From assembly GCF_029891735.1 (NCBI RefSeq), contig NZ_JANQDH010000108.1:1-64000 (forward strand): 64,000 nucleotides of DNA. Direction: 5' to 3'. Position numbers and translations under genes: made by a program. Shown here piece by piece: positions 1-64,000 of this stretch. Source of the DNA: Chrysosporum bergii ANA360D (lineage in GTDB: Bacteria; Cyanobacteriota; Cyanobacteriia; Cyanobacteriales; Nostocaceae). The notes under the pieces are model-generated. The model searched no databases. It saw nothing but the letters and a program-made list of their open reading frames with translations, and was not told the origin of the DNA. Every line of letters starts with the position of its first letter. The first letter of the stretch is position 1.

Positions 1-26
1 GCAAAATTGGCTTTTTACTGGAGTTT

Positions 27-60
27 AGTCTCGGCGCGACGCTTCCGCCGCACCGAGACT
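27..60. repeat. GC-rich inverted repeat (hairpin)
   Basis: AGTCTCGG at 27-34 pairs with CCGAGACT at 53-60, with a GC-rich 18-nt loop. It is not followed by a T-run, so a terminator role is not supported for the + strand. It could be the end of a feature lying outside the window. Confidence 0.5.
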
Positions 61-255
61 GATTGTGCCAGTTATGTTATTTATTGTAGTACAATAATAC
101 TATATTCTAGCGATCGCCTGTGCCAGTTGCGTAAGTCCTGCTCTCTTTAATTCAATACTTGTTTATGGCATTAGTTACTGCCGGATTAATGGGACTGAAT
201 TTAACCGGTATGAGTAAATAACCCTCATCTAGTCTGAAGTCCAGTTTTAAAATAC

Positions 256-330
256 GGTAGCGGGCAAGATGTTTACTGAGCGTAGTCGATAGCTTATGTG
301 GCGTAGCCATAGTATGTTCGCACCACCAAA
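256..330. repeat. Palindromic repeat split by a nested insert
   Basis: The left half GGTAGCGGGCAAGATG (256-271) and right half TGTTCGCACCACCAAAT (314-330) match the intact repeat at 346-376, but about 42 bp lie between them (272-313). The insert contains its own short motifs (GCGTAGTCGAT, GGCGTAGCC) of the kind seen in other cyanobacterial palindromic repeats, so one repeat seems to have landed inside another. Confidence 0.55.
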
Positions 331-345
331 TTTTTCCCGGCGTAT

Positions 346-430
346 GGTAGCGAGCAGGATGCTCGCACCACCAAATCTTTTTATTTATATAGTTGTATAT
401 GGTTGATTTACCAGCAACCTGCTGTAAAAT
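346..430. repeat. Dispersed repeat copy A (palindromic head plus tail)
   Basis: The head GGTAGCGAGC / GCTCGCACCACC (346-376) is a palindrome with a GCGAGCA-gga-TGCTCGC core. It is followed by an AT-rich tail ending in CCTGCTGTAAAATA. Copies with both parts occur at 1116-1198 and 54496-54579. The tail, not only the hairpin, is conserved, so the unit is about 85 bp. Confidence 0.65.
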
Positions 431-492
431 AACTCGAAATCGATTTAACCCCTTAACAGGTGACTAGCCATGGTCAGTAATAATAATTTAGA

Positions 493-1020
493 ATGGGACT
501 AAAGATTAAACAAATATGGGTAAACTTCCTGTCATTATTGCCAGGAACAACATTAACAGTTACAACCATAGCCATAGCCTTTTTACGCTTCTATGACCAA
601 CAAGACTTCAGCATCCTCGGAAAAATCGCCCACCCCCGGACATGGAGTAACAGACTCACCGTGGCAGCCATCCTGGTGGCAATGGTTGCTTTCGGCGTTG
701 AGTGGAACCGTAGAAATAGAGAAACAGCACGCCTGGATGAATCAGAGAGAACAAGAATCGCAGAAGCAGCACGAGTTGAGAATGAGCGAACTCAGGCAAG
801 ACAACGAGAGGCTCGACGAGATTATATTGCAGCTGAAGAAAGAAACCGAGCAAGTGAAGAAAGAAACAGAGCAGATAGAGAGAGAGAACGCGCGGTTAGC
901 CGAGCTAGAATCCAAAATAGATGGATTATTCTTCAAATACAACATCAACTGCAACCCACAGGACAAACCAGAGCAGCCTTGAGGGACTTTATGGCTTTTC
1001 TACGGGAATATGGAGAATAG
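493..1020 (+). CDS. Small membrane protein with charged coiled-coil tail
   Basis: A 175-residue protein with two hydrophobic segments (about residues 10-30 and 53-69), then a highly charged Glu/Arg-rich heptad-like stretch (about 70-140), then a short conserved-looking tail (RARIQNRWIILQIQHQL and DFMAFLREYGE). This layout resembles a family of small cyanobacterial membrane proteins with a C-terminal coiled coil; no function is known to me. A weak upstream ribosome-binding site makes the start uncertain. A second frame is open for 129 codons across the same DNA (593-982), probably because of the GAGAA-rich composition. The gene sits alone between two copies of a dispersed repeat (346-430 and 1116-1198). 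Confidence 0.6.
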   Translation: MGLKIKQIWVNFLSLLPGTTLTVTTIAIAFLRFYDQQDFSILGKIAHPRTWSNRLTVAAILVAMVAFGVEWNRRNRETARLDESERTRIAEAARVENERTQARQREARRDYIAAEERNRASEERNRADRERERAVSRARIQNRWIILQIQHQLQPTGQTRAALRDFMAFLREYGE

Positions 1021-1064
1021 AAACATAATGAAGTGCTTTACAGCACATTTCATATCAACAAGTA

Positions 1065-1198
1065 CCGTAGCGGGCTAGATGCCCGCACCACGTATTGCAC
1101 AAAATTGAGGTACACCCGTAGCAGGACATATGCCCGCACTACGAAGATTTTTATGATTTATACTTGTAGTCAGTTTACCTACAATCTGCTGTAATATT
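1065..1198. repeat. Two palindromic repeat heads; the second is copy B with tail
   Basis: Heads at 1065-1092 (CCGTAGCGGGC / GCCCGCACCACG) and 1116-1143 (CCGTAGCAGGACATATGC / CCGCACTACG). The second carries the tail ending CAATCTGCTGTAATATT at about 1198, parallel to copy A at 346-430. The tail runs up to the stop codon of the minus-strand stomatin-like gene. Confidence 0.65.
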
Positions 1199-2040
1199 TA
1201 AACATTACCATTTTCAGAGTTTTTGCTCCCAGTGTCTTTGCTTATAGAGTCAGCAATTAACTGATCATAAACTTCATTGGTTTTACTGGGGTCTATGAAG
1301 ACAATTTTAGCATTATTACTCTCACCCAGTCTTTGGCTAGCCACGACATAATCCTGCGCCACAAGATATCTTAGGATTTCTTTGCTTTCAGGATGAGAGC
1401 GTAAGGCTTCGGAAATTATCTGCATTGAGGTTTGGGTTCCTTGCGCTCTCTTAATAGCGGCCTCACGTTCTCCTTCTGCTTCCGACACCAGCGCCCGTTT
1501 TTTGATTTCCGCAGCTCGCTCTTCTTCCATTGACTTTCGCACACTCTCAGGGGGTGTAATGCTTTGAATATCTAAGCGGATAATCTGCACTCCCCAATCT
1601 TCTGTTATTTGATTCAATTTATTTAAAATGGCTGCGTCCATTTCCATACGGGACGTATTAGTTTGTTCTAGGGTGTTTTGGGCGATGACTTCCCGGAGTG
1701 TAGTTGTGGCTAGTTGGGTCAGAGACCCTTGGAGATCGTCGATTTCGTAAAAACTTTTGACCATATCTGTGATGCGCCAAAACAGAATCGCATCAACTTC
1801 TAAGTAAATGTTATCTTTGGTGATTACATTTTGAGGTTTGATGTCTAAAAACTGCTCGCGTGTTGTATCCTCCATGACAATCTGATCCACCAGAGGTACA
1901 ATAAAGTTAAGTCCTGGGGAAAGTTGGCGATGATACCGCCCCAACCTTTCTACTAGGGCTTGGTTACCCTGATTGACGAGTTTTGCAGATGCTAAAGCAT
2001 ATCCTATCAACGCTAAGACTATGGCGATAATTGGCTCCAT
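1198..2040 (-). CDS. SPFH/Band 7 (stomatin/paraslipin-like) membrane protein
   Basis: A 280-residue protein: one N-terminal membrane anchor (about residues 4-20), then an SPFH/Band 7 domain beginning NQGNQALVERLGRYHR and containing the typical REVIAQNTLEQ and WGVQIIRLDIQSI segments, then an Ala/Glu-rich coiled coil (AAEIKKRALVSEAEGERE). Family members form large ring or cage oligomers that organise membrane microdomains and often work with membrane proteases. The start is supported by an AGGAG sequence just upstream (on the minus strand). It stands as a single gene between intergenic spaces. The exact role here is not known. Confidence 0.85.
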   Translation of the reverse strand: MEPIIAIVLALIGYALASAKLVNQGNQALVERLGRYHRQLSPGLNFIVPLVDQIVMEDTTREQFLDIKPQNVITKDNIYLEVDAILFWRITDMVKSFYEIDDLQGSLTQLATTTLREVIAQNTLEQTNTSRMEMDAAILNKLNQITEDWGVQIIRLDIQSITPPESVRKSMEEERAAEIKKRALVSEAEGEREAAIKRAQGTQTSMQIISEALRSHPESKEILRYLVAQDYVVASQRLGESNNAKIVFIDPSKTNEVYDQLIADSISKDTGSKNSENGNV

Positions 2041-2533
2041 ATATTCTCCTGTTCAGCTTTTGGGCAAATTTAGCAACTTTATTAGTTTATACCCATATTT
2101 CAGTTTAATATTTTTCTTCTGTAATTTTATGTACATTAATGAAGTGGTTTGCTCAAAAATCACTATAGAATTTTTAGGTTTTATATAGGTTTTATATAGG
2201 TTTTATATAGGCAAAATATTTTGGCAGAATGGAATTAATTGTCAATAGCTTATGCTGATAAGTAGCTAGTATATGGTTATTATATTAACATATAGCATTT
2301 CCTCAAGTCCTGATCGCTGCTTAATATCGCTGCTTAATACAGTCCCGCTAAGGATGTACGTCACTTAGGCAAAATTCCCTGTAACATATTTTTAGTAATT
2401 TAATTTACATAATATATTAAATATTTTCACAAATTACCCACCAACATAGGTTTGAAGTTGCAATTTATTTCAAACTAGCCCTTGGTTATTGCTAGTAAGT
2501 CTCGGCAACTTCAAACTCATGATTTTTTTCAAC
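2041..2533. other. AT-rich intergenic region
   Basis: 493 bases between two minus-strand genes. Apart from the 11-bp tandem repeat at 2177-2211 I see no gene, RNA or clear hairpin terminator. It presumably holds the promoter of the stomatin-like gene (right after 2040) and the 3' untranslated region of the exporter gene. Confidence 0.5.
2177..2211. repeat. 11-bp tandem repeat, three units
   Basis: The unit GGTTTTATATA occurs three times in perfect register (2177-2187, 2188-2198, 2199-2209), followed by GG. It lies about 140 bp upstream of the minus-strand stomatin-like gene. Slippage would easily change the copy number. Confidence 0.85.
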
Positions 2534-4072
2534 CTAAAAGAAACCAAATATAGCCCTGAACACCCCTAATAAACCGCCCAGAGGATTAAGGACCGCACCG
2601 ACACTGTCTCCAGTTCGGGCTAAAGCAGAACGGTTAACAATGATCACATCATTGTTGCGGACTATGGGATTAGTTTCTTCGTTAATTTCCTGAGAGAAAT
2701 CAACTTTGACTTGCCGCTTAGTGACAGAACCATTAGGGTTAAGGCGGACTAAATCCACAGTGGTTGTTTTCGCTCGAGCATTGTTAAACCCGCCTGCTGC
2801 CAACAATGCCTGATTTAATGAGCTATTAGGTTTAATTTGTACGGTTCCGGGGCTTTTGACCTCCCCTACCACACCAACTTGAATTGTAGCAGGAGACAAA
2901 GTAGTAGTAGCTAATTGAGTAGCTTCTGCTGTGTTGACTTCAGTAGCAATGGGGATGACAATTGTATCTCCGTCTTGCACAAAAACATCTTGATTGAGAT
3001 CGCCAGTTTGCAATAATTCCCACAGGTCGATATCTATAGTTTGTTCTGAACCAGTTCTGGTGGGTCTGCGCAACTTCAGGTTACGAACGTCAGCTTGTGA
3101 TGTAATTCCTCCAGCTAATTGCAATGCTCTCATCACAGTGGGTAAACCACCAGCACCTGGTTGTTCACCCCCACCACCAACTAGATATGAACCAGGACGG
3201 TTAACTTCACCAATAATCGCCACAGTGCGGGCTGTACCGGGGTTAGCGGCAAAGTTAGCAGAAAATAAATTACGTGCTTCTGCTAAGTTAAAATTAGTTG
3301 CAGTAGGTACAAAAATGGTGTCGCCATCTCGTAAGGTAATATCCTGATCTATCTGACCTGTCTGGACTAGTTCCTTTAGATTAAGATTAACAACTTGCTG
3401 GGAGGAGTTTCCTATTTTACGTCTTAATTGCACTTGAGTTACATCTGCGGCTAAGGTTACACCCTGAGCTATGGTCAGTGCAGCTAATACAGTAGGATAT
3501 TGTACACCAGGATTATTACCTGCCCCTCCTCGTAGGCTCAGAGTATAAGCCCCAGGACTGGTCACTTCTCCAGCAACCAAAATATTGATGGGACGGGGTG
3601 ACAATAGGTTAACTGAAATTAGGGGACGTTTGAGAAACCGAGAATACCTCTTGGCGATTTCATCAGCCGCCTGTTCCGTTGTCAGACCCAAAACGCTAAC
3701 ACTACCAATTAAGGGTAGGTTGATGGAGCCACCAGGAGGTATTTGGTATTCGCCAGTATATTCTGGTACTTCAAAAACATTAACACGAATGAGATCACCG
3801 CCCCCTAATGCGTAATTAGTGTTAATTTTTGTAGTCGCTGATAGTTGTTGTTCTGTTGGTAATATCGGTTGTTGACCTGGTGATTCTGGTTGGAGTGTGG
3901 GGAAAATTGGTAGTGGTGTTTGGGCTACGGGTTTTCCCTGTCCGAGAGTGGCTAAAGGACTACCAAAATTGACAGCAGTTAATAAAGCCGCACCTAAAAA
4001 TGGTTGGGTGAAGAATTTCATCAAACCTGTTTTAAACATATTGACTTGAGACTCTGAAACTGTAATTGGCAT
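2534..4072 (-). CDS. Polysaccharide export protein (Wza/OPX family, SLBB domains)
   Basis: A 512-residue protein. After a hydrophobic N-terminal signal-like segment (about residues 17-45) and a Pro/Gln-rich linker comes the export domain (YALGGGDLIRVNVFEVPEY, about residue 85), then three SLBB-type modules recognisable by VAGEVTSPGAY, IIGEVNRPGSYLV and VVGEVKSPGTVQI, each followed by a GDTI or NDVI strand. OPX proteins form the outer-membrane/periplasmic channel that exports capsule or exopolysaccharide. No polymerase or chain-length gene is adjacent, so the substrate cannot be told. In a scytonemin producer exopolysaccharide sheath export is an attractive but unproven partner function. Confidence 0.85.
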   Translation of the reverse strand: MPITVSESQVNMFKTGLMKFFTQPFLGAALLTAVNFGSPLATLGQGKPVAQTPLPIFPTLQPESPGQQPILPTEQQLSATTKINTNYALGGGDLIRVNVFEVPEYTGEYQIPPGGSINLPLIGSVSVLGLTTEQAADEIAKRYSRFLKRPLISVNLLSPRPINILVAGEVTSPGAYTLSLRGGAGNNPGVQYPTVLAALTIAQGVTLAADVTQVQLRRKIGNSSQQVVNLNLKELVQTGQIDQDITLRDGDTIFVPTATNFNLAEARNLFSANFAANPGTARTVAIIGEVNRPGSYLVGGGGEQPGAGGLPTVMRALQLAGGITSQADVRNLKLRRPTRTGSEQTIDIDLWELLQTGDLNQDVFVQDGDTIVIPIATEVNTAEATQLATTTLSPATIQVGVVGEVKSPGTVQIKPNSSLNQALLAAGGFNNARAKTTTVDLVRLNPNGSVTKRQVKVDFSQEINEETNPIVRNNDVIIVNRSALARTGDSVGAVLNPLGGLLGVFRAIFGFF

Positions 4073-4259
4073 AGTTGTCTAAATATTTTAATCTCGACTA
4101 TACTTCATTCCTGAAGTTCCTAGATTTAATCCCCCCAACATTCTTATTTTCCTCATCCAGTTTAATTGTCCGGATATTTGTGATATTTATGCTTTCGTCC
4201 TTAAATTCTTACTAAAGTGGAGTTCATCATAGGTTCATAAATTTCCCTGTAATTTTAAT

Positions 4260-5231
4260 TTATTGATTTGGTTCTAACTGCTGCATAAAAAAATCTTCTA
4301 GGGAATGACGAGATAAAGTCATAGAAATGATTTGCCCTTTCATTAAACGGAAACTGGCAAGAAAATCATAGTAATCTTCCCGAATTGTACCTTGCCAAGA
4401 ACCATCAGGCTGAAAAACTAAATTAGGTATCCACTGTTTGAGAACCTCGGAGTCACCCCCCCGACCTTTAATATGATATGTTTGCTCATTCCCTAGGAGT
4501 TGATCTAAAGAACCGGAACAAATGACTTCACCTTCAGATAGGATAGCTACGCGATCGCAAATTTTTTCTACTTCACTCAGGACATGGCTATTAAAAAAGA
4601 CGGTCTTACCTGCGGATTTCAAGGATAGGATAATTTCCCGCATTTGGTAGCGTCCCAAAGGATCCAAACCAGACATAGGTTCGTCTAGAAATATCAATTC
4701 AGGATCATTAATCAGTGCCTGTGCCATGCCCACACGCTGTAACATTCCTTTAGAATAGCGCCGCATGGGCTTGTTACGAGCATCGGCGAGGGATAAACCC
4801 ACTAATTCCAGCAATTGAGGGATTCGTTGAAGTTGTACACTGTGAGGAATTTGGAATAATCCCGCGGCTAGCTCGAGAAATTCCCAACCTGTGAGATAGT
4901 CATATAAATAGGGGTTTTCTGGGAGGTAGCCAATTAATTGCTTGGTATGGCCATCGCCCAGGGGCTTACCTAATAATAAACCTCTTCCGGAAGTAGGGCG
5001 GATAATTCCCAATAAAAGTTTTAACAGGGTAGTTTTACCAGCCCCATTTGGTCCGAGTAAGCCAAAGGTTTCCCCTTGATACACCTTAAGGGAACAGCTT
5101 TTGAGAGACACTACCTTTTGATTCAGCCAAAAACCCGTGCGATAAACTTTTCGCAAATCAGCAGTTAGGACTACTGGTGGGCGGTCAATATTATCCTGTT
5201 GAGAATTAAGGATGTCTACACTAGACTTCAT
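4260..5231 (-). CDS. ABC transporter ATP-binding protein
   Basis: About 323 residues from the ATG at 5231; an upstream in-frame TTG (5264) is less likely. It shows Walker A (GPNGAGKTT), Q-loop region (GYLPENPYLYDYLTG), signature (YSKGMLQRVGMAQAL), Walker B (ELIFLDEPMSGLD) and the switch histidine (FNSHVLSEVEKICDR). The C-terminal 70 residues are the regulatory extension seen in CcmA/NatA-like ABC-2 ATPases. No permease gene lies next to it, so the substrate is unknown. It lies 56 bp downstream of hisB on the same strand and may share its transcript. Confidence 0.85.
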   Translation of the reverse strand: MKSSVDILNSQQDNIDRPPVVLTADLRKVYRTGFWLNQKVVSLKSCSLKVYQGETFGLLGPNGAGKTTLLKLLLGIIRPTSGRGLLLGKPLGDGHTKQLIGYLPENPYLYDYLTGWEFLELAAGLFQIPHSVQLQRIPQLLELVGLSLADARNKPMRRYSKGMLQRVGMAQALINDPELIFLDEPMSGLDPLGRYQMREIILSLKSAGKTVFFNSHVLSEVEKICDRVAILSEGEVICSGSLDQLLGNEQTYHIKGRGGDSEVLKQWIPNLVFQPDGSWQGTIREDYYDFLASFRLMKGQIISMTLSRHSLEDFFMQQLEPNQ

Positions 5232-5287
5232 AGTCACAACTACCACTACCAACTCATTATACAAGTGTTTTTTGTGGTTTTCTCATA

Positions 5288-5920
5288 CTACAGGATACCC
5301 TTAGAACTAGGAATTGTACCAGCACGACGAGAGTCAATTTCCAACGCCATTCGGGTGGCTCTAGCAAAAGCCTTAAATGTCGCCTCAATAATGTGATGGG
5401 AGTTAATACCACTCAGTTGTCGAATGTGTAATGTGATTTGGCTATGGTTAACCAATGCGACAAAGAACTCCCGCACCAGCTGAGTGTCATAAGTTCCCAC
5501 TTTCTGAGTAGGAATTTCCAAACCATAGCTGAGATGAGGTCTACCGGAAAAGTCCAAAGCCACCTGTACTAAAGCTTCATCCAATGGAGCGAGAAAATGA
5601 CCGAAACGAGCGATACCCTTTCTGTCAGCGAGGGCTTGATGGAAAGCTTGCCCCAAAGTTATGCCCACGTCTTCATTAGTGTGGTGGTCATCAATTTCCC
5701 AGTCTCCCTGGGCTTGAATGTTTAAGTCAATTAGCCCATGGGAAGCAATTTGATGCAACATATGATCCAAAAAAGGAATCCCTGTTGCCGCCATGCAGAT
5801 ACCAGTACCATCTAAGTTGATAGTAACTTTGACATCAGTTTCGCCGGTGGTGCGATGCACAGAGGCAATCCGATCTGGGCGAGAAGAATTAGAATTAATT
5901 TGGCGATCGCTTGTTTGCAT
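5288..5920 (-). CDS. hisB: Imidazoleglycerol-phosphate dehydratase
   Basis: A 210-residue monofunctional HisB that dehydrates imidazole-glycerol phosphate to imidazole-acetol phosphate in histidine synthesis. The family hallmarks are present: [18 protein letters not shown], the metal-binding [11 protein letters not shown], and the C-terminal repeat [15 protein letters not shown]. Length is normal for the monofunctional enzyme. It lies 44 bp after fabI on the same strand. hisF, another histidine gene, is 20 kb away, consistent with the scattered his genes of cyanobacteria. Confidence 0.97.
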
Positions 5921-5964
5921 AAATGGAGAGGGGAAAATGGCGAGGTAATATCAATGATTAATTA

Positions 5965-6741
5965 TTACATTCCCATAATTTCATATCCTGCATCTACATA
6001 CAAAACTTGCCCCGTGATGCCACTAGCCAAATCGCTAGACAAGAAAGCAGCGGTATTGCCTACTTCTTGCTGAGTAACAGTGCGCCGCAGGGGAGCTACT
6101 GTTTCCACATGGTGAATCATATCTAAAATTCCCCCCACTGCGGAGGATGCCAATGTGCGTATTGGACCGGCAGAAATAGCATTTACGCGTATGTTTTCCG
6201 GTCCCAGTTCAGCCGCCAAATAGCGTACACTAGCTTCTAATCCAGCTTTAGCTACTCCCATGACATTATAGTTAGGAACTGCCCTGACACCGCCCAAATA
6301 TGTCAGAGTGATGATGCTACCTCCTTCCGTCATCAGGGGTTTAGCTGCACCGCTTAACTGTACTAGGGAGTAGGTACTGATTTCCAAGGCGGTTTTGAAA
6401 CCAGAACGTGAGGTGTCGCTGAAACTACCACTTAAATCATCTTTGTTAGCGAAGGCTAAACAGTGGATGAGGATGTCCAATTTCCCCCACTTATTCCCAA
6501 CCTCCTCAAAGGTAGATTTTACCTGTGCGTCATCTTGGACATTGCAGGGAACAAATAAGCTGGGGTTCAGAGGTTCCACCAATTCCCCAACTTTTTTCTC
6601 CATCTTGCCCCGATCATCTGGCAGGTAAGTAATACCTAGGTTAGCTCCGGCTTTATGCAGTTGTTGAGCAATGCCCCAGGCAATGGAGCGGTTATTGGCA
6701 ATGCCTGTAACCAGGGCATTTTTTCCAGTTAGGTCAAGCAT
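5965..6741 (-). CDS. fabI: Enoyl-[acyl-carrier-protein] reductase (NADH)
   Basis: 258 residues from the ATG at 6741 (MLDLTGKNALVTGIANNRS); an in-frame ATG 21 bases earlier is not needed. FabI performs the last reduction of the fatty acid elongation cycle. The divergent SDR features are seen: nucleotide-binding GIANNRSIAWGIA, and the catalytic Tyr-x6-Lys in YNVMGVAK (the first Tyr lies in the upstream TYLGG segment). The C-terminus GQVLYVDAGYEIMGM is typical. It probably leads a fabI-hisB-(ABC ATPase) transcript and is divergent from ntcA. Confidence 0.96.
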   Translation of the reverse strand: MLDLTGKNALVTGIANNRSIAWGIAQQLHKAGANLGITYLPDDRGKMEKKVGELVEPLNPSLFVPCNVQDDAQVKSTFEEVGNKWGKLDILIHCLAFANKDDLSGSFSDTSRSGFKTALEISTYSLVQLSGAAKPLMTEGGSIITLTYLGGVRAVPNYNVMGVAKAGLEASVRYLAAELGPENIRVNAISAGPIRTLASSAVGGILDMIHHVETVAPLRRTVTQQEVGNTAAFLSSDLASGITGQVLYVDAGYEIMGM

Positions 6742-7116
6742 AGAAATTGTGAATATGATCAATCATTAGGAGCATACTAGAATCTGAGACAAATTTATCT
6801 TGGTTCTGCAAATTATTTGTAAAAATGATCAGTAGGCAAAGGGTTTTGGGTAAAACATCTCCCAATCATTCTAAAGTTATTCTCAAGATATGGTGAATCT
6901 TTACGCAAAAAACCTGATCACCACAAATGTGCAAGTACTTATGACAATTACTAGCTAAAAACATCAAAAATTATGTATCATTATGAACAATAAAGTATGA
7001 AGTTATGACGTGGAGTATAGGAACGTACAGAAAGGTTGACGGTGTTTTATTGATTTTTCAGGTGTATTCTTAGGTAATCAGTTTTTGTTTTTCTGGCATT
7101 GGGTAGGGGAAGGGAG
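6742..7116. other. Divergent fabI / ntcA intergenic region
   Basis: 375 bases with promoters for fabI (minus) and ntcA (plus). The clear element is the NtcA box at 7015-7028. The rest is AT-rich with no gene. Multiple ntcA promoters are known in other Nostocales, so additional starts could lie farther upstream. Confidence 0.6.
7015..7028 (+). promoter_or_regulatory. NtcA-binding site upstream of ntcA
   Basis: The sequence GTA-TAGGAACG-TAC matches the canonical NtcA consensus GTA-N8-TAC exactly. It lies 86 bp upstream of the ntcA start codon. TA-rich candidates for a -10 element follow (TATTGA at 7048, TATTCT at 7065). ntcA is known to be autoregulated in cyanobacteria, which makes this site plausible; the exact promoter spacing is not certain. 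Confidence 0.7.
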
Positions 7117-7788
7117 ATGATCGTGACACAAGATAAAGCCCTAGCAAATGTATTTCGTCAGATGGCGACCGGAGCATTTCCTCCAGTCGTAGAAACATTT
7201 GAACGCAATAAAACAATATTTTTTCCCGGCGATCCTGCTGAACGAGTTTATTTTCTTTTGAAGGGTGCTGTGAAACTTTCCAGGGTATACGAAGCAGGAG
7301 AGGAAATAACGGTAGCACTGCTGCGGGAAAATAGTGTTTTTGGTGTGTTGTCATTATTGACGGGAAATAAGTCCGATAGATTCTACCATGCAGTGGCATT
7401 TACCCCCGTGGAATTATTGTCAGCCCCCATTGAACAGGTGGAGCAAGCGTTTAGGGAAAATCCAGAATTATCAATGTTAATGCTACAAGGCCTATCCTCC
7501 CGGATTTTACAGACAGAGATGATGATTGAAACCTTGGCTCACCGCGATATGGGTTCGAGATTGATCAGTTTTCTGTTAATTCTTTGTCGTGATTTCGGTG
7601 TTCCTGGTGCAGATGGGATTACGATTGATCTCAAGCTATCTCATCAGGCCATCGCTGAAGCCATTGGTTCTACTAGGGTAACGGTGACTAGGTTACTAGG
7701 AGATTTGCGCGAGAAGAAAATGATTTCTATCCACAAAAAGAAGATTACCGTACATAAACCTGTTACCTTAAGTAAGCAGTTCACTTAA
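7117..7788 (+). CDS. ntcA: Global nitrogen regulator NtcA (CRP/FNR family)
   Basis: 223 residues from the ATG at 7117 ([13 protein letters not shown]), the usual NtcA length; a GGGGAAGGGA ribosome-binding site lies directly upstream, so the longer upstream start is rejected. Domains: N-terminal cyclic-nucleotide-like effector domain ([18 protein letters not shown], about residues 35-55), the dimerisation helix, and the C-terminal helix-turn-helix [20 protein letters not shown]. NtcA senses 2-oxoglutarate and activates nitrogen assimilation and heterocyst genes. The sequence is nearly identical to what I know of Nostoc NtcA. A canonical NtcA box upstream suggests autoregulation. Confidence 0.98.
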
Positions 7789-7921
7789 AATTCACCTAAA
7801 ATTAATTGGGGAAGGTAAATAACTAGCTGTGAGTATTTTCAGCTATTGCTTATTCTCCGCCTTCCACAAGACAATGACTAAAAGTAGTAGGCTGTATCTG
7901 GAAACGTTGCGGTAGCTGAAG

Positions 7922-9307
7922 ATGACCACCGGGTACATCCTGATAGCGGCGATTTTAATTTTGGGGGGCGTAATTGCCACCGTGGGCGATCGCATTGGCA
8001 CACGGGTAGGCAAAGCGCGCCTCTCACTCTTTAACCTTCGTCCCAAAAAAACGGCAGTACTAGTAACTATATTTACTGGTGGATTGATTTCGGCATCAAC
8101 ATTAGGGATATTATTTGCTGCGGATGAAAAATTGCGGCAAGGGGTATTTGAACTAGAAGATATTCAAAAAGAACTGCGAAATAAGCGCGAACAGCTAAAA
8201 ATTGCAGAAAATGAGAAAAGTCAGGTAGAAACTGAGTTAAACACAGCTAGAACTGAACAAACCAAGGCAGAACGAGATTTACAAAGAATTAATAAAAGTT
8301 TACAAGCAGCTAACGCTAAACAAAAAGCAACACAAACCCAACTTCAACAAACCCAAAGCCAGCTAAGTGAAATAGTCAATCAGTATCAAGAAGCTTTAAC
8401 TGAACTACAAAGCGTTTACGATCAAATAGAAACATTGCAGGCGGCTATTGAAGAATTGAAGCTGGAACGGAAACGACTTTATACAGAAGCTAAAACAGCT
8501 ATTGACCAACGCGATCGCAAAATTGCCCAACTTGATAGACTGATCAAAAAACGCAATCAGGAAATTGCTTTGCGGGAACAAGTGATTACTACTAGGGAAT
8601 CTCGTGTACAGGAATTAGAAAGACAACAGAATTATTTAGAACAAGAAGTGGCAAGACTGGAAAAATATTATCAGTCATACCGCGACCTACGTTTAGGGAA
8701 ACTAGCACTAGTTCGCAATCAAGTTTTAGCAGCCGACGTAGTTCGCGTTAATCAAGTTAGTGCAGCCCGTCAAGCAATCATACAACTTTTGCAAGTGGCT
8801 AACCAAAATGCCAACCTTCAACTAACTGAACCTGGAGAAAAGCCCACAAATAAACAGCTTTTGCGAATCACTGAAGAAGGAGTAGAACAACTTAGCCGAA
8901 AAATTAACGATGGTCGAGAGTACGTTGTGCGAGTTTTCTCTGCTGGTAATTATGTTAGGGGAGAAAACCAGATCGAATTTTTTGCCGATGCAGCCCCAAA
9001 TCAACTAGTTTTTTCACAAGGGGAGATATTAGCAACAACCACTGCTGATCCCCAAACCATGACATCTTATCAGCTATCCCAAAGACTTGATCTGCTGATC
9101 TCCGCTTCGGAATTTCGCGCCCGTAATGCGGGGATTGTCGAAGGTGTGTTAAGGGAAGGTGCTCATTTACGCTTTTTCTTACAACTCAGACAGTATGATC
9201 AACCATTGGAAATCAAGGCGATCGCCATGGAAGATACTTATACAGCAGGTCCTTTAAGAATAAAACTGTTGGCAATTTTCAATGGTGTAGTTGTTTTCAG
9301 CACCTAA
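7922..9307 (+). CDS. DUF3084 membrane/coiled-coil protein
   Basis: 461 residues. Two N-terminal membrane segments (about 4-21 and 43-64) separated by the conserved GDRIGTRVGKARLSLFNLRPKKTA loop, a long coiled coil (about 75-250) and a folded C-terminal domain (about 255-461). This is the cyanobacterial DUF3084 family, function unknown. The gene is followed 29 bp later by the YqgF-like nuclease-fold gene; this pairing recurs in cyanobacteria as far as I recall, so the two may act together. A role linking the membrane to a nucleic-acid process would be speculation. Confidence 0.85.
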   Translation: MTTGYILIAAILILGGVIATVGDRIGTRVGKARLSLFNLRPKKTAVLVTIFTGGLISASTLGILFAADEKLRQGVFELEDIQKELRNKREQLKIAENEKSQVETELNTARTEQTKAERDLQRINKSLQAANAKQKATQTQLQQTQSQLSEIVNQYQEALTELQSVYDQIETLQAAIEELKLERKRLYTEAKTAIDQRDRKIAQLDRLIKKRNQEIALREQVITTRESRVQELERQQNYLEQEVARLEKYYQSYRDLRLGKLALVRNQVLAADVVRVNQVSAARQAIIQLLQVANQNANLQLTEPGEKPTNKQLLRITEEGVEQLSRKINDGREYVVRVFSAGNYVRGENQIEFFADAAPNQLVFSQGEILATTTADPQTMTSYQLSQRLDLLISASEFRARNAGIVEGVLREGAHLRFFLQLRQYDQPLEIKAIAMEDTYTAGPLRIKLLAIFNGVVVFST

Positions 9308-9336
9308 AAATATAAAAATGCAAATGAGTATTTATT

Positions 9337-9777
9337 ATGACCTTTAATGAATTTTCTCCAAGTCAACCAGTTATTTTAGGCTTTGACCCAGGCAAAGATA
9401 AGTGTGGTATAGCAGTTATGGGACTAGATAGACAATTATACTATCATCAAGTGGTGACCGCACAAAAGGCTATCCCCACCATTGAAACACTGCGTCAACA
9501 GTTTCCGGTTTCGTTACTGGTGATGGGTAACCAAACCACAGCTAAACAGTGGAAAAAACAACTGGCGGAAGTATTGGTAGAGCAGGTGAATATTATTCTA
9601 GTGGATGAGCGCTACTCTACTTTAGAGGCACGCGATCGCTATTGGCAGATGTATCCACCCAGAGGGCTAACCAAACTTTTACCACAGGGGATGAGACAGC
9701 CGCCAAGACCCATAGATGACATAGTTGCTCTACTCTTGATTGAAAGATATTTAAATCGCCTAACTACCAATGACTAA
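9337..9777 (+). CDS. RuvC/YqgF-like nuclease-fold protein
   Basis: 146 residues with an RNase H-like fold pattern: first acidic motif ILGFDPGKDKCGIAVM, a second strand with LLVMGN, the conserved VDERYSTLEARDRYW segment and a C-terminal PIDDIVALLLIERYL helix supplying acidic residues. It resembles YqgF/RuvX (pre-16S rRNA nuclease) and the Holliday resolvase superfamily but is a distinct cyanobacterial group, so I give no symbol. Its stop codon overlaps that of the convergent DUF3146 gene. Confidence 0.75.
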   Translation: MTFNEFSPSQPVILGFDPGKDKCGIAVMGLDRQLYYHQVVTAQKAIPTIETLRQQFPVSLLVMGNQTTAKQWKKQLAEVLVEQVNIILVDERYSTLEARDRYWQMYPPRGLTKLLPQGMRQPPRPIDDIVALLLIERYLNRLTTND

Positions 9778-10037
9778 AGTTCAGCCCTAATAGTAAAAGC
9801 ATAATCTCCTCCCGGCTCCAGCTGATAATCCTGTTGTTCCAAAAAACGACCAAGAGGTTCTTTAATCAGCGCCCGACCTTGGGAAGGCTTAACGGAAAGT
9901 TCTCCCCGGCGAAAATGCCATTGGAAATGCCAATGGAAGTTACCTGCACTGACTTCACCCTCAAGAAAGCCGAGTTGCCACGATTGACGGATAATTCTCA
10001 CATGGGCGGTAGTTTCTGGAAGACGTTTAGCACTCAC
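9774..10037 (-). CDS. DUF3146 family protein
   Basis: 87 residues if started at the GTG at 10037 (VSAKRLPETTAHVRI); the frame is open farther upstream to an ATG at 10154, but that would overlap pdxH and add an unconserved-looking tail. The conserved core SWQLGFLEGEVSAGNFHWHFQWHFRRGELSV and LEQQDYQLEPGGDYAF mark the cyanobacterial DUF3146 family, function unknown. Its TAG stop overlaps the TAA of the convergent nuclease-fold gene (shared CTAA at 9774-9777), and it is divergent from pdxH with about 88 bp between starts. Confidence 0.75.
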   Translation of the reverse strand: MSAKRLPETTAHVRIIRQSWQLGFLEGEVSAGNFHWHFQWHFRRGELSVKPSQGRALIKEPLGRFLEQQDYQLEPGGDYAFTIRAEL

Positions 10038-10125
10038 AATTCTTGATTTGACTTGTGGGATATAAGCCCAAAAAAATAGGCTACTTCTCTTATTTACCAA
10101 AATTAACTTAAATATACCAACTGAC

Positions 10126-10767
10126 ATGGACAAAAATGTAGCTGATCTTCGCAAAGATTACACCTTGCAGAGTTTGAGTGAAAGCGATATTAACCCTAAT
10201 CCTGTGATTCAATTTAAAAAATGGTTTGATCAAGCCAATTCAGCCCAACTTCCCGAACCTAATGCCATGACTCTGGCCACTGCTAGACCAGATGGTCAGC
10301 CTTCAGCTAGAATGGTGCTACTCAAAGATTTCGACCACAGGGGCTTTGTTTTTTTCACCAACTACAATAGTAATAAAGGACAAGAACTAGCAGCAAACCC
10401 CCAAGCAGCTTTAGTTTTTTGGTGGGCAGAATTAGAACGCCAAGTCAGAATTGTGGGTACTGTAGAGAAAATTTCCCCACAACAGTCTGATAGCTATTTT
10501 GAAATGCGCCCGCCAAGTAGTCGTTTAGGTGCGTGGGCTTCTAATCAAAGTGAGGTAATTGTTGGGAGGGAGATTTTAGAGCAACAATTGCAGGAGTTTC
10601 AGAGTAAATATGAAAATCAGGAGATTCCTAGACCGCCTCATTGGGGAGGTTATCGAGTGATTCCCACAGCCATTGAGTTTTGGCAAGGTCGCCCCAGTCG
10701 TTTGCACGATCGCTTGCTCTATACTCGCCGGGGTAATCACTGGGAAATTCAGCGTTTATCCCCCTGA
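10126..10767 (+). CDS. pdxH: Pyridoxamine 5'-phosphate oxidase
   Basis: 213 residues, normal length. PdxH oxidises pyridoxamine/pyridoxine phosphate to pyridoxal phosphate using FMN. Visible hallmarks are [22 protein letters not shown] with the FMN-phosphate-binding Arg/Lys, [31 protein letters not shown], the [11 protein letters not shown] motif and the C-terminal [15 protein letters not shown] ... WEIQRLSP. The PLP it makes is used by GcvP and TrpB elsewhere in this window. Divergent from the DUF3146 gene. Confidence 0.97.
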
Positions 10768-11043
10768 GAACTTTTGGATTTCAGATTCAATTTAGCGTCA
10801 ACCAGTAGGTGTTTTATTGATACATAGTAAAAAAGTCTCCCCAACCCTGACTACATCTACATTTTCAGCCCTCATACCTAAAATCAGGTTGACGCAACTC
10901 CCCAAACCCTTGTTATTCAAACTTTTTAGCTTTTTTTTCTATTTTCCTCTTGACAACTCAGTTCCTGAAAAGCTATATTAAGATCAGATTGACGGAACAG
11001 AACCTTGAAAACCAAATATATCAACCCTTCCAGGTGCGGGCGG
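10768..11043 (+). promoter_or_regulatory. CRISPR leader region (probable)
   Basis: 276 bases between pdxH and the first repeat. The part next to the array (about 10,910-11,000) is AT-rich with poly-T tracts (TTTTTTTTCTATTTTCC) followed by TTGACAACTC and CTATATTAAGATC, which could serve as promoter elements. Repeats ending in ATTGAAAC at their 3' side are normally read in this direction, so this is the likely leader. No gene is seen here. Confidence 0.5.
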
Positions 11044-11739
11044 GTCACAATGACACTTAATCCCTATCAGGGATTGAAACGTTGGTGATTCTGACGATGA
11101 CGAAGATGACGAAGAGTCACAATGACACTTAATCCCTATCAGGGATTGAAACGTGCTTGGGATGTGGGGGATGATTGATTAATAATTGAGTCACAATGAC
11201 ACTTAATCCCTATCAGGGATTGAAACGGCTATGGAAGTAAATCGTCGAAACTAGAACACCGGGTCGTCACAATGACACTTAATCCCTATCAGGGATTGAA
11301 ACTAGTACACCTAAACTCAATAAGCTCAGGCATCTCAGTCACAATGACACTTAATCCCTATCAGGGATTGAAACGGTGAGGCTTGGGTATCCATTCCTGG
11401 GAGTACTTTTGTCACAATGACACTTAATCCCTATCAGGGATTGAAACTTGACGCGATCGCCGGTGGAAGCATCTTTGATGATGCTGTCACAATGACACTT
11501 AATCCCTATCAGGGATTGAAACGTTCTAATCCCTATGGGTATTAGATTTGGGCTGAAGTCACAATGACACTTAATCCCTATCAGGGATTGAAACCAGACT
11601 TTAACTTACGCGGCTGGGGAAGCTGAATCGTCACAATGACACTTAATCCCTATCAGGGATTGAAACTCATGCCAGACCAGGGCAATCAACAATACTTCTT
11701 CCGTCACAATGACACTTAATCCCTATCAGGGATTGAAAC
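11044..11739 (+). CRISPR. CRISPR array: 10 identical 37-bp repeats, 9 spacers
   Basis: Repeats start at 11044, 11116, 11190, 11266, 11338, 11411, 11486, 11558, 11630 and 11703. Each is 37 bp, starting GTCACAATGACACTT and ending AGGGATTGAAAC, with an internal 7-bp stem AATCCCT-atc-AGGGATT. All ten copies are identical by eye. Spacers are 35-39 bp. The terminal ATTGAAAC handle is typical of cyanobacterial type I/III arrays. No cas gene occurs within the window, so the effector must be encoded elsewhere. Identical repeats, including the last, suggest an array that is either recent or was recently shortened. Spacer 6 (11448-11485) contains the HIP1 octamer GCGATCGC. Confidence 0.98.
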
Positions 11740-11828
11740 CATAGATTATGTGGAATATGCTAATTTAAGATTTCAGTCTTAACCAAAATCTTAAATAAAT
11801 CTAAAATTACTGCACTTTGCCCTAGGGC

Positions 11829-12731
11829 TTAATCTGTAACTGGTACTTCTGTATCAGGTGGAAACTGGACTCTAGGATCTGGCATAAAACTATATCTGAG
11901 GTAAATTCCTCCCCAGATGAACAGGATAATTAACAAACCACCAATACCTAGGGGATTAGGTAACCAAAAAACAACCTCTATGTGATTTAATTCTCCTGGT
12001 ATAAGCTGCCATACTAATTGTTTCCCTTTTTTCTGGGGTTTGATGGCTGTTTCCGTTGGTTGGATATTTTTAGCCCCCCAAGGAGTGTTTAAGCTAAATT
12101 TTAAATTGAGAATTGATTGAGTGTCAGATAAGACGTTACCTCTACTGGCAATTAAAGAGAGCGATCGCAAGTCTAAATCATAAATTAGTCGGTTTTTAAC
12201 TAAAAACACAAAATTCTTCTGATCTATAAGTATGTTAGATGCAATTCTCGGAGAGTTTGCTTCAGATATTTGGTTTGTAAACTTAGTTGTTTCATTGGTA
12301 CGATAGTTAAAGAAACTGTTGAATTTCTCCTGCAACTCTTGACCATTACTGAAAGGTATTTTCACAATAATTTCTGCTGGTGAAATACGTTGTGTATGAC
12401 CTTCTAGTTTGCCGGCGCGGCGTTCAATGCTATGTAACCACTCATATACAGAATCACCACTAAAGCTAGTGAGTCTTTCCCCCAACTTTATATGCTGTAC
12501 TATTTCGCCACGGTTTGAGTTACTAAAGTTCAGTCCTGCATCATATTCAACACAACCAGTTAGCAGCAGCGATGTTAACAGTACCAGCCACAAAATAGGA
12601 TTTTTTATAGGCAAGAAGCCCTTGATGAGATTTTGACTAATTAGCTTTAGGAATATAGCCATTTTAATCAGCACAAAGCCCAATGATCTGATTAATTTTA
12701 GGAAAATCTTGCTGAAAATAGAATAATTCAT
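11829..12731 (-). CDS. DUF3153 lipoprotein
   Basis: 300 residues from the upstream ATG; the signal peptide ends in a lipobox LLLTGC with the lipid-acceptor Cys at residue 60, so the true start is probably one of the internal Met codons (for example Met24), giving a normal-length signal. The mature part is a beta-rich domain (VEYDAGLNFSNSNRGEIVQHIKLGERLT, with WLPNPLGIGG near the end) and one C-terminal transmembrane segment (about 265-280). This matches the cyanobacterial DUF3153 family; function unknown. Confidence 0.75.
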   Translation of the reverse strand: MNYSIFSKIFLKLIRSLGFVLIKMAIFLKLISQNLIKGFLPIKNPILWLVLLTSLLLTGCVEYDAGLNFSNSNRGEIVQHIKLGERLTSFSGDSVYEWLHSIERRAGKLEGHTQRISPAEIIVKIPFSNGQELQEKFNSFFNYRTNETTKFTNQISEANSPRIASNILIDQKNFVFLVKNRLIYDLDLRSLSLIASRGNVLSDTQSILNLKFSLNTPWGAKNIQPTETAIKPQKKGKQLVWQLIPGELNHIEVVFWLPNPLGIGGLLIILFIWGGIYLRYSFMPDPRVQFPPDTEVPVTD

Positions 12732-12962
12732 TTACATATCTCCCAAAAGACCTATTTATTTTAGCTAATCTTGACCGCTACTGGTTATATATGATGTTTT
12801 GGGCGTACTGACTCAATTACCAAATAAATCAACAACCCTCCTCTATTATTTCGCTAATGCTCGATATATGTGGGAGGGTGTTTTGCTGCGCTCCCGCAAT
12901 TCCTATCAACACTAACCCAGAGTAAGTTCGGTGTGAGTATCCTTGCGGGAACAGATAAATTC

Positions 12963-13262
<300 letters not shown>

Positions 13263-13577
13263 TTAGTGATCCTCTCTTGTTCAAACGGCAGTGTAAGCTA
13301 TCAGTCAAGCAAACTATGGGGCGTAAATTATGAGATTAGCCCCCAGTTTTAAATTGCTTCAATTCTGATACTACGGGAAAAATTACAGGTTTTAACTGGA
13401 AATTGTTTCCGATTAGTAATAAAATTGATTTATTCCAAAATGATAAGTTTAACTTATATATAACCTTTCTTAAACACGTGAGATACAACAGATGATTGGA
13501 TTTAGCAGTACAAACAGCTGATGATGGAATATACCATGCACCAATTTTACAACATGAACACGTTGATGATGTATATG
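13263..13577. other. Promoter region of the second ferredoxin copy
   Basis: The first 60 bases (CCTCTCTTGTTCAAACGGCA and following) match the region upstream of the other ferredoxin gene almost base for base; similarity continues patchily for about 220 bp (TTCTGATACTACGG, ATAAGTTTAACTTATATA). The rest, 13,480-13,577, shows nothing recognisable. Confidence 0.6.
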
Positions 13578-13607
13578 AAAAAAGCTAAGGAATTAATCAC
13601 CTTAGCT
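13578..13607 (-). terminator. Intrinsic terminator of the petF-type gene
   Basis: AGCTAAGG (13583-13590) pairs with CCTTAGCT (13600-13607) across a 9-nt loop, and on the minus strand the stem is followed by a run of six T (A-run 13578-13583 on the + strand). It lies about 105 bp past the stop of the ferredoxin at 13712-14011 and would isolate it from the downstream paralogue. Confidence 0.75.
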
Positions 13608-13711
13608 AAACTACCTAAGTAAAGTATTAAAAGTGTAACAAATCAAACTTTTACAATGCTAAGATCCAGCCTGAAGGCAAAACCAGAGTGTTTGTGGGGA
13701 CAAGTGAACTT

Positions 13712-14011
<300 letters not shown>

Positions 14012-14081
14012 TTAGTAATCCTCTCTTGTTCAAACGGCAGTATAAGCTATCAGTCAAGCAAACTATAGGCCTTGGTGTATG

Positions 14082-14133
14082 AGTTTAGTCGCCAGTTTTT
14101 AGTTGCCAGTTTAGTCGCCAGTTTTTAGTTGCC
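14082..14133. repeat. Perfect 26-bp tandem duplication
   Basis: The unit beginning AGTTTAGTCGCCAGTTTTT occurs twice in perfect tandem (14082-14107 and 14108-14133). The corresponding place upstream of the other ferredoxin has one diverged copy, so this is a recent local duplication within the petF 5' region. Confidence 0.9.
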
Positions 14134-14293
14134 TCAATTCTGATACTACGGTAAAAATTACCAGTTGGAACCGGAAATTATTTCTCATTAGTAATGAATT
14201 TGAGTTATGCAAAAATTATAAGTTTATCTTATATAGTGCAGTCAAAAGACAATCCACAAGGGGCGCGGTTTTGCTCTAATGTTGTATGAAAAA

Positions 14294-14380
14294 GACTTTT
14301 CGCACTCCAGAAACTGAAGTTAGAGTATAGATCATCTCTGAACCCAGAATTGGGCAGATTCTATCAAGTGCGAGAAAGTC
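14294..14380 (+). ncRNA. Possible structured leader of bvdR
   Basis: GACTTTTCGCACT (14294-14306) pairs with AGTGCGAGAAAGTC (14367-14380) with one bulged base, closing a 60-nt interior that holds a small CCCA-gaat-TGGG hairpin. It ends 37 bp before the bvdR start. It could be a structured 5' leader or a separate small RNA; it matches no riboswitch class that I recognise. Confidence 0.3.
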
Positions 14381-14417
14381 AAAAACAAAACTTGTGATGA
14401 TCATGTATAATATAGAG

Positions 14418-15422
14418 ATGAGTTTAAGAACAGGAAAAGTGCGTGTAGGCTTGGTTGGTACTGGATATGCCGCAAAGTCACGCGCTGACGCGTTGCTGGC
14501 TGATAATCGCACCGACCTAGTGGCTATCGTTGGTCATCAGCCAGAAACCACAGCAAAATTTGCCAAGGAATACCAAACAGAAGCGTTAAGTTCTTGGCAA
14601 AATTTAGTAGAGCGGCAAGATATTGACTTGGTGGTGATTTCTACCATTAATCGCGATCATGGTGCGATCGCTCGTGGGGCAATATTACAGGGAAAACACG
14701 TAATTGTCGAGTATCCCTTGTCTGTGGATGCAACCGAAGCTGAGGAACTAATAACTTTAGCCAAGAACCAAAATAAACTCTTGCACGTTGAACACATCGA
14801 ACTGTTAGGCGGATTACATCAGGCTTTGAAGCAAAACTTAACCCTAGTTGGCGATATTTTTTATGTTCGTTACAGCACCATCAACCCCCAACATCCCGCT
14901 CCCCGCAAATGGACTTATAGCCATGAAATGTTTGGTTTTCCTTTAATTGGGGCGTTGTCGCGATTACATCGCCTCACTGATTTATTTGGTCAAGTTTTTT
15001 CAGTTAACTGTCATCAGCGATACTGGGAAACAGAACAGGATTACTATCAAACCTGTTTTTGTATTAGTCAACTGTGCTTTGATAATGGAGTTTTAGCACA
15101 AGTAGTTTACGGCAAAGGGGAAACCCTTTGGCAACCAGAACGGAAATTTGAGATTCACGGAGAAAAGGGTGGTTTAATTTTTGATGGCGACACAGGAGTT
15201 TTAGTCCAGTCGGGGGAAACAACTCCCATAGAAGTTGGGACTCGTCGGGGTTTATTTGCTAAAGATACAACTATGGTGTTAGATCATATTTTTAATGGCA
15301 CTCCTTTGTACGTCACCCCAGAGTCAAGTTTATATACTCTTAAAGTGGCCGATGCTGCCCACAGAGCAGCACAAACTGGTTTAACTATATTTATGAAAGA
15401 TTTTGGTAGCGAAAATTTATGA
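14418..15422 (+). CDS. bvdR: Biliverdin reductase (Gfo/Idh/MocA family)
   Basis: 334 residues from the ATG at 14418 (MSLRTGKVRVGLVGTGYAA). N-terminal Rossmann domain with GLVGTGYAAKSRA, then the EYPLSV and LLHVEHIELLGG segments and the C-terminal sheet domain with RYSTINPQHPAPRKWTY and FGFPLIGALSR. These segments match the Synechocystis biliverdin reductase closely, so I assign reduction of biliverdin to bilirubin with NAD(P)H rather than a sugar dehydrogenase role. Its stop overlaps the map start (ATGA), so the two are translationally coupled. Confidence 0.85.
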   Translation: MSLRTGKVRVGLVGTGYAAKSRADALLADNRTDLVAIVGHQPETTAKFAKEYQTEALSSWQNLVERQDIDLVVISTINRDHGAIARGAILQGKHVIVEYPLSVDATEAEELITLAKNQNKLLHVEHIELLGGLHQALKQNLTLVGDIFYVRYSTINPQHPAPRKWTYSHEMFGFPLIGALSRLHRLTDLFGQVFSVNCHQRYWETEQDYYQTCFCISQLCFDNGVLAQVVYGKGETLWQPERKFEIHGEKGGLIFDGDTGVLVQSGETTPIEVGTRRGLFAKDTTMVLDHIFNGTPLYVTPESSLYTLKVADAAHRAAQTGLTIFMKDFGSENL

Positions 15423-16180
15423 AAACGGAAACAATTGTCATTTTATCCACACGAGAAATTGAGAAAATGCGTCAAGCAGGACGCTTGGCGGCTGAACTTC
15501 TACACCACTTAGAACCCATGGTCAAGCCGGGAGTTACAACTCTGGAAATCAATGATGAAGCTGAACGTTGGACACAAGCCCACGGTGCTAAAAGCGCTCC
15601 TTTAGGTTACAAAGGCTATCCTAAGTCAATTTGTACCAGCGTTAATGAGGTAGTCTGTCATGGTATTCCTAATGCAAAGCAGATTCTCAAAGATGGGGAT
15701 ATTATCAATATTGATGTCACATTGATTGTTGATGGCTACCACGGGGATACATCCAAAACATTTTTTGTTGGTGATCCTTCCCCAGAAGCCCGCAGACTGG
15801 TGGAAGTAACCGAAGAATGTCGCCGCTTGGGTATTGCTGAAGTTAAGCCTGGAGCCAAAATTGGCGATATTGGGGCTGCTATTCAAGAATATGCCGAAGC
15901 ACAAGGTTTTTCTGTGGTGCGAGACTTTGTAGGACACGGGATTAGTAATATTTTCCACACTGCCCCAGATATTCCCCATTATGGCACACGTGGTAAAGGC
16001 AAACGTCTTAGACCGGGAATGGTTTTCACCATTGAGCCGATGATTAACGCCGGTACTTGGGAAGTTGAGGTACTCAGTGATGGCTGGACGGCTGTAACTC
16101 GCGATCGCCGACTTTCAGCCCAATTTGAGCATACCTTAGCCGTCACGGAAACAGGGGTAGAAATTCTTACCCAAGTGTAG
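15419..16180 (+). CDS. map: Methionine aminopeptidase, type I
   Basis: 253 residues. Removes the initiator methionine from nascent proteins. The dinuclear-metal ligands are seen in NIDVTLIVDGYHGDTSKTF (two Asp), GHGISNIFHTAP (His), IEPM (Glu) and the C-terminal AQFEHTLAVTE (Glu). Length is that of the short type I enzyme, with no zinc-finger extension. Overlaps bvdR by four bases (ATGA). Cyanobacteria usually carry more than one map gene; this may be one of several. Confidence 0.95.
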   Translation: MKTETIVILSTREIEKMRQAGRLAAELLHHLEPMVKPGVTTLEINDEAERWTQAHGAKSAPLGYKGYPKSICTSVNEVVCHGIPNAKQILKDGDIINIDVTLIVDGYHGDTSKTFFVGDPSPEARRLVEVTEECRRLGIAEVKPGAKIGDIGAAIQEYAEAQGFSVVRDFVGHGISNIFHTAPDIPHYGTRGKGKRLRPGMVFTIEPMINAGTWEVEVLSDGWTAVTRDRRLSAQFEHTLAVTETGVEILTQV

Positions 16181-16241
16181 GTATTAAATCAGGTATTATT
16201 CCTCTAGTTGATTAATCCAAAATCCAAAATCTCAAATTGAT

Positions 16242-17579
16242 TCAGCGGCCTAACTTATTGGGGATTCCCTCACAACCACCGGGAATAGTAGCTCTAGTTT
16301 TTTCTCCACCCCAAGCACAACAATACTGACGGTTTATTTCCGATAGGCGCTGTACATTAGTAAAATCAGCATTTTCTACAACAGCGCCAGTGCATTCCCC
16401 AGTTTCATAATTTGGGGCTGCACTACGACTGCGGGGTGATGCTAATGCGACTGAACCATAAAAAAAACGAGTCCCATTTAAATCAGCACCACTGATATTA
16501 GCATTGTATAAGATAGTGCGGGCAAAATTAGTTTTTACTAAGTCACAATTGCTGAGATTAGCACGAACAAGATTAGCTTCACTCAAATCAGTCCAGCGCA
16601 AATCATTATGGGAAAGATCAGCTGCGGCTAACATTACACCCAAGTCAATCACCCGTAAACCTTCTAAACGGTCCTCTTCGTAACCCCCCATACCATCGAG
16701 AATAGCTCTACCCAAGCGGCGATCGCGTTTGAGGGGAGTTAGTAATTTAGATCGGGAAAGAAAGCGAATAATTTTCGCCTTACCACTACCATCTACACTG
16801 CTAAATATAGCAGCTGTGCGTCCCTCCGCAATGGCGCGTTCTTGCGGCCAATCCTCTAATAATCCCTCCTCATCTAATACCAAATCTGAGATACCTTGGA
16901 AATAAGAATCTATTGTTTGCTGCTGAGTAATAAGATTTTGCTGAACCGTGAGTAGGTTTTGTTGAATTGTCAAGTCTTTGGAAATGACATATTGTCGCCA
17001 TGCTACATAAACGGCAATAATGGCAATGAGAATTTGCCCCAAAGCACCAAACCATTCTGCTAAAGTCCCGGAAACTTCCCAGTTAATTTGCCTTCCCCAA
17101 ATTACCAAGCGGTAGCCTAAGCCAGTAAACTTGAATAAACCAATAATCCCCACCATTAGCCCCACAAAAGCCACCAATAGGGTTTTATCTTGGGATGACA
17201 ACCACTTTTGCACCACATATTCCCACCATGGCCATAACATAGTCACCGATAGACCCAGGGTAATCACTGTTCCCACTATGCCCATGAACCAATTATTGAT
17301 CACCAGCGCCACAAAAGTAATGGCGATGGCTAGTAAGGTAAACAGTAATGCTCTGGGCTTGACAGTGAATTGACTAATGGTGTACTTTTTGATGTAGGAA
17401 TGGGCTTGTTGTAGGGCATGGGTATTTTGGGGAGACTGTAAAGACGCAAGTTCTGCTAACTTTTGTTGTGCTGCTAGTGCATCTGAGCTTAAGTGATTGT
17501 CACCCGTACCACTGTCAAAATCATCTGGGGGTAAAGGTTCTGAGTTTGGTAAATTGGATGTGTTAGAATCATTCATCAT
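16242..17579 (-). CDS. Membrane protein with pentapeptide repeats
   Basis: 445 residues. A polar N-terminus rich in Asp/Ser (1-60), at least four hydrophobic segments (about 77-95, 100-120, 135-155, 180-197), a Gln-rich coiled stretch, and a C-terminal block of pentapeptide repeats of the A(D/N)LxX type (AADLSHNDLRWTDLSEANLVRANLS onward, about 315-375), ending in a Cys-containing tail (RQYCCAWGGEKTR). Pentapeptide repeats form a right-handed beta helix used for protein contacts. Similar membrane/pentapeptide proteins are common in cyanobacteria; no function is known to me. Confidence 0.75.
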   Translation of the reverse strand: MMNDSNTSNLPNSEPLPPDDFDSGTGDNHLSSDALAAQQKLAELASLQSPQNTHALQQAHSYIKKYTISQFTVKPRALLFTLLAIAITFVALVINNWFMGIVGTVITLGLSVTMLWPWWEYVVQKWLSSQDKTLLVAFVGLMVGIIGLFKFTGLGYRLVIWGRQINWEVSGTLAEWFGALGQILIAIIAVYVAWRQYVISKDLTIQQNLLTVQQNLITQQQTIDSYFQGISDLVLDEEGLLEDWPQERAIAEGRTAAIFSSVDGSGKAKIIRFLSRSKLLTPLKRDRRLGRAILDGMGGYEEDRLEGLRVIDLGVMLAAADLSHNDLRWTDLSEANLVRANLSNCDLVKTNFARTILYNANISGADLNGTRFFYGSVALASPRSRSAAPNYETGECTGAVVENADFTNVQRLSEINRQYCCAWGGEKTRATIPGGCEGIPNKLGR

Positions 17580-17841
17580 GTTTAATATTTTGATCCAAAA
17601 GGTTCATATTTGTTATACATAAATTTCTTACTTACAGTCAGTACCAGATTATCCATCACCAGTTAGCCATATAGTTAAAAACTCACTGCACATCTGGCAG
17701 TTATGGATGAAACATTCATAAATTAGCAGAGTTAATGTCTAAAATCAGAAAAAATCAATGCAAAAACTGAGTGTCTTTTTTGGTAATATTATATGAATCG
17801 TGAATATTTGTATATTGTTGTGTTAATTGTGTAGGTATAGC

Positions 17842-18585
17842 ATGGTTTTCTGGCGTTGCTTAATTGCCCCTAGTGTGATTATATTCTTCACATTTGGCTG
17901 CGGTGATGGGACAAGATCATCAACCAAATATGCTACCCAAGTAGTACAAGAATTTAATGTCTCCCAACTACTGACAGAAGCTCAGGATAGCGAAAAAGCC
18001 CAAAACTTATTTGACCACGCTAATGGTTTACTGGATAGCCAAAGGTATCAAGATGCTATTCAACTATATGACCAAGCCATTGCACTGCAACCAAAAAACC
18101 CTGATATTTGGATCAATCGTGGCAATGCTTTGATAGGATTAAAAAAATATCAAGCAGCACTGGTAGCATATAATAAAGCCATTGCACTGGAACCAAAGAA
18201 AGATGAAGCTTGGTATAATCGGGGTAATGCTTTGATAGGACTACAGCAATATCAAGCAGCCCTAGAAGCATATAATAAAGCCATTGCACTGCAACCCAAT
18301 AAACATGAAGCATGGATTAACCGAGGAATTGTCCTGACCAAAATGCAAAAATATTCAGCAGCATTAGAATCTTATGATCAGGCGATCGCCATTCAGCCCA
18401 AAAAGCATCAAGCCTATTATAATAAAGCTTGTACCTATGCCTTACAAGCTAATGTTGAACTAGCTGTTGAAAACCTGGAAAAAGCCATAAAACTTATTCC
18501 TGGCAAGTATGAAAAGTTAGCCAAAACTGACCCAGATTTTTATAAAGTGCGTCAGCATCAACAGTTTAAACAAATTATTCAATAA
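17842..18585 (+). CDS. TPR-repeat lipoprotein
   Basis: 247 residues from the ATG at 17842; a TTG 15 bases earlier is less likely. The signal peptide ends in FTFGC, a plausible lipobox (Cys at about residue 20). At least four tetratricopeptide repeats follow (WINRGNALIGLKKYQAALVAYNKAIALEP pattern, 34 residues each). Repeats 2 and 3 are almost identical at the DNA level, which points to recent internal duplication. TPR proteins act as interaction scaffolds; the partner is unknown. Confidence 0.75.
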   Translation: MVFWRCLIAPSVIIFFTFGCGDGTRSSTKYATQVVQEFNVSQLLTEAQDSEKAQNLFDHANGLLDSQRYQDAIQLYDQAIALQPKNPDIWINRGNALIGLKKYQAALVAYNKAIALEPKKDEAWYNRGNALIGLQQYQAALEAYNKAIALQPNKHEAWINRGIVLTKMQKYSAALESYDQAIAIQPKKHQAYYNKACTYALQANVELAVENLEKAIKLIPGKYEKLAKTDPDFYKVRQHQQFKQIIQ

Positions 18586-18622
18586 AATGAATACACATTA
18601 CGCCATACTCCGCCAATGAAAA

Positions 18623-19510
18623 ATGAAAAGAATATTAATTACCGGAGCAAGTGGCTTTTTAGGATGGCATCTTTGCCAACTAGCCAAACAAGAATGGGAA
18701 GTTTATGGTACTTATAACACCCATGCTCTAGATTTACCAGGGACAAAAATACTGCCAGTAAACTTAACAGATTTTTCCGACTTAAAGCGACTCTTTCAGG
18801 ATATCAATCCCACAGCAGTAATTCATACCGCAGCACAATCTAAACCTAACCATTGTCAGACTTATCCCCAAGAATCTTATACCATTAATGTCACAGCATC
18901 TTGGAACATTGCTGGACTGTGCGCTGATTATTCCATACCCTGCGCTTTTACTTCAACTGACCTGGTTTTTGATGGTTTAAACCCACCTTATCAAGAAACA
19001 GATTCTGTGTGTCCTGTTAATATTTACGGCGAACAAAAAGTCATGGCGGAAACAGGTATGTTAGAACGATATCCCATGACAGCAGTATGTAGAATGCCGT
19101 TAATGTTTGGTGTGTCCACACCCACGGCTAAAAGCTTTATTCAACCATGTATAGAAACCTTAAAAGAGGGCAAAGAATTAAAATTATTCATAGACGAATT
19201 TCGTACCCCCATCAGTGGAATCACAGCCGCCCAAGGAATTTTATTAGCTTTAGAAAAAGTTAATGGGCTGATTCACCTAGGGGGGAAAGAGCGAATTTCC
19301 CGTTATGATTTCGGCAGGCTGTTAGTGGAAGTATTTCAACTCCCAGCAATTGGACTAAAAAGTTGCCGACAGCAAGATGTAAAAATGGCAGCACCTAGAC
19401 CGGCAGATGTTTCTTTGGATAGTTCCCAAGCCTTTTCATGGGGGTATCAACCTTTATCTATCAAGTCAGAATTAGAGCGAATTAATAACATTGAACCAAT
19501 GAAGCCTTAA
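18623..19510 (+). CDS. RmlD-like NAD(P)-dependent sugar reductase (SDR)
   Basis: 295 residues. Extended SDR fold: GASGFLGWHL dinucleotide-binding loop near the start, VIHTAAQSKPNHCQ, FTSTDLVFDG, and the catalytic Tyr-x3-Lys in YGEQK (about residue 135). Closest recognisable family is RmlD/dTDP-4-dehydrorhamnose reductase. Without rmlABC next to it the sugar substrate cannot be assigned; many cyanobacterial genomes carry such stand-alone members. It is convergent with gcvP; a shared hairpin lies between. Confidence 0.7.
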   Translation: MKRILITGASGFLGWHLCQLAKQEWEVYGTYNTHALDLPGTKILPVNLTDFSDLKRLFQDINPTAVIHTAAQSKPNHCQTYPQESYTINVTASWNIAGLCADYSIPCAFTSTDLVFDGLNPPYQETDSVCPVNIYGEQKVMAETGMLERYPMTAVCRMPLMFGVSTPTAKSFIQPCIETLKEGKELKLFIDEFRTPISGITAAQGILLALEKVNGLIHLGGKERISRYDFGRLLVEVFQLPAIGLKSCRQQDVKMAAPRPADVSLDSSQAFSWGYQPLSIKSELERINNIEPMKP

Positions 19511-19532
19511 CAAAGCATTATGCTTAGTTGTC

Positions 19533-19562
19533 GGTGCGTTAGGACCTAATCCATAACGCACC
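19533..19562. terminator. Hairpin between convergent genes
   Basis: GGTGCGTTA (19533-19541) pairs perfectly with TAACGCACC (19554-19562) over a 12-nt loop. It sits in the 69-bp gap between two convergent stop codons, so it may act on both strands, though no T-run follows. GGTGCGTTA-type palindromes are also a dispersed cyanobacterial repeat. Confidence 0.5.
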
Positions 19563-19579
19563 TGACCTACTCAAAAGAG

Positions 19580-22486
19580 TTAGTTATAAGCTTCCATTGG
19601 CAAACAAGAACAAACAAAATTGCGATCGCCAAAAGCTGCATCTACTCTACCCACACTCGGCCAGAACTTATGTTCTCGTGTCCAGGGTGCAGGGTAAGCA
19701 GCCTGTTCACGATCATAAGGATGATTCCACTCTCCTCTAATCAGGCTTTCAGCCGTGTGAGGTGCATTCTTTAACAAGTTATCCTCAATATCCATTTTAC
19801 CTGCTTCAATAGCGGAGATTTCCCCACGAATGGCAATCAAAGCATCACAGAAACGGTCTAACTCTTGTTTAGATTCGCTTTCTGTCGGTTCCACCATAAT
19901 AGTACCCGCCACAGGCCAAGAAACCGTGGGCGCGTGGAAACCGTAATCTATTAACCGCTTGGCAATGTCATCAATCTCAATGTTTGCAGATTTTTTCAGC
20001 GATCGCAAATCCAAAATACATTCATGAGCAACTAAATCATTTTTCCCCTTATACAAAACTGGGTAATAAGGACTGAGCCTGTGGGCGATGTAATTAGCAT
20101 TGAGAATTGCCACTTTAGTTGCATGAGTCAAAGCATCAGCACCCATCATGGCGATGTACATCCAAGAAATAACTAGGATACTAGCACTACCCCAAGGCGC
20201 AGCAGCAACCGCGCCAATAGCAGACTGCCGATTTGTGGGTATAATTGGGTGTCCGGGGAGAAAAGGTACAAGATGTTCAGCCACACCAATAGGCCCCATA
20301 CCAGGACCACCACCCCCATGAGGAATACAAAAAGTTTTGTGTAGATTCAAATGACAAACATCTGCGCCAATATCTCCAGGACGGCAAATACCCACCTGGG
20401 CATTCATATTCGCCCCATCCATGTATACTTGTCCACCGTGGCTATGGACAACAGCACAGATTTCTTGAATTGCTTCCTCAAACACACCATGAGTAGAAGG
20501 ATATGTCACCATCAAGGCCGCTAGTTCCGACTTATGCTTTTCTACCTTGGCCTTCAAGTCATTTAAATCAATATTACCTTGGGAATCACAAGCAACTGCA
20601 ACCACTTTCATCCCACACATTACCGCACTAGCTGGGTTAGTTCCATGGGCTGAGGAGGGAATCAAGCAAATATGCCGATGTCCCTCTCCGCGAGTTTCGT
20701 GATATTGACGAATCACTAAAAGTCCTGTGTATTCCCCTTGAGAACCAGCATTAGGTTGTAGAGAAATTCCTGCAAATCCAGTAATTTCAGCCAACCATGT
20801 TTCTAGTTGCTGGAAGAGAACTTGATAACCCTGTGTTTGGGTAAGAGGGGCGAATGGATGAATTTTACCAAATTGCTCCCAAGTCACAGGAATCATCTCA
20901 GCCGTTGCATTCAGTTTCATTGTACATGACCCCAAGGGAATCATGGATGTAGTTAAGGATAAATCCTTGGTTTCTAATTGATGCAGGTAACGCAACAACT
21001 CAGTTTCTGAATGATAGCGGTTGAAGACAGGATGAGTGAGGTAACTGCTACTGCGAGGGAAGGGCAGGTGAGAAGATGAGGAAGAAGTTAATTCTTCTGT
21101 GGTAAAAGGTAGGTCATCTGTAAAAGCCAAAATTTGCCAGAGGTCAATTAAATCTTCTGGTGTGGTGGTTTCGTCTAAGGAAATACCCACAGATGTGGTA
21201 TCAAAAACCCGTAGGTTAATATTTCGCCTTTGGCAAGCCTCCAGAATTTCTGACAGGGATTTTGTCCCTAATTCTACTCGCAGAGTATCAAAAAAATGTT
21301 CAGAACTAATGCTGTAACCTAGTCGTTTTAGCCCTGCTGCCAAAGTTGCCGTTAATTTGTGGATATTCTCAGCAATATTCTTTATACCATCAGCACCATG
21401 ATATACAGCATACATACTCGCCATTACTGCCAATAATACTTGTGCTGTACAGATATTACTAGTGGCTTGTTCCCTGCGGATGTGCTGCTCACGGGTTTGT
21501 AAGGCCAGACGTAAGGCGGTTTTACCATGAGTATCTTTAGAAACTCCAACAATGCGCCCTGGAACTTGGCGCTTATATTGTTCCTTGGTAGCAAAATAGG
21601 CTGCATGGGGTCCCCCAAACCCCAAAGGAATACCGAAGCGCTGAGTACTGCCTACAGCAATATCAGCACCAAATTCTCCTGGTGGTGTCAGTAGACTTAA
21701 GCTTAAAGGGTCTGCTGCTACCGTTACCAATGCACCCTGAGCATGGGCTTTTTCAATAAAAGCGCGGTAGTCATAAATCGTGCCATCACTGGCAGGATAT
21801 GGCAGAATTGCCCCAAAAATCCGTTGGTCAAACTCAAATGACTGATGATCGCCCACAATAATCTTAATCCCCAAGGGGTTTGCTCTAGTTTGTAAGACAT
21901 TGATAGTTTGGGGATGGCAATCATGAGAGACAAAATAAGCGATGGCTTTACTTTTGCATACACCATAGCTGAGACTCATGGCTTCTGCTGCTGCTGTAGC
22001 CTCATCCAGTAATGAAGCATTGGCAATTTCCAAACCCGTGAGGTCAATAATCATGGTCTGAAAATTCAGCAGCGCTTCCAGTCGTCCCTGGGCAATTTCT
22101 GGCTGATAAGGTGTATAGGCTGTGTACCAACCAGGATTTTCTAGGATATTGCGCTGAATTACCGGGGGAGTAATGCAGTCGTAATATCCTGTACCGATGA
22201 AGGAACGGCACACTTGATTTTTAGCAGCAATTTGTTTTAATTGTGCCAGTGCTGCATACTCACTTTGGGCTGCTGGCAAGTTGAGTTTTTTTTTCAGCCG
22301 GATAGCTTGGGGTACTGTTTTATCTATCAAGGAGTCCAGATCAGCAAAACCCAAAACACCAAGCATTTCTTGGATATCTTGGGAGTTGGGGCCAATGTGT
22401 CGTTGTGAGAAGTTGCTTGACTTGGAACTCCTTTGACTCCCTGTTTGTTGGTCCTTTGATATAGGACTAGAGGCGAAATACACCAC
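19580..22486 (-). CDS. gcvP: Glycine dehydrogenase (decarboxylating), P-protein
   Basis: 968 residues, the fused homodimeric form. P-protein decarboxylates glycine and passes the aminomethyl group to lipoyl-GcvH, a step of photorespiratory glycine metabolism. The PLP-binding lysine is Lys717 in [19 protein letters not shown]; the N-terminal half begins with [14 protein letters not shown] and has SYGVCKS and [10 protein letters not shown] motifs. It is third in the order gcvT-gcvH-gcvP, 125 bp after gcvH. The N-terminal 25 residues are Ser-rich and poorly conserved. Confidence 0.98.
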
Positions 22487-22611
22487 AAGTTAAACTCCAA
22501 ACGTAACTATTTCATATTTTGCAACAAATATTTGTAATAGGTGAGACTTACCCATCTGTTAATTAAATTAAGCAGGGGGGAGTAAATTAACCATTCTTCC
22601 CCCTCATTCCC

Positions 22612-22998
22612 CTACTCCCCTTCCACCAGAGCGCCATACTCATCGGCTGTCAAAGCATCCAGTACCTCGTCAGGGTCGTTGACACGTACCTTTATAAACC
22701 AAGCTTCCCCATAGGGATCATCTGCCACTTGTTCCGGAAATTCAAGCAAAGTCTCATTACGTTCTATCACTGTACCGGTTACTGGTGAGTTTAATTCTGC
22801 AACGGATTTCACAGATTCAATAGTGCCAAAAGATTCTCGCTTAGTAACAACGTCTCCCATCTCTGGCAGTTCCAAAAATACTATATCCCCGAGTTGGTCA
22901 ACGGCAAATTTAGTAATGCCAATGGTGGCAATTTCACCATCTAGTCGCACGTATTCATGACTATCGAGGTATCTACAATCGTTCGGCAGAAAAGACAT
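22612..22998 (-). CDS. gcvH: Glycine cleavage system H protein
   Basis: 128 residues. Carries the lipoyl arm that shuttles intermediates between GcvP, GcvT and the L protein. The lipoylation site is Lys64 in [12 protein letters not shown]. The rest of the fold ([20 protein letters not shown], then GEAWFIKV) is intact. It lies between gcvT and gcvP on the same strand with about 100-bp gaps. Confidence 0.97.
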
Positions 22999-23101
22999 AT
23001 CTTTTTTTCCTTTTTGGTCAAAATAGTTAAAGCCCCCAAGTTATCCAAGTTATGTTGAATAATCCACCATAACCTGAGATTGAGTAACTCAAAACACATT
23101 A

Positions 23102-24253
23102 TCAGCTAGTGAGGCGATTTGTGGAGCGATAAAAAGGACGTTTAACTAAAATAGCTGGGTAAGCCTTGCCACGTATTTCTACTTGTAGCTGTTCACCAAC
23201 CTTTGCCAGTTGGGTGGGAATGTAAGCCAAGGCGATGGGATGACCCAGTGTGGGCGATAAGGTTCCACTAGTAATTTCTCCCACAACTTCACCTGCGGAT
23301 AAAACAGGGTAGCCATGACGGGCAATATTACGCCCTAACATTTGTAACCCCATTAATCGCTTTTGCACTCCCTTTGCTTTTTGCTCTGCTATTACTTCTC
23401 CACCAATAAAATCACCTTTGCTATCCAGATGAACCAACCAACTCAAACCAGCTTCCAGAGGGGTGGTGGTATCGTCGATATCTTGGCCATAAAGTGCCAT
23501 TGCTGCTTCTAGTCGCAGGGTATCCCTAGCACCCAGTCCGCAGGGGGTAACGCCAGCTTGATAGAGTTGTCGCCACAATTGCACTCCCACATCTGGATCT
23601 ACCATCACTTCAAAGCCATCTTCCCCGGTGTAGCCCGTGCGGGCAATAAAAGCGGGTTGATCTAGTATGGTGGCTTGGAGATGACCAAAAGCTGTAATTG
23701 GTTGTAAGTCTTCTTTTACCAGGGGCTGGAGATACTCAACGGCTTTTGGCCCTTGCACAGCAATTAAAACTTGTGTCGCCGACTGGTCTATGAGTTGCAC
23801 CTGATTTAAGTCCAGCTGTTGCTCTAGCCATGCTTTATCTTTACTAGTGGTTGAGGCATTGACAACCATCACAGCTGTTTGTGAACCGGTGGCATCTTCA
23901 CCTTGATAATAAATAATCACATCGTCAATAATTCCCCCTTGGGAATTTAACAATACGGTGTATTGCGCTTGTCCTGGTTGTAACCGCTTTAAGTCGGAAG
24001 GTACTAAACCCTGGAGTTGGTTGATCAAGTTTTCACCCCGGAGGGTAAACTTGCCCATGTGGGAAATATCAAACATCCCCACAGCATTTCTCACCGCTTC
24101 ATGTTCGCGGTTAATACCAGCAAATTGTACTGGCATTTCCCAACCGCCAAAGCCGGTAAAGCGGGCTTTGAGTTCTACACCTACTTGATATAAAGGAGTT
24201 CGTCTTAGGGATGGGGTGATGTGTTCTTGATTAGCCACGGGTAATTTTGCCAT
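23102..24253 (-). CDS. gcvT: Aminomethyltransferase (glycine cleavage T protein)
   Basis: 383 residues. Transfers the methylene group to tetrahydrofolate, releasing ammonia. Family motifs: FGGWEMPVQFAGINREHEAVR near the start, FDISHMGKF, RTGYTGEDGFEV, GLGARDTLRLEAAMALYG and GEITSGTLSPTLG near the end. It heads the gcvTHP operon. The 59-bp gap upstream is too short for a glycine riboswitch, and I see none. Confidence 0.97.
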   Translation of the reverse strand: MAKLPVANQEHITPSLRRTPLYQVGVELKARFTGFGGWEMPVQFAGINREHEAVRNAVGMFDISHMGKFTLRGENLINQLQGLVPSDLKRLQPGQAQYTVLLNSQGGIIDDVIIYYQGEDATGSQTAVMVVNASTTSKDKAWLEQQLDLNQVQLIDQSATQVLIAVQGPKAVEYLQPLVKEDLQPITAFGHLQATILDQPAFIARTGYTGEDGFEVMVDPDVGVQLWRQLYQAGVTPCGLGARDTLRLEAAMALYGQDIDDTTTPLEAGLSWLVHLDSKGDFIGGEVIAEQKAKGVQKRLMGLQMLGRNIARHGYPVLSAGEVVGEITSGTLSPTLGHPIALAYIPTQLAKVGEQLQVEIRGKAYPAILVKRPFYRSTNRLTS

Positions 24254-24312
24254 CGCACGTCAATATATATCCTAGGGGATGCTTGATATTTTGACCGAAA
24301 CAATGGGACAGA

Positions 24313-24879
24313 TTAATTTCCTAAAATTTTATTAACCGCAATATTGACATCAGGGAAAGCTAGAATTGATAAGCTTTCACCTTGAGAAAACTTTTCCATC
24401 ACCTGATATCCTGCGGTAGTAGGTTGTTGATAAACTTCCACAATTTTCTGGTTAATATCTACTAACCACACTTCTATGATGTTTGCTGCGGCATATAAAG
24501 GAATTTTCTCTTCCCGGTCATACATGACAGTAGAATCAGCTACTTCGATTACTAAAAAAATATCTTCAGCTTGGGGGTGTGCTGTTTGATAAAAATCATC
24601 ACGGCGTTTGAGTAATGCCACATCTGGTTGAGGTTCTGAGTTATTGTTCAACACAATAGGGTTTTGAGCAGCAACTATGACTTGTTGACCCAACACCTGC
24701 ACCAACCCATTCACCAGTCGATTTACACAAGCTGCGTGTTTTGTCCCTATGGGTGACATTTCAATAATTTCTCCCCGGATCAGTTCCACTCGGTCATCCT
24801 CTGTGAAAATTCCTGACTCAGCCATTTTGTGATATTCCCCAACTGTGAATTTTCGTCTTAGCAATTGCACAGACATCAT
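24313..24879 (-). CDS. Uma2 family (DUF820) putative endonuclease-fold protein
   Basis: About 188 residues from the ATG at 24879, which has GGGG a few bases upstream. Shows the Uma2 pattern: FTVGEYHKMAESGIFTEDDRVELIRGEII, then EPQPDVALLKR, then FLVIEVADST and a late Lys (PLYAAANIIEVWLVD), i.e. a PD-(D/E)xK-like core. These proteins are abundant in cyanobacteria, usually many paralogues, and their role is unsettled. It precedes gcvT on the same strand by about 60 bp and could be cotranscribed. Confidence 0.85.
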   Translation of the reverse strand: MMSVQLLRRKFTVGEYHKMAESGIFTEDDRVELIRGEIIEMSPIGTKHAACVNRLVNGLVQVLGQQVIVAAQNPIVLNNNSEPQPDVALLKRRDDFYQTAHPQAEDIFLVIEVADSTVMYDREEKIPLYAAANIIEVWLVDINQKIVEVYQQPTTAGYQVMEKFSQGESLSILAFPDVNIAVNKILGN

Positions 24880-25034
24880 GATCCCCACTGTTAGTTGATA
24901 ATCAATGCTCTCAATATTTTAGGTTTGCCCTGCCCAATTGATCAAATTTTTCCCCGTTAATCACATAAAGTTTGGATTATCAATAAGGTTTAATAGTGAA
25001 TAATATAATTGTTGAGATTTGTTAATAACAGACA

Positions 25035-25529
25035 ATGAAGTATATAAAGCTACTAGCTAGTTTGGTGTTAGCCACAATTCTGTTTTTATTTCCCCCGTCG
25101 GCGCAAGCTGCTAGTTCCTCCAGTATCACCCGTTCTGCTGGTGAGGAACTGATGGCTAAAGATTACTCTGGTCAAAATTTAGTAGGATATGAGTTTACCA
25201 ATGTAGTTTTAGAGAAGACTAACTTTAGTAATGCTGATTTCCGGGGCGGTGTGTTTAATGGTTCTCAGTTGGAGGGTGTAAATATGCACGGTGTAGATTT
25301 TAGTGATGGTATAGCCTATTTGACCCAGTTTCAAGATGCAGATCTAACCGATGCAATCTTTACTAATGCTATGATGTTACGTTCTGTTTTTAATCATGTT
25401 GACATCACTGGCGCTGATTTTACTGACGCAATTTTAGATGGGGTAGAGATTAAAAAACTTTGCGCTAAAGCGGCTGGGGTCAACTCTCGTACTGGTGTTG
25501 ATACTCGCGAGTCCTTGGGATGTAGATAA
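25035..25529 (+). CDS. Lumenal pentapeptide-repeat protein
   Basis: 164 residues with a clear Sec signal peptide (hydrophobic 7-20, cleavage near AQA-AS at about 25). The mature protein has tandem pentapeptides (NLVGYEFTNVVLEKTNFSNADFRGG onward) through about residue 140, then a conserved Cys-containing tail (KKLCAKAAGVNSRTGVDTRESLGC) resembling chloroplast lumen pentapeptide proteins of the TL15/TL17 type. The two Cys could form a disulfide. Location is inferred to be thylakoid lumen or periplasm; function unknown. An intrinsic terminator follows. Confidence 0.8.
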   Translation: MKYIKLLASLVLATILFLFPPSAQAASSSSITRSAGEELMAKDYSGQNLVGYEFTNVVLEKTNFSNADFRGGVFNGSQLEGVNMHGVDFSDGIAYLTQFQDADLTDAIFTNAMMLRSVFNHVDITGADFTDAILDGVEIKKLCAKAAGVNSRTGVDTRESLGCR

Positions 25530-25557
25530 AACAGATTGAAAGCACACTGCAAGAGTT

Positions 25558-25592
25558 GTAGAGACTTTCTGGAGAAAGTCCCTACATTTTTT
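25558..25592 (+). terminator. Intrinsic terminator
   Basis: GTAG-a-GACTTTC (25558-25569), loop TGGA, GAAAGTC-c-CTAC (25574-25585), then A and TTTTTT. An 11-bp stem with one mismatch and a T-tract, 29 bp after the lumenal pentapeptide gene. Confidence 0.85.
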
Positions 25593-25648
25593 CCCAACAA
25601 AATGTTAGAGAATACCGCTCATTCGCTCATTAATATAAATAAAATATA

Positions 25649-25721
25649 TGGAGCTAAGCGGATTCGAACCGCTGACCCCCTCAATGCCATTGAGATGCGC
25701 TACCAACTGCGCTATAGCCCC
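25649..25721 (-). tRNA. tRNA-Ala (anticodon GGC)
   Basis: 73 nt on the minus strand. Acceptor stem GGGGCTA/TAGCTCC with one G-T pair, D stem GCGC/GCGC, anticodon loop ATGGCAT giving GGC, T arm AGCGG-TTCGAAT-CCGCT, discriminator A. The 3' CCA is not encoded. All four stems form. It reads GCC and GCU alanine codons. Confidence 0.97.
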
Positions 25722-25840
25722 ATGCGATGCTTTTTCATAATGCCTCAATATTTCAGGTTTGTCAAGCCCTACTAGTTAAATTTTGCTAATTAATTTTTGC
25801 TAATTAAATTTTGTGCGGATTTTCTACTACTGAGGACTTT

Positions 25841-26032
25841 CTAAGACAATTGTAACAAATAACTCATACAATGTCCCATGAGGAAATAAACTACCAACAT
25901 GGCAGCCGCAGCCACAGCAACCAGAGTTCCAGCCAACATTAAAGAAAATTCTTTATGCTCCACAGCTTTTTCCATCAGGTGCAGAGACCAAGCCACTAAA
26001 GCCACGTCAAACAGTAAGATAAAGACCAGCAT
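25841..26032 (-). CDS. Small two-helix membrane protein
   Basis: 63 residues with two hydrophobic segments (about 2-19 and 31-52) joined by a short charged loop (MEKAVEHKEFSLM). No ribosome-binding site stands out. It resembles small conserved cyanobacterial membrane proteins of unknown function; coding is supported by the hydrophobic pattern and clean ORF in an otherwise gene-free gap between tRNA-Ala and hisF. Confidence 0.6.
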   Translation of the reverse strand: MLVFILLFDVALVAWSLHLMEKAVEHKEFSLMLAGTLVAVAAAAMLVVYFLMGHCMSYLLQLS

Positions 26033-26146
26033 AATATTTCTTAATATTTATTCATAGTTTTAAACCAATCTTAACACCCTTTTAGAGAACTGTATCTAAC
26101 CGCTGATAGATGTAGTTAAACTTTGATGATATTGTTGCCATCAAGG

Positions 26147-26914
26147 TCATAAGCGTACTGGTACTGAACGATCGCGCAAATAGTTTTTAATTTCCGCCAC
26201 GCTTAATTGCCCATAATGAAGTAATGATGCCAGTAGTGCCGCTTCCGCTTTGCCCTCAGTTAGTGCTGTGTAAATATGCTCACAGTTACCCGCCCCCCCA
26301 GAAGCAATGACTGGAATTTGTACAGATTCGGCGATGGCTCTAGTTAGCTCTAAGTCGTAGCCAGCTTGAGTACCGTCAGCATCCATACTAGTCACCAGTA
26401 ATTCTCCAGCTCCACGTTTTTCAACCTCCAGTGCCCAACGTTGGGCATCTAAACCAGTGTTTTCCCTACCACCGCGCACATAAACATCCCAGCCTGGATT
26501 GTTGGGATCTGTCCTGCGTCTAGCATCAATGGCAACAACTATACATTGATTACCAAAGCGATCGCTGGACCGATTAATCAAGTCTGGGTCGCGTACTGCC
26601 GCAGAATTAATACTAACCTTGTCAGCCCCAGCTCGTAATAAAGCTTTAACATTTTCTAAGGATTGAATACCACCACCCACCGTCAAGGGAATAAAAACCT
26701 GTTCAGCAGTGCGGTAAACCACCTCAATAATTGTGTCCCGGTCTTCATGAGTAGCGGTAATATCCAGAAACACTAACTCATCAGCCCCGGCTTGGTTGTA
26801 AACCTTTGCCAGTTCTACAGGATCCCCTGCATCTTTGAGTTCTACAAAGTTAACTCCTTTAACAACACGTCCCGCCTTCACATCTAAGCAAGGTAAAATT
26901 CTTTTAGACAACAT
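26147..26914 (-). CDS. hisF: Imidazole glycerol phosphate synthase cyclase subunit
   Basis: 255 residues, a (beta/alpha)8 barrel. HisF with the HisH glutaminase makes IGP and AICAR. Catalytic acids are in [17 protein letters not shown] (Asp11) and the second-half strand [15 protein letters not shown] (Asp about 130-132); phosphate loops are GGGIQS and ASGGAG. hisH is not adjacent. Confidence 0.97.
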
Positions 26915-27069
26915 AATAATTTTTTCAGTTTTGGGTAATCGTCTGGAATTTAAATTTTAAATTGATGCGTGTAGTTATCACAGAAAAATTTTCCTTTTGT
27001 TTACTCACACTAGCCTTGAGGCCTAAATGGCCTTACCACAGTCTTTTAGTCCAAGTTGATAGCTGAATT

Positions 27070-28179
27070 ATGGCCATAATCTCCTCAAAAAAACAGCCTC
27101 AAGAACCCAACGGACAACCACAGCCCAAGCGGGGGTCAACTGACAAACCCGCCCATGAGAACATTTTGCAACCTCAAGCCACCAATGACGAACCAGAAGA
27201 GCAAGAAGAAAGCATTAGACCACAGCGATTTGCCGATTACATCGGACAGAAAGACTTAAAAGATGTGTTAGATATTGCCATCAAAGCAGCTAAGTCAAGG
27301 GCTGAAGTGCTAGATCATTTGCTGCTGTACGGACCCCCAGGATTGGGTAAAACAACAATGGCAATAATTTTAGCATCAGAAATGGGAGTCAACTACAAAA
27401 TCACCAGTGCCCCAGCCCTAGAACGTCCTAGAGATATTGTTGGGCTACTAGTGAATCTCCAACCTGGAGATGTTTTATTTATTGATGAAATTCACCGTTT
27501 GTCGCGCATGACAGAGGAAATTCTTTATCCAGCCATGGAAGATTATCGTTTAGATATCACCATTGGCAAAGGTTCCAGCGCCCGGATCCGCAGCATACCA
27601 CTGAATAAATTTACCTTAGTGGGAGCTACCACTCGTGTGGGGGCTTTGACTTCACCATTACGCGATCGCTTTGGGTTAATCCAAAAACTGCGCTTTTACG
27701 AAGTTGAAGAACTCAGCCAAATTGTCTCTAGAAGCGCTCACCTGTTGAAAACCCCCATAGCAGAAGATGGCGCTACAGAAATTGCCCGACGTTCTAGGGG
27801 CACACCAAGGATAGCCAATAGATTACTTAAACGTGTACGTGATTATGTAGAAGTAAAACAGGCGGGTGTAATTACTGAAAGCGTTGCTTCCGAGGCACTA
27901 CAACTATTTCAAGTAGATCCATGCGGTTTAGATTGGACAGATCGCCGGATGCTGAGTGTGATAATTGAACAGTTCAACGGTGGACCAGTGGGATTAGAAA
28001 CAATTGCGGCTGCTACAGGTGAAGATACCCAAACAATTGAAGAAGTTTATGAACCTTACCTCATGCAAATTGGCTATTTAAGCCGCACTCCCAGGGGGAG
28101 AATAGCAACCACCGCAGCATACCGACATTTAGGCTTTAAATCGTCTATTGACATACTCACCGGCCTTGAAGGTCGGTGA
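27070..28179 (+). CDS. ruvB: Holliday junction helicase motor RuvB (3' end from a mobile element)
   Basis: 369 residues. An extended Gln/Glu-rich N-terminus (1-48), then AAA+ core: Walker A GPPGLGKT (88-95), Walker B LFIDEIH, sensor 1 GATTR with the arginine finger region, and winged helix ([33 protein letters not shown]). RuvB drives branch migration with RuvA. The last ten codons ([10 protein letters not shown] and stop) are not typical RuvB; they read through the palindromic right end of an IS200/IS605-type remnant starting at 28148, whose hairpin also supplies the stop codon. The core is intact, so activity is likely kept. Confidence 0.95.
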
Positions 28180-28400
28180 TTCTTGAGAGTTCACAGTAAC
28201 TCGCTGCCGAAACAGTCTTACAGTCACTCCCTGTCCATTTTAGGTGGTGCCGATACCCCATGCCGGCCATTTTTATATTCTTAGCAGCATTCTCACGGCT
28301 TTTCTTCTACCAGATGACCCCTTTTTCTTTTTATAAATATTGCGTTGAACCCGCTTAATATATTTTTCAGCGAAAGGATAAAAAAGATTAAAAAATATAC
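28148..28400 (-). mobile_element. Remnant of an IS200/IS605-type (TnpB) element, right end
   Basis: The right-end hairpin is TCACCGGCCTT...AAGGTCGGTGA (28157-28179), preceded by TTGACATAC. On the minus strand it is joined to TnpB-like coding sequence. No TnpA and no complete TnpB are present, so it is non-autonomous. The leftward boundary is not clear. A stripped-down palindrome with the same TTGACATACTCACCG arm occurs at 29391-29422 after the next gene. Confidence 0.65.
28157..28360 (-). pseudogene. TnpB fragment with internal deletion
   Basis: Reading minus strand, the last about 48 codons give RENAAKNIKMAGMGYRHH followed by a Ser/Cys-rich tail ending TDLQGR-stop inside the hairpin; this is the usual C-terminus of IS605 TnpB (the NAAxNI motif follows the third catalytic Asp). 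Just upstream, in another frame, RVQRNIYKKKKGSSGRRKA resembles the basic central helix of TnpB. The RuvC-like and zinc-ribbon parts in between are missing, so this is a deletion remnant with a frame break near 28295. Confidence 0.6.
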
Positions 28401-28582
28401 CAATACTTCATGATGAAGTTAAAACAAAAACCACCGTAGTTTTAATACCTAGGGCATCGTATATTAGAGGAGGGAATTAGTTCAATAATAGGGAAGGTGA
28501 TTAAAATCGCCAACGGCTAACCCCCATGTCTGAAGCCATTAGCTCTGCTCGCCGTTGATATTTAGGTCAAGGAAAATTATAG

Positions 28583-29389
28583 ATGATGAAATTAATTGGT
28601 CTGGTTTTGAGTCTATTGGTAGTTCTGGGCTGGAGTATACCAGCCATGGCAGGATCAGAAACCCCCATGATTACTCAAGAACAGTTGGACAAAGGAAATG
28701 AACTAGCAAATAAAGCCTTAGTAGCCACAAATAAAGGTGATTTTGCCACAGCAGAAATTTACTGGACACAAATTATTGAGCAGTTTCCCACCAATGCAGG
28801 TGCATGGAGTAACCGGGGTAATTCCCGGGTCAGTCAGAACAAATTGCTGGCAGCATTAAAAGATTACAATCAGGCTATACAACTAGCCCCCAACGCCACC
28901 GACCCTTATTTAAACCGTGGTGCTGCTTGGGAAGGGTTAGGTAAATGGCAAGAGGCGATCGCGGATTATAATCATGTATTAGAACTTGATCCTAATGATG
29001 CCATGGCATACAACAATCGGGGTAATGCCAAATCAGGTTTAGGACAATGGCAAGAGGCCATCCGAGACTTCCAAAAATCCGTAGAAATTGCCCCTAACTT
29101 TGCCTTTGCCAGGGCTAATTATGCCCTTGCCCTTTATCAAACTGGTGAAATTCAAGCAGCAATTCGGGAAATGAAGAACATAGTGCGCAAATATCCCCAA
29201 TTTGCCGATATGCGCGCCGCCCTTACCGCTGCTTATTGGGTCAATGGCAACCAAGGCGAAGCAGAAAGTAACTGGGTAGCAGCCTATGGACTGGATAACC
29301 GTTACAAAGACATCAACTGGGTCAAAAATATTCGCCGTTGGCCGCCCACTATGGTGGCTGCTTTAGATAAATTTTTGCATCTTCAGTAA
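28583..29389 (+). CDS. Exported TPR protein
   Basis: 268 residues; Sec signal peptide (hydrophobic 4-20, cleavage near AMA-GS at 24) and an AAGGAAA ribosome-binding site. Four or so TPR units follow (AWSNRGNSRVSQNKLLAALKDYNQAIQLAP and repeats through about 200). The C-terminal part has conserved Trp-rich segments (WVAAYGLDNRYKDINWVKNIRRWPP). Similar TPR proteins occur in most cyanobacteria; the likely place is lumen or periplasm and the role is a protein scaffold, unknown in detail. Confidence 0.75.
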   Translation: MMKLIGLVLSLLVVLGWSIPAMAGSETPMITQEQLDKGNELANKALVATNKGDFATAEIYWTQIIEQFPTNAGAWSNRGNSRVSQNKLLAALKDYNQAIQLAPNATDPYLNRGAAWEGLGKWQEAIADYNHVLELDPNDAMAYNNRGNAKSGLGQWQEAIRDFQKSVEIAPNFAFARANYALALYQTGEIQAAIREMKNIVRKYPQFADMRAALTAAYWVNGNQGEAESNWVAAYGLDNRYKDINWVKNIRRWPPTMVAALDKFLHLQ

Positions 29390-29390
29390 A

Positions 29391-29422
29391 TTGACATACT
29401 CACCGGTCGGTGAGTATGTCAA
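29391..29422. repeat. Perfect 15-bp inverted repeat (IS605-end-like palindrome)
   Basis: TTGACATACTCACCG, GT, CGGTGAGTATGTCAA: two perfect 15-bp arms with a 2-bp centre, beginning 1 bp after the TPR gene stop. The arm equals the right-end arm found at the ruvB 3' end (28148 onward), so it seems to be a collapsed copy of the same mobile end. It may also work as a transcription terminator, although no T-run follows. Confidence 0.85.
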
Positions 29423-29433
29423 CGTTTCTATTA

Positions 29434-29528
29434 ACGCGCCGGAAAATCACCCCAAGACTTATACTAAGGATAGCCAAAGTATCTGAGGAATGCCAGACTT
29501 TTGCTTTTCTGTAATTGGAGACGGTACT
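29434..29528. repeat. 93-bp direct repeat, copy 1
   Basis: From ACGCGCCGGAAAATCACC to GGAGACGGTAC, about 90% identical to 30893-30986 in the same orientation. It ends 9 bp before the Uma2 start codon, so it forms that gene's 5' region. Confidence 0.85.
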
Positions 29529-29537
29529 AAATATATT

Positions 29538-30221
29538 ATGATATCCACCACTGTAACTTCTCCTCTCTCCACAATTCCGCCTTTAGAAAACGGTGATAAA
29601 TTAACCTGTTATGAATTTGAGCGCCGTTACCAGGCCATGCCCCATGTCAAAAAGGCGGAATTAATAGAAGGAGTAGTTTACCTACCATCCCCAGTAAGAA
29701 TTAAAAGTCATGGCCAACCCCATGCTTACATGATGACTTGGTTAGGTACTTATGAAGCAGCCACCCCAGGGGTAGGTTTGGCTGACAATGCCACTGTTCG
29801 CCTTGATGCTGATAACCAACCACAGCCAGATGGTTTATTAAGAATTGTAACAGGGGGACAATCTAAGATTAGTGAAGATGATTATTTAGAAGGTGCGCCA
29901 GAACTAATTGTAGAGATTGCTGCTTCTAGTGCTTCCTATGATTTGCATGAAAAACTTAAAGTTTACCGTCGTAATCAAGTACAGGAATATTTAATTTGGC
30001 GAGTTTATGACCAGCAATTTGATTGGTTTAAGTTGCAACAAGGGCAATATATTCAACTGCAACCCAATGCAGATAATATAATTTTTTCCCTAGTTTTTCC
30101 CGGTTTATGGTTAGATAAAACTGCATTGTTAACGGGAGATTTAGCTAAAGTATTAAAAGTTTTGCAGCAGGGCTTGTCCAGTGATGACCATAGAAATTTT
30201 GTGGAGCAACTATCTATTTAG
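29538..30221 (+). CDS. Uma2 family (DUF820) protein
   Basis: 227 residues from the ATG at 29538; the 16 codons upstream in frame belong to the repeat at 29434-29528 and are unlikely to be translated. Family features: LTCYEFERRYQAMPHVKKAELIEGVVY, QPQPDGLLRI, ELIVEIAASSASYDLHEKLKVYRRNQVQEYLIW. Longer than the Uma2 at 24313. Its stop overlaps the convergent gene by 8 bp. Gene plus its convergent neighbour are enclosed by the 93-bp direct repeats. Confidence 0.85.
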   Translation: MISTTVTSPLSTIPPLENGDKLTCYEFERRYQAMPHVKKAELIEGVVYLPSPVRIKSHGQPHAYMMTWLGTYEAATPGVGLADNATVRLDADNQPQPDGLLRIVTGGQSKISEDDYLEGAPELIVEIAASSASYDLHEKLKVYRRNQVQEYLIWRVYDQQFDWFKLQQGQYIQLQPNADNIIFSLVFPGLWLDKTALLTGDLAKVLKVLQQGLSSDDHRNFVEQLSI

Positions 30222-30818
30222 CACAAGTTACCATCCAGACTAAAATTCCTAGTATGACATCAACCGGAGGCAGTGGATAATCTGTAAGATCAATTGTGAC
30301 AGTTTGTTCTTTGAGTTGCAGAAACCGCCAAGCAGTACCATTGGTGACACTACCATAAATTGTAGAAATGGCTGGTTGATTGATTTCATTAAATTTTTGA
30401 GCTGCAATCATTTCCGCAATGCACTGACCAATACCAGAATTTAAGTCCGCTTTTTTAGCCTCTACAATGACAACTACTGGAGCTTCAACTTCTAACTGTT
30501 CCGGTGAAAGACTGAGAATAAAATCACAAACTCCAGTTAATCCTAAACTAGGATCTACAGAAAAATCTGCACCGGAGAATAAACTAATTGTTCGGTGTAA
30601 AATCTTGCGTACTTCTAATAATACCGGACTAATGATTAATTCAGAACGTGCTTTTTCACTTCCTGTGGCTATGGCTAAGGGTAAACTTTCTTCTAAAAAA
30701 GAAGCTAGAGTGGGAGTAGGATTAATTATTGGTATATCTGGTAAAAACTTTTGATTTTCGATGGTGTTAATTCCAAAGGTTTGCTTAACTTTTCTGACTG
30801 TAAAATCACTGTATGGCA
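30214..30818 (-). CDS. Conserved hypothetical protein, nuclease-like fold
   Basis: 201 residues from the ATG at 30818 (MPYSDFTVRKVKQTFG); the frame is open upstream into the repeat at 30893-30986 but that part looks non-coding. The segment VCDFILSLSPEQ ... APVVVIVEAKKADLNSGIGQCIAEMIAAQ has the D-x(n)-E-x-K layout of a PD-(D/E)xK nuclease fold (like the N-domain of type I restriction R subunits). Stand-alone proteins of this kind are common in cyanobacteria; activity unproven. Convergent with Uma2, overlapping at the stop codons. Confidence 0.7.
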
Positions 30819-30892
30819 TGGGTTCATGAAATGCTAAAACAACAGAATAATCAACTAACACCAAAAGCAATAATTCCGGTGAGCTACCGCCA

Positions 30893-30986
30893 ACGCACCG
30901 GAAAATTACCCCAGGACTTATACTAAGGATAGCCAAAGTATCTGAGCAATGCCAGGCTTTTCCTTTTCTGTAATTGCAGACAGTAA
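30893..30986. repeat. 93-bp direct repeat, copy 2
   Basis: Matches 29434-29528 with roughly nine substitutions, same orientation, 1459 bp apart. Immediately left of it CCGGTGAG echoes the palindrome arm at 29391-29422, suggesting the duplicated unit once included that palindrome. Confidence 0.85.
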
Positions 30987-31007
30987 ATTGTGAGCGAAAT
31001 ATCACAA

Positions 31008-31820
31008 TTAACCAAGTTTTCCCATTTCCAGCAATAATTCTGCTATTGTGACGGGATTTAGTTCTTGCACATTAGTTAAAACTATTGCTGCCCCTGCTGC
31101 TAATAATGTTTGACTATAGGCATGACTATCAGCTGCTGTTGCTTGGACGTGAGGTGGTAAAACTCCCACACCCAGCCAAGTGCGTTGGGGATGGATTTCT
31201 CGCGCTTTTCTCACAGTGTACATATCAGCTACCGTATCTCCTACATAGATAATCGGTGAAGTGTTATTTACTTGATTTTCTAACTGTTCAATGGTGGTAA
31301 AAAGTCCTGTGGGGTCTGGTTTACCTGGAGCATCTTCCATGGCAATTAACACCGGCGACTGTAAACCTAGACGTTTATGTAAAACATAAGTCGCAGAAGC
31401 ACGAGTAGCACCACTGAAAAATCCCCAGGAAATCCCTGATCCTGTCAGTTCTTGTAAATAACTGGGTTGTAATAATAATGGTTCATTACAGATATACCCA
31501 TCCCAATTTTCTGGGTCTGTACCTCGATAACGAGATTGAAAAAAAGTAACTATGGCGTTGTAGTTCAGTTGTAACTCCCGGCGGGTTTGTCCTTGGGATT
31601 CAAAGTAACGGTAAATCAATTCCTGGGAGGCTTCCCAGTCATTATTCCAAATCCCCTCAGATTTTAGCTGGTCAATGTCTTTTGGTGTGGGACGATAGGC
31701 TGTATTAGTGAAATGCTCTACAGTGTCCGCCAAAGCCCGGCGGTAAGAATTGCCTACATCCCTCACCACACCGTCAATATCAAAAACGACAATTGCTGTC
31801 ACTGAAGATTTTGCAGTCAT
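31008..31820 (-). CDS. HAD-superfamily hydrolase (cyanobacterial HisB-like/TIGR01548 type)
   Basis: 270 residues from the ATG at 31820 (MTAKSSVTAIVVFDIDGVVRDV). HAD motif I is DIDGVVRD, motif II GFFSGATRAS, the Lys is in APGKPDP, and motif III is YVGDTVADM. The spacing and the GNSYRRAL segment after motif I match a cyanobacteria-rich subfamily of unknown substrate. Phosphatase or phosphonatase-like activity is likely. Not obviously in an operon. Confidence 0.8.
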   Translation of the reverse strand: MTAKSSVTAIVVFDIDGVVRDVGNSYRRALADTVEHFTNTAYRPTPKDIDQLKSEGIWNNDWEASQELIYRYFESQGQTRRELQLNYNAIVTFFQSRYRGTDPENWDGYICNEPLLLQPSYLQELTGSGISWGFFSGATRASATYVLHKRLGLQSPVLIAMEDAPGKPDPTGLFTTIEQLENQVNNTSPIIYVGDTVADMYTVRKAREIHPQRTWLGVGVLPPHVQATAADSHAYSQTLLAAGAAIVLTNVQELNPVTIAELLLEMGKLG

Positions 31821-31966
31821 AAAATTTGGTGAATTAAAGCAGCTTTTAAATTTTAATCGGTGATGGTGGAGCAATTGGCAGCGACTATTGGTCATTAGGT
31901 GGAGTATTGGGTTAGAATAGGCGATCGCACAGCACAATAATCAAGAGATTCCCAAGGGAGGTGTGA

Positions 31967-32266
31967 TTGACCCAATTCATTCTGAAAATTCTTTGGTTGG
32001 AAGAAAACGTCGCTTTAGCAGTGGATCAAGTTGTAGGCAAAGGTACAAGTCCTTTGACCAAGTATTTTTTCTGGCCTCGCAATGATGCCTGGGAAGAATT
32101 AAAAAAGGAATTAGAGGCTAAACACTGGATTAGTGACCTAGATCGGGTCGAATTGCTCAATAAAGCCACAGAAGTGATTAACTACTGGCAAGAGGAAGGC
32201 AGAAAACGACCGATGGCAGAAGCTCAATTGAAGTTCCCCGAAGTTGCCTTTACAGGTAGCGCCTGA
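31967..32266 (+). CDS. 30S ribosomal protein PSRP-3 / Ycf65
   Basis: 99 residues, initiated at TTG (31967) with a strong AAGGGAGGTG Shine-Dalgarno seven bases or less upstream; no ATG is available. [43 protein letters not shown] is the Ycf65/PSRP-3 signature, a ribosomal protein limited to cyanobacteria and plastids that sits on the small subunit. A terminator hairpin follows. Confidence 0.93.
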
Positions 32267-32313
32267 GCGGTGCCACATCCTCACTGTTAAGTGGTAAGAT
32301 ATTTTAGAGTTAG

Positions 32314-32335
32314 CAGCGCCCTAGGCGCTGTTTTT
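32314..32335 (+). terminator. Intrinsic terminator after PSRP-3
   Basis: CAGCGCC (32314-32320), loop CTA, GGCGCTG (32324-32330), then TTTTT. A short GC-rich stem with T-tract 48 bp after the stop codon. Confidence 0.85.
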
Positions 32336-32388
32336 ACTCCACAACCCATCAAAGTATGAGGTTTGGCATCTAGAAAAACAAGCAGTAT

Positions 32389-33177
32389 ATGTTGTTTTTA
32401 TCTCGTCAAGCTGTCATTACACCAGTAGTAGGCTGTTTGTCTCTCCTGGCAGTTAGCTTAATTCAATTGCCTCAACTGGAAAACTTGTTAAAAACTAAAC
32501 GAAGCACCTCCCTAGAGGCTCTAGAAAGAGACATTAGCGCTGAAACTCTTCGGCTTAATTTTTTGAAAAAAACTCCCAGTTTTGGCTATGATAACTTACT
32601 AGCCAACTGGGCTTATCTTGGTTATTTACAATACTTTGGCGATGAAGCAGCCCGTGAGCAAACTGGTTATGCTTTGAGTCCAGAATATTTTGAAATTGTT
32701 TTAAAACACGACCCGCGATTTTTACCAGCTTATTTAAGTCTTTCTACTAGTGTCTCTATTTACGCTGGTATGCCAGAACGGTCTATAGAACTAATAGATC
32801 AGGGTTTACAGTCCTTGTCTCCCTGGGTTCCTCAAAGGTCATATTATGTTTGGCGTTATAAGGGAATAGATCAGTTATTATTTTTAGGAGATCAAAAATC
32901 AGCCCAAGAATCTTTTGCAACCGCAGCACAATGGGCTAGTAATTTTTCAGATGAAGAAAGTCAATCAATCGTTGCCAGTTCTCAGCAAACGGCTAACTTC
33001 TTAAGTCAAAATCCTGACAGCAAAAACGCGCAAATAGCAGCCTGGGTAATGGTGTTAAATAATCAAGTTGATGATAAAACTCGTGCTAGAGCAATTAGTG
33101 AAATAGAAGCATTGGGGGGGAAGGTGATAGTTACCCCACAGGGTAACAGAATTTTGTTCCCCACATCGGATGAATGA
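32389..33177 (+). CDS. Conserved cyanobacterial TPR-like protein
   Basis: 262 residues with one N-terminal hydrophobic segment (about 8-25, signal anchor) and helical-repeat content (LPAYLSLSTSVSIYAGMPERSIELIDQGLQ and QRSYYVWRYKGIDQLLFLGDQKSAQESFATA). I recognise it as a conserved cyanobacterial hypothetical but no function. The C-terminus returns to a hydrophilic beta motif (GGKVIVTPQGNRILFP). A hairpin (33186-33208) follows the stop. Confidence 0.7.
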   Translation: MLFLSRQAVITPVVGCLSLLAVSLIQLPQLENLLKTKRSTSLEALERDISAETLRLNFLKKTPSFGYDNLLANWAYLGYLQYFGDEAAREQTGYALSPEYFEIVLKHDPRFLPAYLSLSTSVSIYAGMPERSIELIDQGLQSLSPWVPQRSYYVWRYKGIDQLLFLGDQKSAQESFATAAQWASNFSDEESQSIVASSQQTANFLSQNPDSKNAQIAAWVMVLNNQVDDKTRARAISEIEALGGKVIVTPQGNRILFPTSDE

Positions 33178-33185
33178 AAACTTAC

Positions 33186-33208
33186 GCCGGCTTGGCTGAG
33201 AAGCCGGC
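33186..33208 (+). terminator. Hairpin after TPR-like gene
   Basis: GCCGGCTT (33186-33193), 7-nt loop, AAGCCGGC (33201-33208), followed 8 bases later by ATTTTT. Probable terminator, though the T-run is displaced. Confidence 0.55.
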
Positions 33209-33243
33209 AAGTTGGGAATTTTTCAACTAGCGAGGTTAGTCTT

Positions 33244-34017
33244 ATTTATTGGTACAACGGCAAACTGATTAAGTCCCAGACCCTAGAATTAGATATTTAT
33301 GATCCGGGGTTAGTTTATGGGGCTACAGTGTTTACAACAATGCGGGTTTATGAGCAATGCCTGGATAGTAGTTTAACTAACTGGGGGGCACATTGCCATC
33401 GCCTACTTGACTCATTAAAACATTTTAACTGGTCAGAACCAAACTGGAATCTAGTCCGTCAAGGTGCAGCAACCCTGGGGGAAATTTTCCCCATTCTCAG
33501 AATTACCCTTTTTCCTGATGGGCGGGAATGGATAACAGGGAGATTATTACCACCGGATTTAGCAATAAAGCAAGCACACGGTATTACCACAACTTTGGCA
33601 ATGTCCAACTTTTATCGCAGTCTTCCTGCTCATAAAACCGGCAACTACCTGAGTGCTTGGTTAGCCAAAACCCACGCCCAACAGTTAAATTCTCAAGAAG
33701 CAATACTAATTAATGAAGCTGGTCATTGGCTAGAAACTACCACCGGTAACCTGTGGGGATGGCAAAATGGTAATTGGTGGACACCACCATTAACAGGGGG
33801 AATTTTGCCGGGAATAGTGCGATCGCAATTAATCAAAAAGCTGCCCATGGTCAGGGAATCACCTTGGCATCAAGACTTGGTGCGGGGATTTGAAGCCATC
33901 GCCTACACTAATAGTGTGGTAGAGATTATCCCCATTCACACCGTCCACCAGCCCACAGGCTCGCTAGAATACAATCCCTACCATCCTTGTTTTGCACAAA
34001 TCAGGGGGTTTTTCTAA
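33244..34017 (+). CDS. pabC: Aminotransferase class IV, 4-amino-4-deoxychorismate lyase type
   Basis: 257 residues if begun at the ATT codon 33244. The protein family starts with WYNGKLI...DPGLVYGATVFTT; in this DNA that segment is coded in frame (33250-33340) but there is no ATG, GTG or TTG before it. A GAGG motif lies 8 bases before ATT at 33244, so an ATT start is proposed. The GTG at 33328 would delete the conserved N-terminus. The body has NEAGHWLETTTGNLWGW and the PLTGGILPGIVR motif of class IV PLP enzymes; the lysine is expected in LPAHKTGNYL. PabC makes p-aminobenzoate for folate; D-amino acid or branched-chain aminotransferase is less likely. Confidence 0.75.
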   Translation: MYWYNGKLIKSQTLELDIYDPGLVYGATVFTTMRVYEQCLDSSLTNWGAHCHRLLDSLKHFNWSEPNWNLVRQGAATLGEIFPILRITLFPDGREWITGRLLPPDLAIKQAHGITTTLAMSNFYRSLPAHKTGNYLSAWLAKTHAQQLNSQEAILINEAGHWLETTTGNLWGWQNGNWWTPPLTGGILPGIVRSQLIKKLPMVRESPWHQDLVRGFEAIAYTNSVVEIIPIHTVHQPTGSLEYNPYHPCFAQIRGFF

Positions 34018-34134
34018 CATGACAGCACCACAATTATGTTATACCTTAAGATAAGTTAACATAATTCTTAATAATGCCCTCTCATATCCGAGAAGCTACG
34101 CTAAGTCACAAAAAATACAGGAGGATAGACCTCA

Positions 34135-35973
34135 GTGAATAAAAGATGGAGAAACGCGGGGCTGTATGCGCTGCTTTTTATAGTTGTGATTGCTCTAGGT
34201 ACAGCATTCTTTGACAAACAACCCCAAACTAGAGAAACATGGCGATACAGTCAATTTATTCAAGAAGTTGACAATGGCAGAGTAGATAGAGTGAGTCTGA
34301 GTGCAGACCGCTCTACAGCACTTGTTACCTCCAGAGATGGTGACAAAAAGATAGTTAATTTAGTCAACGACCCCGATTTAATCAATAACTTGACGGCAAA
34401 AGGCGTTGATATCACTGTTCTGCCCCAAACAGACGAAGGATTTTGGTTTAAAGCACTGAGCAGTTTATTTTTCCCTGTATTGCTTCTAGTGGGTTTATTC
34501 TTCTTGCTCCGCCGCGCTCAAACCGGGCCTGGTAACCAAGCCATGAACTTTGGTAAGTCCAAAGCAAGAGTACAAATGGAACCACAAACTCAAGTAACCT
34601 TTGGTGATGTCGCAGGTATTGACCAAGCCAAACTGGAATTAAACGAAGTAGTGGACTTTCTTAAAAATGCCGATCGCTTCACCGCAGTAGGAGCAAAAAT
34701 ACCTAAAGGTGTATTATTGGTTGGCCCTCCTGGTACTGGTAAAACCCTTCTAGCTCGTGCTGTAGCCGGAGAAGCTGGTGTACCCTTCTTCTCCATCTCT
34801 GGGTCTGAGTTTGTAGAAATGTTTGTAGGTGTGGGTGCTTCCCGCGTCCGCGACTTATTTGAGCAAGCTAAAAGCAACGCTCCTTGTATCGTCTTTATTG
34901 ATGAAATTGACGCTGTAGGTCGTCAACGGGGTGCCGGTTTAGGCGGAGGTAACGACGAACGGGAACAAACCCTGAACCAATTACTCACAGAAATGGATGG
35001 TTTTGAAGGCAATACAGGCATTATCATTATTGCTGCCACTAACCGTCCGGATGTTTTAGATGCAGCCCTATTGCGTCCTGGTCGTTTTGACCGTCAAGTA
35101 GTTGTTGATCGTCCTGACTATGCGGGACGCAGCGAAATTCTCAAAGTTCACGCCCGTGGTAAAACCTTAGCTAAGGATGTAGACCTAGATAAAATCGCCC
35201 GTCGTACTCCCGGTTTTACAGGTGCTGATTTATCTAACTTGCTCAACGAAGCAGCAATTTTAGCAGCACGGCGCAATTTAACAGAAATCTCTATGGACGA
35301 AGTTAATGATGCCATTGACCGCGTGTTAGCAGGTCCAGAAAAGAAAGACCGGGTAATGAGCGAGAAGCGCAAAACCCTAGTAGCATATCACGAAGCCGGT
35401 CACGCCTTAGTTGGTGCTTTAATGCCGGACTATGACCCAGTACAAAAAATCAGCATTATCCCTCGTGGTCGTGCTGGTGGTTTAACTTGGTTTACCCCCA
35501 GTGAAGACCGTATGGATACAGGGTTATACAGCCGCGCTTATCTGGAAAATCAAATGGCTGTAGCTTTAGGTGGTCGTCTAGCTGAAGAATTAATCTTTGG
35601 TGAAGAAGAAGTTACCACAGGTGCTTCCAACGACCTGCAACAAGTAGCCCGTGTAGCCCGTCAAATGGTTACCCGCTTTGGTATGAGCGATCGCCTCGGA
35701 CCCGTGGCCTTGGGTCGTCAGCAAGGTAATATGTTCTTAGGCAGAGATATCATGTCCGAGCGTGATTTCTCCGAAGAAACAGCCGCAGCCATTGATGAAG
35801 AAGTTCGTAAACTTGTGGATGTAGCTTATACACGTGCTAAAGAAGTATTAGTTAACAATCGCCACATCCTCGATCACCTCGCCAATATGCTGGTTGAGAA
35901 AGAAACGGTAGATGCTGAGGAATTGCAAGAAATTTTGACCAATAACGATGTCAAAACTGCTGCTTTTGCCTAA
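34135..35973 (+). CDS. ftsH: ATP-dependent zinc metalloprotease FtsH3
   Basis: 612 residues, GTG start at 34135 after AGGAGGA (34119-34125). Two N-terminal membrane segments (8-26, 108-126) flank a lumenal loop; AAA+ domain with Walker A GPPGTGKT (197-204), Walker B FIDEIDA and SRH; zinc motif HEAGH at 419-423. The start [12 protein letters not shown] and RETWRYSQF resemble Synechocystis FtsH3 (Slr1604), the partner of FtsH1/FtsH2 heterocomplexes in iron response and PSII repair. A strong terminator follows. Confidence 0.97.
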
Positions 35974-36003
35974 TTAACCTCCTTGGCAATTTAACTAAAA
36001 TTA

Positions 36004-36041
36004 GGGTAGTTCTGAGAACCCCAGAACTACCCCAACTTTTT
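36004..36041 (+). terminator. Intrinsic terminator of ftsH
   Basis: GGGTAGTTCTG (36004-36014), 7-nt loop, CAGAACTACCC (36022-36032), then CAAC and TTTTT. Perfect 11-bp stem, 30 bp past the ftsH stop. Confidence 0.9.
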
Positions 36042-36098
36042 GGGCGGTGTAGCTGGTAGTCGGGACTTCAGTAAAACCCTGTTCCCTATTCCCTATCC

Positions 36099-36932
36099 TT
36101 ATTGACTCACCTTAACTTTGGAATAGCCCGCCTGATGTTCCTTGCGCCAAGCATGGGGAGGTAAACCATGATGTTGGCGAAACTGACGGGAAAAATGCGA
36201 AACATCTTGATAACCCAATGCTCTAGCAATTTGCTCTACTGTTTGTTGATCATTTTGTAATAAAAACCGCGCTCCCTCCATCCGGCGTTTAACAATCCAA
36301 CTATTTATAGTCTCTCCTGTCTGTTTTCCTACTTGATTAGTTAAGTATGCAGGTGAATAACCAACTGCTTCCGCTACATCACATAGTGTAATTCCTTCGT
36401 GATAATGAGCCTCAATAAAGTCAAACACTTTTTTTAACTGGGGAATACAAGGAAATATTGACTGAGGTTGATTCAAAGCTGAAGTGTCATCTGCTAATGA
36501 TGATTTTTGAGCTTCCTGAAATTTAGCTGCGCACCAACTTTGTAAAAAAGCTTGTCTTTGCAACTGGGTAGTAATTGTCCGCAACAATTCATCTAATGTA
36601 AAGGGTTTAGTAATATAGTCATCCGCACCTAACTCCATCCCCTTACGAACAGCTTTTCTAGTGGAGCTACCAGTGATAAAAATAAAAGGAATAATTGCCG
36701 TAACAGGATCTTGGCGTAGCATAGTTAGAACACCATAGCCATCTATATCAGGCATAGTAACATCACAAACAACCAAATCTGGTACATTCTCTTGTGCCTT
36801 TTGAATACCCGTAAAACCATTTTCAACACTCATAACATCAAAACCTTTACCCCGAAGACCTTTTACATAAAGATTGCGGCTGACAGTATCATCTTCAATT
36901 ACCAGAATTTTTTTCACTGATTCGTCATTCAT
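36099..36932 (-). CDS. Response regulator with AraC-type DNA-binding domain (scytonemin locus)
   Basis: 277 residues. Receiver domain at 8-125: acidic pair in VIEDDTVSRN, phospho-acceptor Asp in LVVCDVTMPDIDGYG (about residue 58), Thr/Ser in FITGSS and Lys in YITKPFT. C-terminal AraC/XylS domain (about 170-265) with two helix-turn-helix units (ITLCDVAEAVGYSPAYLTNQ and QTVEQIARALGYQDVSHFSRQFRQ). It lies 80 bp downstream of the histidine kinase and divergent from scyA, the arrangement known for the two-component system next to the scytonemin genes in Nostoc punctiforme, thought to sense UV-A. It probably binds direct repeats before scyA. Confidence 0.92.
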   Translation of the reverse strand: MNDESVKKILVIEDDTVSRNLYVKGLRGKGFDVMSVENGFTGIQKAQENVPDLVVCDVTMPDIDGYGVLTMLRQDPVTAIIPFIFITGSSTRKAVRKGMELGADDYITKPFTLDELLRTITTQLQRQAFLQSWCAAKFQEAQKSSLADDTSALNQPQSIFPCIPQLKKVFDFIEAHYHEGITLCDVAEAVGYSPAYLTNQVGKQTGETINSWIVKRRMEGARFLLQNDQQTVEQIARALGYQDVSHFSRQFRQHHGLPPHAWRKEHQAGYSKVKVSQ

Positions 36933-37012
36933 TTTCTAGCACCCTAAAATTTAGCTGGAAACTGACAAAATTAATGGTTTATTGTCTCAAATCATAACCA
37001 GGAAAAAACAGA

Positions 37013-37804
37013 TTATTCCTGAATTAATGGCAACATAACAGTAAAAGTACTACCGACACCTGCTTCACTTTCCACAGTAACTTTACCCCCATGCAAATCT
37101 ACAAGAGTTTTGATAATCGATAATCCCAGTCCAGTACCAGGTATATTATCAACATTGCTCCCGCGAAAAAAAGGCTCAAATAATCTTTGTTGATCTTCTA
37201 ATGGAATACCAATACCCTGATCTTTAACCTGGAAAATTACCTGGCCATGATCACAACCAAGTGTGAAATCAACACTCCGGTGAGAAACAGAATATTTAAT
37301 GGCATTATCCAGCAAATTTTGCAAAATAGGTTCTAGCAACTTTGCATCAACCCAAGCAGTGAAAAAGTCAAATCGACTCACAAAACTAATTGGCTTTTCC
37401 CTCCTACTCATATGTATTTGTGATACTAAATTATGACAGAACTCCACTAAATCAAGCCGTTGAGGCTGAAAGTGTATCTTGGCTGTTTCTGCCTTAGCAA
37501 AATACAAAGTATCATCTAAAATCTGGTTGATTTGTTGGATAGCTTTTTCAATATGCCCAAGCAATGGTTGTATTTTTTTATCTGTGTGTTTGTTCACCTG
37601 TTCCTTAAGTAAACTATTGGAGAATGAAATAATATTCAGTGGAGTACGCAATTGATGACAAACCATAGAAAGAAAACACCCTCTTAGTTCACTCAGTTGT
37701 TTTGCTTGTTCTAAAGCTTGATTAATGTCCGATTCTACATTTTTGTAATCTGTAATATCAATATCCGTAATCAGTTCCATTGGTTTACCTGGAAAATTGA
37801 GCAT
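37013..37804 (-). CDS. Histidine kinase, truncated (HisKA + HATPase only)
   Basis: 263 residues from the ATG at 37804. It holds only the end of a PAS-associated region (GKPMELITDIDITDYK, 6-21), the dimerisation/phosphoacceptor helix with the H-box FLSMVCHQLRTPLNI (His about residue 50), and the ATPase domain with N-box (LLDNAIKYS), G1 (VKDQGIGIP), F box and G2 (GTGLGLSIIK). Directly upstream in frame the PAS core can still be read but is broken by TAA at 37841-37843. So the sensor part seems lost; the kinase could be constitutive, depend on another sensor, or be dead. No good ribosome-binding site precedes the ATG. Confidence 0.85.
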   Translation of the reverse strand: MLNFPGKPMELITDIDITDYKNVESDINQALEQAKQLSELRGCFLSMVCHQLRTPLNIISFSNSLLKEQVNKHTDKKIQPLLGHIEKAIQQINQILDDTLYFAKAETAKIHFQPQRLDLVEFCHNLVSQIHMSRREKPISFVSRFDFFTAWVDAKLLEPILQNLLDNAIKYSVSHRSVDFTLGCDHGQVIFQVKDQGIGIPLEDQQRLFEPFFRGSNVDNIPGTGLGLSIIKTLVDLHGGKVTVESEAGVGSTFTVMLPLIQE

Positions 37805-37855
37805 TTCATCAACTTTGGCAAGGGCGCAACTTAGCCAGCTTTATGTGCCATCTTT
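37805..37855 (-). pseudogene. Decayed PAS-domain remnant of the scytonemin kinase
   Basis: The minus-strand frame continuous with the kinase reads K-D-G-T-stop-S-W-L-S-C-A-L-A-K-V-D-E before the ATG at 37804. KDGT...W is the typical last PAS beta hairpin. Beyond it TAG and TAA codons follow (37856-37870) and the DNA becomes AT-rich with no recognisable PAS sequence. Confidence 0.7.
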
Positions 37856-38587
37856 ATTCTATTAATTCATAAATTATCTGATTTGTACAGGGGATAAAGA
37901 CGAAAAAATATTAACAATAATATGTAAAGTTGTTTAATTTTTATGCACTGGTAAAAATTTAAATACATATTAGTTTTATCAGTCATCTTCCTTAAGAAAT
38001 ACATCTGCTGAAATAAAATGAAATAAAAATAAATGAGGATGAGATTATTTGTTTCAATAACCACAATTTTATCATGAAATATTGATTTATCCCGTATTTA
38101 TATATCTATAGAAATAGAAAAACCAGTTTTTATCTACATGAGTATTTTCCTGATTTCAAATGAGAAACTGATCTGATTCTCTTCAGATTCATCAAATAAT
38201 AACCATTGCATTTAGCTAATATAATCACAAAAAAACTGACAAGCTAATCCAAAATAAATTGATTGCAAATATCTGATTATTATTTTAAGAATCACAAGAT
38301 GATCATGTAATGCAACCATACCTATCACAGCGAAAAATATGACAACCCTATCAAAAAAATATTGATTGCAAATATATTTTTATTAATTCTAAGATGATTC
38401 CCATCAGCACAGTCAAGACTGTGTAACCGTGACAAGAAATCTAGTCACTGCCCTCACAAGCATCTCAGAAGAATTAATGAGTATTCCACCATCTGGTCAT
38501 AACAAACAGATTGGTATTAGAGATTCTTTGTACAGTGATTGTCTATCAAATAGCCTTTTTGCAAATTTCTGGAATTAAGTTAAATAA
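37856..38587. promoter_or_regulatory. Divergent control region kinase / scyA
   Basis: About 730 bases, strongly AT-rich, no convincing gene (a 65-codon minus-strand frame at 37867-38064 is low-complexity). The notable content is the repeated motif at 38258-38303 and 38361-38398. A scyA promoter is expected here; no clear ribosome-binding site precedes scyA. The left part probably covers ground once occupied by the N-terminal kinase domain. Confidence 0.6.
38258..38398 (+). promoter_or_regulatory. Repeated motif upstream of scyA, candidate operator
   Basis: ATTGATTGCAAATAT occurs twice without mismatch (38258-38272 and 38361-38375), each followed by AAGATGAT (38296-38303 and 38391-38398). The two composite units are 103 bp apart, same orientation, 190-330 bp before scyA. 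Direct repeats fit an AraC-type regulator such as the one encoded divergently at 36099-36932. This role is an inference. Confidence 0.5.
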
Positions 38588-40465
38588 ATGAGTCCCAACT
38601 ATACTGATGCCAATACTTCTCAAATCACTACTGAATTATACAAGGAATTCTCAGTAAACAACTACTCAGAATCTTCCCCTAACGGTTCTCAACAGTTGGA
38701 AAAAGTAGAGCAAAACAAGGACATTCAACCTTTCTTGCTCAACCAACCTCCTCAACTGTCAGTTGCCGAAGCGATCGCCCAAATATTAGAAACACTAGGT
38801 ATAGAATATGCCTTTGGAGTAGCCGGCGGCGCAATAGCTAACCTATGGAACGCCCTTTCTAATAGCAACATACAAGTATTCAACTTCCGCCACGAAGCAG
38901 GGGCTGCATTTGCCGCTACTGAAGCCTACTTTGCCAACCATCGCCCCACTGTAATCTTTACCACCGCAGGACCTGGAATCACTAACGCCCTCACTGGTTT
39001 ATTCGCCGCCCGTGGAGAAGGAGCAAAAGTAATTTTATTATCAGCCTGCACCTCAGCATCCCAAAGAGGAAAATGGGCAATTCAAGAAACCAGCACCTAC
39101 ACCCTACCCAGTAGCGGTATCTTCACTCCAGGGACCATATTCAACTACGCCATCACTTTAGAATCCCCAGACCAAATTCCCCAAATCTTCCGGAAAATAG
39201 CCCTTGGGTTGGCACAACCAGGACCTTTTGTTGCCCATTTAAGCATCCCTACCGCCATCCAAACCAACTTAATTGATTCCTTACCCCCATTAGACATACC
39301 AACATTTTCCTACCCCCCCAGTCCAGAAACCATTACCAAAACCATAGAACTACTATCCACAGGCACATTCGCCATGTGGCTGGGTTTTGGCGCACGTCAC
39401 GCCGCAGATGAAATTCGCATCTTAGCCGAAAAAACTGGCGCAGCAGTTATGTGTTCCCCTCGTGGTAAAGGCATCTTCCCAGAAAATCATCCCCAGTTTG
39501 TTGGTGTGACCGGGTTGGCCGGTCATAGTTCAGTCCTCACCTATATGGAAGAACACACCCCCCAACGCACCCTAGTATTAGGAACCCGCCTAGGAGAACC
39601 CACATCATTCTGGAACAAAACCATGGTTCCCCCCCAAGGTTTTATTCATGTAGATATCGACCCAGAAGTTCCAGGAGTAGCTTATCCACACGCAGAAACA
39701 TTCCCCATTCAGTGCGACATCAAAGCTTATCTCCAACAATTACTACAACAATGGGAGGAAATTCCTACCATCACACACATATCCCTGCCCCATCCACAGC
39801 CCCCCATCATCACCCACGCCGCCACAGTAGATGATAGTCCAGTGCGCCCGGAATTTTTAATGGCAGCCATTCAAAAAATCATTGTAGAAGGTAGTGATGC
39901 TGTGATTATGGCCGAATGTGGTAACTCCTTCACCTGGTCAACTCATCTACTGCGGTTTGACCACCCCCAGCGTTACCGAGTTAGCACTGGTGTAGGGGCC
40001 ATGGGTCACACTGCAACAGGAGTGTTAGGAGCGGCCCAAGCCCGAAAAGGTAAAGCAGTAGCCATTGTTGGCGACGGAGCTATGTTAATGAACAACGAAA
40101 TTAGCACAGCCGTTAAATATAACATCCCCGCAGTGTGGATTGTACTCAACGATGCCCGTTACAATATGTGCCATCAAGGCATGAAAACCCTAGGTTTACA
40201 AGGCGCAGATGCAGAAATGCCGGAAACTAACTTTACCATGATCGCTCGCGGCATGGGAGCAGAAGCAGTGGGAGTAGTGCGGGAATCAGATTTAGAACCA
40301 GCATTAAACCAAGCCATGGTTGCCAAAGTTCCCTTTCTCGTTGATGTTGTCATTGACCCAGACCAACCAGCCCCCTCTGGTGGTAGAAACAAAAGTCTAG
40401 CAGCTCAAGGGGTGACAACAAAGCAAATTAACGGTAGTAAACCAGCCTCATTTCCTGCACTTTAA
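38588..40465 (+). CDS. scyA: Scytonemin synthesis ThDP enzyme ScyA (acetolactate-synthase-like)
   Basis: 625 residues. ScyA joins indole-3-pyruvate and p-hydroxyphenylpyruvate by ThDP chemistry into the beta-ketoacid precursor of scytonemin. An unstructured N-terminus of about 55 residues precedes the ThDP fold: FGVAGGAIANLWNAL, catalytic Glu103 in FRHEAGAAFAA, TTAGPGITNAL, central domain, and the ThDP/Mg motif GDGAMLMN (495-502) with NDARYN about 27 residues later. First gene of scyABCDEF, 12 bp before scyB. Cytoplasmic. Confidence 0.96.
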   Translation: MSPNYTDANTSQITTELYKEFSVNNYSESSPNGSQQLEKVEQNKDIQPFLLNQPPQLSVAEAIAQILETLGIEYAFGVAGGAIANLWNALSNSNIQVFNFRHEAGAAFAATEAYFANHRPTVIFTTAGPGITNALTGLFAARGEGAKVILLSACTSASQRGKWAIQETSTYTLPSSGIFTPGTIFNYAITLESPDQIPQIFRKIALGLAQPGPFVAHLSIPTAIQTNLIDSLPPLDIPTFSYPPSPETITKTIELLSTGTFAMWLGFGARHAADEIRILAEKTGAAVMCSPRGKGIFPENHPQFVGVTGLAGHSSVLTYMEEHTPQRTLVLGTRLGEPTSFWNKTMVPPQGFIHVDIDPEVPGVAYPHAETFPIQCDIKAYLQQLLQQWEEIPTITHISLPHPQPPIITHAATVDDSPVRPEFLMAAIQKIIVEGSDAVIMAECGNSFTWSTHLLRFDHPQRYRVSTGVGAMGHTATGVLGAAQARKGKAVAIVGDGAMLMNNEISTAVKYNIPAVWIVLNDARYNMCHQGMKTLGLQGADAEMPETNFTMIARGMGAEAVGVVRESDLEPALNQAMVAKVPFLVDVVIDPDQPAPSGGRNKSLAAQGVTTKQINGSKPASFPAL

Positions 40466-40477
40466 CCAATCAGCACA

Positions 40478-41530
40478 ATGCCACTGTTTGAAACTGTAAA
40501 AGACATGGGTCATGAACAGGTGCTATTCTGTCATGGCAAAAATCCTCCCATAAAAGCAATTATCGCCATCCATAACACCAGCCTGGGTCCAGCTATGGGA
40601 GCCACAAGACTCTACCCTTATGTGAGTGAGGAAGATGCACTAACAGATGTGCTGCGCCTCAGTCGAGGTATGACCTACAAGGCAGCCTGCGCTAACATCC
40701 CCATGGGAGGAGGAAAGGCAGTAATTATAGCCCATCCCCAGCAAAAAACCCCAGAACTGCTCAAAGCCTATGCAGGTTTTATCAACAACCTCAACGGACA
40801 ATTCATCACAGGACAAGATATTAACCTCACCCCTGAAGATGTACGAGTAATTCGTGAACAAACTAAATACGTGGTAGGAGGAGAAGAAAAATCCGGCGGA
40901 CCCGCCCCCATCACAGCCCTAGGAGTATTTCTAGGCATCAAAGCCGCAGTACAAGCCCATTGGCAAAGTCGAGAACTTCAAGGGCTGAAGGTGGCTATTC
41001 AAGGACTAGGAAATGTTGGTAAAAATGTCTGCCGTTACTTACACGAACATAAAATCAAACTTTATGTCAGCGATGTAGATCCAGCTAAAACGGCAGAAAT
41101 GCAGCAACTTTTTAACGCTACAGTTGTTAGTAACCAAGAAATTTACTCACAAGATGTTGATATCTTCGCTCCCTGCGCCCTAGGCGGAATCATCAACCAG
41201 CAAACAATACCCCAACTCAAAGCAAAAATCATCGCTGGCGCTGCTAATAATCAACTAGCAGATGAAAAAACACATAGTCAAATGCTCACGGAAAAAGGTA
41301 TTACCTACTGCCCAGATTATGTGATTAATGCCGGGGGTTTAATTAATGTTTACAACGAAATGATTGGCTATGAAGACACTAAAGTTATGCAGCAAGTACA
41401 TCAAATTTATGACACCCTGCTCACCATTTTCGACATAGCTAAACGCAAAAATATCACTACTAACGAAGCCGCACAGCAACTGGCAGAATATCGCATCATT
41501 AACACCAAAAAAAAACCAAATTATCAATAA
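40478..41530 (+). CDS. scyB: ScyB, tryptophan dehydrogenase (Glu/Leu dehydrogenase family)
   Basis: 350 residues. Oxidatively deaminates L-tryptophan to indole-3-pyruvate with NAD, feeding ScyA. Family features: GPAMGATRLYPY, catalytic lysines 68 (MTYKAA) and 80 (PMGGGKAV), TGQDINLTPEDV, and dinucleotide-binding QGLGNVGKNV (176-181), followed by PCALGGIIN and AGAANNQLA. The KKKPN C-terminus is charged. The binding pocket differs from leucine dehydrogenase but I cannot read specificity from sequence alone; the context decides the call. Confidence 0.95.
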   Translation: MPLFETVKDMGHEQVLFCHGKNPPIKAIIAIHNTSLGPAMGATRLYPYVSEEDALTDVLRLSRGMTYKAACANIPMGGGKAVIIAHPQQKTPELLKAYAGFINNLNGQFITGQDINLTPEDVRVIREQTKYVVGGEEKSGGPAPITALGVFLGIKAAVQAHWQSRELQGLKVAIQGLGNVGKNVCRYLHEHKIKLYVSDVDPAKTAEMQQLFNATVVSNQEIYSQDVDIFAPCALGGIINQQTIPQLKAKIIAGAANNQLADEKTHSQMLTEKGITYCPDYVINAGGLINVYNEMIGYEDTKVMQQVHQIYDTLLTIFDIAKRKNITTNEAAQQLAEYRIINTKKKPNYQ

Positions 41531-41546
41531 CTAACTGGAGTCACTA

Positions 41547-42500
41547 ATGGAAAAAAATTCATTTGCTACATCAACCTACATCGCCGCCTCCCCTGAAAGA
41601 GTTTTTGAATATCTGTGCGGTTTAAAAAACCTAGATGAATGGACACTCTTTAGCCGGATGATCAAGCAAATAGACCAAGACACCTGGCTAGGAACAGCAT
41701 CAGGTTATCAAAAAAACCTCTACTACCATGTGAAGAAACTAGAAAATGAGCTTTTTTACGGCATTGAATGGCATTGCGGATTTGAATATAACAACTACTT
41801 CCAAGTATACCCCGTTCTCCTCTTTCCCCCCCATTACATCGACCCAGAAACAGACGAAACAGGTGTGTATTTTCATTGGTTGAGCTTTGTTGACCCCAAA
41901 CGACAAACCCCTATGATTATGCAGGGTATTCACACCGTACACACATCAGAAACTCGCTCCTTAAAAGCCATTCTAGAACGCCAAGGCGGACGCAGCACAG
42001 CAGCAAAGGGTCGTTACTTTATCGACACTGATACCATCTATGTTGATGCACCTGTTGATATGGGGATTGACTATTTATCGGACTTGGAAAAAATGGATGA
42101 GTGGGCCCATTTATTGCGACTAACTAAGCAGATTAATTCCCAATCTGGAGAATTTAAAGATGAATATGAGCAAAAAGTAAAAATTTCCCTGCGTCCACAC
42201 AAATTAAGTAAATATCACTTACTAGAACAAGAGTACTTTTATCCAGATTACGGATTTTACCAGCGTTCTGTGGCTTTACTTATTCCCACAGCCTATGCCT
42301 TTGCTGACCCTGAAGCATCTGGATTTATCCTACATCGAATCACCTTTTGGCACACAGATCAACTCCTTGCCCACGGCAAACTACAAATTGAAGACTTTGG
42401 CGCTGAAAGTATGAACATTAAAAGAATGTTAGAAGCCCAAGCGGGTAATATGCAATCTTTTGATTTGGGGATGAGTTATATCCCAAAGTCTCATAAATAA
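41547..42500 (+). CDS. scyC: ScyC, scytonemin precursor cyclase
   Basis: 317 residues, cytoplasmic, no signal peptide; GGAG ribosome-binding site upstream. ScyC cyclises and decarboxylates the ScyA product to the monomer of scytonemin. The protein consists of two similar halves: EYLCGLKNLDEW (21-32) repeats as DYLSDLEKMDEW (175-186), followed in each by KQI; TRSLKAILERQGG (136-148) repeats as SMNIKRMLEAQAG (288-300). The constant offset near 153 shows a tandem duplication of a domain that looks like the START/SRPBCC type. 16 bp after scyB. Confidence 0.95.
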   Translation: MEKNSFATSTYIAASPERVFEYLCGLKNLDEWTLFSRMIKQIDQDTWLGTASGYQKNLYYHVKKLENELFYGIEWHCGFEYNNYFQVYPVLLFPPHYIDPETDETGVYFHWLSFVDPKRQTPMIMQGIHTVHTSETRSLKAILERQGGRSTAAKGRYFIDTDTIYVDAPVDMGIDYLSDLEKMDEWAHLLRLTKQINSQSGEFKDEYEQKVKISLRPHKLSKYHLLEQEYFYPDYGFYQRSVALLIPTAYAFADPEASGFILHRITFWHTDQLLAHGKLQIEDFGAESMNIKRMLEAQAGNMQSFDLGMSYIPKSHK

Positions 42501-42551
42501 ATTCTTGGTTTTCCCTGTGAAGATGCGCTCTCATTATGTAACTAACTGTAA

Positions 42552-43799
42552 ATGAACATCAAGCATTTGACTATTACCCTCCTTAGTCTATATCTAACAG
42601 CTATGTGGGGTATGAAATCAGCCACCGCCGCATCCTTTACAGTCGTAGCCGACGGCTTAAATAATCCCGGTGGGTTAAGCTTTGGTCAAGATGGTAAACT
42701 ATACATCACTGAAGGCGGAAGCGGAGGAGAGGGCCCCTGTGTTCCTCCCCCCAGTGGTAGCGGTGATTCCTTATGTTTAGGCAATAATGGTGTGGTTAGC
42801 GTTATTGATAACGGTGAAGTAAAACCGATATTAACAGGACTACCCTCTTTAGCCCGCACTGATGGAACTAGAGCCGCAGGACCCCGGGACATTCAATTTG
42901 ATCCCACAGGCCAAGCTTATATATTACTAGGATACGGCGCTAATCCCACCTTTCGCGATCGCTTAGGAGAAACCGGACTAGGAACCATCATAACCCCAGA
43001 CCTTGACAACAACACCTGGACAAGCATTGCAGATATCTCCAACCATGAACTTGTCAACAATCCCGATGGTGAAGACTTAAACAGTAACCCTTTAAAATTC
43101 ATTATTGATGGTAATCAAATGATTACCATAGACTCAGCAGCTAACAGCCTAGTCAGCTACGACATAGCGCAAAATACAATACAAACCCTGGCAGTATTTC
43201 CCCAGCAACAAATTATCAATCCAGTCTTCCCTTCCGGGGCTTCTCCCTCCCCGGAACCAGAGCAAATATCAACCGAAACAGCACAAACTACAACTCAATC
43301 AGTGCCCACCGCAATCACCCAGGGACCAGACAATGCCTACTACATAAGTGAGTATACAGGGTTTCCTTTTCCGGAAGGTGGAGCGAAAATATACCGAGTT
43401 GGCGATGACGGAACACCAACAATTTATGCAGATGGGTTGACTCAACTCATAGACCTAGACTTTGACCCAGAAGGCAACTTATACGCCCTGCAATACGCCA
43501 ACGAATCAGCCTGGAAGGGTAACCCAGCAGGTTCTTTAATCAAAATAGCCCCCGACGGCACACAAACCACTGTTCTCAGTGGTAACGGATTAGAATCCCC
43601 CACAGGCTTAAGCATCAGTGATGACGGTGTAATTTATATCGCCAACCGAGGCGATCGCCCGTGGGCAGGGCAAATCATCCGCGTAACCAACACCCAATCA
43701 GTACCCGAACCCCACACCCCATATACACCATTAATTTTCAGCACCTTGGGTTTAATTTGCTTCACCAAGAAACATAAATTTTTACTCAATAAACACTAA
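42552..43799 (+). CDS. scyD: ScyD, exported beta-propeller protein with PEP-CTERM
   Basis: 415 residues. Signal peptide (hydrophobic 5-20, cleavage near TAA-SF at 27). A six-blade-like propeller follows with repeats such as NNPGGLSFGQDGKLYITEGGSGG and LDFDPEGNLYALQYAN; a Cys pair lies at CVPPPSGSGDSLC. The C-terminus has SVPEP, a hydrophobic helix and basic KKHK: a PEP-CTERM sorting signal. ScyD is placed in the periplasm, working with ScyE/ScyF on monomer dimerisation; its necessity is debated in the literature. Paralogue of ScyE. Confidence 0.93.
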   Translation: MNIKHLTITLLSLYLTAMWGMKSATAASFTVVADGLNNPGGLSFGQDGKLYITEGGSGGEGPCVPPPSGSGDSLCLGNNGVVSVIDNGEVKPILTGLPSLARTDGTRAAGPRDIQFDPTGQAYILLGYGANPTFRDRLGETGLGTIITPDLDNNTWTSIADISNHELVNNPDGEDLNSNPLKFIIDGNQMITIDSAANSLVSYDIAQNTIQTLAVFPQQQIINPVFPSGASPSPEPEQISTETAQTTTQSVPTAITQGPDNAYYISEYTGFPFPEGGAKIYRVGDDGTPTIYADGLTQLIDLDFDPEGNLYALQYANESAWKGNPAGSLIKIAPDGTQTTVLSGNGLESPTGLSISDDGVIYIANRGDRPWAGQIIRVTNTQSVPEPHTPYTPLIFSTLGLICFTKKHKFLLNKH

Positions 43800-43817
43800 C
43801 TATCAACCCCAGAAACC

Positions 43818-45143
43818 ATGAAACTCAAGTCATTTACTATCACACTCCTAACCTTTTGTGCCGCATCCCTAGCCAGCAGCACTGCTGCGGCCGCCGCCAC
43901 CTTATCAGTAGTCGCAGATAACCTTAACAACCCCCGCAACTTTGACTTTGCCCCGGACGGCAGCATTTACCTAACAGAAAGCGGCTCAGGAGGTGACGGT
44001 AAAGACGGTCGATGTGTACCCTCACCCAGCGCCCAATATATACCCCTATGTTCTGGAGAAACAGCCTCTCTGATTAAAATCACCCCAGACGGTAACAAAG
44101 AAACAGTCATCCCCAACCTGCCATCCTTAGCTCTAACCCCTTCTGGAGAACAAGCAGCAGGACCTGCCGACTTTAAATTTGATTCTCAAGGAAACGCTTA
44201 TCTTTTATACGGCTTTGCAGGGAACCCCAACACCAGACAAGAACCCTTAAACACCCCCCTGCTAGGACAACTATATAAAGTAGACCTAGAAACCAACACC
44301 TTCACCAGCCTGGCAGACTTCGCCCAATATGAACTAGACAACAACCCAGACGGCAGCGACGTTATTAGTAACCCCTATGCTTTAGAAATACAAGACGACA
44401 CAGCCTATGTAGTAGATGGAGGGGGGAACACAATATATTCCGTGGGACTTGATGGTAGTGGCATCAAAAACGTAGCCAAATTCCCAGAAAAAGTACTACC
44501 AGCCGAACAACTAGAATTTCCCACACTTCCAGAAGGAATAGTAGACCCCACAGGAGGCGCACCATTACCCCCCGGCTTTACCACAGCCACCAACGGCTTA
44601 CCAGTATCAAATCAATCAGTTCCCACTGGGATAACTATAGCCCCCGATGGCAGCTTAACAGTCAGCGAATTTACTTACTTTCCCTATCCAGAAGAAGAAG
44701 CCCGCATTTATACAGTTAACCCTGACGACTTATCAATAGAAACCATAGCCGACGGTTTCACCCAACTAACCGGGGTAGCATACGACCCAGAGGGTAATTT
44801 ATACGCTTTGCAACACCTCGACCAATCAGAATGGAAAGCCATAGAACAAGGCGGTAACATCATCGGTGATGTCAGTGGTTCTCTGATCAAAATAGCTCCA
44901 GATGGTACACGCACCACGATTTTGAGTGGCGACGACGGACTAGAACTAGCATCTGGTTTAGCCTTTGGACCCGACGGCAACCTATATACATCCAATTACT
45001 CTCGCCTATCGGGAACAGGGCAACTAGTCAGAATTGACCTAACACCAGAGAAAGTACCCGAACCCGCCGCAATTGGGGCAATAGTAGCCGTGGCTTTGAG
45101 CATTTTTTCCAAAACCAAAAGCAAAAATTTATCCCCCGATTAA
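43818..45143 (+). CDS. scyE: ScyE, exported beta-propeller protein with PEP-CTERM
   Basis: 441 residues. Signal peptide (hydrophobic 7-20, cleavage in the Ala-rich AAAAAT). Same architecture as ScyD: NNPRNFDFAPDGSIYLTESGSGG, Cys pair CVPSPSAQYIPLC, NHL-like blades and the late LYTSNYSRLSGTG. C-terminal VPEPAAIGAIVAV and basic KTKSK form the PEP-CTERM. Genetic work in Nostoc, as I recall it, links ScyE to late periplasmic oxidation/dimerisation of the monomer. 18 bp after scyD; the two arose by tandem duplication. Confidence 0.93.
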   Translation: MKLKSFTITLLTFCAASLASSTAAAAATLSVVADNLNNPRNFDFAPDGSIYLTESGSGGDGKDGRCVPSPSAQYIPLCSGETASLIKITPDGNKETVIPNLPSLALTPSGEQAAGPADFKFDSQGNAYLLYGFAGNPNTRQEPLNTPLLGQLYKVDLETNTFTSLADFAQYELDNNPDGSDVISNPYALEIQDDTAYVVDGGGNTIYSVGLDGSGIKNVAKFPEKVLPAEQLEFPTLPEGIVDPTGGAPLPPGFTTATNGLPVSNQSVPTGITIAPDGSLTVSEFTYFPYPEEEARIYTVNPDDLSIETIADGFTQLTGVAYDPEGNLYALQHLDQSEWKAIEQGGNIIGDVSGSLIKIAPDGTRTTILSGDDGLELASGLAFGPDGNLYTSNYSRLSGTGQLVRIDLTPEKVPEPAAIGAIVAVALSIFSKTKSKNLSPD

Positions 45144-45217
45144 CCGTTATAAACGCCTTACATCCTGGAAGTAAACCAACCCAACCCTAAAAAAACCATT
45201 AATAGGAGTTCAACTTA

Positions 45218-46378
45218 ATGGCACTCGTAAAAAAATTGTCCATGGCATTAGCAAGTGCTGGGTTAATCACCCTCACAGCAACCAGTCCAGCAGCAGCCTT
45301 AAATTTAAAATACGAAACCAGCATAGGCAGACCTGCTACATTTACCGATAATGACTTTCCCGGAGTTCCAGGAGTATTAACGGTTCCCCAAGGGATAGGA
45401 GTAGAAGACTCCACCGGAAACATATTTGTCAGCAATGGCAGAGGTATAGACCGAGTGGATGTATTTGATAGTCAAGGCAACTACATCAAAGGCATAGGCA
45501 GCACTGGAACTGGACCAGGAGAATTTGACGAACCGGCTGACCTGAGATTTAACCCCATCACCGGAGACCTGCACGTAGGAGACGTTTTCAACAGTCGAAT
45601 TAATGTATTCGATGCCCAAGGCAATTACAAAACTTCCTATGGTTCCTTTAGCGGTCCGGTAGAAGACAGATTATTTTTTGGTCCTGGGGGAATGGACTTT
45701 GACGCAGCCGGCAACTTATACGTAAGTGATTTTAGTGCTGATGTTATCAAAGTATATAATCCCCAAGGAGAACAAATTAAAACCATAGGTAGCCCCGGCA
45801 GTGAACCAGGTCAATTTTCAGGTCCTGGAGGTTTAATAATTTCCGACACCACAGGTAAAATTTACGTCAACGACCAATATAACGGACGGGTTCAAGTCCT
45901 GGACCCGGAAGGTAACTTTCTCTTTGCCTTTGGCTCCACAGGTTCTGAGCCGGGACAATTCAAAGAACCCATCGGCATAGATGTAGATGAGTATGAAAAT
46001 ATTTACGTAGCCGACTCTCAAAACAGCCGGGTTCAAGTCTTCGATGCCAACGGCAACTTTCTCACATCCTTTGGTGAACCCACCCGCGATGCTAACGGAG
46101 ACATAGTTCCACCCCCCACCCCACCTGCATTAGGAGGCACAACCCCTTACGGTGACCCCATAGACCTAGAACCAGGTAAATTTAACTGGACAGCGGGACT
46201 ACACTACAACGATGACAAAATTTACGTAGGTGATTTTTTTCAAGGTCGCATCCAAGTCTTAGAAGTAGAACGCACAGCCAGAGTACCAGAACCAACCGCC
46301 TTGTTAGGTTTAGGACTGTTCGGGCTAGGGTCTACAGTTGTAAAACTGCGAAGAAACAGACTAAGAAACAGTAATTAA
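45218..46378 (+). CDS. scyF: ScyF, exported NHL-repeat protein with PEP-CTERM
   Basis: 386 residues, AGGAG ribosome-binding site. Signal peptide (hydrophobic 8-24, cleavage near AAA-LN at 29). Six NHL repeats are easily seen (for instance IYVADSQNSRVQVFDANGNF; LYVSDFSADVIKVYNPQGE), forming a propeller. C-terminal RVPEPTALLGLGLFGLG and basic KLRRNRLR form the PEP-CTERM. Distinct from ScyD/E in repeat type. Last gene of the scy transcript: a strong terminator lies right after the stop. Confidence 0.93.
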   Translation: MALVKKLSMALASAGLITLTATSPAAALNLKYETSIGRPATFTDNDFPGVPGVLTVPQGIGVEDSTGNIFVSNGRGIDRVDVFDSQGNYIKGIGSTGTGPGEFDEPADLRFNPITGDLHVGDVFNSRINVFDAQGNYKTSYGSFSGPVEDRLFFGPGGMDFDAAGNLYVSDFSADVIKVYNPQGEQIKTIGSPGSEPGQFSGPGGLIISDTTGKIYVNDQYNGRVQVLDPEGNFLFAFGSTGSEPGQFKEPIGIDVDEYENIYVADSQNSRVQVFDANGNFLTSFGEPTRDANGDIVPPPTPPALGGTTPYGDPIDLEPGKFNWTAGLHYNDDKIYVGDFFQGRIQVLEVERTARVPEPTALLGLGLFGLGSTVVKLRRNRLRNSN

Positions 46379-46388
46379 TTGAGAAAAT

Positions 46389-46428
46389 TCGGCGTTGGTC
46401 ATCTTCAATCACGCAACGCCGATTTTTT
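46389..46428 (+). terminator. Intrinsic terminator between scyF and eboA
   Basis: TCGGCGTTG (46389-46397), 16-nt loop, CAACGCCGA (46414-46422), then TTTTTT. It begins 10 bp after the scyF stop and precedes the eboA ATG by about 45 bp. It should end or attenuate the scyABCDEF transcript. Confidence 0.9.
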
Positions 46429-46471
46429 CTCTGGTGTCAGAGAAAAAAAACCAAAATATCAAAGTGTTACC

Positions 46472-47167
46472 ATGATAATAATAATGCCAAATGTAGTTTA
46501 TAGACAACAAACCAATATTTACAACCTGTTATTACATTGGCTATCACAGCAAATTAGTCATGAAACCTTAACATGGCTAGAGCAAACAACAGAACAAATC
46601 ACCCATCAAACAATTTTCCAGACATTTAGTCTCACACCTCATCACATAGGCAAACAACCACTACAACTCAGCCCCAAAGACCGACAAGCTGTAGCAGACA
46701 TGGAAGATGGTTGGTGTCCTAGTCATTGGAGAGTAGACCAAACCGCTCGCACTTTATTAGTTTTAGCCCTAGCCGAGAAATACCCAAATAAATATCAGCA
46801 AATATTAGAGCAGTTATTCACCACCGCAGACTTGGAAGAATTAATTGCCTTATATCAAGCCTTACCACTGCTCCCCGACCCAGAAAAACTACAAAACCGA
46901 GCTGCCGAAGGAGTACGCAGCAATATTACCACAGTTTTTGATGCGATCGCCCTACGCAATCCGTACCCAGCCCGGTACTTTTCCAATGCTGCATGGAATC
47001 AAATAGTATTAAAAGCCTTACATTTAGGGAGACCGCTTCATTTAATTTCTGGGCTTCAACTCCGGGTTAATAAGGACCTCAGCAAAAAGTTAATCAACTA
47101 CGCCCACGAACGCCACAGCGCCCATCGTCCCATCCCCGCCCAAATTTGGCAACTAGTAGAGCCTTGA
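46472..47167 (+). CDS. eboA: EboA family protein
   Basis: 231 residues from the ATG at 46472 (or ATG 46484); an upstream TTG reading through the terminator is rejected. Mostly helical; the central WCPSHWRVDQTARTLLVLALAEKYP and late RNPYPARYFSNAAWNQIVLKALHLGRPLHLI segments mark the EboA family. No catalytic motif is visible. In Nostoc the ebo genes are needed to deliver the scytonemin monomer to the periplasm. First gene of the ebo part of the cluster, 35 bp before eboB. Confidence 0.85.
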   Translation: MIIIMPNVVYRQQTNIYNLLLHWLSQQISHETLTWLEQTTEQITHQTIFQTFSLTPHHIGKQPLQLSPKDRQAVADMEDGWCPSHWRVDQTARTLLVLALAEKYPNKYQQILEQLFTTADLEELIALYQALPLLPDPEKLQNRAAEGVRSNITTVFDAIALRNPYPARYFSNAAWNQIVLKALHLGRPLHLISGLQLRVNKDLSKKLINYAHERHSAHRPIPAQIWQLVEP

Positions 47168-47202
47168 CCAATAACTATTACCTATTCCCTGTATGATGTT
47201 TT

Positions 47203-48138
47203 ATGATGTTTATTGACCCCCACATACACATGACCTCCCGCACCACCGACGACTATGAAAAAATGAGCCAAGCAGGTATAGTCGCCGTCATTGAACCAGC
47301 ATTTTGGTTAGGACAACCCCGGACTAACATTGGTTCCTTTCAAGATTATTTCAGCAGTCTATTGGGCTGGGAGAGATTCCGCGCCTCTCAATTTGGCATT
47401 AAACACTACTGCACCATAGGTTTAAATTCCAAAGAAGCCAATAACGAAGCCTTAGCAGCAGCAGTCATGGAAATACTGCCCTTGTATGCTTGTAAACAAG
47501 GTGTAGTAGCCATTGGAGAAATTGGCTATGATGACATCACCCCAGCAGAAGATAAATATTTTCGCCTCCAACTAGAACTAGCCAAACAACTAAACAAACC
47601 GGTGATGATACACACCCCCCACCGGGATAAAAAAGCCGGAACAATACGCAGCATGGATGTTTGTGTTGAACATGGCTTAGATCCAAACCTAGTCATCATA
47701 GACCATAACAACGAAGAAACCGTAGCAGAAGTGTTAGAACGAGGTTTTTGGGCAGCTTTCACAATTTACCCCCATACCAAAATGGGCAACGCCCGCATGG
47801 TAGAAATTATCCGGGAATATGCAGGAAACACCCCCACCGGACGTGACAACATCCAACGAATAATTATAGATAGTAGCGCTGACTGGGGAATTAGCGACCC
47901 CTTAGCAGTCCCCAAAACAGCTTGGTTAATGCTAGAGCGAGGAATACCCCAGGAAGATGTAACAGCCGTGTGTTATCAAAATGCCCTTTCTGCCTATAGC
48001 CAGAGCGGAGAGATAACAGGATCACACTGGCTAGAAACAGTCCCCATCGACCAGCGCCAAAAGTTTCATGACAATTCAATACTCAGGGGACAAGAACCAA
48101 TAGTAGATTTTTGCCCTGAAAACACATTAATTTCATAA
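47203..48138 (+). CDS. eboB: EboB, TatD-like metal-dependent hydrolase
   Basis: 311 residues, two adjacent ATG codons. TIM-barrel amidohydrolase: N-terminal FIDPHIHMTSRTTDDYEKM with the HxH metal pair, IGEIGYDDI, PVMIHTPHRDK, IIDHNNEETV and a late IIDSSADWG with the catalytic Asp. All expected metal ligands of the TatD type are present, so it should be active; the substrate within the ebo pathway is not known. 14 bp before eboC. Confidence 0.9.
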   Translation: MMFIDPHIHMTSRTTDDYEKMSQAGIVAVIEPAFWLGQPRTNIGSFQDYFSSLLGWERFRASQFGIKHYCTIGLNSKEANNEALAAAVMEILPLYACKQGVVAIGEIGYDDITPAEDKYFRLQLELAKQLNKPVMIHTPHRDKKAGTIRSMDVCVEHGLDPNLVIIDHNNEETVAEVLERGFWAAFTIYPHTKMGNARMVEIIREYAGNTPTGRDNIQRIIIDSSADWGISDPLAVPKTAWLMLERGIPQEDVTAVCYQNALSAYSQSGEITGSHWLETVPIDQRQKFHDNSILRGQEPIVDFCPENTLIS

Positions 48139-48152
48139 AGCAAAACCAAAAC

Positions 48153-49070
48153 ATGAAAAGCGTTAAAGTAAATTCTCAGAGCCTGTGGGCATATCTGCAA
48201 CTAACCCGCCCGGCTAATATAATTACCGCTTGGGCTGACATCCTAGCCGGCATAGCAGCATCAGGTTATCTCACCATCACCCAAGACCCCCCACCATGGA
48301 ACTTTATCCCTCCAGTGTGGTTACTGATAGCCACCACTGGTTTATATGGCGGAGGCGTTGTACTTAATGACCTATTCGACATGGAAATAGATTTGTTAGA
48401 GCGACCAGAGCGCCCCATCCCTGGGGGTACAGCATCCCCTCAAGTAGCAGCCCTTCTGGGGGGTTGGCTGTTAAGTGTAGGTATAGTGGCTGCCTCTCAA
48501 GTTTCTTTTTTTAGTGGTGGGTTGGCTTTGACTATAGCAGCAGCGGCTTTATTTTATAATGCCTTTGGCAAGCACTATACTATTCTTGCTCCCATTAATA
48601 TGGGCTTATGCCGTGGGGGTAACTTGCTGTTAGGTGTCAGCATCACGCCGGCAATAGTGGGAGAATATTGGTTTTTAGCATTGATTTCCATTGTTTACAT
48701 AGCCGCTATTACTCTTTTAAGTCGAGAAGAAGTGCATGAAGCGCATCTGACTACAGCAGTAATGGCACTGTTGATGATAGTGATGGTGATTTTAGGTTTG
48801 TTAACCCTGGGACTATTCACAAACTACCATCTTTTAACAGCCCTACCCTTCCTGATATTTTTCATGATTCAAATCTTGTCACCCCTAATTAATGCTCTGC
48901 AACAACCCACCCCTGAATATATGAGATTAGCGGTTAAAAGTGGGGTTATATCAGTAATTATATTAGATAGTTGTTTAGTTGCTGGGTTTGCAGGTTGGAT
49001 ATGTGGGTTACTGGTTTTGAGCTTGTTGCTTATATCTACTAAACTTTCACAAATATTTGCAGTAACCTAA
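48153..49070 (+). CDS. eboC: EboC, UbiA-family prenyltransferase
   Basis: 305 residues, about eight membrane helices. The first Asp-rich motif NDLFDMEIDLLERPERPIPGG and the second-region AINMGLCRGGNLLLG/SREEVHEAH segment match UbiA enzymes, which transfer a prenyl chain to a small acceptor at the membrane. In the ebo pathway a prenylated lipid carrier is a plausible product. Followed by a 126-bp gap and a glycosyltransferase gene. Confidence 0.92.
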   Translation: MKSVKVNSQSLWAYLQLTRPANIITAWADILAGIAASGYLTITQDPPPWNFIPPVWLLIATTGLYGGGVVLNDLFDMEIDLLERPERPIPGGTASPQVAALLGGWLLSVGIVAASQVSFFSGGLALTIAAAALFYNAFGKHYTILAPINMGLCRGGNLLLGVSITPAIVGEYWFLALISIVYIAAITLLSREEVHEAHLTTAVMALLMIVMVILGLLTLGLFTNYHLLTALPFLIFFMIQILSPLINALQQPTPEYMRLAVKSGVISVIILDSCLVAGFAGWICGLLVLSLLLISTKLSQIFAVT

Positions 49071-49196
49071 ATACAGTCAAAATAATTATCCCTAATATCA
49101 TATTCGCTTAATGATCTTCTTGTAACACAAGCATCCTGCTTATTAATTTTGAATACTGCTGATTTAATTACAGTGCCCGCCAAACATTAACATTCT

Positions 49197-50459
49197 ATGC
49201 ACATTTTAATTTATTCCTACAACTACTACCCAGAACCAATTGGAATTGCCCCTTTAATCACTGAATTAGCAGAAGGACTAGTTAAGCAAGGTCATAAAGT
49301 CCGCGTAGTTACGGGGATGCCCAACTATCCCCAACGCCAAATTTACCAGGGATATCAAGGTAAATGGTACTTAACTGAAGAAAAAAATGGTGTGATAATT
49401 CAGCGCAGTTATCTACACATTAAAAACAAACCCAAGCTATTAGACCGCCTATTGCTAGAGTTAAGCTTTATCTGTACAAGTCTACCACAGGCACTCAAAC
49501 ACAACCCACCGGATATAATTTTATTAACAACTCCCCCTTTACTAGCTTCTTTACCAGTCAGCTTGCTAAGTCGGCTATATAAAGCCCCAGTGGTGCTAAA
49601 TGTGCAAGATATTCTTCCCCAAGCTGCCATAGATATTGGATTAATCAAAAATAAATTGATGATTGGACTTTTAACAGCCATAGAAAAATTTGCATATCAC
49701 CAAGCCCACACTATCAGTGTTATTAGTGAAAAGTTTAGACAAAATTTAATTAATAAGGGAGTCCCCCATCAAAAAATAGTTTGCATACCCAATTGGGTCA
49801 ATGTCAATTTTATTCGCCCTACTAATAAAAACAATCAATGGCGAGCCATTCATCAACTAAATAGTAAATTTATCGTACTTTATTCAGGTAATATTGCCTT
49901 AACACAAGGACTAGAAACAGTAGTAGAAGCAGCAGTTCGCCTGGGTGAAATTAAAAATATTGTGTTTGTGATTGTTGGGGAAGCAAAAGCATTACAAAAA
50001 TTGCAGCAATATTGTTTAAGTCGTCAGGCCAATAATGTACTACTATTGCCATTACAGCCACGAGAACAATTACCGCAAATGTTAGCGGCAGCTAATGTGG
50101 GGTTAATTGTGCAAAAACGTAATGTTACTTCATTTAATATGCCTTCAAAAATACCATTGCTGTTAGCTAGTGGTAGCCCTATTGTGGCTTCAGTTCCTAG
50201 AACTGGTACTGCTGCTCAAGCAATTGAACAAAGTGGTGGGGGTATAGTGGTAGAACCAGAATCACCCCAAGCCTTAGCAGATGCAGTAGCGAATTTATAT
50301 CATAATCCCACTTTTGCAGCCAGGCTTGGTGAAAGAGGGAGAAAATTTGCGGTAGAAAACTATTCCTTTGACCAAGCTTTATATGCCTATGAACAGTTAT
50401 TTTCTGATTTAATCTCTAAGCAAAAACCATCTGTGGATATCCTGTCAAAAATGACCTAA
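49197..50459 (+). CDS. GT4-type glycosyltransferase (WcaI-like) in scytonemin cluster
   Basis: 420 residues. GT-B fold of family GT4: N-terminal YSYNYYPEPIGIAPLITELAEGL, EEKNGVIIQRSYLHI, and C-terminal donor-binding YSGNIALTQGLETVVEAA, NMPSKIPLLLASGSPIVAS and VEPESPQALADAV. WcaI-like enzymes build exopolysaccharide. A glycosyltransferase gene sits at the same place in the Nostoc punctiforme cluster, so it is a stable member. It might glycosylate an Ebo intermediate, a sheath polymer or scytonemin itself. Confidence 0.85.
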   Translation: MHILIYSYNYYPEPIGIAPLITELAEGLVKQGHKVRVVTGMPNYPQRQIYQGYQGKWYLTEEKNGVIIQRSYLHIKNKPKLLDRLLLELSFICTSLPQALKHNPPDIILLTTPPLLASLPVSLLSRLYKAPVVLNVQDILPQAAIDIGLIKNKLMIGLLTAIEKFAYHQAHTISVISEKFRQNLINKGVPHQKIVCIPNWVNVNFIRPTNKNNQWRAIHQLNSKFIVLYSGNIALTQGLETVVEAAVRLGEIKNIVFVIVGEAKALQKLQQYCLSRQANNVLLLPLQPREQLPQMLAAANVGLIVQKRNVTSFNMPSKIPLLLASGSPIVASVPRTGTAAQAIEQSGGGIVVEPESPQALADAVANLYHNPTFAARLGERGRKFAVENYSFDQALYAYEQLFSDLISKQKPSVDILSKMT

Positions 50460-50503
50460 ATTACATCAGTTATATAAAATTGAAATATCATCAAATTAAG
50501 CGT

Positions 50504-51364
50504 ATGAACCCAGAACAGCTTAAACAAATTAATCAAAGGTTAGTCACCATAAACCGAAAAATTACTATTATCGGCGGTATGGGCAGAATGGGAAATTTAT
50601 TTAGACAGCAACTTTCAGCAGCAGGTCATTATGTTAGTGTTCTTGAACAAAAAGATTGGGTGTATGCAGACCACCTGTTAAATCAAGCAGATTTAGTGTT
50701 AGTTAGTGTCCCCATTGAAAAAACTGTTGCGGTTATTAAGCGTGCAGCTGAGTATCTATCACCAAATACAGCCTTGTGTGATGTCACTAGTGTCAAAACT
50801 CAGGCTACTCAAGCAATGCTGACATACCATTGTGGCCCTGTAATGGGACTACATCCTATGTTTGGACCTAATGTCAATTCATTCCGAGGACAAAAAGTGG
50901 TGGTGTGTCCAGGTAGAAATGATGATGCTTTTCAATGGTTATTAGATTTAATTACCAAACAGGGGGGTGAACTAATTACCAGCACTCCTGAAGAACATGA
51001 TAAAATGATGGTAATTGTTCAAGCAACTCAGCACTTTTCTAGATTTAGTCTTGGTGTTTTCTTGAGTGCAGTTCAAGTTGACATAGAAAGTAGTTTGTCT
51101 ATGTCAACACCTAGCTATCGTCAAGAAATAGAAATCCTTAAGCGCTTGTTTGCGCAAAACCCTAATTTATGTATTGACATCATACTGGCCACAGAAGAAC
51201 GATGTCAAGCAATTAACTATTTAGCTGATACTTACAGCCGCTTGGCAAGGCTGGTGAGAAAAAAAGACCGTGCTGCATTACTCCAAGAATTTGAAACCGC
51301 CCAGGAATTTATGGGGTTACAAAATAACTCATCTTTAGTATGTTTGTCGGAAACTGGTTATTAA
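50504..51364 (+). CDS. tyrA: Prephenate dehydrogenase, scytonemin-dedicated TyrA
   Basis: 286 residues from the ATG at 50504 (an upstream TTG is less likely). Rossmann domain with IIGGMGRMGNLFRQQL, then VSVPIEKT, and helical domain containing the catalytic His in MGLHPMFGPN and the QATQHFSRFSLG segment. It resembles the TyrA half of the E. coli T-protein but lacks a full chorismate mutase domain. It supplies p-hydroxyphenylpyruvate for ScyA. Four bases before the dsbA-like gene. Confidence 0.92.
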   Translation: MNPEQLKQINQRLVTINRKITIIGGMGRMGNLFRQQLSAAGHYVSVLEQKDWVYADHLLNQADLVLVSVPIEKTVAVIKRAAEYLSPNTALCDVTSVKTQATQAMLTYHCGPVMGLHPMFGPNVNSFRGQKVVVCPGRNDDAFQWLLDLITKQGGELITSTPEEHDKMMVIVQATQHFSRFSLGVFLSAVQVDIESSLSMSTPSYRQEIEILKRLFAQNPNLCIDIILATEERCQAINYLADTYSRLARLVRKKDRAALLQEFETAQEFMGLQNNSSLVCLSETGY

Positions 51365-51368
51365 AATC

Positions 51369-52016
51369 ATGCTGATAGATGTTTTTCACGATACCGCCTG
51401 CCCTTGGTGCAGAATAGGGCAAAAAAACCTTTTTGATGCTTTAGGACAATGGAAGAAAGAACCTGTAAACATTCGTTGGCATCCTTTTTTTCTTGATAGT
51501 TCTATTCCTCCAGAGGGATGTGACTTTCACAGCTTTATGCGGCAGCGAAAAAAACTCACAACTGTACAACTCCAACAAATGTTTAATCATGTGCGTTTGA
51601 TGGGTGAGGCGGTAGGAGTGCAATTCAATTTTGATAAAATTCGTTCGGCTGTTAATACTCGACTTTCTCATCAACTAATTGCCATTGCTTCTACTGATTT
51701 GAGAAATAATATTGTTGAAGCAATTTATCAGGCTTATTTTGAATATGGTTTAAATATTGGTGATGTTGAAGTTTTAGTTAATGTTGGTAAAAGTTATCAA
51801 ATGAATGAAAATTATCTGCGGCAATGTCTCACAGATACTTATAATATTCATATGGTGATTACTGAAGCCAAAAAAGCTCACTTGCAGGGCATTAATAGTG
51901 TACCTTGCTTTATTTTTAATAACCAAATCATGGTCAACGGTTCTCAGTCAGTAAATGTATTACTCCGGGCTTTAAACCGGTCTGCGTTTATAGAGGTATT
52001 GGCAAAACAATGGTAA
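51369..52016 (+). CDS. DsbA/FrnE-like thioredoxin-fold protein
   Basis: 215 residues with CPWC near the N-terminus (DTACPWCRIGQ, Cys 11 and 14) and the cis-Pro loop GINSVPCFIF. FrnE/HCCA-isomerase-type DsbA fold. No signal peptide, so it acts in the cytoplasm unless exported otherwise. A dsbA gene is a standard part of scytonemin clusters; its role is not established. It overlaps eboD by 7 bases, implying coupled translation. Confidence 0.88.
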   Translation: MLIDVFHDTACPWCRIGQKNLFDALGQWKKEPVNIRWHPFFLDSSIPPEGCDFHSFMRQRKKLTTVQLQQMFNHVRLMGEAVGVQFNFDKIRSAVNTRLSHQLIAIASTDLRNNIVEAIYQAYFEYGLNIGDVEVLVNVGKSYQMNENYLRQCLTDTYNIHMVITEAKKAHLQGINSVPCFIFNNQIMVNGSQSVNVLLRALNRSAFIEVLAKQW

Positions 52017-53215
52017 TCAACTTTTCTCCTCAAGCATTTTCTACTAAAGCAGCAATTAGTCAAAATATTACTGTTAATTTTAACTATCAAGTTCACTTTA
52101 CCAAGGATTTATTTGATTTAAAAAATACTACTTTGGTAGAAGTAATCAACCCAGGACAAGAAGCAGGACAGAGCAAAATACTAGTGGTTGTGGATGGAGG
52201 ATTATTAAATTTCCAACCCGCATTACTTGAGCAAATAGAAACATACACTAGTTTCTATGGCGAAATATTAAATTTAGCAGAAAAACCAATTATTGTCCCT
52301 GGGGGAGAGGCTGCGAAAAACCATCGCACTTGCTTAGACCAAATTCATCAAACTATCGACAAAAATGGCTTGTGTCGTCATTCCTACATCATAGCCATAG
52401 GGGGGGGTGCTGTGTTGGATTTGGTGGGATATGCTGCCGCTACTGCCCATCGGGGAATTCGTTTGATTCGAGTTCCTACTACAGTACTCGGACAAAATGA
52501 TTCTGGTGTTGGAGTAAAAAACAGCGTCAATGCCTTTGGGAAAAAGAATTTTTTAGGTACTTTTGCCCCTCCTTATGCAGTGATTAATGATTCAGCTTTT
52601 TTGACTACTTTAACACAACGTGACTGGCGATCGGGTATTGCGGAAGCTGTTAAGGTGGCTTTGATTAAAGATGGTGATTTTTTTGATTTTATTCACACCA
52701 ATACTACAGCCCTCAACCACCGAGAAGGGGAAATAATGCAGCAGCTGATTTATCGCTGCGCCCAATTACACTTACAACACATCGCTAACAGTGGTGATGC
52801 TTTTGAAAGTGGTTCATCCCGTCCTTTGGATTTTGGACATTGGGCTGGTCATAGATTGGAATGTTTGACTAATTATAGTTTACGTCATGGGGAGGCTGTG
52901 GCCATTGGAATGGCTTTAGATAGTACTTATTCTTATTTTCTGGGAAAACTTTCTTACTGGGAACTACAAAAAATAGTTACCACACTAAAGGCGCTGGATT
53001 TTATTTTATATGTGCCAGAGTTAGCTCAATATATATCCGAAGTTGATCACCCCCGGTGTTTATTCCGTGGTTTAAAAGAGTTTCGGGAACATTTAGGGGG
53101 TGAGTTATGTTTGACTTTGCTGGAAGGTATTGGTGAAAGCTGTGAGGTTGATTATGTAAATTTATCTCTGTATCAAAAAGCTGTTTGGCAGTTACAAAAA
53201 TTCGCTCTTAGTTAA
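52010..53215 (+). CDS. eboD: EboD, sugar-phosphate cyclase (dehydroquinate-synthase-like)
   Basis: 401 residues, longer than AroB. NAD-binding IAIGGGAVLDLVGYAAATAHRG, metal ligands Glu in SGIAEAVKVALIKD and His in FGHWAGHRLE and LRHGEAVAIGM. The active-site loop reads NDSGVGVKNSVNAFGKKNF rather than the DSSVGGKTxVN of true AroB; this is nearer to EEVS/DDGS-type cyclases that make cyclitols. Commonly annotated aroB in scytonemin clusters. I infer a cyclitol-type product for the Ebo pathway. Overlaps dsbA start-stop. Confidence 0.85.
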   Translation: MVINFSPQAFSTKAAISQNITVNFNYQVHFTKDLFDLKNTTLVEVINPGQEAGQSKILVVVDGGLLNFQPALLEQIETYTSFYGEILNLAEKPIIVPGGEAAKNHRTCLDQIHQTIDKNGLCRHSYIIAIGGGAVLDLVGYAAATAHRGIRLIRVPTTVLGQNDSGVGVKNSVNAFGKKNFLGTFAPPYAVINDSAFLTTLTQRDWRSGIAEAVKVALIKDGDFFDFIHTNTTALNHREGEIMQQLIYRCAQLHLQHIANSGDAFESGSSRPLDFGHWAGHRLECLTNYSLRHGEAVAIGMALDSTYSYFLGKLSYWELQKIVTTLKALDFILYVPELAQYISEVDHPRCLFRGLKEFREHLGGELCLTLLEGIGESCEVDYVNLSLYQKAVWQLQKFALS

Positions 53216-53218
53216 ATT

Positions 53219-54442
53219 ATGAAAATCGGAACAAATAAAATTTTTGATTTAACTTACTGTACCAATGTTCACCCAGGGGAAGAATGGAAACAAGTTTTGG
53301 CTAATTTAAAGCAATATATCCCCCCCCTGAAGGAGAAACTAGCAAGCCAAAAACCTCTGGGAGTTGGTTTACGTCTGGGGTCGGTGGCTGCACAACAATT
53401 AATCCTCAAACCAACTTTGACAGAATTACAACACTGGTTACAAGAACAACAGTTATATGTGTTTACTGTGAATGGCTTTCCCTACGGGAAATTTCATCAA
53501 CAAGTGGTGAAAGACCAAGTTTATGCACCGGACTGGACAACAAAGGAGCGATACCAGTACACTTTACTACTCACAAGGATTTTGGCAGAGTTATTACCTA
53601 GCGGGGGTGAAGGTAGTATTTCTACTTTACCAGTGTCTTACAAACCTTGGCACAAAACCAGCCAAGGGCGTGCTGCTGTTATGGATAAAGCTAGTGTTTA
53701 CATGGCCCAGTTGGTGGCTGATATGGTTTATATCTATCAACACTATGGTAAGTTGCTGCATTTAGATTTGGAACCAGAACCTGATGGGTTGATTGAAAAC
53801 GGATCTGAGGTGGTGAATTTTTTTCAACAGCATTTACTACCTGTGGGAGGGGCTTTTTTGGTAAAGCATCTGGGGGTTTCTCTGGAAGTTGCGGAGGGCT
53901 ATTTACTTAATCATGTCCGGGTTTGTTATGACACTTGCCATTTTGCTGTGGTGTATGAAAATCCGGTAGTGGTTTTCCAGCAGTTGGGGGCTGTGGGAAT
54001 TCAAGTTGGTAAGGTTCAAGTTAGTGCAGCTTTACGGGTAAATATACCAGATGACTCGCTTTTACGTGGTGAGTTAACCAGACAATTGTATTCTTTTGCT
54101 GATTCTATTTATTTACACCAAGTTGTCGCCCGTGGAGATGATGATAAATTGTTTCATTATCGGGACTTGGGACAGGTTTTACCTCTTCTAGAAAAAACAC
54201 TAGCCCAAGAATGGCGAATACATTTTCATGTCCCTGTTTTTGTGAATGATTATGGTTTGTTGCAGTCTACCCAAGAACATATTACAAGTGTGTTTAAGTT
54301 GCTGCATGATGGCTACAGCTGTACTCATTTAGAAATTGAAACTTACACTTGGGAGGTACTTCCTCCGGGGTTGAAGTTAGATTTATCAGACTCCCTAGCC
54401 AGGGAATATGAATGGGTACAAAAAAATTTTTATTATTTTTGA
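53219..54442 (+). CDS. eboE: EboE, TIM-barrel (xylose isomerase-like) protein
   Basis: 407 residues. TIM-barrel of the sugar phosphate isomerase/epimerase type: LTYCTNVHPGEEWKQVLANL at the start, FTVNGFPYGKFH, LHLDLEPEPDGLIEN, VCYDTCHFAVVYENP, and late VFVNDYGLLQSTQ and LEIETYTWEVLP. Acidic and His residues at barrel ends suggest metal binding. Three bases after eboD, so clearly the same operon. Substrate unknown. Confidence 0.88.
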   Translation: MKIGTNKIFDLTYCTNVHPGEEWKQVLANLKQYIPPLKEKLASQKPLGVGLRLGSVAAQQLILKPTLTELQHWLQEQQLYVFTVNGFPYGKFHQQVVKDQVYAPDWTTKERYQYTLLLTRILAELLPSGGEGSISTLPVSYKPWHKTSQGRAAVMDKASVYMAQLVADMVYIYQHYGKLLHLDLEPEPDGLIENGSEVVNFFQQHLLPVGGAFLVKHLGVSLEVAEGYLLNHVRVCYDTCHFAVVYENPVVVFQQLGAVGIQVGKVQVSAALRVNIPDDSLLRGELTRQLYSFADSIYLHQVVARGDDDKLFHYRDLGQVLPLLEKTLAQEWRIHFHVPVFVNDYGLLQSTQEHITSVFKLLHDGYSCTHLEIETYTWEVLPPGLKLDLSDSLAREYEWVQKNFYYF

Positions 54443-54495
54443 TGACTTTCTAGAAATTCTTCAACAAATATAGCGAATTTTGCCAAAGTAGGTAC

Positions 54496-54579
54496 GGTAG
54501 GGGAACCAGATACCGGCACTACAAGAGTTTTATCATTTACATTTCTATTTCTTTCACCTGCAATGTGCTGTAAATATAG
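54496..54579. repeat. Dispersed repeat copy C, just before eboF
   Basis: GGTAGGGGAACCAGATACC / GGCACTAC head followed by the tail ending CACCTGCAATGTGCTGTAAATATAG. It aligns over the whole 84 bp with copies at 346-430 and 1116-1198. It fills most of the 140-bp gap between eboE and eboF and ends 3 bp before the eboF ATG, thus forms the eboF 5' region. Confidence 0.65.
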
Positions 54580-54582
54580 CTT

Positions 54583-55956
54583 ATGCAAAAAACTGTAGTA
54601 ATTAATTTAGTGGCCTTAACATCAAAACTTCTAGGAGAATATACGCCTTTTCTCAGTCGATGGTCACAAGAACAACAAATATTACCCATCGCCCCTGTGT
54701 TACCTGCTGTGACTTGTACGGTACAGGCTACCTATTTAACAGGTAAGTTACCCCATGAACATGGAATTGTGGGTAATGGTTGGTATTTTCAGGATGAGTG
54801 CGAAATCAAGTTTTGGCGACAGTCTAATAAGTTAATTCAAGCTCCCAAAATATGGGAAGTTGCTAAAGAATTAGATCATAACTTTACCTGCGCTAATTTG
54901 TTTTGGTGGTATAATATGTACTCTACGGCAGATTATACCATCACCCCCCGCCCTATCTACACAGCAGATGGAAGGAAAATACCTGATATATACACTCAAC
55001 CAGGAGATTTGCGATCGCCCCTACAAAAAACCCTTGGCAATTTTCCCCTGTTCAATTATTGGGGACCCAACACGTCTATTCAAGCAAGTAAATGGATAGC
55101 GGAAGCTGCGAAATGGGTAGACAATCATTATCACCCGACTTTAACTTTAATTTATTTACCCCACTTAGACTATTGTTTACAAAAATACGGTACTGATATT
55201 GACAAAATTAAGCAAGATTTACTAGAAATTGATGCAGCTTGTCAAGACTTGATTACGTTTTATCAAAACCGAAACACACAAGTTATAGTTTTATCGGAAT
55301 ATGGAATTACTACTGTTACTCAACCTATCCATATTAATCGCTTACTTCGCCAACACAATTTATTAACAGTGCGGGAAGAACTAGGGGGAGAAAAGTTAGA
55401 CCCAGGAGCTAGTCAAGCTTTTGCAGTGGCTGACCATCAAATTGCTCATGTTTATATTAACAATTCTCTGGTTAGGGATAAAGTGCGATCGCTTTTAGAA
55501 CAAACCCCAGGAATTGCTTATGTTTTAGATGATGTCAGTAAGCAGCAATATCATCTTGCTCACCCCAGGTCAGGGGAACTAATAGCCATAGCCCAGCCCC
55601 ACGCTTGGTTTACTTATTATTACTGGTTTCATGACCACCGCGCGCCAGATTTTGCCAGAACGGTAGATATTCACCGTAAACCAGGTTATGACCCAGTTGA
55701 ATTATTTTTTGACCCCAAAATCAAGTTTCCACGGTTGAAAGTTGCTGGTGAACTCCTCAAAAAACAAATGAATTGGCGTTATTTAATGAATGTTATTCCT
55801 CTCAAAGCCGAGTTAGTGCGTGGTTCTCACGGTTGTATTCCGCCCTCCCCGGAGGAAGGGGCGTTGTTAATTACTTCCCGTGCTGATTTAGTTGATTCTG
55901 CATCAATTAAAGCAACTGATGTATATCAAGTTATTCTTGACCATTTGCAAAAGTAA
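54583..55956 (+). CDS. eboF: EboF, alkaline phosphatase/nucleotide pyrophosphatase family
   Basis: 457 residues. Begins VVINLVALTSKLLGEYTPFL, then the nucleophile loop VTCTVQATYLTGKLPHEHGIVGNG typical of type I phosphodiesterase/nucleotide pyrophosphatases, LIYLPHLDYCLQKYG (metal Asp/His), VLSEYGITTV and DHRAPDFARTVDIHRKPGYD. No signal peptide, so cytoplasmic active site. Expected to hydrolyse a phosphodiester or phosphomonoester intermediate of the Ebo product. Last ebo gene; a strong terminator follows. Confidence 0.9.
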   Translation: MQKTVVINLVALTSKLLGEYTPFLSRWSQEQQILPIAPVLPAVTCTVQATYLTGKLPHEHGIVGNGWYFQDECEIKFWRQSNKLIQAPKIWEVAKELDHNFTCANLFWWYNMYSTADYTITPRPIYTADGRKIPDIYTQPGDLRSPLQKTLGNFPLFNYWGPNTSIQASKWIAEAAKWVDNHYHPTLTLIYLPHLDYCLQKYGTDIDKIKQDLLEIDAACQDLITFYQNRNTQVIVLSEYGITTVTQPIHINRLLRQHNLLTVREELGGEKLDPGASQAFAVADHQIAHVYINNSLVRDKVRSLLEQTPGIAYVLDDVSKQQYHLAHPRSGELIAIAQPHAWFTYYYWFHDHRAPDFARTVDIHRKPGYDPVELFFDPKIKFPRLKVAGELLKKQMNWRYLMNVIPLKAELVRGSHGCIPPSPEEGALLITSRADLVDSASIKATDVYQVILDHLQK

Positions 55957-55970
55957 TTTAGGTGTTAAAC

Positions 55971-56008
55971 CCCACTCCTAGGCTTAGAGCCTAGGAGTGG
56001 GAGTTTTG
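55971..56008 (+). terminator. Strong intrinsic terminator between eboF and trpE
   Basis: CCCACTCCTAGGC (55971-55983), loop TTAGA, GCCTAGGAGTGGG (55989-56001), then AGTTTTG. A perfect 13-bp stem 14 bp after the eboF stop. It would separate ebo from trp transcription. Confidence 0.88.
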
Positions 56009-56111
56009 TAGATTTGATCTAATGCTAACACAAATAAAAATATACTCACATCTAAAAATTGTTCATGCAACCAACTAAGATTTTGAACTATTGTGAATAG
56101 AGGAGAAATAA

Positions 56112-56150
56112 ATGGTTTTTACGACATCATTAATAAACAATGAATTGTGA
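56112..56150 (+). other. Short upstream ORF overlapping the trpE start
   Basis: A strong AGAGGAGAAATAA ribosome-binding site precedes ATG 56112, which opens a 12-codon frame (MVFTTSLINNEL, stop at 56148). The trpE ATG (56140) lies inside this frame, +1 shifted. No Trp codons are present, so classic attenuation is not indicated; translational coupling is possible. Confidence 0.45.
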
Positions 56151-58317
56151 ATCACGGTCTTATATAACTAACAGTGGTGTATTAATTTCTCGTTGCTGTG
56201 AGCAAATTAAAATGGCAACGGCTTTAGATGACATCCTCTTTTATCTCAACACCCAGCGCGGCGGCTTACTTACCAGTAGTTATGAATATCCAGGTAGATA
56301 TAAAAGATGGGCAATTGGTTTTGTTAACCCGCCTCTGGAGTTGACTACTAGAGAAAACGTTTTTACAGTCACGGCTTTAAATCAACGGGGAGAAGTACTA
56401 TTACCTTTACTTTTAGAACGGTTGTGTTTACTAAAAGAATTAAATGCAGTCCAGCAAAAAAAACATCAAATCACTGGCTTAATTAAAATCACTCAGGGTT
56501 TTTTTGTAGAGGAACAGCGCAGTAAACAACCTTCTGCTTTTACTATCATTCGGGAAATTTTACATATATTCTCTAGCCAAGAAGATGAACATTTAGGACT
56601 ATATGGAGCTTTTGGTTATGATTTGGTCTTTCAGTTTGAATCTGTAACCAAGGTTCAAGAACGTCCATTAGACCAACGGGATTTATTACTTTACCTTCCA
56701 GATGAACTAATAATTGTAGATTATTATCTGCAACAGGCTTTTTGTTTACAATATGACTTTGAAACCCCCCACGGCACTACTCACAATTTACCCCGTACTG
56801 GCGAAAGCATAAATCATCAAGGACGGCGCTTGACTCCACAGCAAAAATGCAGTCATCAAGTGGGGGAATATGCCGAAAAAGTTAAAATAGCTCATGAATA
56901 TTTCCAGCGGGGAGATTTATTTGAAGTCGTTCCCAGTCAAAACTTTTTTAGTTTCTGTGACACCTTACCCAGTAAACTATTTACTACCTTGAAGAAAATA
57001 AACCCCAGCCCCTATGGTTTTATATTTAATTTAGGGGGGGAATATATCATTGGCGCATCCCCAGAAATGTTTGTGCGGGTGGAAGGTAAAAGAGTAGAAA
57101 CTTGCCCCATTAGTGGTACTATCACCAGAGGGAAAAATGCCATAGATGACGCGGACCAAATTCGTCAATTACTCAACTCATACAAAGACGAAGCGGAACT
57201 TACTATGTGTACTGATGTTGACCGTAATGATAAGTCCCGCATTTGTCAACCAGGTACAGTGCAAGTTATCGGCCGTCGTCAAATAGAGTTATATAGCCAT
57301 TTGATTCATACAGTGGATCATGTTGAAGGCATACTAAGACCAGAGTTTGATGCTTTAGATGCTTTTTTAAGCCACACTTGGGCAGTTACGGTAACCGGCG
57401 CACCTAAAAGAGCAGCAATTAATTTTATTGAACAGCAGGAACACGGCCCCAGGCGTTGGTATGGAGGCGCGGTTGGTTATTTAAGTTTTAATGGCGACCT
57501 GAATACAGGGTTAATATTACGGACAATTCGCCTTAAAGACTGTATTGCTGAAGTCCGCGCTGGAGCCACTTTACTTTATGATTCTATCCCCCAAGCAGAA
57601 GAACAAGAAACCATCACTAAAGCCACTGCTTTATTTGCTGCTATTCATCAAGCCCAAGAAACAGACTCGGAATTAAAACAGTGCGGTTCTCAAAACTTGA
57701 GTCAATGTGTTTCTAATAGTGAAGCCGAGAAACACATTTTATTAATTGACTATGAAGATTCATTTGTACACACCTTAGCTAATTATATCCGCCAAACAGG
57801 GGCACAAGTCACTACCATCCGTCACAATTTTTCAGACACCCAACTTAAAAAACAGCGCCCTGATTTAGTGGTTTTATCTCCAGGTCCAGGTAAACCTAGT
57901 GATTTTAGTATTTCCCAAACTATCGCTACTTGCATGAGTAATCATATTCCTATATTTGGTGTTTGTTTGGGGTTACAAAGTATTGTTGAAAGTTTTGGCG
58001 GTAAATTAGGTGTTCTCAATTATCCCCAACATGGTAAGTCGTCTCGCATCTTTGTTACTGATTCTGAGTCAGTAATGTTTAAAGGCTTACCTAATTCTTT
58101 TGCTGTGGGTAGATATCATTCTTTGTTTGCTTTACAGGAACATTTACCCAAGGTTTTGAAGGTGACGGCAATTTCTGAAGATAATATCATTATGGCCATC
58201 GAGCATCACAGTTTACCTATAGCTGCTGTACAGTTTCACCCGGAATCTATTATGACCTTATCTGGGGAGGTGGGACTGACGATGATCAAAAATGTTGTCT
58301 TTAGTTATATCAATTAA
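56140..58317 (+). CDS. trpE: Anthranilate synthase, fused TrpE-TrpG, scytonemin cluster
   Basis: 725 residues. TrpE part (1-520): the Trp-binding region SSYEYPGRYKRW (about 46-57) is retained, chorismate-binding core has FEVVPSQNFF, SPYGFIFNLGG, GASPEMFVR, CPISGTITRG and RAGATLLYDSIPQAEEQET. TrpG part (about 530-725): GPGKPSDF, catalytic Cys in FGVCLGLQSI, and the His-Glu dyad in VQFHPESIM. It converts chorismate and glutamine to anthranilate. The fused form differs from the separate housekeeping TrpE. First gene of trpE-trpC-trpA-trpB-aroG. Confidence 0.96.
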   Translation: MNCESRSYITNSGVLISRCCEQIKMATALDDILFYLNTQRGGLLTSSYEYPGRYKRWAIGFVNPPLELTTRENVFTVTALNQRGEVLLPLLLERLCLLKELNAVQQKKHQITGLIKITQGFFVEEQRSKQPSAFTIIREILHIFSSQEDEHLGLYGAFGYDLVFQFESVTKVQERPLDQRDLLLYLPDELIIVDYYLQQAFCLQYDFETPHGTTHNLPRTGESINHQGRRLTPQQKCSHQVGEYAEKVKIAHEYFQRGDLFEVVPSQNFFSFCDTLPSKLFTTLKKINPSPYGFIFNLGGEYIIGASPEMFVRVEGKRVETCPISGTITRGKNAIDDADQIRQLLNSYKDEAELTMCTDVDRNDKSRICQPGTVQVIGRRQIELYSHLIHTVDHVEGILRPEFDALDAFLSHTWAVTVTGAPKRAAINFIEQQEHGPRRWYGGAVGYLSFNGDLNTGLILRTIRLKDCIAEVRAGATLLYDSIPQAEEQETITKATALFAAIHQAQETDSELKQCGSQNLSQCVSNSEAEKHILLIDYEDSFVHTLANYIRQTGAQVTTIRHNFSDTQLKKQRPDLVVLSPGPGKPSDFSISQTIATCMSNHIPIFGVCLGLQSIVESFGGKLGVLNYPQHGKSSRIFVTDSESVMFKGLPNSFAVGRYHSLFALQEHLPKVLKVTAISEDNIIMAIEHHSLPIAAVQFHPESIMTLSGEVGLTMIKNVVFSYIN

Positions 58318-58360
58318 TCAGATGCTCCCACTACCAGATTATTATCATGACCAATAACCA

Positions 58361-59164
58361 ATGACTAACATACTAAAGCAAATTATCAGCTATAAAAAGC
58401 AGGAAGTGGCTAAAATGGAGGAAATAACTCCTTTGGCTATTCTAAAAAAACAAGTAGAAATATCTCCCCCGGTGCGAGGGTTTATCGCTGCTGTGCAACA
58501 AAGTCCTAAATACCCTAGTTTAATTGCTGAGTTGAAGAAGGCTTCCCCTAGTCGTGGGGTCATTAAACCAAACTTTGACCCTGTGGCTATTGCTCAAAGT
58601 TATGAACGGGGCGGGGCTGCTTGTCTATCAGTCTTGACTGATGAAAAGTTTTTTCAGGGTAGTTTTAATAATCTAAAACTTGTCCGGGGGGCTGTGAATT
58701 TACCCCTGCTGTGTAAGGAGTTTATTATCGACCCTTATCAAATATTTTTAGCTCGCACTATGGGTGCTGATGCTGTGTTATTAATCGCAGCTATTTTGAC
58801 AGATACTCAACTTGAGGAGTTTTTGCAGATAACAAATGAGTTAAAAATGACTGCTTTAGTGGAGGTTCACAGTTTGGCGGAACTGGATAGAGTATTGAAA
58901 TTACATGGGTTGCAGTTACTGGGAATTAATAACCGTGATTTAGATGATTTTACTATAGATATCCACACAACTGCCGGACTTTTACAACAACGGCAAAAAC
59001 GATTACAAGATTTACAAGTGACTGTTGTTAGTGAGTCAGGGTTATATACACAGGCTGATTTGTCTTTGGTAGCTAAAGCAGGCGCTCGCGCAGTTTTAAT
59101 TGGTGAATCTTTGGTTAAACAAAACAACATAGAACAAGCTGTCGGTAATCTTTTTGCTTGTTAA
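58361..59164 (+). CDS. trpC: Indole-3-glycerol phosphate synthase
   Basis: 267 residues, TIM barrel. N-terminal helix [27 protein letters not shown] (catalytic Lys/Glu), [54 protein letters not shown] and VLIGESLVK. Decarboxylative ring closure of CdRP to IGP in tryptophan synthesis. 43 bp after trpE, same strand. Likely a cluster-dedicated paralogue. Confidence 0.96.
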
Positions 59165-59185
59165 TTATCAAAGTTTTTTACTTCT

Positions 59186-60028
59186 ATGCAAAAAAAAATG
59201 GTGACTATATCTCATTGCTTTGAAAATCTACGCAGTCAGAAAAAGTGTGCTTTAATTCCTTTTATTATGGCTGGTGACCCAGATTTAACAACTACAGCTG
59301 CGGCTATACGTGTTTTAGACCGTCATGGGGCGGATTTTATAGAGGTAGGCGTACCTTATTCTGACCCGTTGGCTGATGGTCCGGTAATTCATGCAGCAGC
59401 AACTAGGGCTATAGGGGAGAAAGTTAATTTACGTCAAGTGTTAACTATGCTGCGGGAAATAACTCCGGAAATCAAAGCACCGTTAATTTTGTTTACTTAT
59501 TACAATCTGATTTTACATCGCGGTGTGCAATCTTTTCTGGCAGATATAGTTGCTGCCGGGGTACGGGGTTTGGTAGTACCAGATTTGCCTTTGGAGGAGG
59601 CTAAACTTTTAATACAAATGGCTTCTGCTTTTGGGGTGGAGGTGATTCTTTTGGTGGCTCCTACTAGTTCGCCAGAGCGCATTGCTGCTATTGCAGCACA
59701 GTCTCAGGGGTTTGTTTATTTGGTAAGTGTGACGGGAGTAACAGGAATGCGATCGCAAATAGAAAATCGTGTCCACAATATACTAATAAATATCCGTAAT
59801 GTAACTGATAAAGCCATTGGAGTGGGGTTTGGTATTTCTACCCCCGAACAGGCTCAACAAGTGAAGCAGTGGGGGGCTGATGCAGTAATTGTGGGCAGTG
59901 CTTTTGTTAAACAATTAGGAGAAAATACCCCACAGGTGGGGTTACAAGGCATAGAAAAGCTATGTTGTCAATTAAAAGCAGCAATTTCCCCAGTAGTACG
60001 GAAATCAAGTCTTACCGTAAGTGGGTAG
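59186..60028 (+). CDS. trpA: Tryptophan synthase alpha chain
   Basis: 280 residues. TIM barrel cleaving IGP to indole. Catalytic Glu in [17 protein letters not shown] (about residue 53) and Asp in the same loop; [26 protein letters not shown] and [10 protein letters not shown] follow. 21 bp after trpC. The downstream gap carries a palindromic repeat (60042-60067), not a tyrosinase gene as in Nostoc punctiforme. Confidence 0.96.
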
Positions 60029-60041
60029 GGGTTTTTCCAAG

Positions 60042-60067
60042 GGTAGCGAGCAAGATGCTCTCACTAC
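60042..60067. repeat. Palindromic repeat between trpA and trpB
   Basis: GGTAGCGAGCAAGATGC / TCTCACTAC: head of the dispersed repeat family without the tail, in the 73-bp trpA-trpB gap. It may mark the place where a gene present in related clusters was lost, which is only a guess. Confidence 0.65.
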
Positions 60068-60101
60068 ATAATGTGTACCAATGACTAAGGAGTAATGACT
60101 A

Positions 60102-61313
60102 ATGACTACAATATTAATACCAGAAACACCCGGTAGATTTGGCAAGTTTGGCGGTCAATATGTACCCGAAACGTTGATCCCGGCTTTGAGTGAATTGGAA
60201 ACAGCATTTCAAGAGTATGTTCATGATTTGAGTTTTCAAGCCCAATTACAGGAACTGCTACGAGACTATGTAGGAAGACCTAGCCCTTTATATTTTGCCC
60301 AACGTCTCACCCAACACTACGCTAAACGAGATGGAACGGGGGCGCAAATATATCTAAAGCGTGAGGATTTAAATCATACCGGGGCGCACAAAATAAACAA
60401 TGCTTTGGCACAAGTTTTATTAGCCCAACGTATGGGTAAAAAGCGGATTATAGCGGAAACCGGGGCTGGTCAGCATGGTGTAGCTACAGCTACAGTGTGC
60501 GCTCGGTTTGGCTTGGAGTGTATGATTTATATGGGTGTCCACGATATAGAACGCCAAGCTTTAAATGTGTTTCGGATGAAACTTATGGGGGCACAAGTAT
60601 GTCCCGTCGCAGCTGGGACGGGAACCCTGAAGGATGCTACTTCTGAGGCTATCCGCGACTGGGTGACTAATGTGGAGAATACTCATTACATCCTGGGTTC
60701 CGCAGCCGGACCCCACCCGTACCCCACCATAGTGCGTGAATTTCATTCTATTATTGGTGAAGAAACTCGCCGCCAATGTCAAGAAAAATGGGGAGGTTTA
60801 CCAGATATTCTCTTGGCTTGTGTGGGGGGTGGTTCCAATGCTATTGGTTTGTTTCATGAGTTTGTGGAAGAACCGTTAGTACGCCTTATTGGTGTGGAAG
60901 CCGCTGGAGAAGGACTAGATACAGATAAACACGCTGCTACTTTAAGTAGGGGTAAGGTGGGAGTTTTACACGGGGCCATGAGTTATGTCCTGCAAGGTTC
61001 CGATGGTCAAATTACTGAAGCCCATTCTATTAGTGCTGGTTTGGACTATCCGGGGGTGGGTCCTGAGCATAGTTATTTAAAAGATATTAGTCGGGCTGAG
61101 TATCACAGTGTCACTGACCAAGAGGCTTTACAGGCTTTTCAAAGGTTATCCCAATTGGAAGGAATTATTCCTGCTTTAGAAACTGCCCATGCTCTTGCTT
61201 ATTTGGAAACTCTTTGTCGTCAAGTTGAAGGAAGTCCCCGCATAGTAATTAACTGTTCCGGCAGGGGGGATAAGGATGTACAAACGGTAGCTAAAAGCCT
61301 CAGTTTTGTATAG
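60102..61313 (+). CDS. trpB: Tryptophan synthase beta chain
   Basis: 403 residues, TrpB1 type. PLP lysine in [11 protein letters not shown] (about residue 95), RKREDLN-like [20 protein letters not shown], glycine-rich phosphate cup [10 protein letters not shown], and [11 protein letters not shown] near the C-terminus. Condenses indole with serine to tryptophan, the ScyB substrate. Separated from trpA by 73 bp. Confidence 0.97.
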
Positions 61314-61477
61314 GGGAAGATAATGATTAAAAATCAATAGGGTGGGGCGGTTTGAGTTAAGTTACCAGAGTAGGTTTATTTTTAGCTATGGTATTTATTA
61401 CACCAATCATACACCACAAAAGAGCTTCACAAGTCTTTTTTCTCAGCTTTTTGTCAATTTCAGTATAGGTAAGAAAA

Positions 61478-62542
61478 ATGATTGTAGTCCTGAAAAACGG
61501 TACACCAGAAGTAGAAGTCAATCATATTTGTCAACAAATTACGGAAAATTGGCCGGTGACGGTGGAAAAAAGCCTTGGTCAACACAAAACTATCTTAGGT
61601 GTTATTGGTGACACTTCTATCATTGATACTCTGCAAGTCCAGGAGTTAAGTAGTTCAATAGAACAGGTATTAAGAATACAACGGCCTTTTAAACGAGCTA
61701 GTCGGGAGTTTCGCCATGGGGAACCTAGTGAAGTGGTGGTTTCGACTCCTAACGGTTTAGTGAAGTTTGGGGAACATCATCCTATTGTTCTAGTGGCTGG
61801 TCCTTGTTCTGTGGAAAGTGAAGCCATGATTGTTGAAACAGCAAAACAGGTCAAAGCCGGAGGGGCTAAGTTTCTCCGGGGTGGTGCTTACAAGCCCCGC
61901 ACTTCTCCATATTCTTTTCAAGGTTATGGAGAAAGTGCCTTAGACCTGCTAGCAGCAGCGCGTCAAGCTACGGGATTAGGGATTATCACTGAGTTGATGG
62001 ATGCTGCTGATTTATCGGCTGTTGCGGAGGTGGCTGATATTATTCAGATAGGGGCGCGGAATATGCAGAATTTTTCCCTATTAAAAAAAGTGGGCGCTCA
62101 AGATAAGCCTGTTGTACTGAAGCGGGGAATGTCTGCCACTATTGACGAATGGTTGATGGCCGCAGAATACATTTTAGCTGCCGGTAATCATAATCTGATA
62201 CTTTGTGAGCGAGGAATTAGAAGTTTTGATAATAAGTATGCTCGCAACACTTTGGATTTATCAGTAATTCCTGTCTTGCGATCGCTTACTCATTTACCGA
62301 TCATGATAGACCCTAGTCATGGTACAGGTAAATCTGACTACGTTCCTGCCATGACCATGGCTGCTATTGCTGCGGGGACTGATGCTTTAATGATTGAAGT
62401 TCACCCCCAACCAGCCCACGCCTTATCTGATGGTCCCCAGTCCTTGAGTTTTGAGAGGTTTGCTTGTTTAACCAGAGAAATGTCTATTCTTGGCAAGTTG
62501 GTTGATCGTTGGTCCTTACCTGAGTTAGTTGGTTCTGTGTAG
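61478..62542 (+). CDS. aroG: DAHP synthase (3-deoxy-7-phosphoheptulonate synthase, AroF/AroG I-beta type)
   Basis: 354 residues. N-terminal ferredoxin-like regulatory domain (about 1-90, MIVVLKNGTPEVEVNHIC) then the KDO8PS-like barrel: VLVAGPCSVESE, FLRGGAYKPRTSPYSFQG, IIQIGARNMQNF, VVLKRGM, LCERGIR and IDPSHGTGK. First step of the shikimate pathway. The gene closes the cluster and would boost aromatic precursor flow. trpD is not found in the 164-bp gap before it. A GC hairpin (62550-62573) follows. Confidence 0.96.
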   Translation: MIVVLKNGTPEVEVNHICQQITENWPVTVEKSLGQHKTILGVIGDTSIIDTLQVQELSSSIEQVLRIQRPFKRASREFRHGEPSEVVVSTPNGLVKFGEHHPIVLVAGPCSVESEAMIVETAKQVKAGGAKFLRGGAYKPRTSPYSFQGYGESALDLLAAARQATGLGIITELMDAADLSAVAEVADIIQIGARNMQNFSLLKKVGAQDKPVVLKRGMSATIDEWLMAAEYILAAGNHNLILCERGIRSFDNKYARNTLDLSVIPVLRSLTHLPIMIDPSHGTGKSDYVPAMTMAAIAAGTDALMIEVHPQPAHALSDGPQSLSFERFACLTREMSILGKLVDRWSLPELVGSV

Positions 62543-62549
62543 TGCTTTG

Positions 62550-62573
62550 GGGGGCGTGATCAAGTGCGCCCCC
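62550..62573 (+). terminator. Possible terminator after aroG
   Basis: GGGGGCG (62550-62556), 10-nt loop, CGCCCCC (62567-62573), 7 bp after the aroG stop. The following bases TGATTTC give only a weak T-tract. Confidence 0.55.
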
Positions 62574-62720
62574 TGATTTCAGATGTTAGATTTTGGTATT
62601 CAGGGTTTTTTAGTTGGTAGCGAGCAAGACTTGTACAATGTCCTCATTTTTGTTAGTCTGCGGGTTGATAGTTGGTAAAGTGAATGGCGATCGCGTTGCT
62701 TTTTCGAGATATTCTATTAA

Positions 62721-62838
62721 TTAACTCAAAGGATTATTACTCACAAACAGACTTACTTTTGCTTTAAGCTTTTCTTGAGCCTGAAATTTCATTGCTTCTG
62801 CCTTTCCTTTAGCTTCTTCTATTTCTTTTTGAATTTGA
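62721..62838 (-). pseudogene. Possible gene remnant, minus strand
   Basis: A minus-strand frame ending at the TAA 62721-62723 reads a charged helical stretch (KEIEEAKGKAEAMKFQAQ) and a tail SLFVSNNPLS. It is open only about 45 codons and then hits stops inside the ABC transporter gene. It looks protein-like but could be chance; I do not recognise it. Confidence 0.25.
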
Positions 62839-63821
62839 TGATTGATGTAACCAATCTAACAAAGCAATATAATAATTTGACAGTGGTGGATAGTATTTCA
62901 TTCCACGTGGCTGAAGGGGAAACCCTAGGGTTAATCGGTACCAGTGGCTGCGGGAAAACCACCACACTGAAAATGCTCAATCGCTTAATTGAACCTGATT
63001 CAGGTCAAATTTTGATTGCTGGACAGGAAATCAGCCGTCGCCGCCCGGAACTCCTGCGCCAAAGTATGGGTTACGTCATTCAAAATATTGGTCTTTTTCC
63101 TCATTACACAGTGGCAGACAATGTGGCTATTGTACCGCGCTTGTTGAAATGGAAGGAAAAAAGCATTGTTCGCCGCACCACTGAGTTACTGGAACTGGTG
63201 GGACTTCCGCCAGAAAAATTCGCCAAGCGTTATCCCCAAGAACTCAGTGGTGGGCAAAAACAACGAGTAGGATTAGCCCGCGCCCTGGCTGTTGATCCTC
63301 CCATTGTCTTACTTGATGAACCTTTTGGAGCATTGGATCAAATCACTAAACGACAAATCCAGCAAGAATTTAAACAGTTGGAAAGTTTGCTGCATAAAAC
63401 TATGGTGTTGGTGACACATGATATATTTGAAGCAGTCACCCTGTGCGATCGCATTTGTTTAATGGATCAAGGCAAAATCCGCCAAATTGGCACTCCCAAA
63501 GAAGTAATATTTAACCCCCAAAATGATTTTGTACGTGATTTCTTCCAAGCATATCTATTTCAACTGGAACTACAAGTCACCACTCTCAAAGATTTACTCC
63601 CCTGGCTGTCAAAAAATGAAACACTGGCCAGAGACTGTGACAAATACGAAGAAAACACCAGTGTGTTAACAGTACTGGAACAAGTCCAAACACACATGAA
63701 AAATTCTTTCATCCAAATCACCAACTCTGAAAATTCCTCTGTTTGTATAGTCAGTTCTGAAAATTTGCTCAGTGCTTTTTACCAATTCAAGAAATCACTA
63801 AGCAACCATTATTCCGCCTAA
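62838..63821 (+). CDS. Osmoprotectant/glycine betaine-type ABC transporter ATPase
   Basis: 327 residues from the ATG at 62838 (MIDVTNLTKQYNN); the longer TTG-started frame adds an unlikely Phe-rich leader. Walker A GTSGCGKTT, Q-loop GYVIQNIGLFPHYTV, signature LSGGQKQRVGLARAL, Walker B VLLDEPFGALD, switch VTHDIFEAV. The VIQNIGLFPH segment is typical of OpuCA/ProV-like ATPases. The C-terminal 80 residues look like a degenerate CBS-type region. The permease gene begins 40 bp later, so an opuC-like operon starts here. Confidence 0.88.
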   Translation: MIDVTNLTKQYNNLTVVDSISFHVAEGETLGLIGTSGCGKTTTLKMLNRLIEPDSGQILIAGQEISRRRPELLRQSMGYVIQNIGLFPHYTVADNVAIVPRLLKWKEKSIVRRTTELLELVGLPPEKFAKRYPQELSGGQKQRVGLARALAVDPPIVLLDEPFGALDQITKRQIQQEFKQLESLLHKTMVLVTHDIFEAVTLCDRICLMDQGKIRQIGTPKEVIFNPQNDFVRDFFQAYLFQLELQVTTLKDLLPWLSKNETLARDCDKYEENTSVLTVLEQVQTHMKNSFIQITNSENSSVCIVSSENLLSAFYQFKKSLSNHYSA

Positions 63822-63861
63822 AGACAGAAAATGTACATTTATTTCTTGATCCTAAGTTGAT

Positions 63862-64000
63862 ATGACTAACCTGTGGAACTTTTTGGTCAATTCAAGAGAG
63901 GAAATTGCCAAACAAACCATCCAACACCTAGGATTAACATTAGCTTCCTTATCCATCGCCATAGTTATTGGTGTGGTCGTCGGCATTATCTTGACCCGCT
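63862..64000 (+). CDS. Osmoprotectant ABC transporter permease (partial)
   Basis: Only the first 46 codons are inside the window: MTNLWNFLVNSREEIAKQT, then a hydrophobic segment with LTLASLSIAIVIG. This matches the N-terminus of OpuCB/YehW-like permeases (sometimes fused to a substrate-binding domain). Cut by the window end. Confidence 0.8.
   Translation, partial: MTNLWNFLVNSREEIAKQTIQHLGLTLASLSIAIVIGVVVGIILTR

Follow-up and report, generated by a model that had tools for sequence, protein, structure and literature searches.

How ScyC, the cyclase encoded by scyC in the window (the whole stretch of 64,000 nucleotides analysed here), closes its ring, and why its sequence resembles itself, are the questions raised by this locus. 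In Nostoc punctiforme, the enzyme Npun_R1274 has been reported to cyclise and decarboxylate the labile beta-ketoacid that ScyA forms from one indole-3-pyruvate and one p-hydroxyphenylpyruvate, and dimerisation takes place later, in the periplasm (PMC4870267, PMC7997468). The earlier note, made from the sequence alone, had proposed that two domains would allow ScyC to hold a bulky linear dimeric precursor; this part of the proposal had to be given up, as the substrate is the precursor of the scytonemin monomer (PMC4870267, PMC7997468).

ScyC and its neighbours were described in a 2009 comparative study as "truly unique proteins" whose function could not be readily predicted (PMC2726228), and a BLAST study of 2022 recovered no homologue other than ScyC itself (PMC9796282). 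The literature that we found compares the scytonemin and carbazole pathways only via their coupling enzymes (PMC9822442). Our literature search returned no report of the domain structure of ScyC or of a relation to CqsB2, and an earlier mention in the primary papers on either protein is possible. Di-domain helix-grip cyclases and CqsB2 are themselves already known, and we claim no priority for the domain structure of ScyC or for its link to CqsB2.

The scyC gene and its cluster

The identification of the open reading frame as ScyC, already made in the earlier note, is confirmed by the NCBIfam model NF035924, which is matched with 592 bits (curated cut-off 400) over model positions 1-312 of 312. 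The genes lie on one strand in the order scyA, scyB, scyC, two ScyD/ScyE-family genes, scyF and an EboA-family gene (Table 1), and the position of scyC after scyA and scyB in a scytonemin cluster is the one expected of a ScyC gene.

Table 1. Genes of the scytonemin cluster in the window and features of the ScyC protein (residue numbers are those of ScyC)
Feature	Coordinates	Strand	Basis or remark
scyA, thiamine diphosphate acyloin-coupling enzyme	38588..40465	+	NF035923, 1099 bits, cut-off 1020
scyB, tryptophan dehydrogenase	40478..41530	+	NF035922, 634 bits, cut-off 600
scyC, scytonemin biosynthesis cyclase/decarboxylase, 317 aa	41547..42500	+	NF035924, ORF listing
N-domain, residues 5-146 (E5-12, H16-24, H26-32, six strands, H122-146), proposed catalytic	41559..41984	+	AF2, Foldseek
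Helix motif copy 1, EYLCGLKNLDEW, residues 21-32	41607..41642	+	
Y88, aligned to catalytic Tyr144 of CqsB2, invariant in 40 ScyC	41808..41810	+	
H132-x-x-E135, aligned to catalytic His206 and Glu209 of CqsB2, both invariant in 40 ScyC	41940..41951	+	
C-domain, residues 157-298 (E157-166, H170-177, H180-186, six strands, H281-298), proposed pseudo-catalytic/partner	42015..42440	+	AF2, hhalign to N-domain
Helix motif copy 2, DYLSDLEKMDEW, residues 175-186	42069..42104	+	
D205-E206, invariant acidic pair at the CqsB2 Glu105 position of the C-domain	42159..42164	+	register uncertain by one residue
F284-x-x-E287, C-domain, Glu kept, His replaced by Phe/Tyr/Leu	42396..42407	+	
Two ScyD/ScyE-family genes (42552-43799, 43818-45143)	42552..45143	+	NF033206
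scyF	45218..46378	+	NF035926, 599 bits

Internal repeat of ScyC

An internal duplication had been suspected from paired motifs, all of which were found: the two helix motifs of Table 1 (offset 154), KQI at residues 40 and 194 (154), GVYFHWLSF at 106 and GFILHRITF at 259 (153), and LKAILERQGG at 139 and IKRMLEAQAG at 291 (152). The offset of about 153 quoted before is thus correct to within one residue, but it is not strictly constant, since the measured values range from 152 to 154. The ten identities claimed among the 23 positions of residues 20-42 are exact at offset 154; this is the top 23-residue window over offsets 100-216, and ten was never reached when the protein was shuffled 500 times. 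Over the whole halves, the Smith-Waterman score is 92; in 3,000 shuffles it averaged 29 and never exceeded 57.

ScyC sequences were collected from Nostocales, other cyanobacteria and three Alphaproteobacteria (n=40). When the profiles of the two halves were compared with hhalign, they aligned end to end over 140 columns with 97% probability, 21% identity and E-values of 1.5e-11 to 5e-12; the real score of 72 compares with 23 for the best of 100 column-shuffled controls and 12.6 for the reversed one. The self-alignment by which the duplication was to be checked is therefore significant. Fifteen columns are invariant in both halves (14 diverse sequences), and a tree places all N-halves in one group and all C-halves in another, the proteobacterial ScyC included. 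Judged by these comparisons, the repeat is real and old, and the two homologous halves are borne out by the profile alignment, the shuffles and the predicted structure alike.

Predicted fold

The AlphaFold2 model of ScyC, computed from a shallow alignment of 39 sequences, has a pLDDT of 90.6 and a pTM of 0.90, and the N-half modelled alone has a pLDDT of 88.5. The order of elements typical of helix-grip proteins (a strand, two short helices, six strands and a long helix) occurs twice, so that both halves are predicted to have like folds rather than different ones. ScyC is thus predicted to consist of two consecutive helix-grip (START/SRPBCC/Bet v1) domains, and the START/SRPBCC-like pocket enzyme anticipated in the earlier note is supported by this model and by its Foldseek matches to helix-grip proteins. 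The Pfam family Polyketide_cyc2 (PF10604) matches two stretches of ScyC below threshold (24.4 bits, E 4e-5, cut-off 27.4); this miss is a limit of the profile, the fold and the profile-profile evidence being strong.

Comparison with SRPBCC polyketide cyclases, also suggested earlier, was fruitful: the top four Foldseek matches of the whole model in the PDB are DynU16, BexL, CqsB2 and StfQ, with E-values of 6e-10 to 3e-8. DynU16 (6v04, from the dynemicin cluster, function unproven; PMC8488855) is the best whole-chain match (5.5e-10) and is likewise a di-domain helix-grip protein, but it has 11% identity and an rmsd of 16.7 A to ScyC, and its cavity bridges the domains. BexL (4xrw, E 3e-9) and StfQ (4xrt, E 3e-8) also carry two helix-grip domains per chain, one catalytic and one pseudo-catalytic, as would be the case in ScyC. 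They differ from it in sequence (11% identity), in joint superposition (rmsd 17-19 A, TM 0.32) and in their polyketide substrates. The rmsd of 17-19 A obtained when the whole model is superposed on DynU16, BexL and StfQ means that the packing of the domains differs from theirs or that the predicted packing is wrong; as modelled, ScyC packs differently from BexL and StfQ and possibly has a separate origin. The fit to CqsB2 (6ipv) is much better, with an rmsd of 3.1, over one domain.

Kinship with CqsB2

CqsB2, a carbazole synthase, is a cofactor-free cyclase of carbazole biosynthesis in Streptomyces, a homodimer of 239 aa subunits in which each pocket is covered by the partner subunit (PMC7466098). 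In this route, a thiamine-diphosphate enzyme couples indole-3-pyruvate with pyruvate, the product is extended by a KASIII-like enzyme, and the ring is closed by attack of the indole pi bond on a ketone, with subsequent loss of water (PMC7466098).

When the N-domain model was searched against the PDB, CqsB2 came first (E 1.1e-9, TM 0.80, rmsd 2.7 over 168 columns), the runner-up having an E-value of 8.8e-6. A profile in which the N- and C-halves were stacked gave CqsB2 as sole significant match among all PDB sequences (E 7.9e-4, next 0.17). Only this stacked profile reached significance: the single ScyC sequence found no relative in the PDB, and with the half profiles alone CqsB2 was recovered at E 0.12 (C-half) or was absent (N-half), among chance matches such as rotavirus VP4.

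Relatives of CqsB2 were then gathered with the 72 CqsB2 residues of the PDB-search alignment (n=11); they come from Embleya (86% identical), Rhodococcus and Nocardia, and from five genomes of Nostocaceae with six such loci between them. A profile built from these relatives aligns with that of the stacked ScyC halves (E 1.7e-10), with the N-domain over its full length (E 1.3e-6, 139 columns) and with the C-domain (E 1.1e-7, 55 columns); in each comparison, all of 100 shuffles scored lower. In the reverse direction, which is independent of the ScyC profile built here, a scan of 18,950 NCBIfam models matched 10 of the 11 relatives to the ScyC model (best E 1.3e-5) and returned one other family only, in one relative. 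A 32-residue piece of CqsB2 used as query returned four weak matches, of which the two examined were ScyC itself; this search was discarded as circular, the fragment having been picked for its likeness to ScyC.

As judged by profile and predicted fold together, CqsB2 is the nearest relative of known structure to the ScyC domain. That ScyC shares with it only the general SRPBCC fold, so that the likeness would be neither special nor mechanistically informative, is very improbable: SRPBCC proteins are indeed very many and widely diverged, the Polyketide_cyc2 score stays below its cut-off and the single sequence finds nothing in the PDB, but CqsB2 stands alone among PDB sequences that include many SRPBCC chains, is ahead of the next fold match by nearly four orders of magnitude in E-value, is tied to ScyC by the reverse search and agrees with it in three of five catalytic columns.

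Beyond the helix-grip domain, CqsB2/NzsI (PDB 6ipv, 6ipw) resembles ScyC in closing a ring onto the indole pi bond without cofactor and in belonging to a pathway with a thiamine-diphosphate coupling enzyme. It differs in having one domain, a homodimeric state and an N-terminal arm of about 60 residues, which lies over the pocket of the other subunit and is missing from ScyC, whose chain begins some 60 residues further on. Its product is a six-membered aromatic ring from a substrate previously extended by a KASIII-like enzyme, whereas ScyC forms a five-membered ring and CO2 is lost; in ScyC, this ring would result from attack of indole C-2 on the ketone, to judge from the structure of the substrate. 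Since the single-domain CqsB2 accommodates a comparable indole acyloin-type substrate (PMC7466098), substrate size does not explain the duplication of ScyC, contrary to what the earlier note had supposed. The kinship links two indole-alkaloid pathways and adds to the di-domain helix-grip cyclases one outside polyketide pathways.

Putative catalytic residues in the two domains

In CqsB2, the residues Glu105, Tyr144, Tyr172, His206 and Glu209 have been implicated in catalysis (PMC7466098). His206 and Glu209 protonate the oxyanion and His206 takes the ring proton (review, PMC7466098), while the removal of a proton at C4 and the step that makes the six-membered ring aromatic depend on Glu105, Tyr144 and Tyr172 (PMC7466098). 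The N-domain of ScyC matches three of these five columns (Tyr144, His206 and Glu209; Table 1), and the roles of His206 and Glu209 in CqsB2 correspond to steps that ScyC also needs. At the Glu105 position the N-domain has A51/S52/G53 and no acid, and Tyr172, which falls in a stretch absent from ScyC, is left without counterpart. Because these two are missing from the N-domain, ScyC is a relative, not a member, of the CqsB2-type indole cyclases; their absence would fit the different product of ScyC.

In the C-domain the equivalent of Y88 is S241, a variable position (S/C/N/T in 40 ScyC). Conservation is higher in the N-domain than in the C-domain (entropy of 0.68 versus 1.08 bits per column, p = 5e-5, 40 ScyC). 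The C-domain is not plainly dead, however, since it keeps many invariant polar residues (D205, E206, H263, D283 and E287). The active domain of di-domain ARO/CYC has a conserved arginine in its pocket; in ScyC, R37 is invariant at the level of sequence. Overall, the residue pattern points to one catalytic and one pseudo-catalytic domain.

Proposed mechanism and alternatives

We consider it probable that ScyC is a fused tandem of CqsB2-type helix-grip domains, the N-domain being catalytic and the C-domain a pseudo-catalytic partner that replaces the second subunit of CqsB2. By analogy with CqsB2, we infer that the active site is probably the N-domain pocket with Y88, H132 and E135. There, H132 and E135 on the long C-terminal helix, together with Y88 on a strand, would help indole C-2 to attack the ketone of the ScyA product, and the same set would protonate the oxyanion and take the proton of indole C-2, thereby driving the loss of water; the beta-ketoacid would then lose CO2. 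The C-domain would descend from the same unit as the N-domain, having lost the Tyr and His, and would pack on it, standing in for the other subunit of the CqsB2 homodimer; it might also contribute an acidic residue (D205/E206, E287). A precedent for this arrangement is BexL, in which the N-domain is catalytic and the C-domain pseudo-catalytic, StfQ being the reverse (PMC8488855). Catalysis by the N-domain only has counterpoints: the active domain of StfQ is the C-domain, the equivalent of Glu105 sits in the C-domain of ScyC, and Tyr172 has no counterpart. Placed beside CqsB2, ScyC acquires a fold, a probable site of catalysis and a mechanism open to testing with three point mutants.

Catalysis in both domains, one pocket cyclising and dehydrating and the other catalysing or gating decarboxylation after the intermediate is handed over, is in our view unlikely, although ScyC does perform two steps, cyclisation and decarboxylation (PMC4870267), the single cavity of DynU16 bridges its two domains (PMC8488855), and the residues noted above include invariant polar ones in N (Y88, H132, E135) as well as in C. 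The Tyr and His of the CqsB2 active site are absent from the C-domain, whose residues at these positions vary. Beta-ketoacids decarboxylate readily without an enzyme, so that no second site is required. Both ARO/CYC di-domains of known structure, moreover, have one pseudo-catalytic domain each (PMC8488855).

A further alternative concerns the origin only and is compatible with any mechanism: two paralogous domains that had already diverged may have been fused, instead of one domain being duplicated within ScyC. To this we give a small probability. A tree of the N, C and CqsB2 domains leaves room for it, as it consists of three clean groups and, being unrooted, does not determine the sister pair; but the N-C score (75) exceeds the N-CqsB2 (46) and C-CqsB2 (53) scores although the C-half is the least conserved, and both halves of ScyC lack a stretch of some 20 residues that precedes the last helix in CqsB2. 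Nor was a single-domain gene of ScyC type present in 194 cyanobacterial genomes, where the search recovered intact ScyC only.

An active site between the domains, with Y88, H132 and E135 from N and D205/E206 from C supplying the missing Glu105 of CqsB2, appears quite improbable. It would make the halves complementary, as the C-domain has an acid at the Glu105 position of CqsB2 and the N-domain has none, and it would recall both the capping of the CqsB2 pocket by the partner subunit (PMC7466098) and the bridging cavity of DynU16 (PMC8488855). The residue with which D205/E206 align lies within the pocket of CqsB2, however, so that they should face the C-domain's own cavity. In helix-grip proteins the cavity sits inside each domain, which also argues against a shared one.

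Genomic context and distribution

The genes next to the CqsB2 relatives broaden the comparison. In Rhodococcus and Nocardia, a gene for a thiamine-diphosphate enzyme adjoins the CqsB2 relative. In the three Nostocaceae loci that were fully read, the CqsB2-like gene is accompanied by a thiamine-diphosphate enzyme, a KASIII-like enzyme and a ScyB-like tryptophan dehydrogenase, forming carbazole-type clusters (L095 2811-11014, L096 2816-7625 and L097 3458-12071). The dehydrogenases of such Nostocaceae loci are 63-64% identical to the ScyB of the window, and the one tested, from L095, scores 637 bits with the ScyB equivalog model NF035922 (cut-off 600), so that this model also labels genes of non-scytonemin clusters. 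Relative to the neighbours of the Embleya CqsB2, the thiamine-diphosphate enzymes of two Nostocaceae loci are 57-59% and the KASIII-like enzymes 50-51% identical. On a Rhodococcus opacus plasmid (L092 2145-5561), genes for a thiamine-diphosphate enzyme, a CqsB2-like SRPBCC protein and a KASIII-type enzyme stand in a row and are annotated in generic terms only; this is a possible carbazole-type cluster in Nocardiaceae.

The thiamine-diphosphate enzymes beside the CqsB2 relatives are 23-27% identical to ScyA (E 2e-18 to 4e-33), a level typical of many members of a large family, and common descent of the whole module is thus not established. Each of the five Nostocaceae genomes that have a CqsB2-like gene (G705, G669, G691, G012 and G719) encodes a full ScyC, compared with 28 of 100 relatives overall; as related genomes are not independent of one another, this co-occurrence hints at kinship at most. 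We put at just under even the chance that scytonemin and bacterial carbazole pathways go back to one ancestral module for indole cyclisation, made up of a supply of indole-3-pyruvate, a coupling enzyme dependent on thiamine diphosphate and a helix-grip cyclase of CqsB2 type, and that this cyclase was duplicated and fused in the scytonemin line, with one copy remaining catalytic and the other replacing the second subunit.

Adjacent genes for ScyA and a two-domain ScyC also occur in Alphaproteobacteria, namely in a Rhodospirillales MAG (L034 2371-10814), in Dankookia rubra (L035 3958-6993) and in an Acetobacteraceae MAG (L036 4152-6945), with identities of 55-56% for ScyA and 53-55% for the full two-domain ScyC. 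In the Rhodospirillales MAG they are followed by genes for anthranilate synthase, trpC and a class II DAHP synthase. These loci are scytonemin-like clusters outside cyanobacteria, additional to the Methylocaldum case (PMC9796282). The Dankookia ScyC (L035 6001-6990) contains a small duplication in the C-domain, where FEQSAPPRHGK occurs twice in tandem.

Plasmid records were searched as well and contained no ScyC, and a weak match to the ScyC model in genome G356 (E 0.004, with stops) was taken as chance. One copy of ScyC per taxon has been described (PMC9796282); genome G052 departs from this, as it carries two copies (L044 and L067), 80% and 61% identical to the ScyC of the window.
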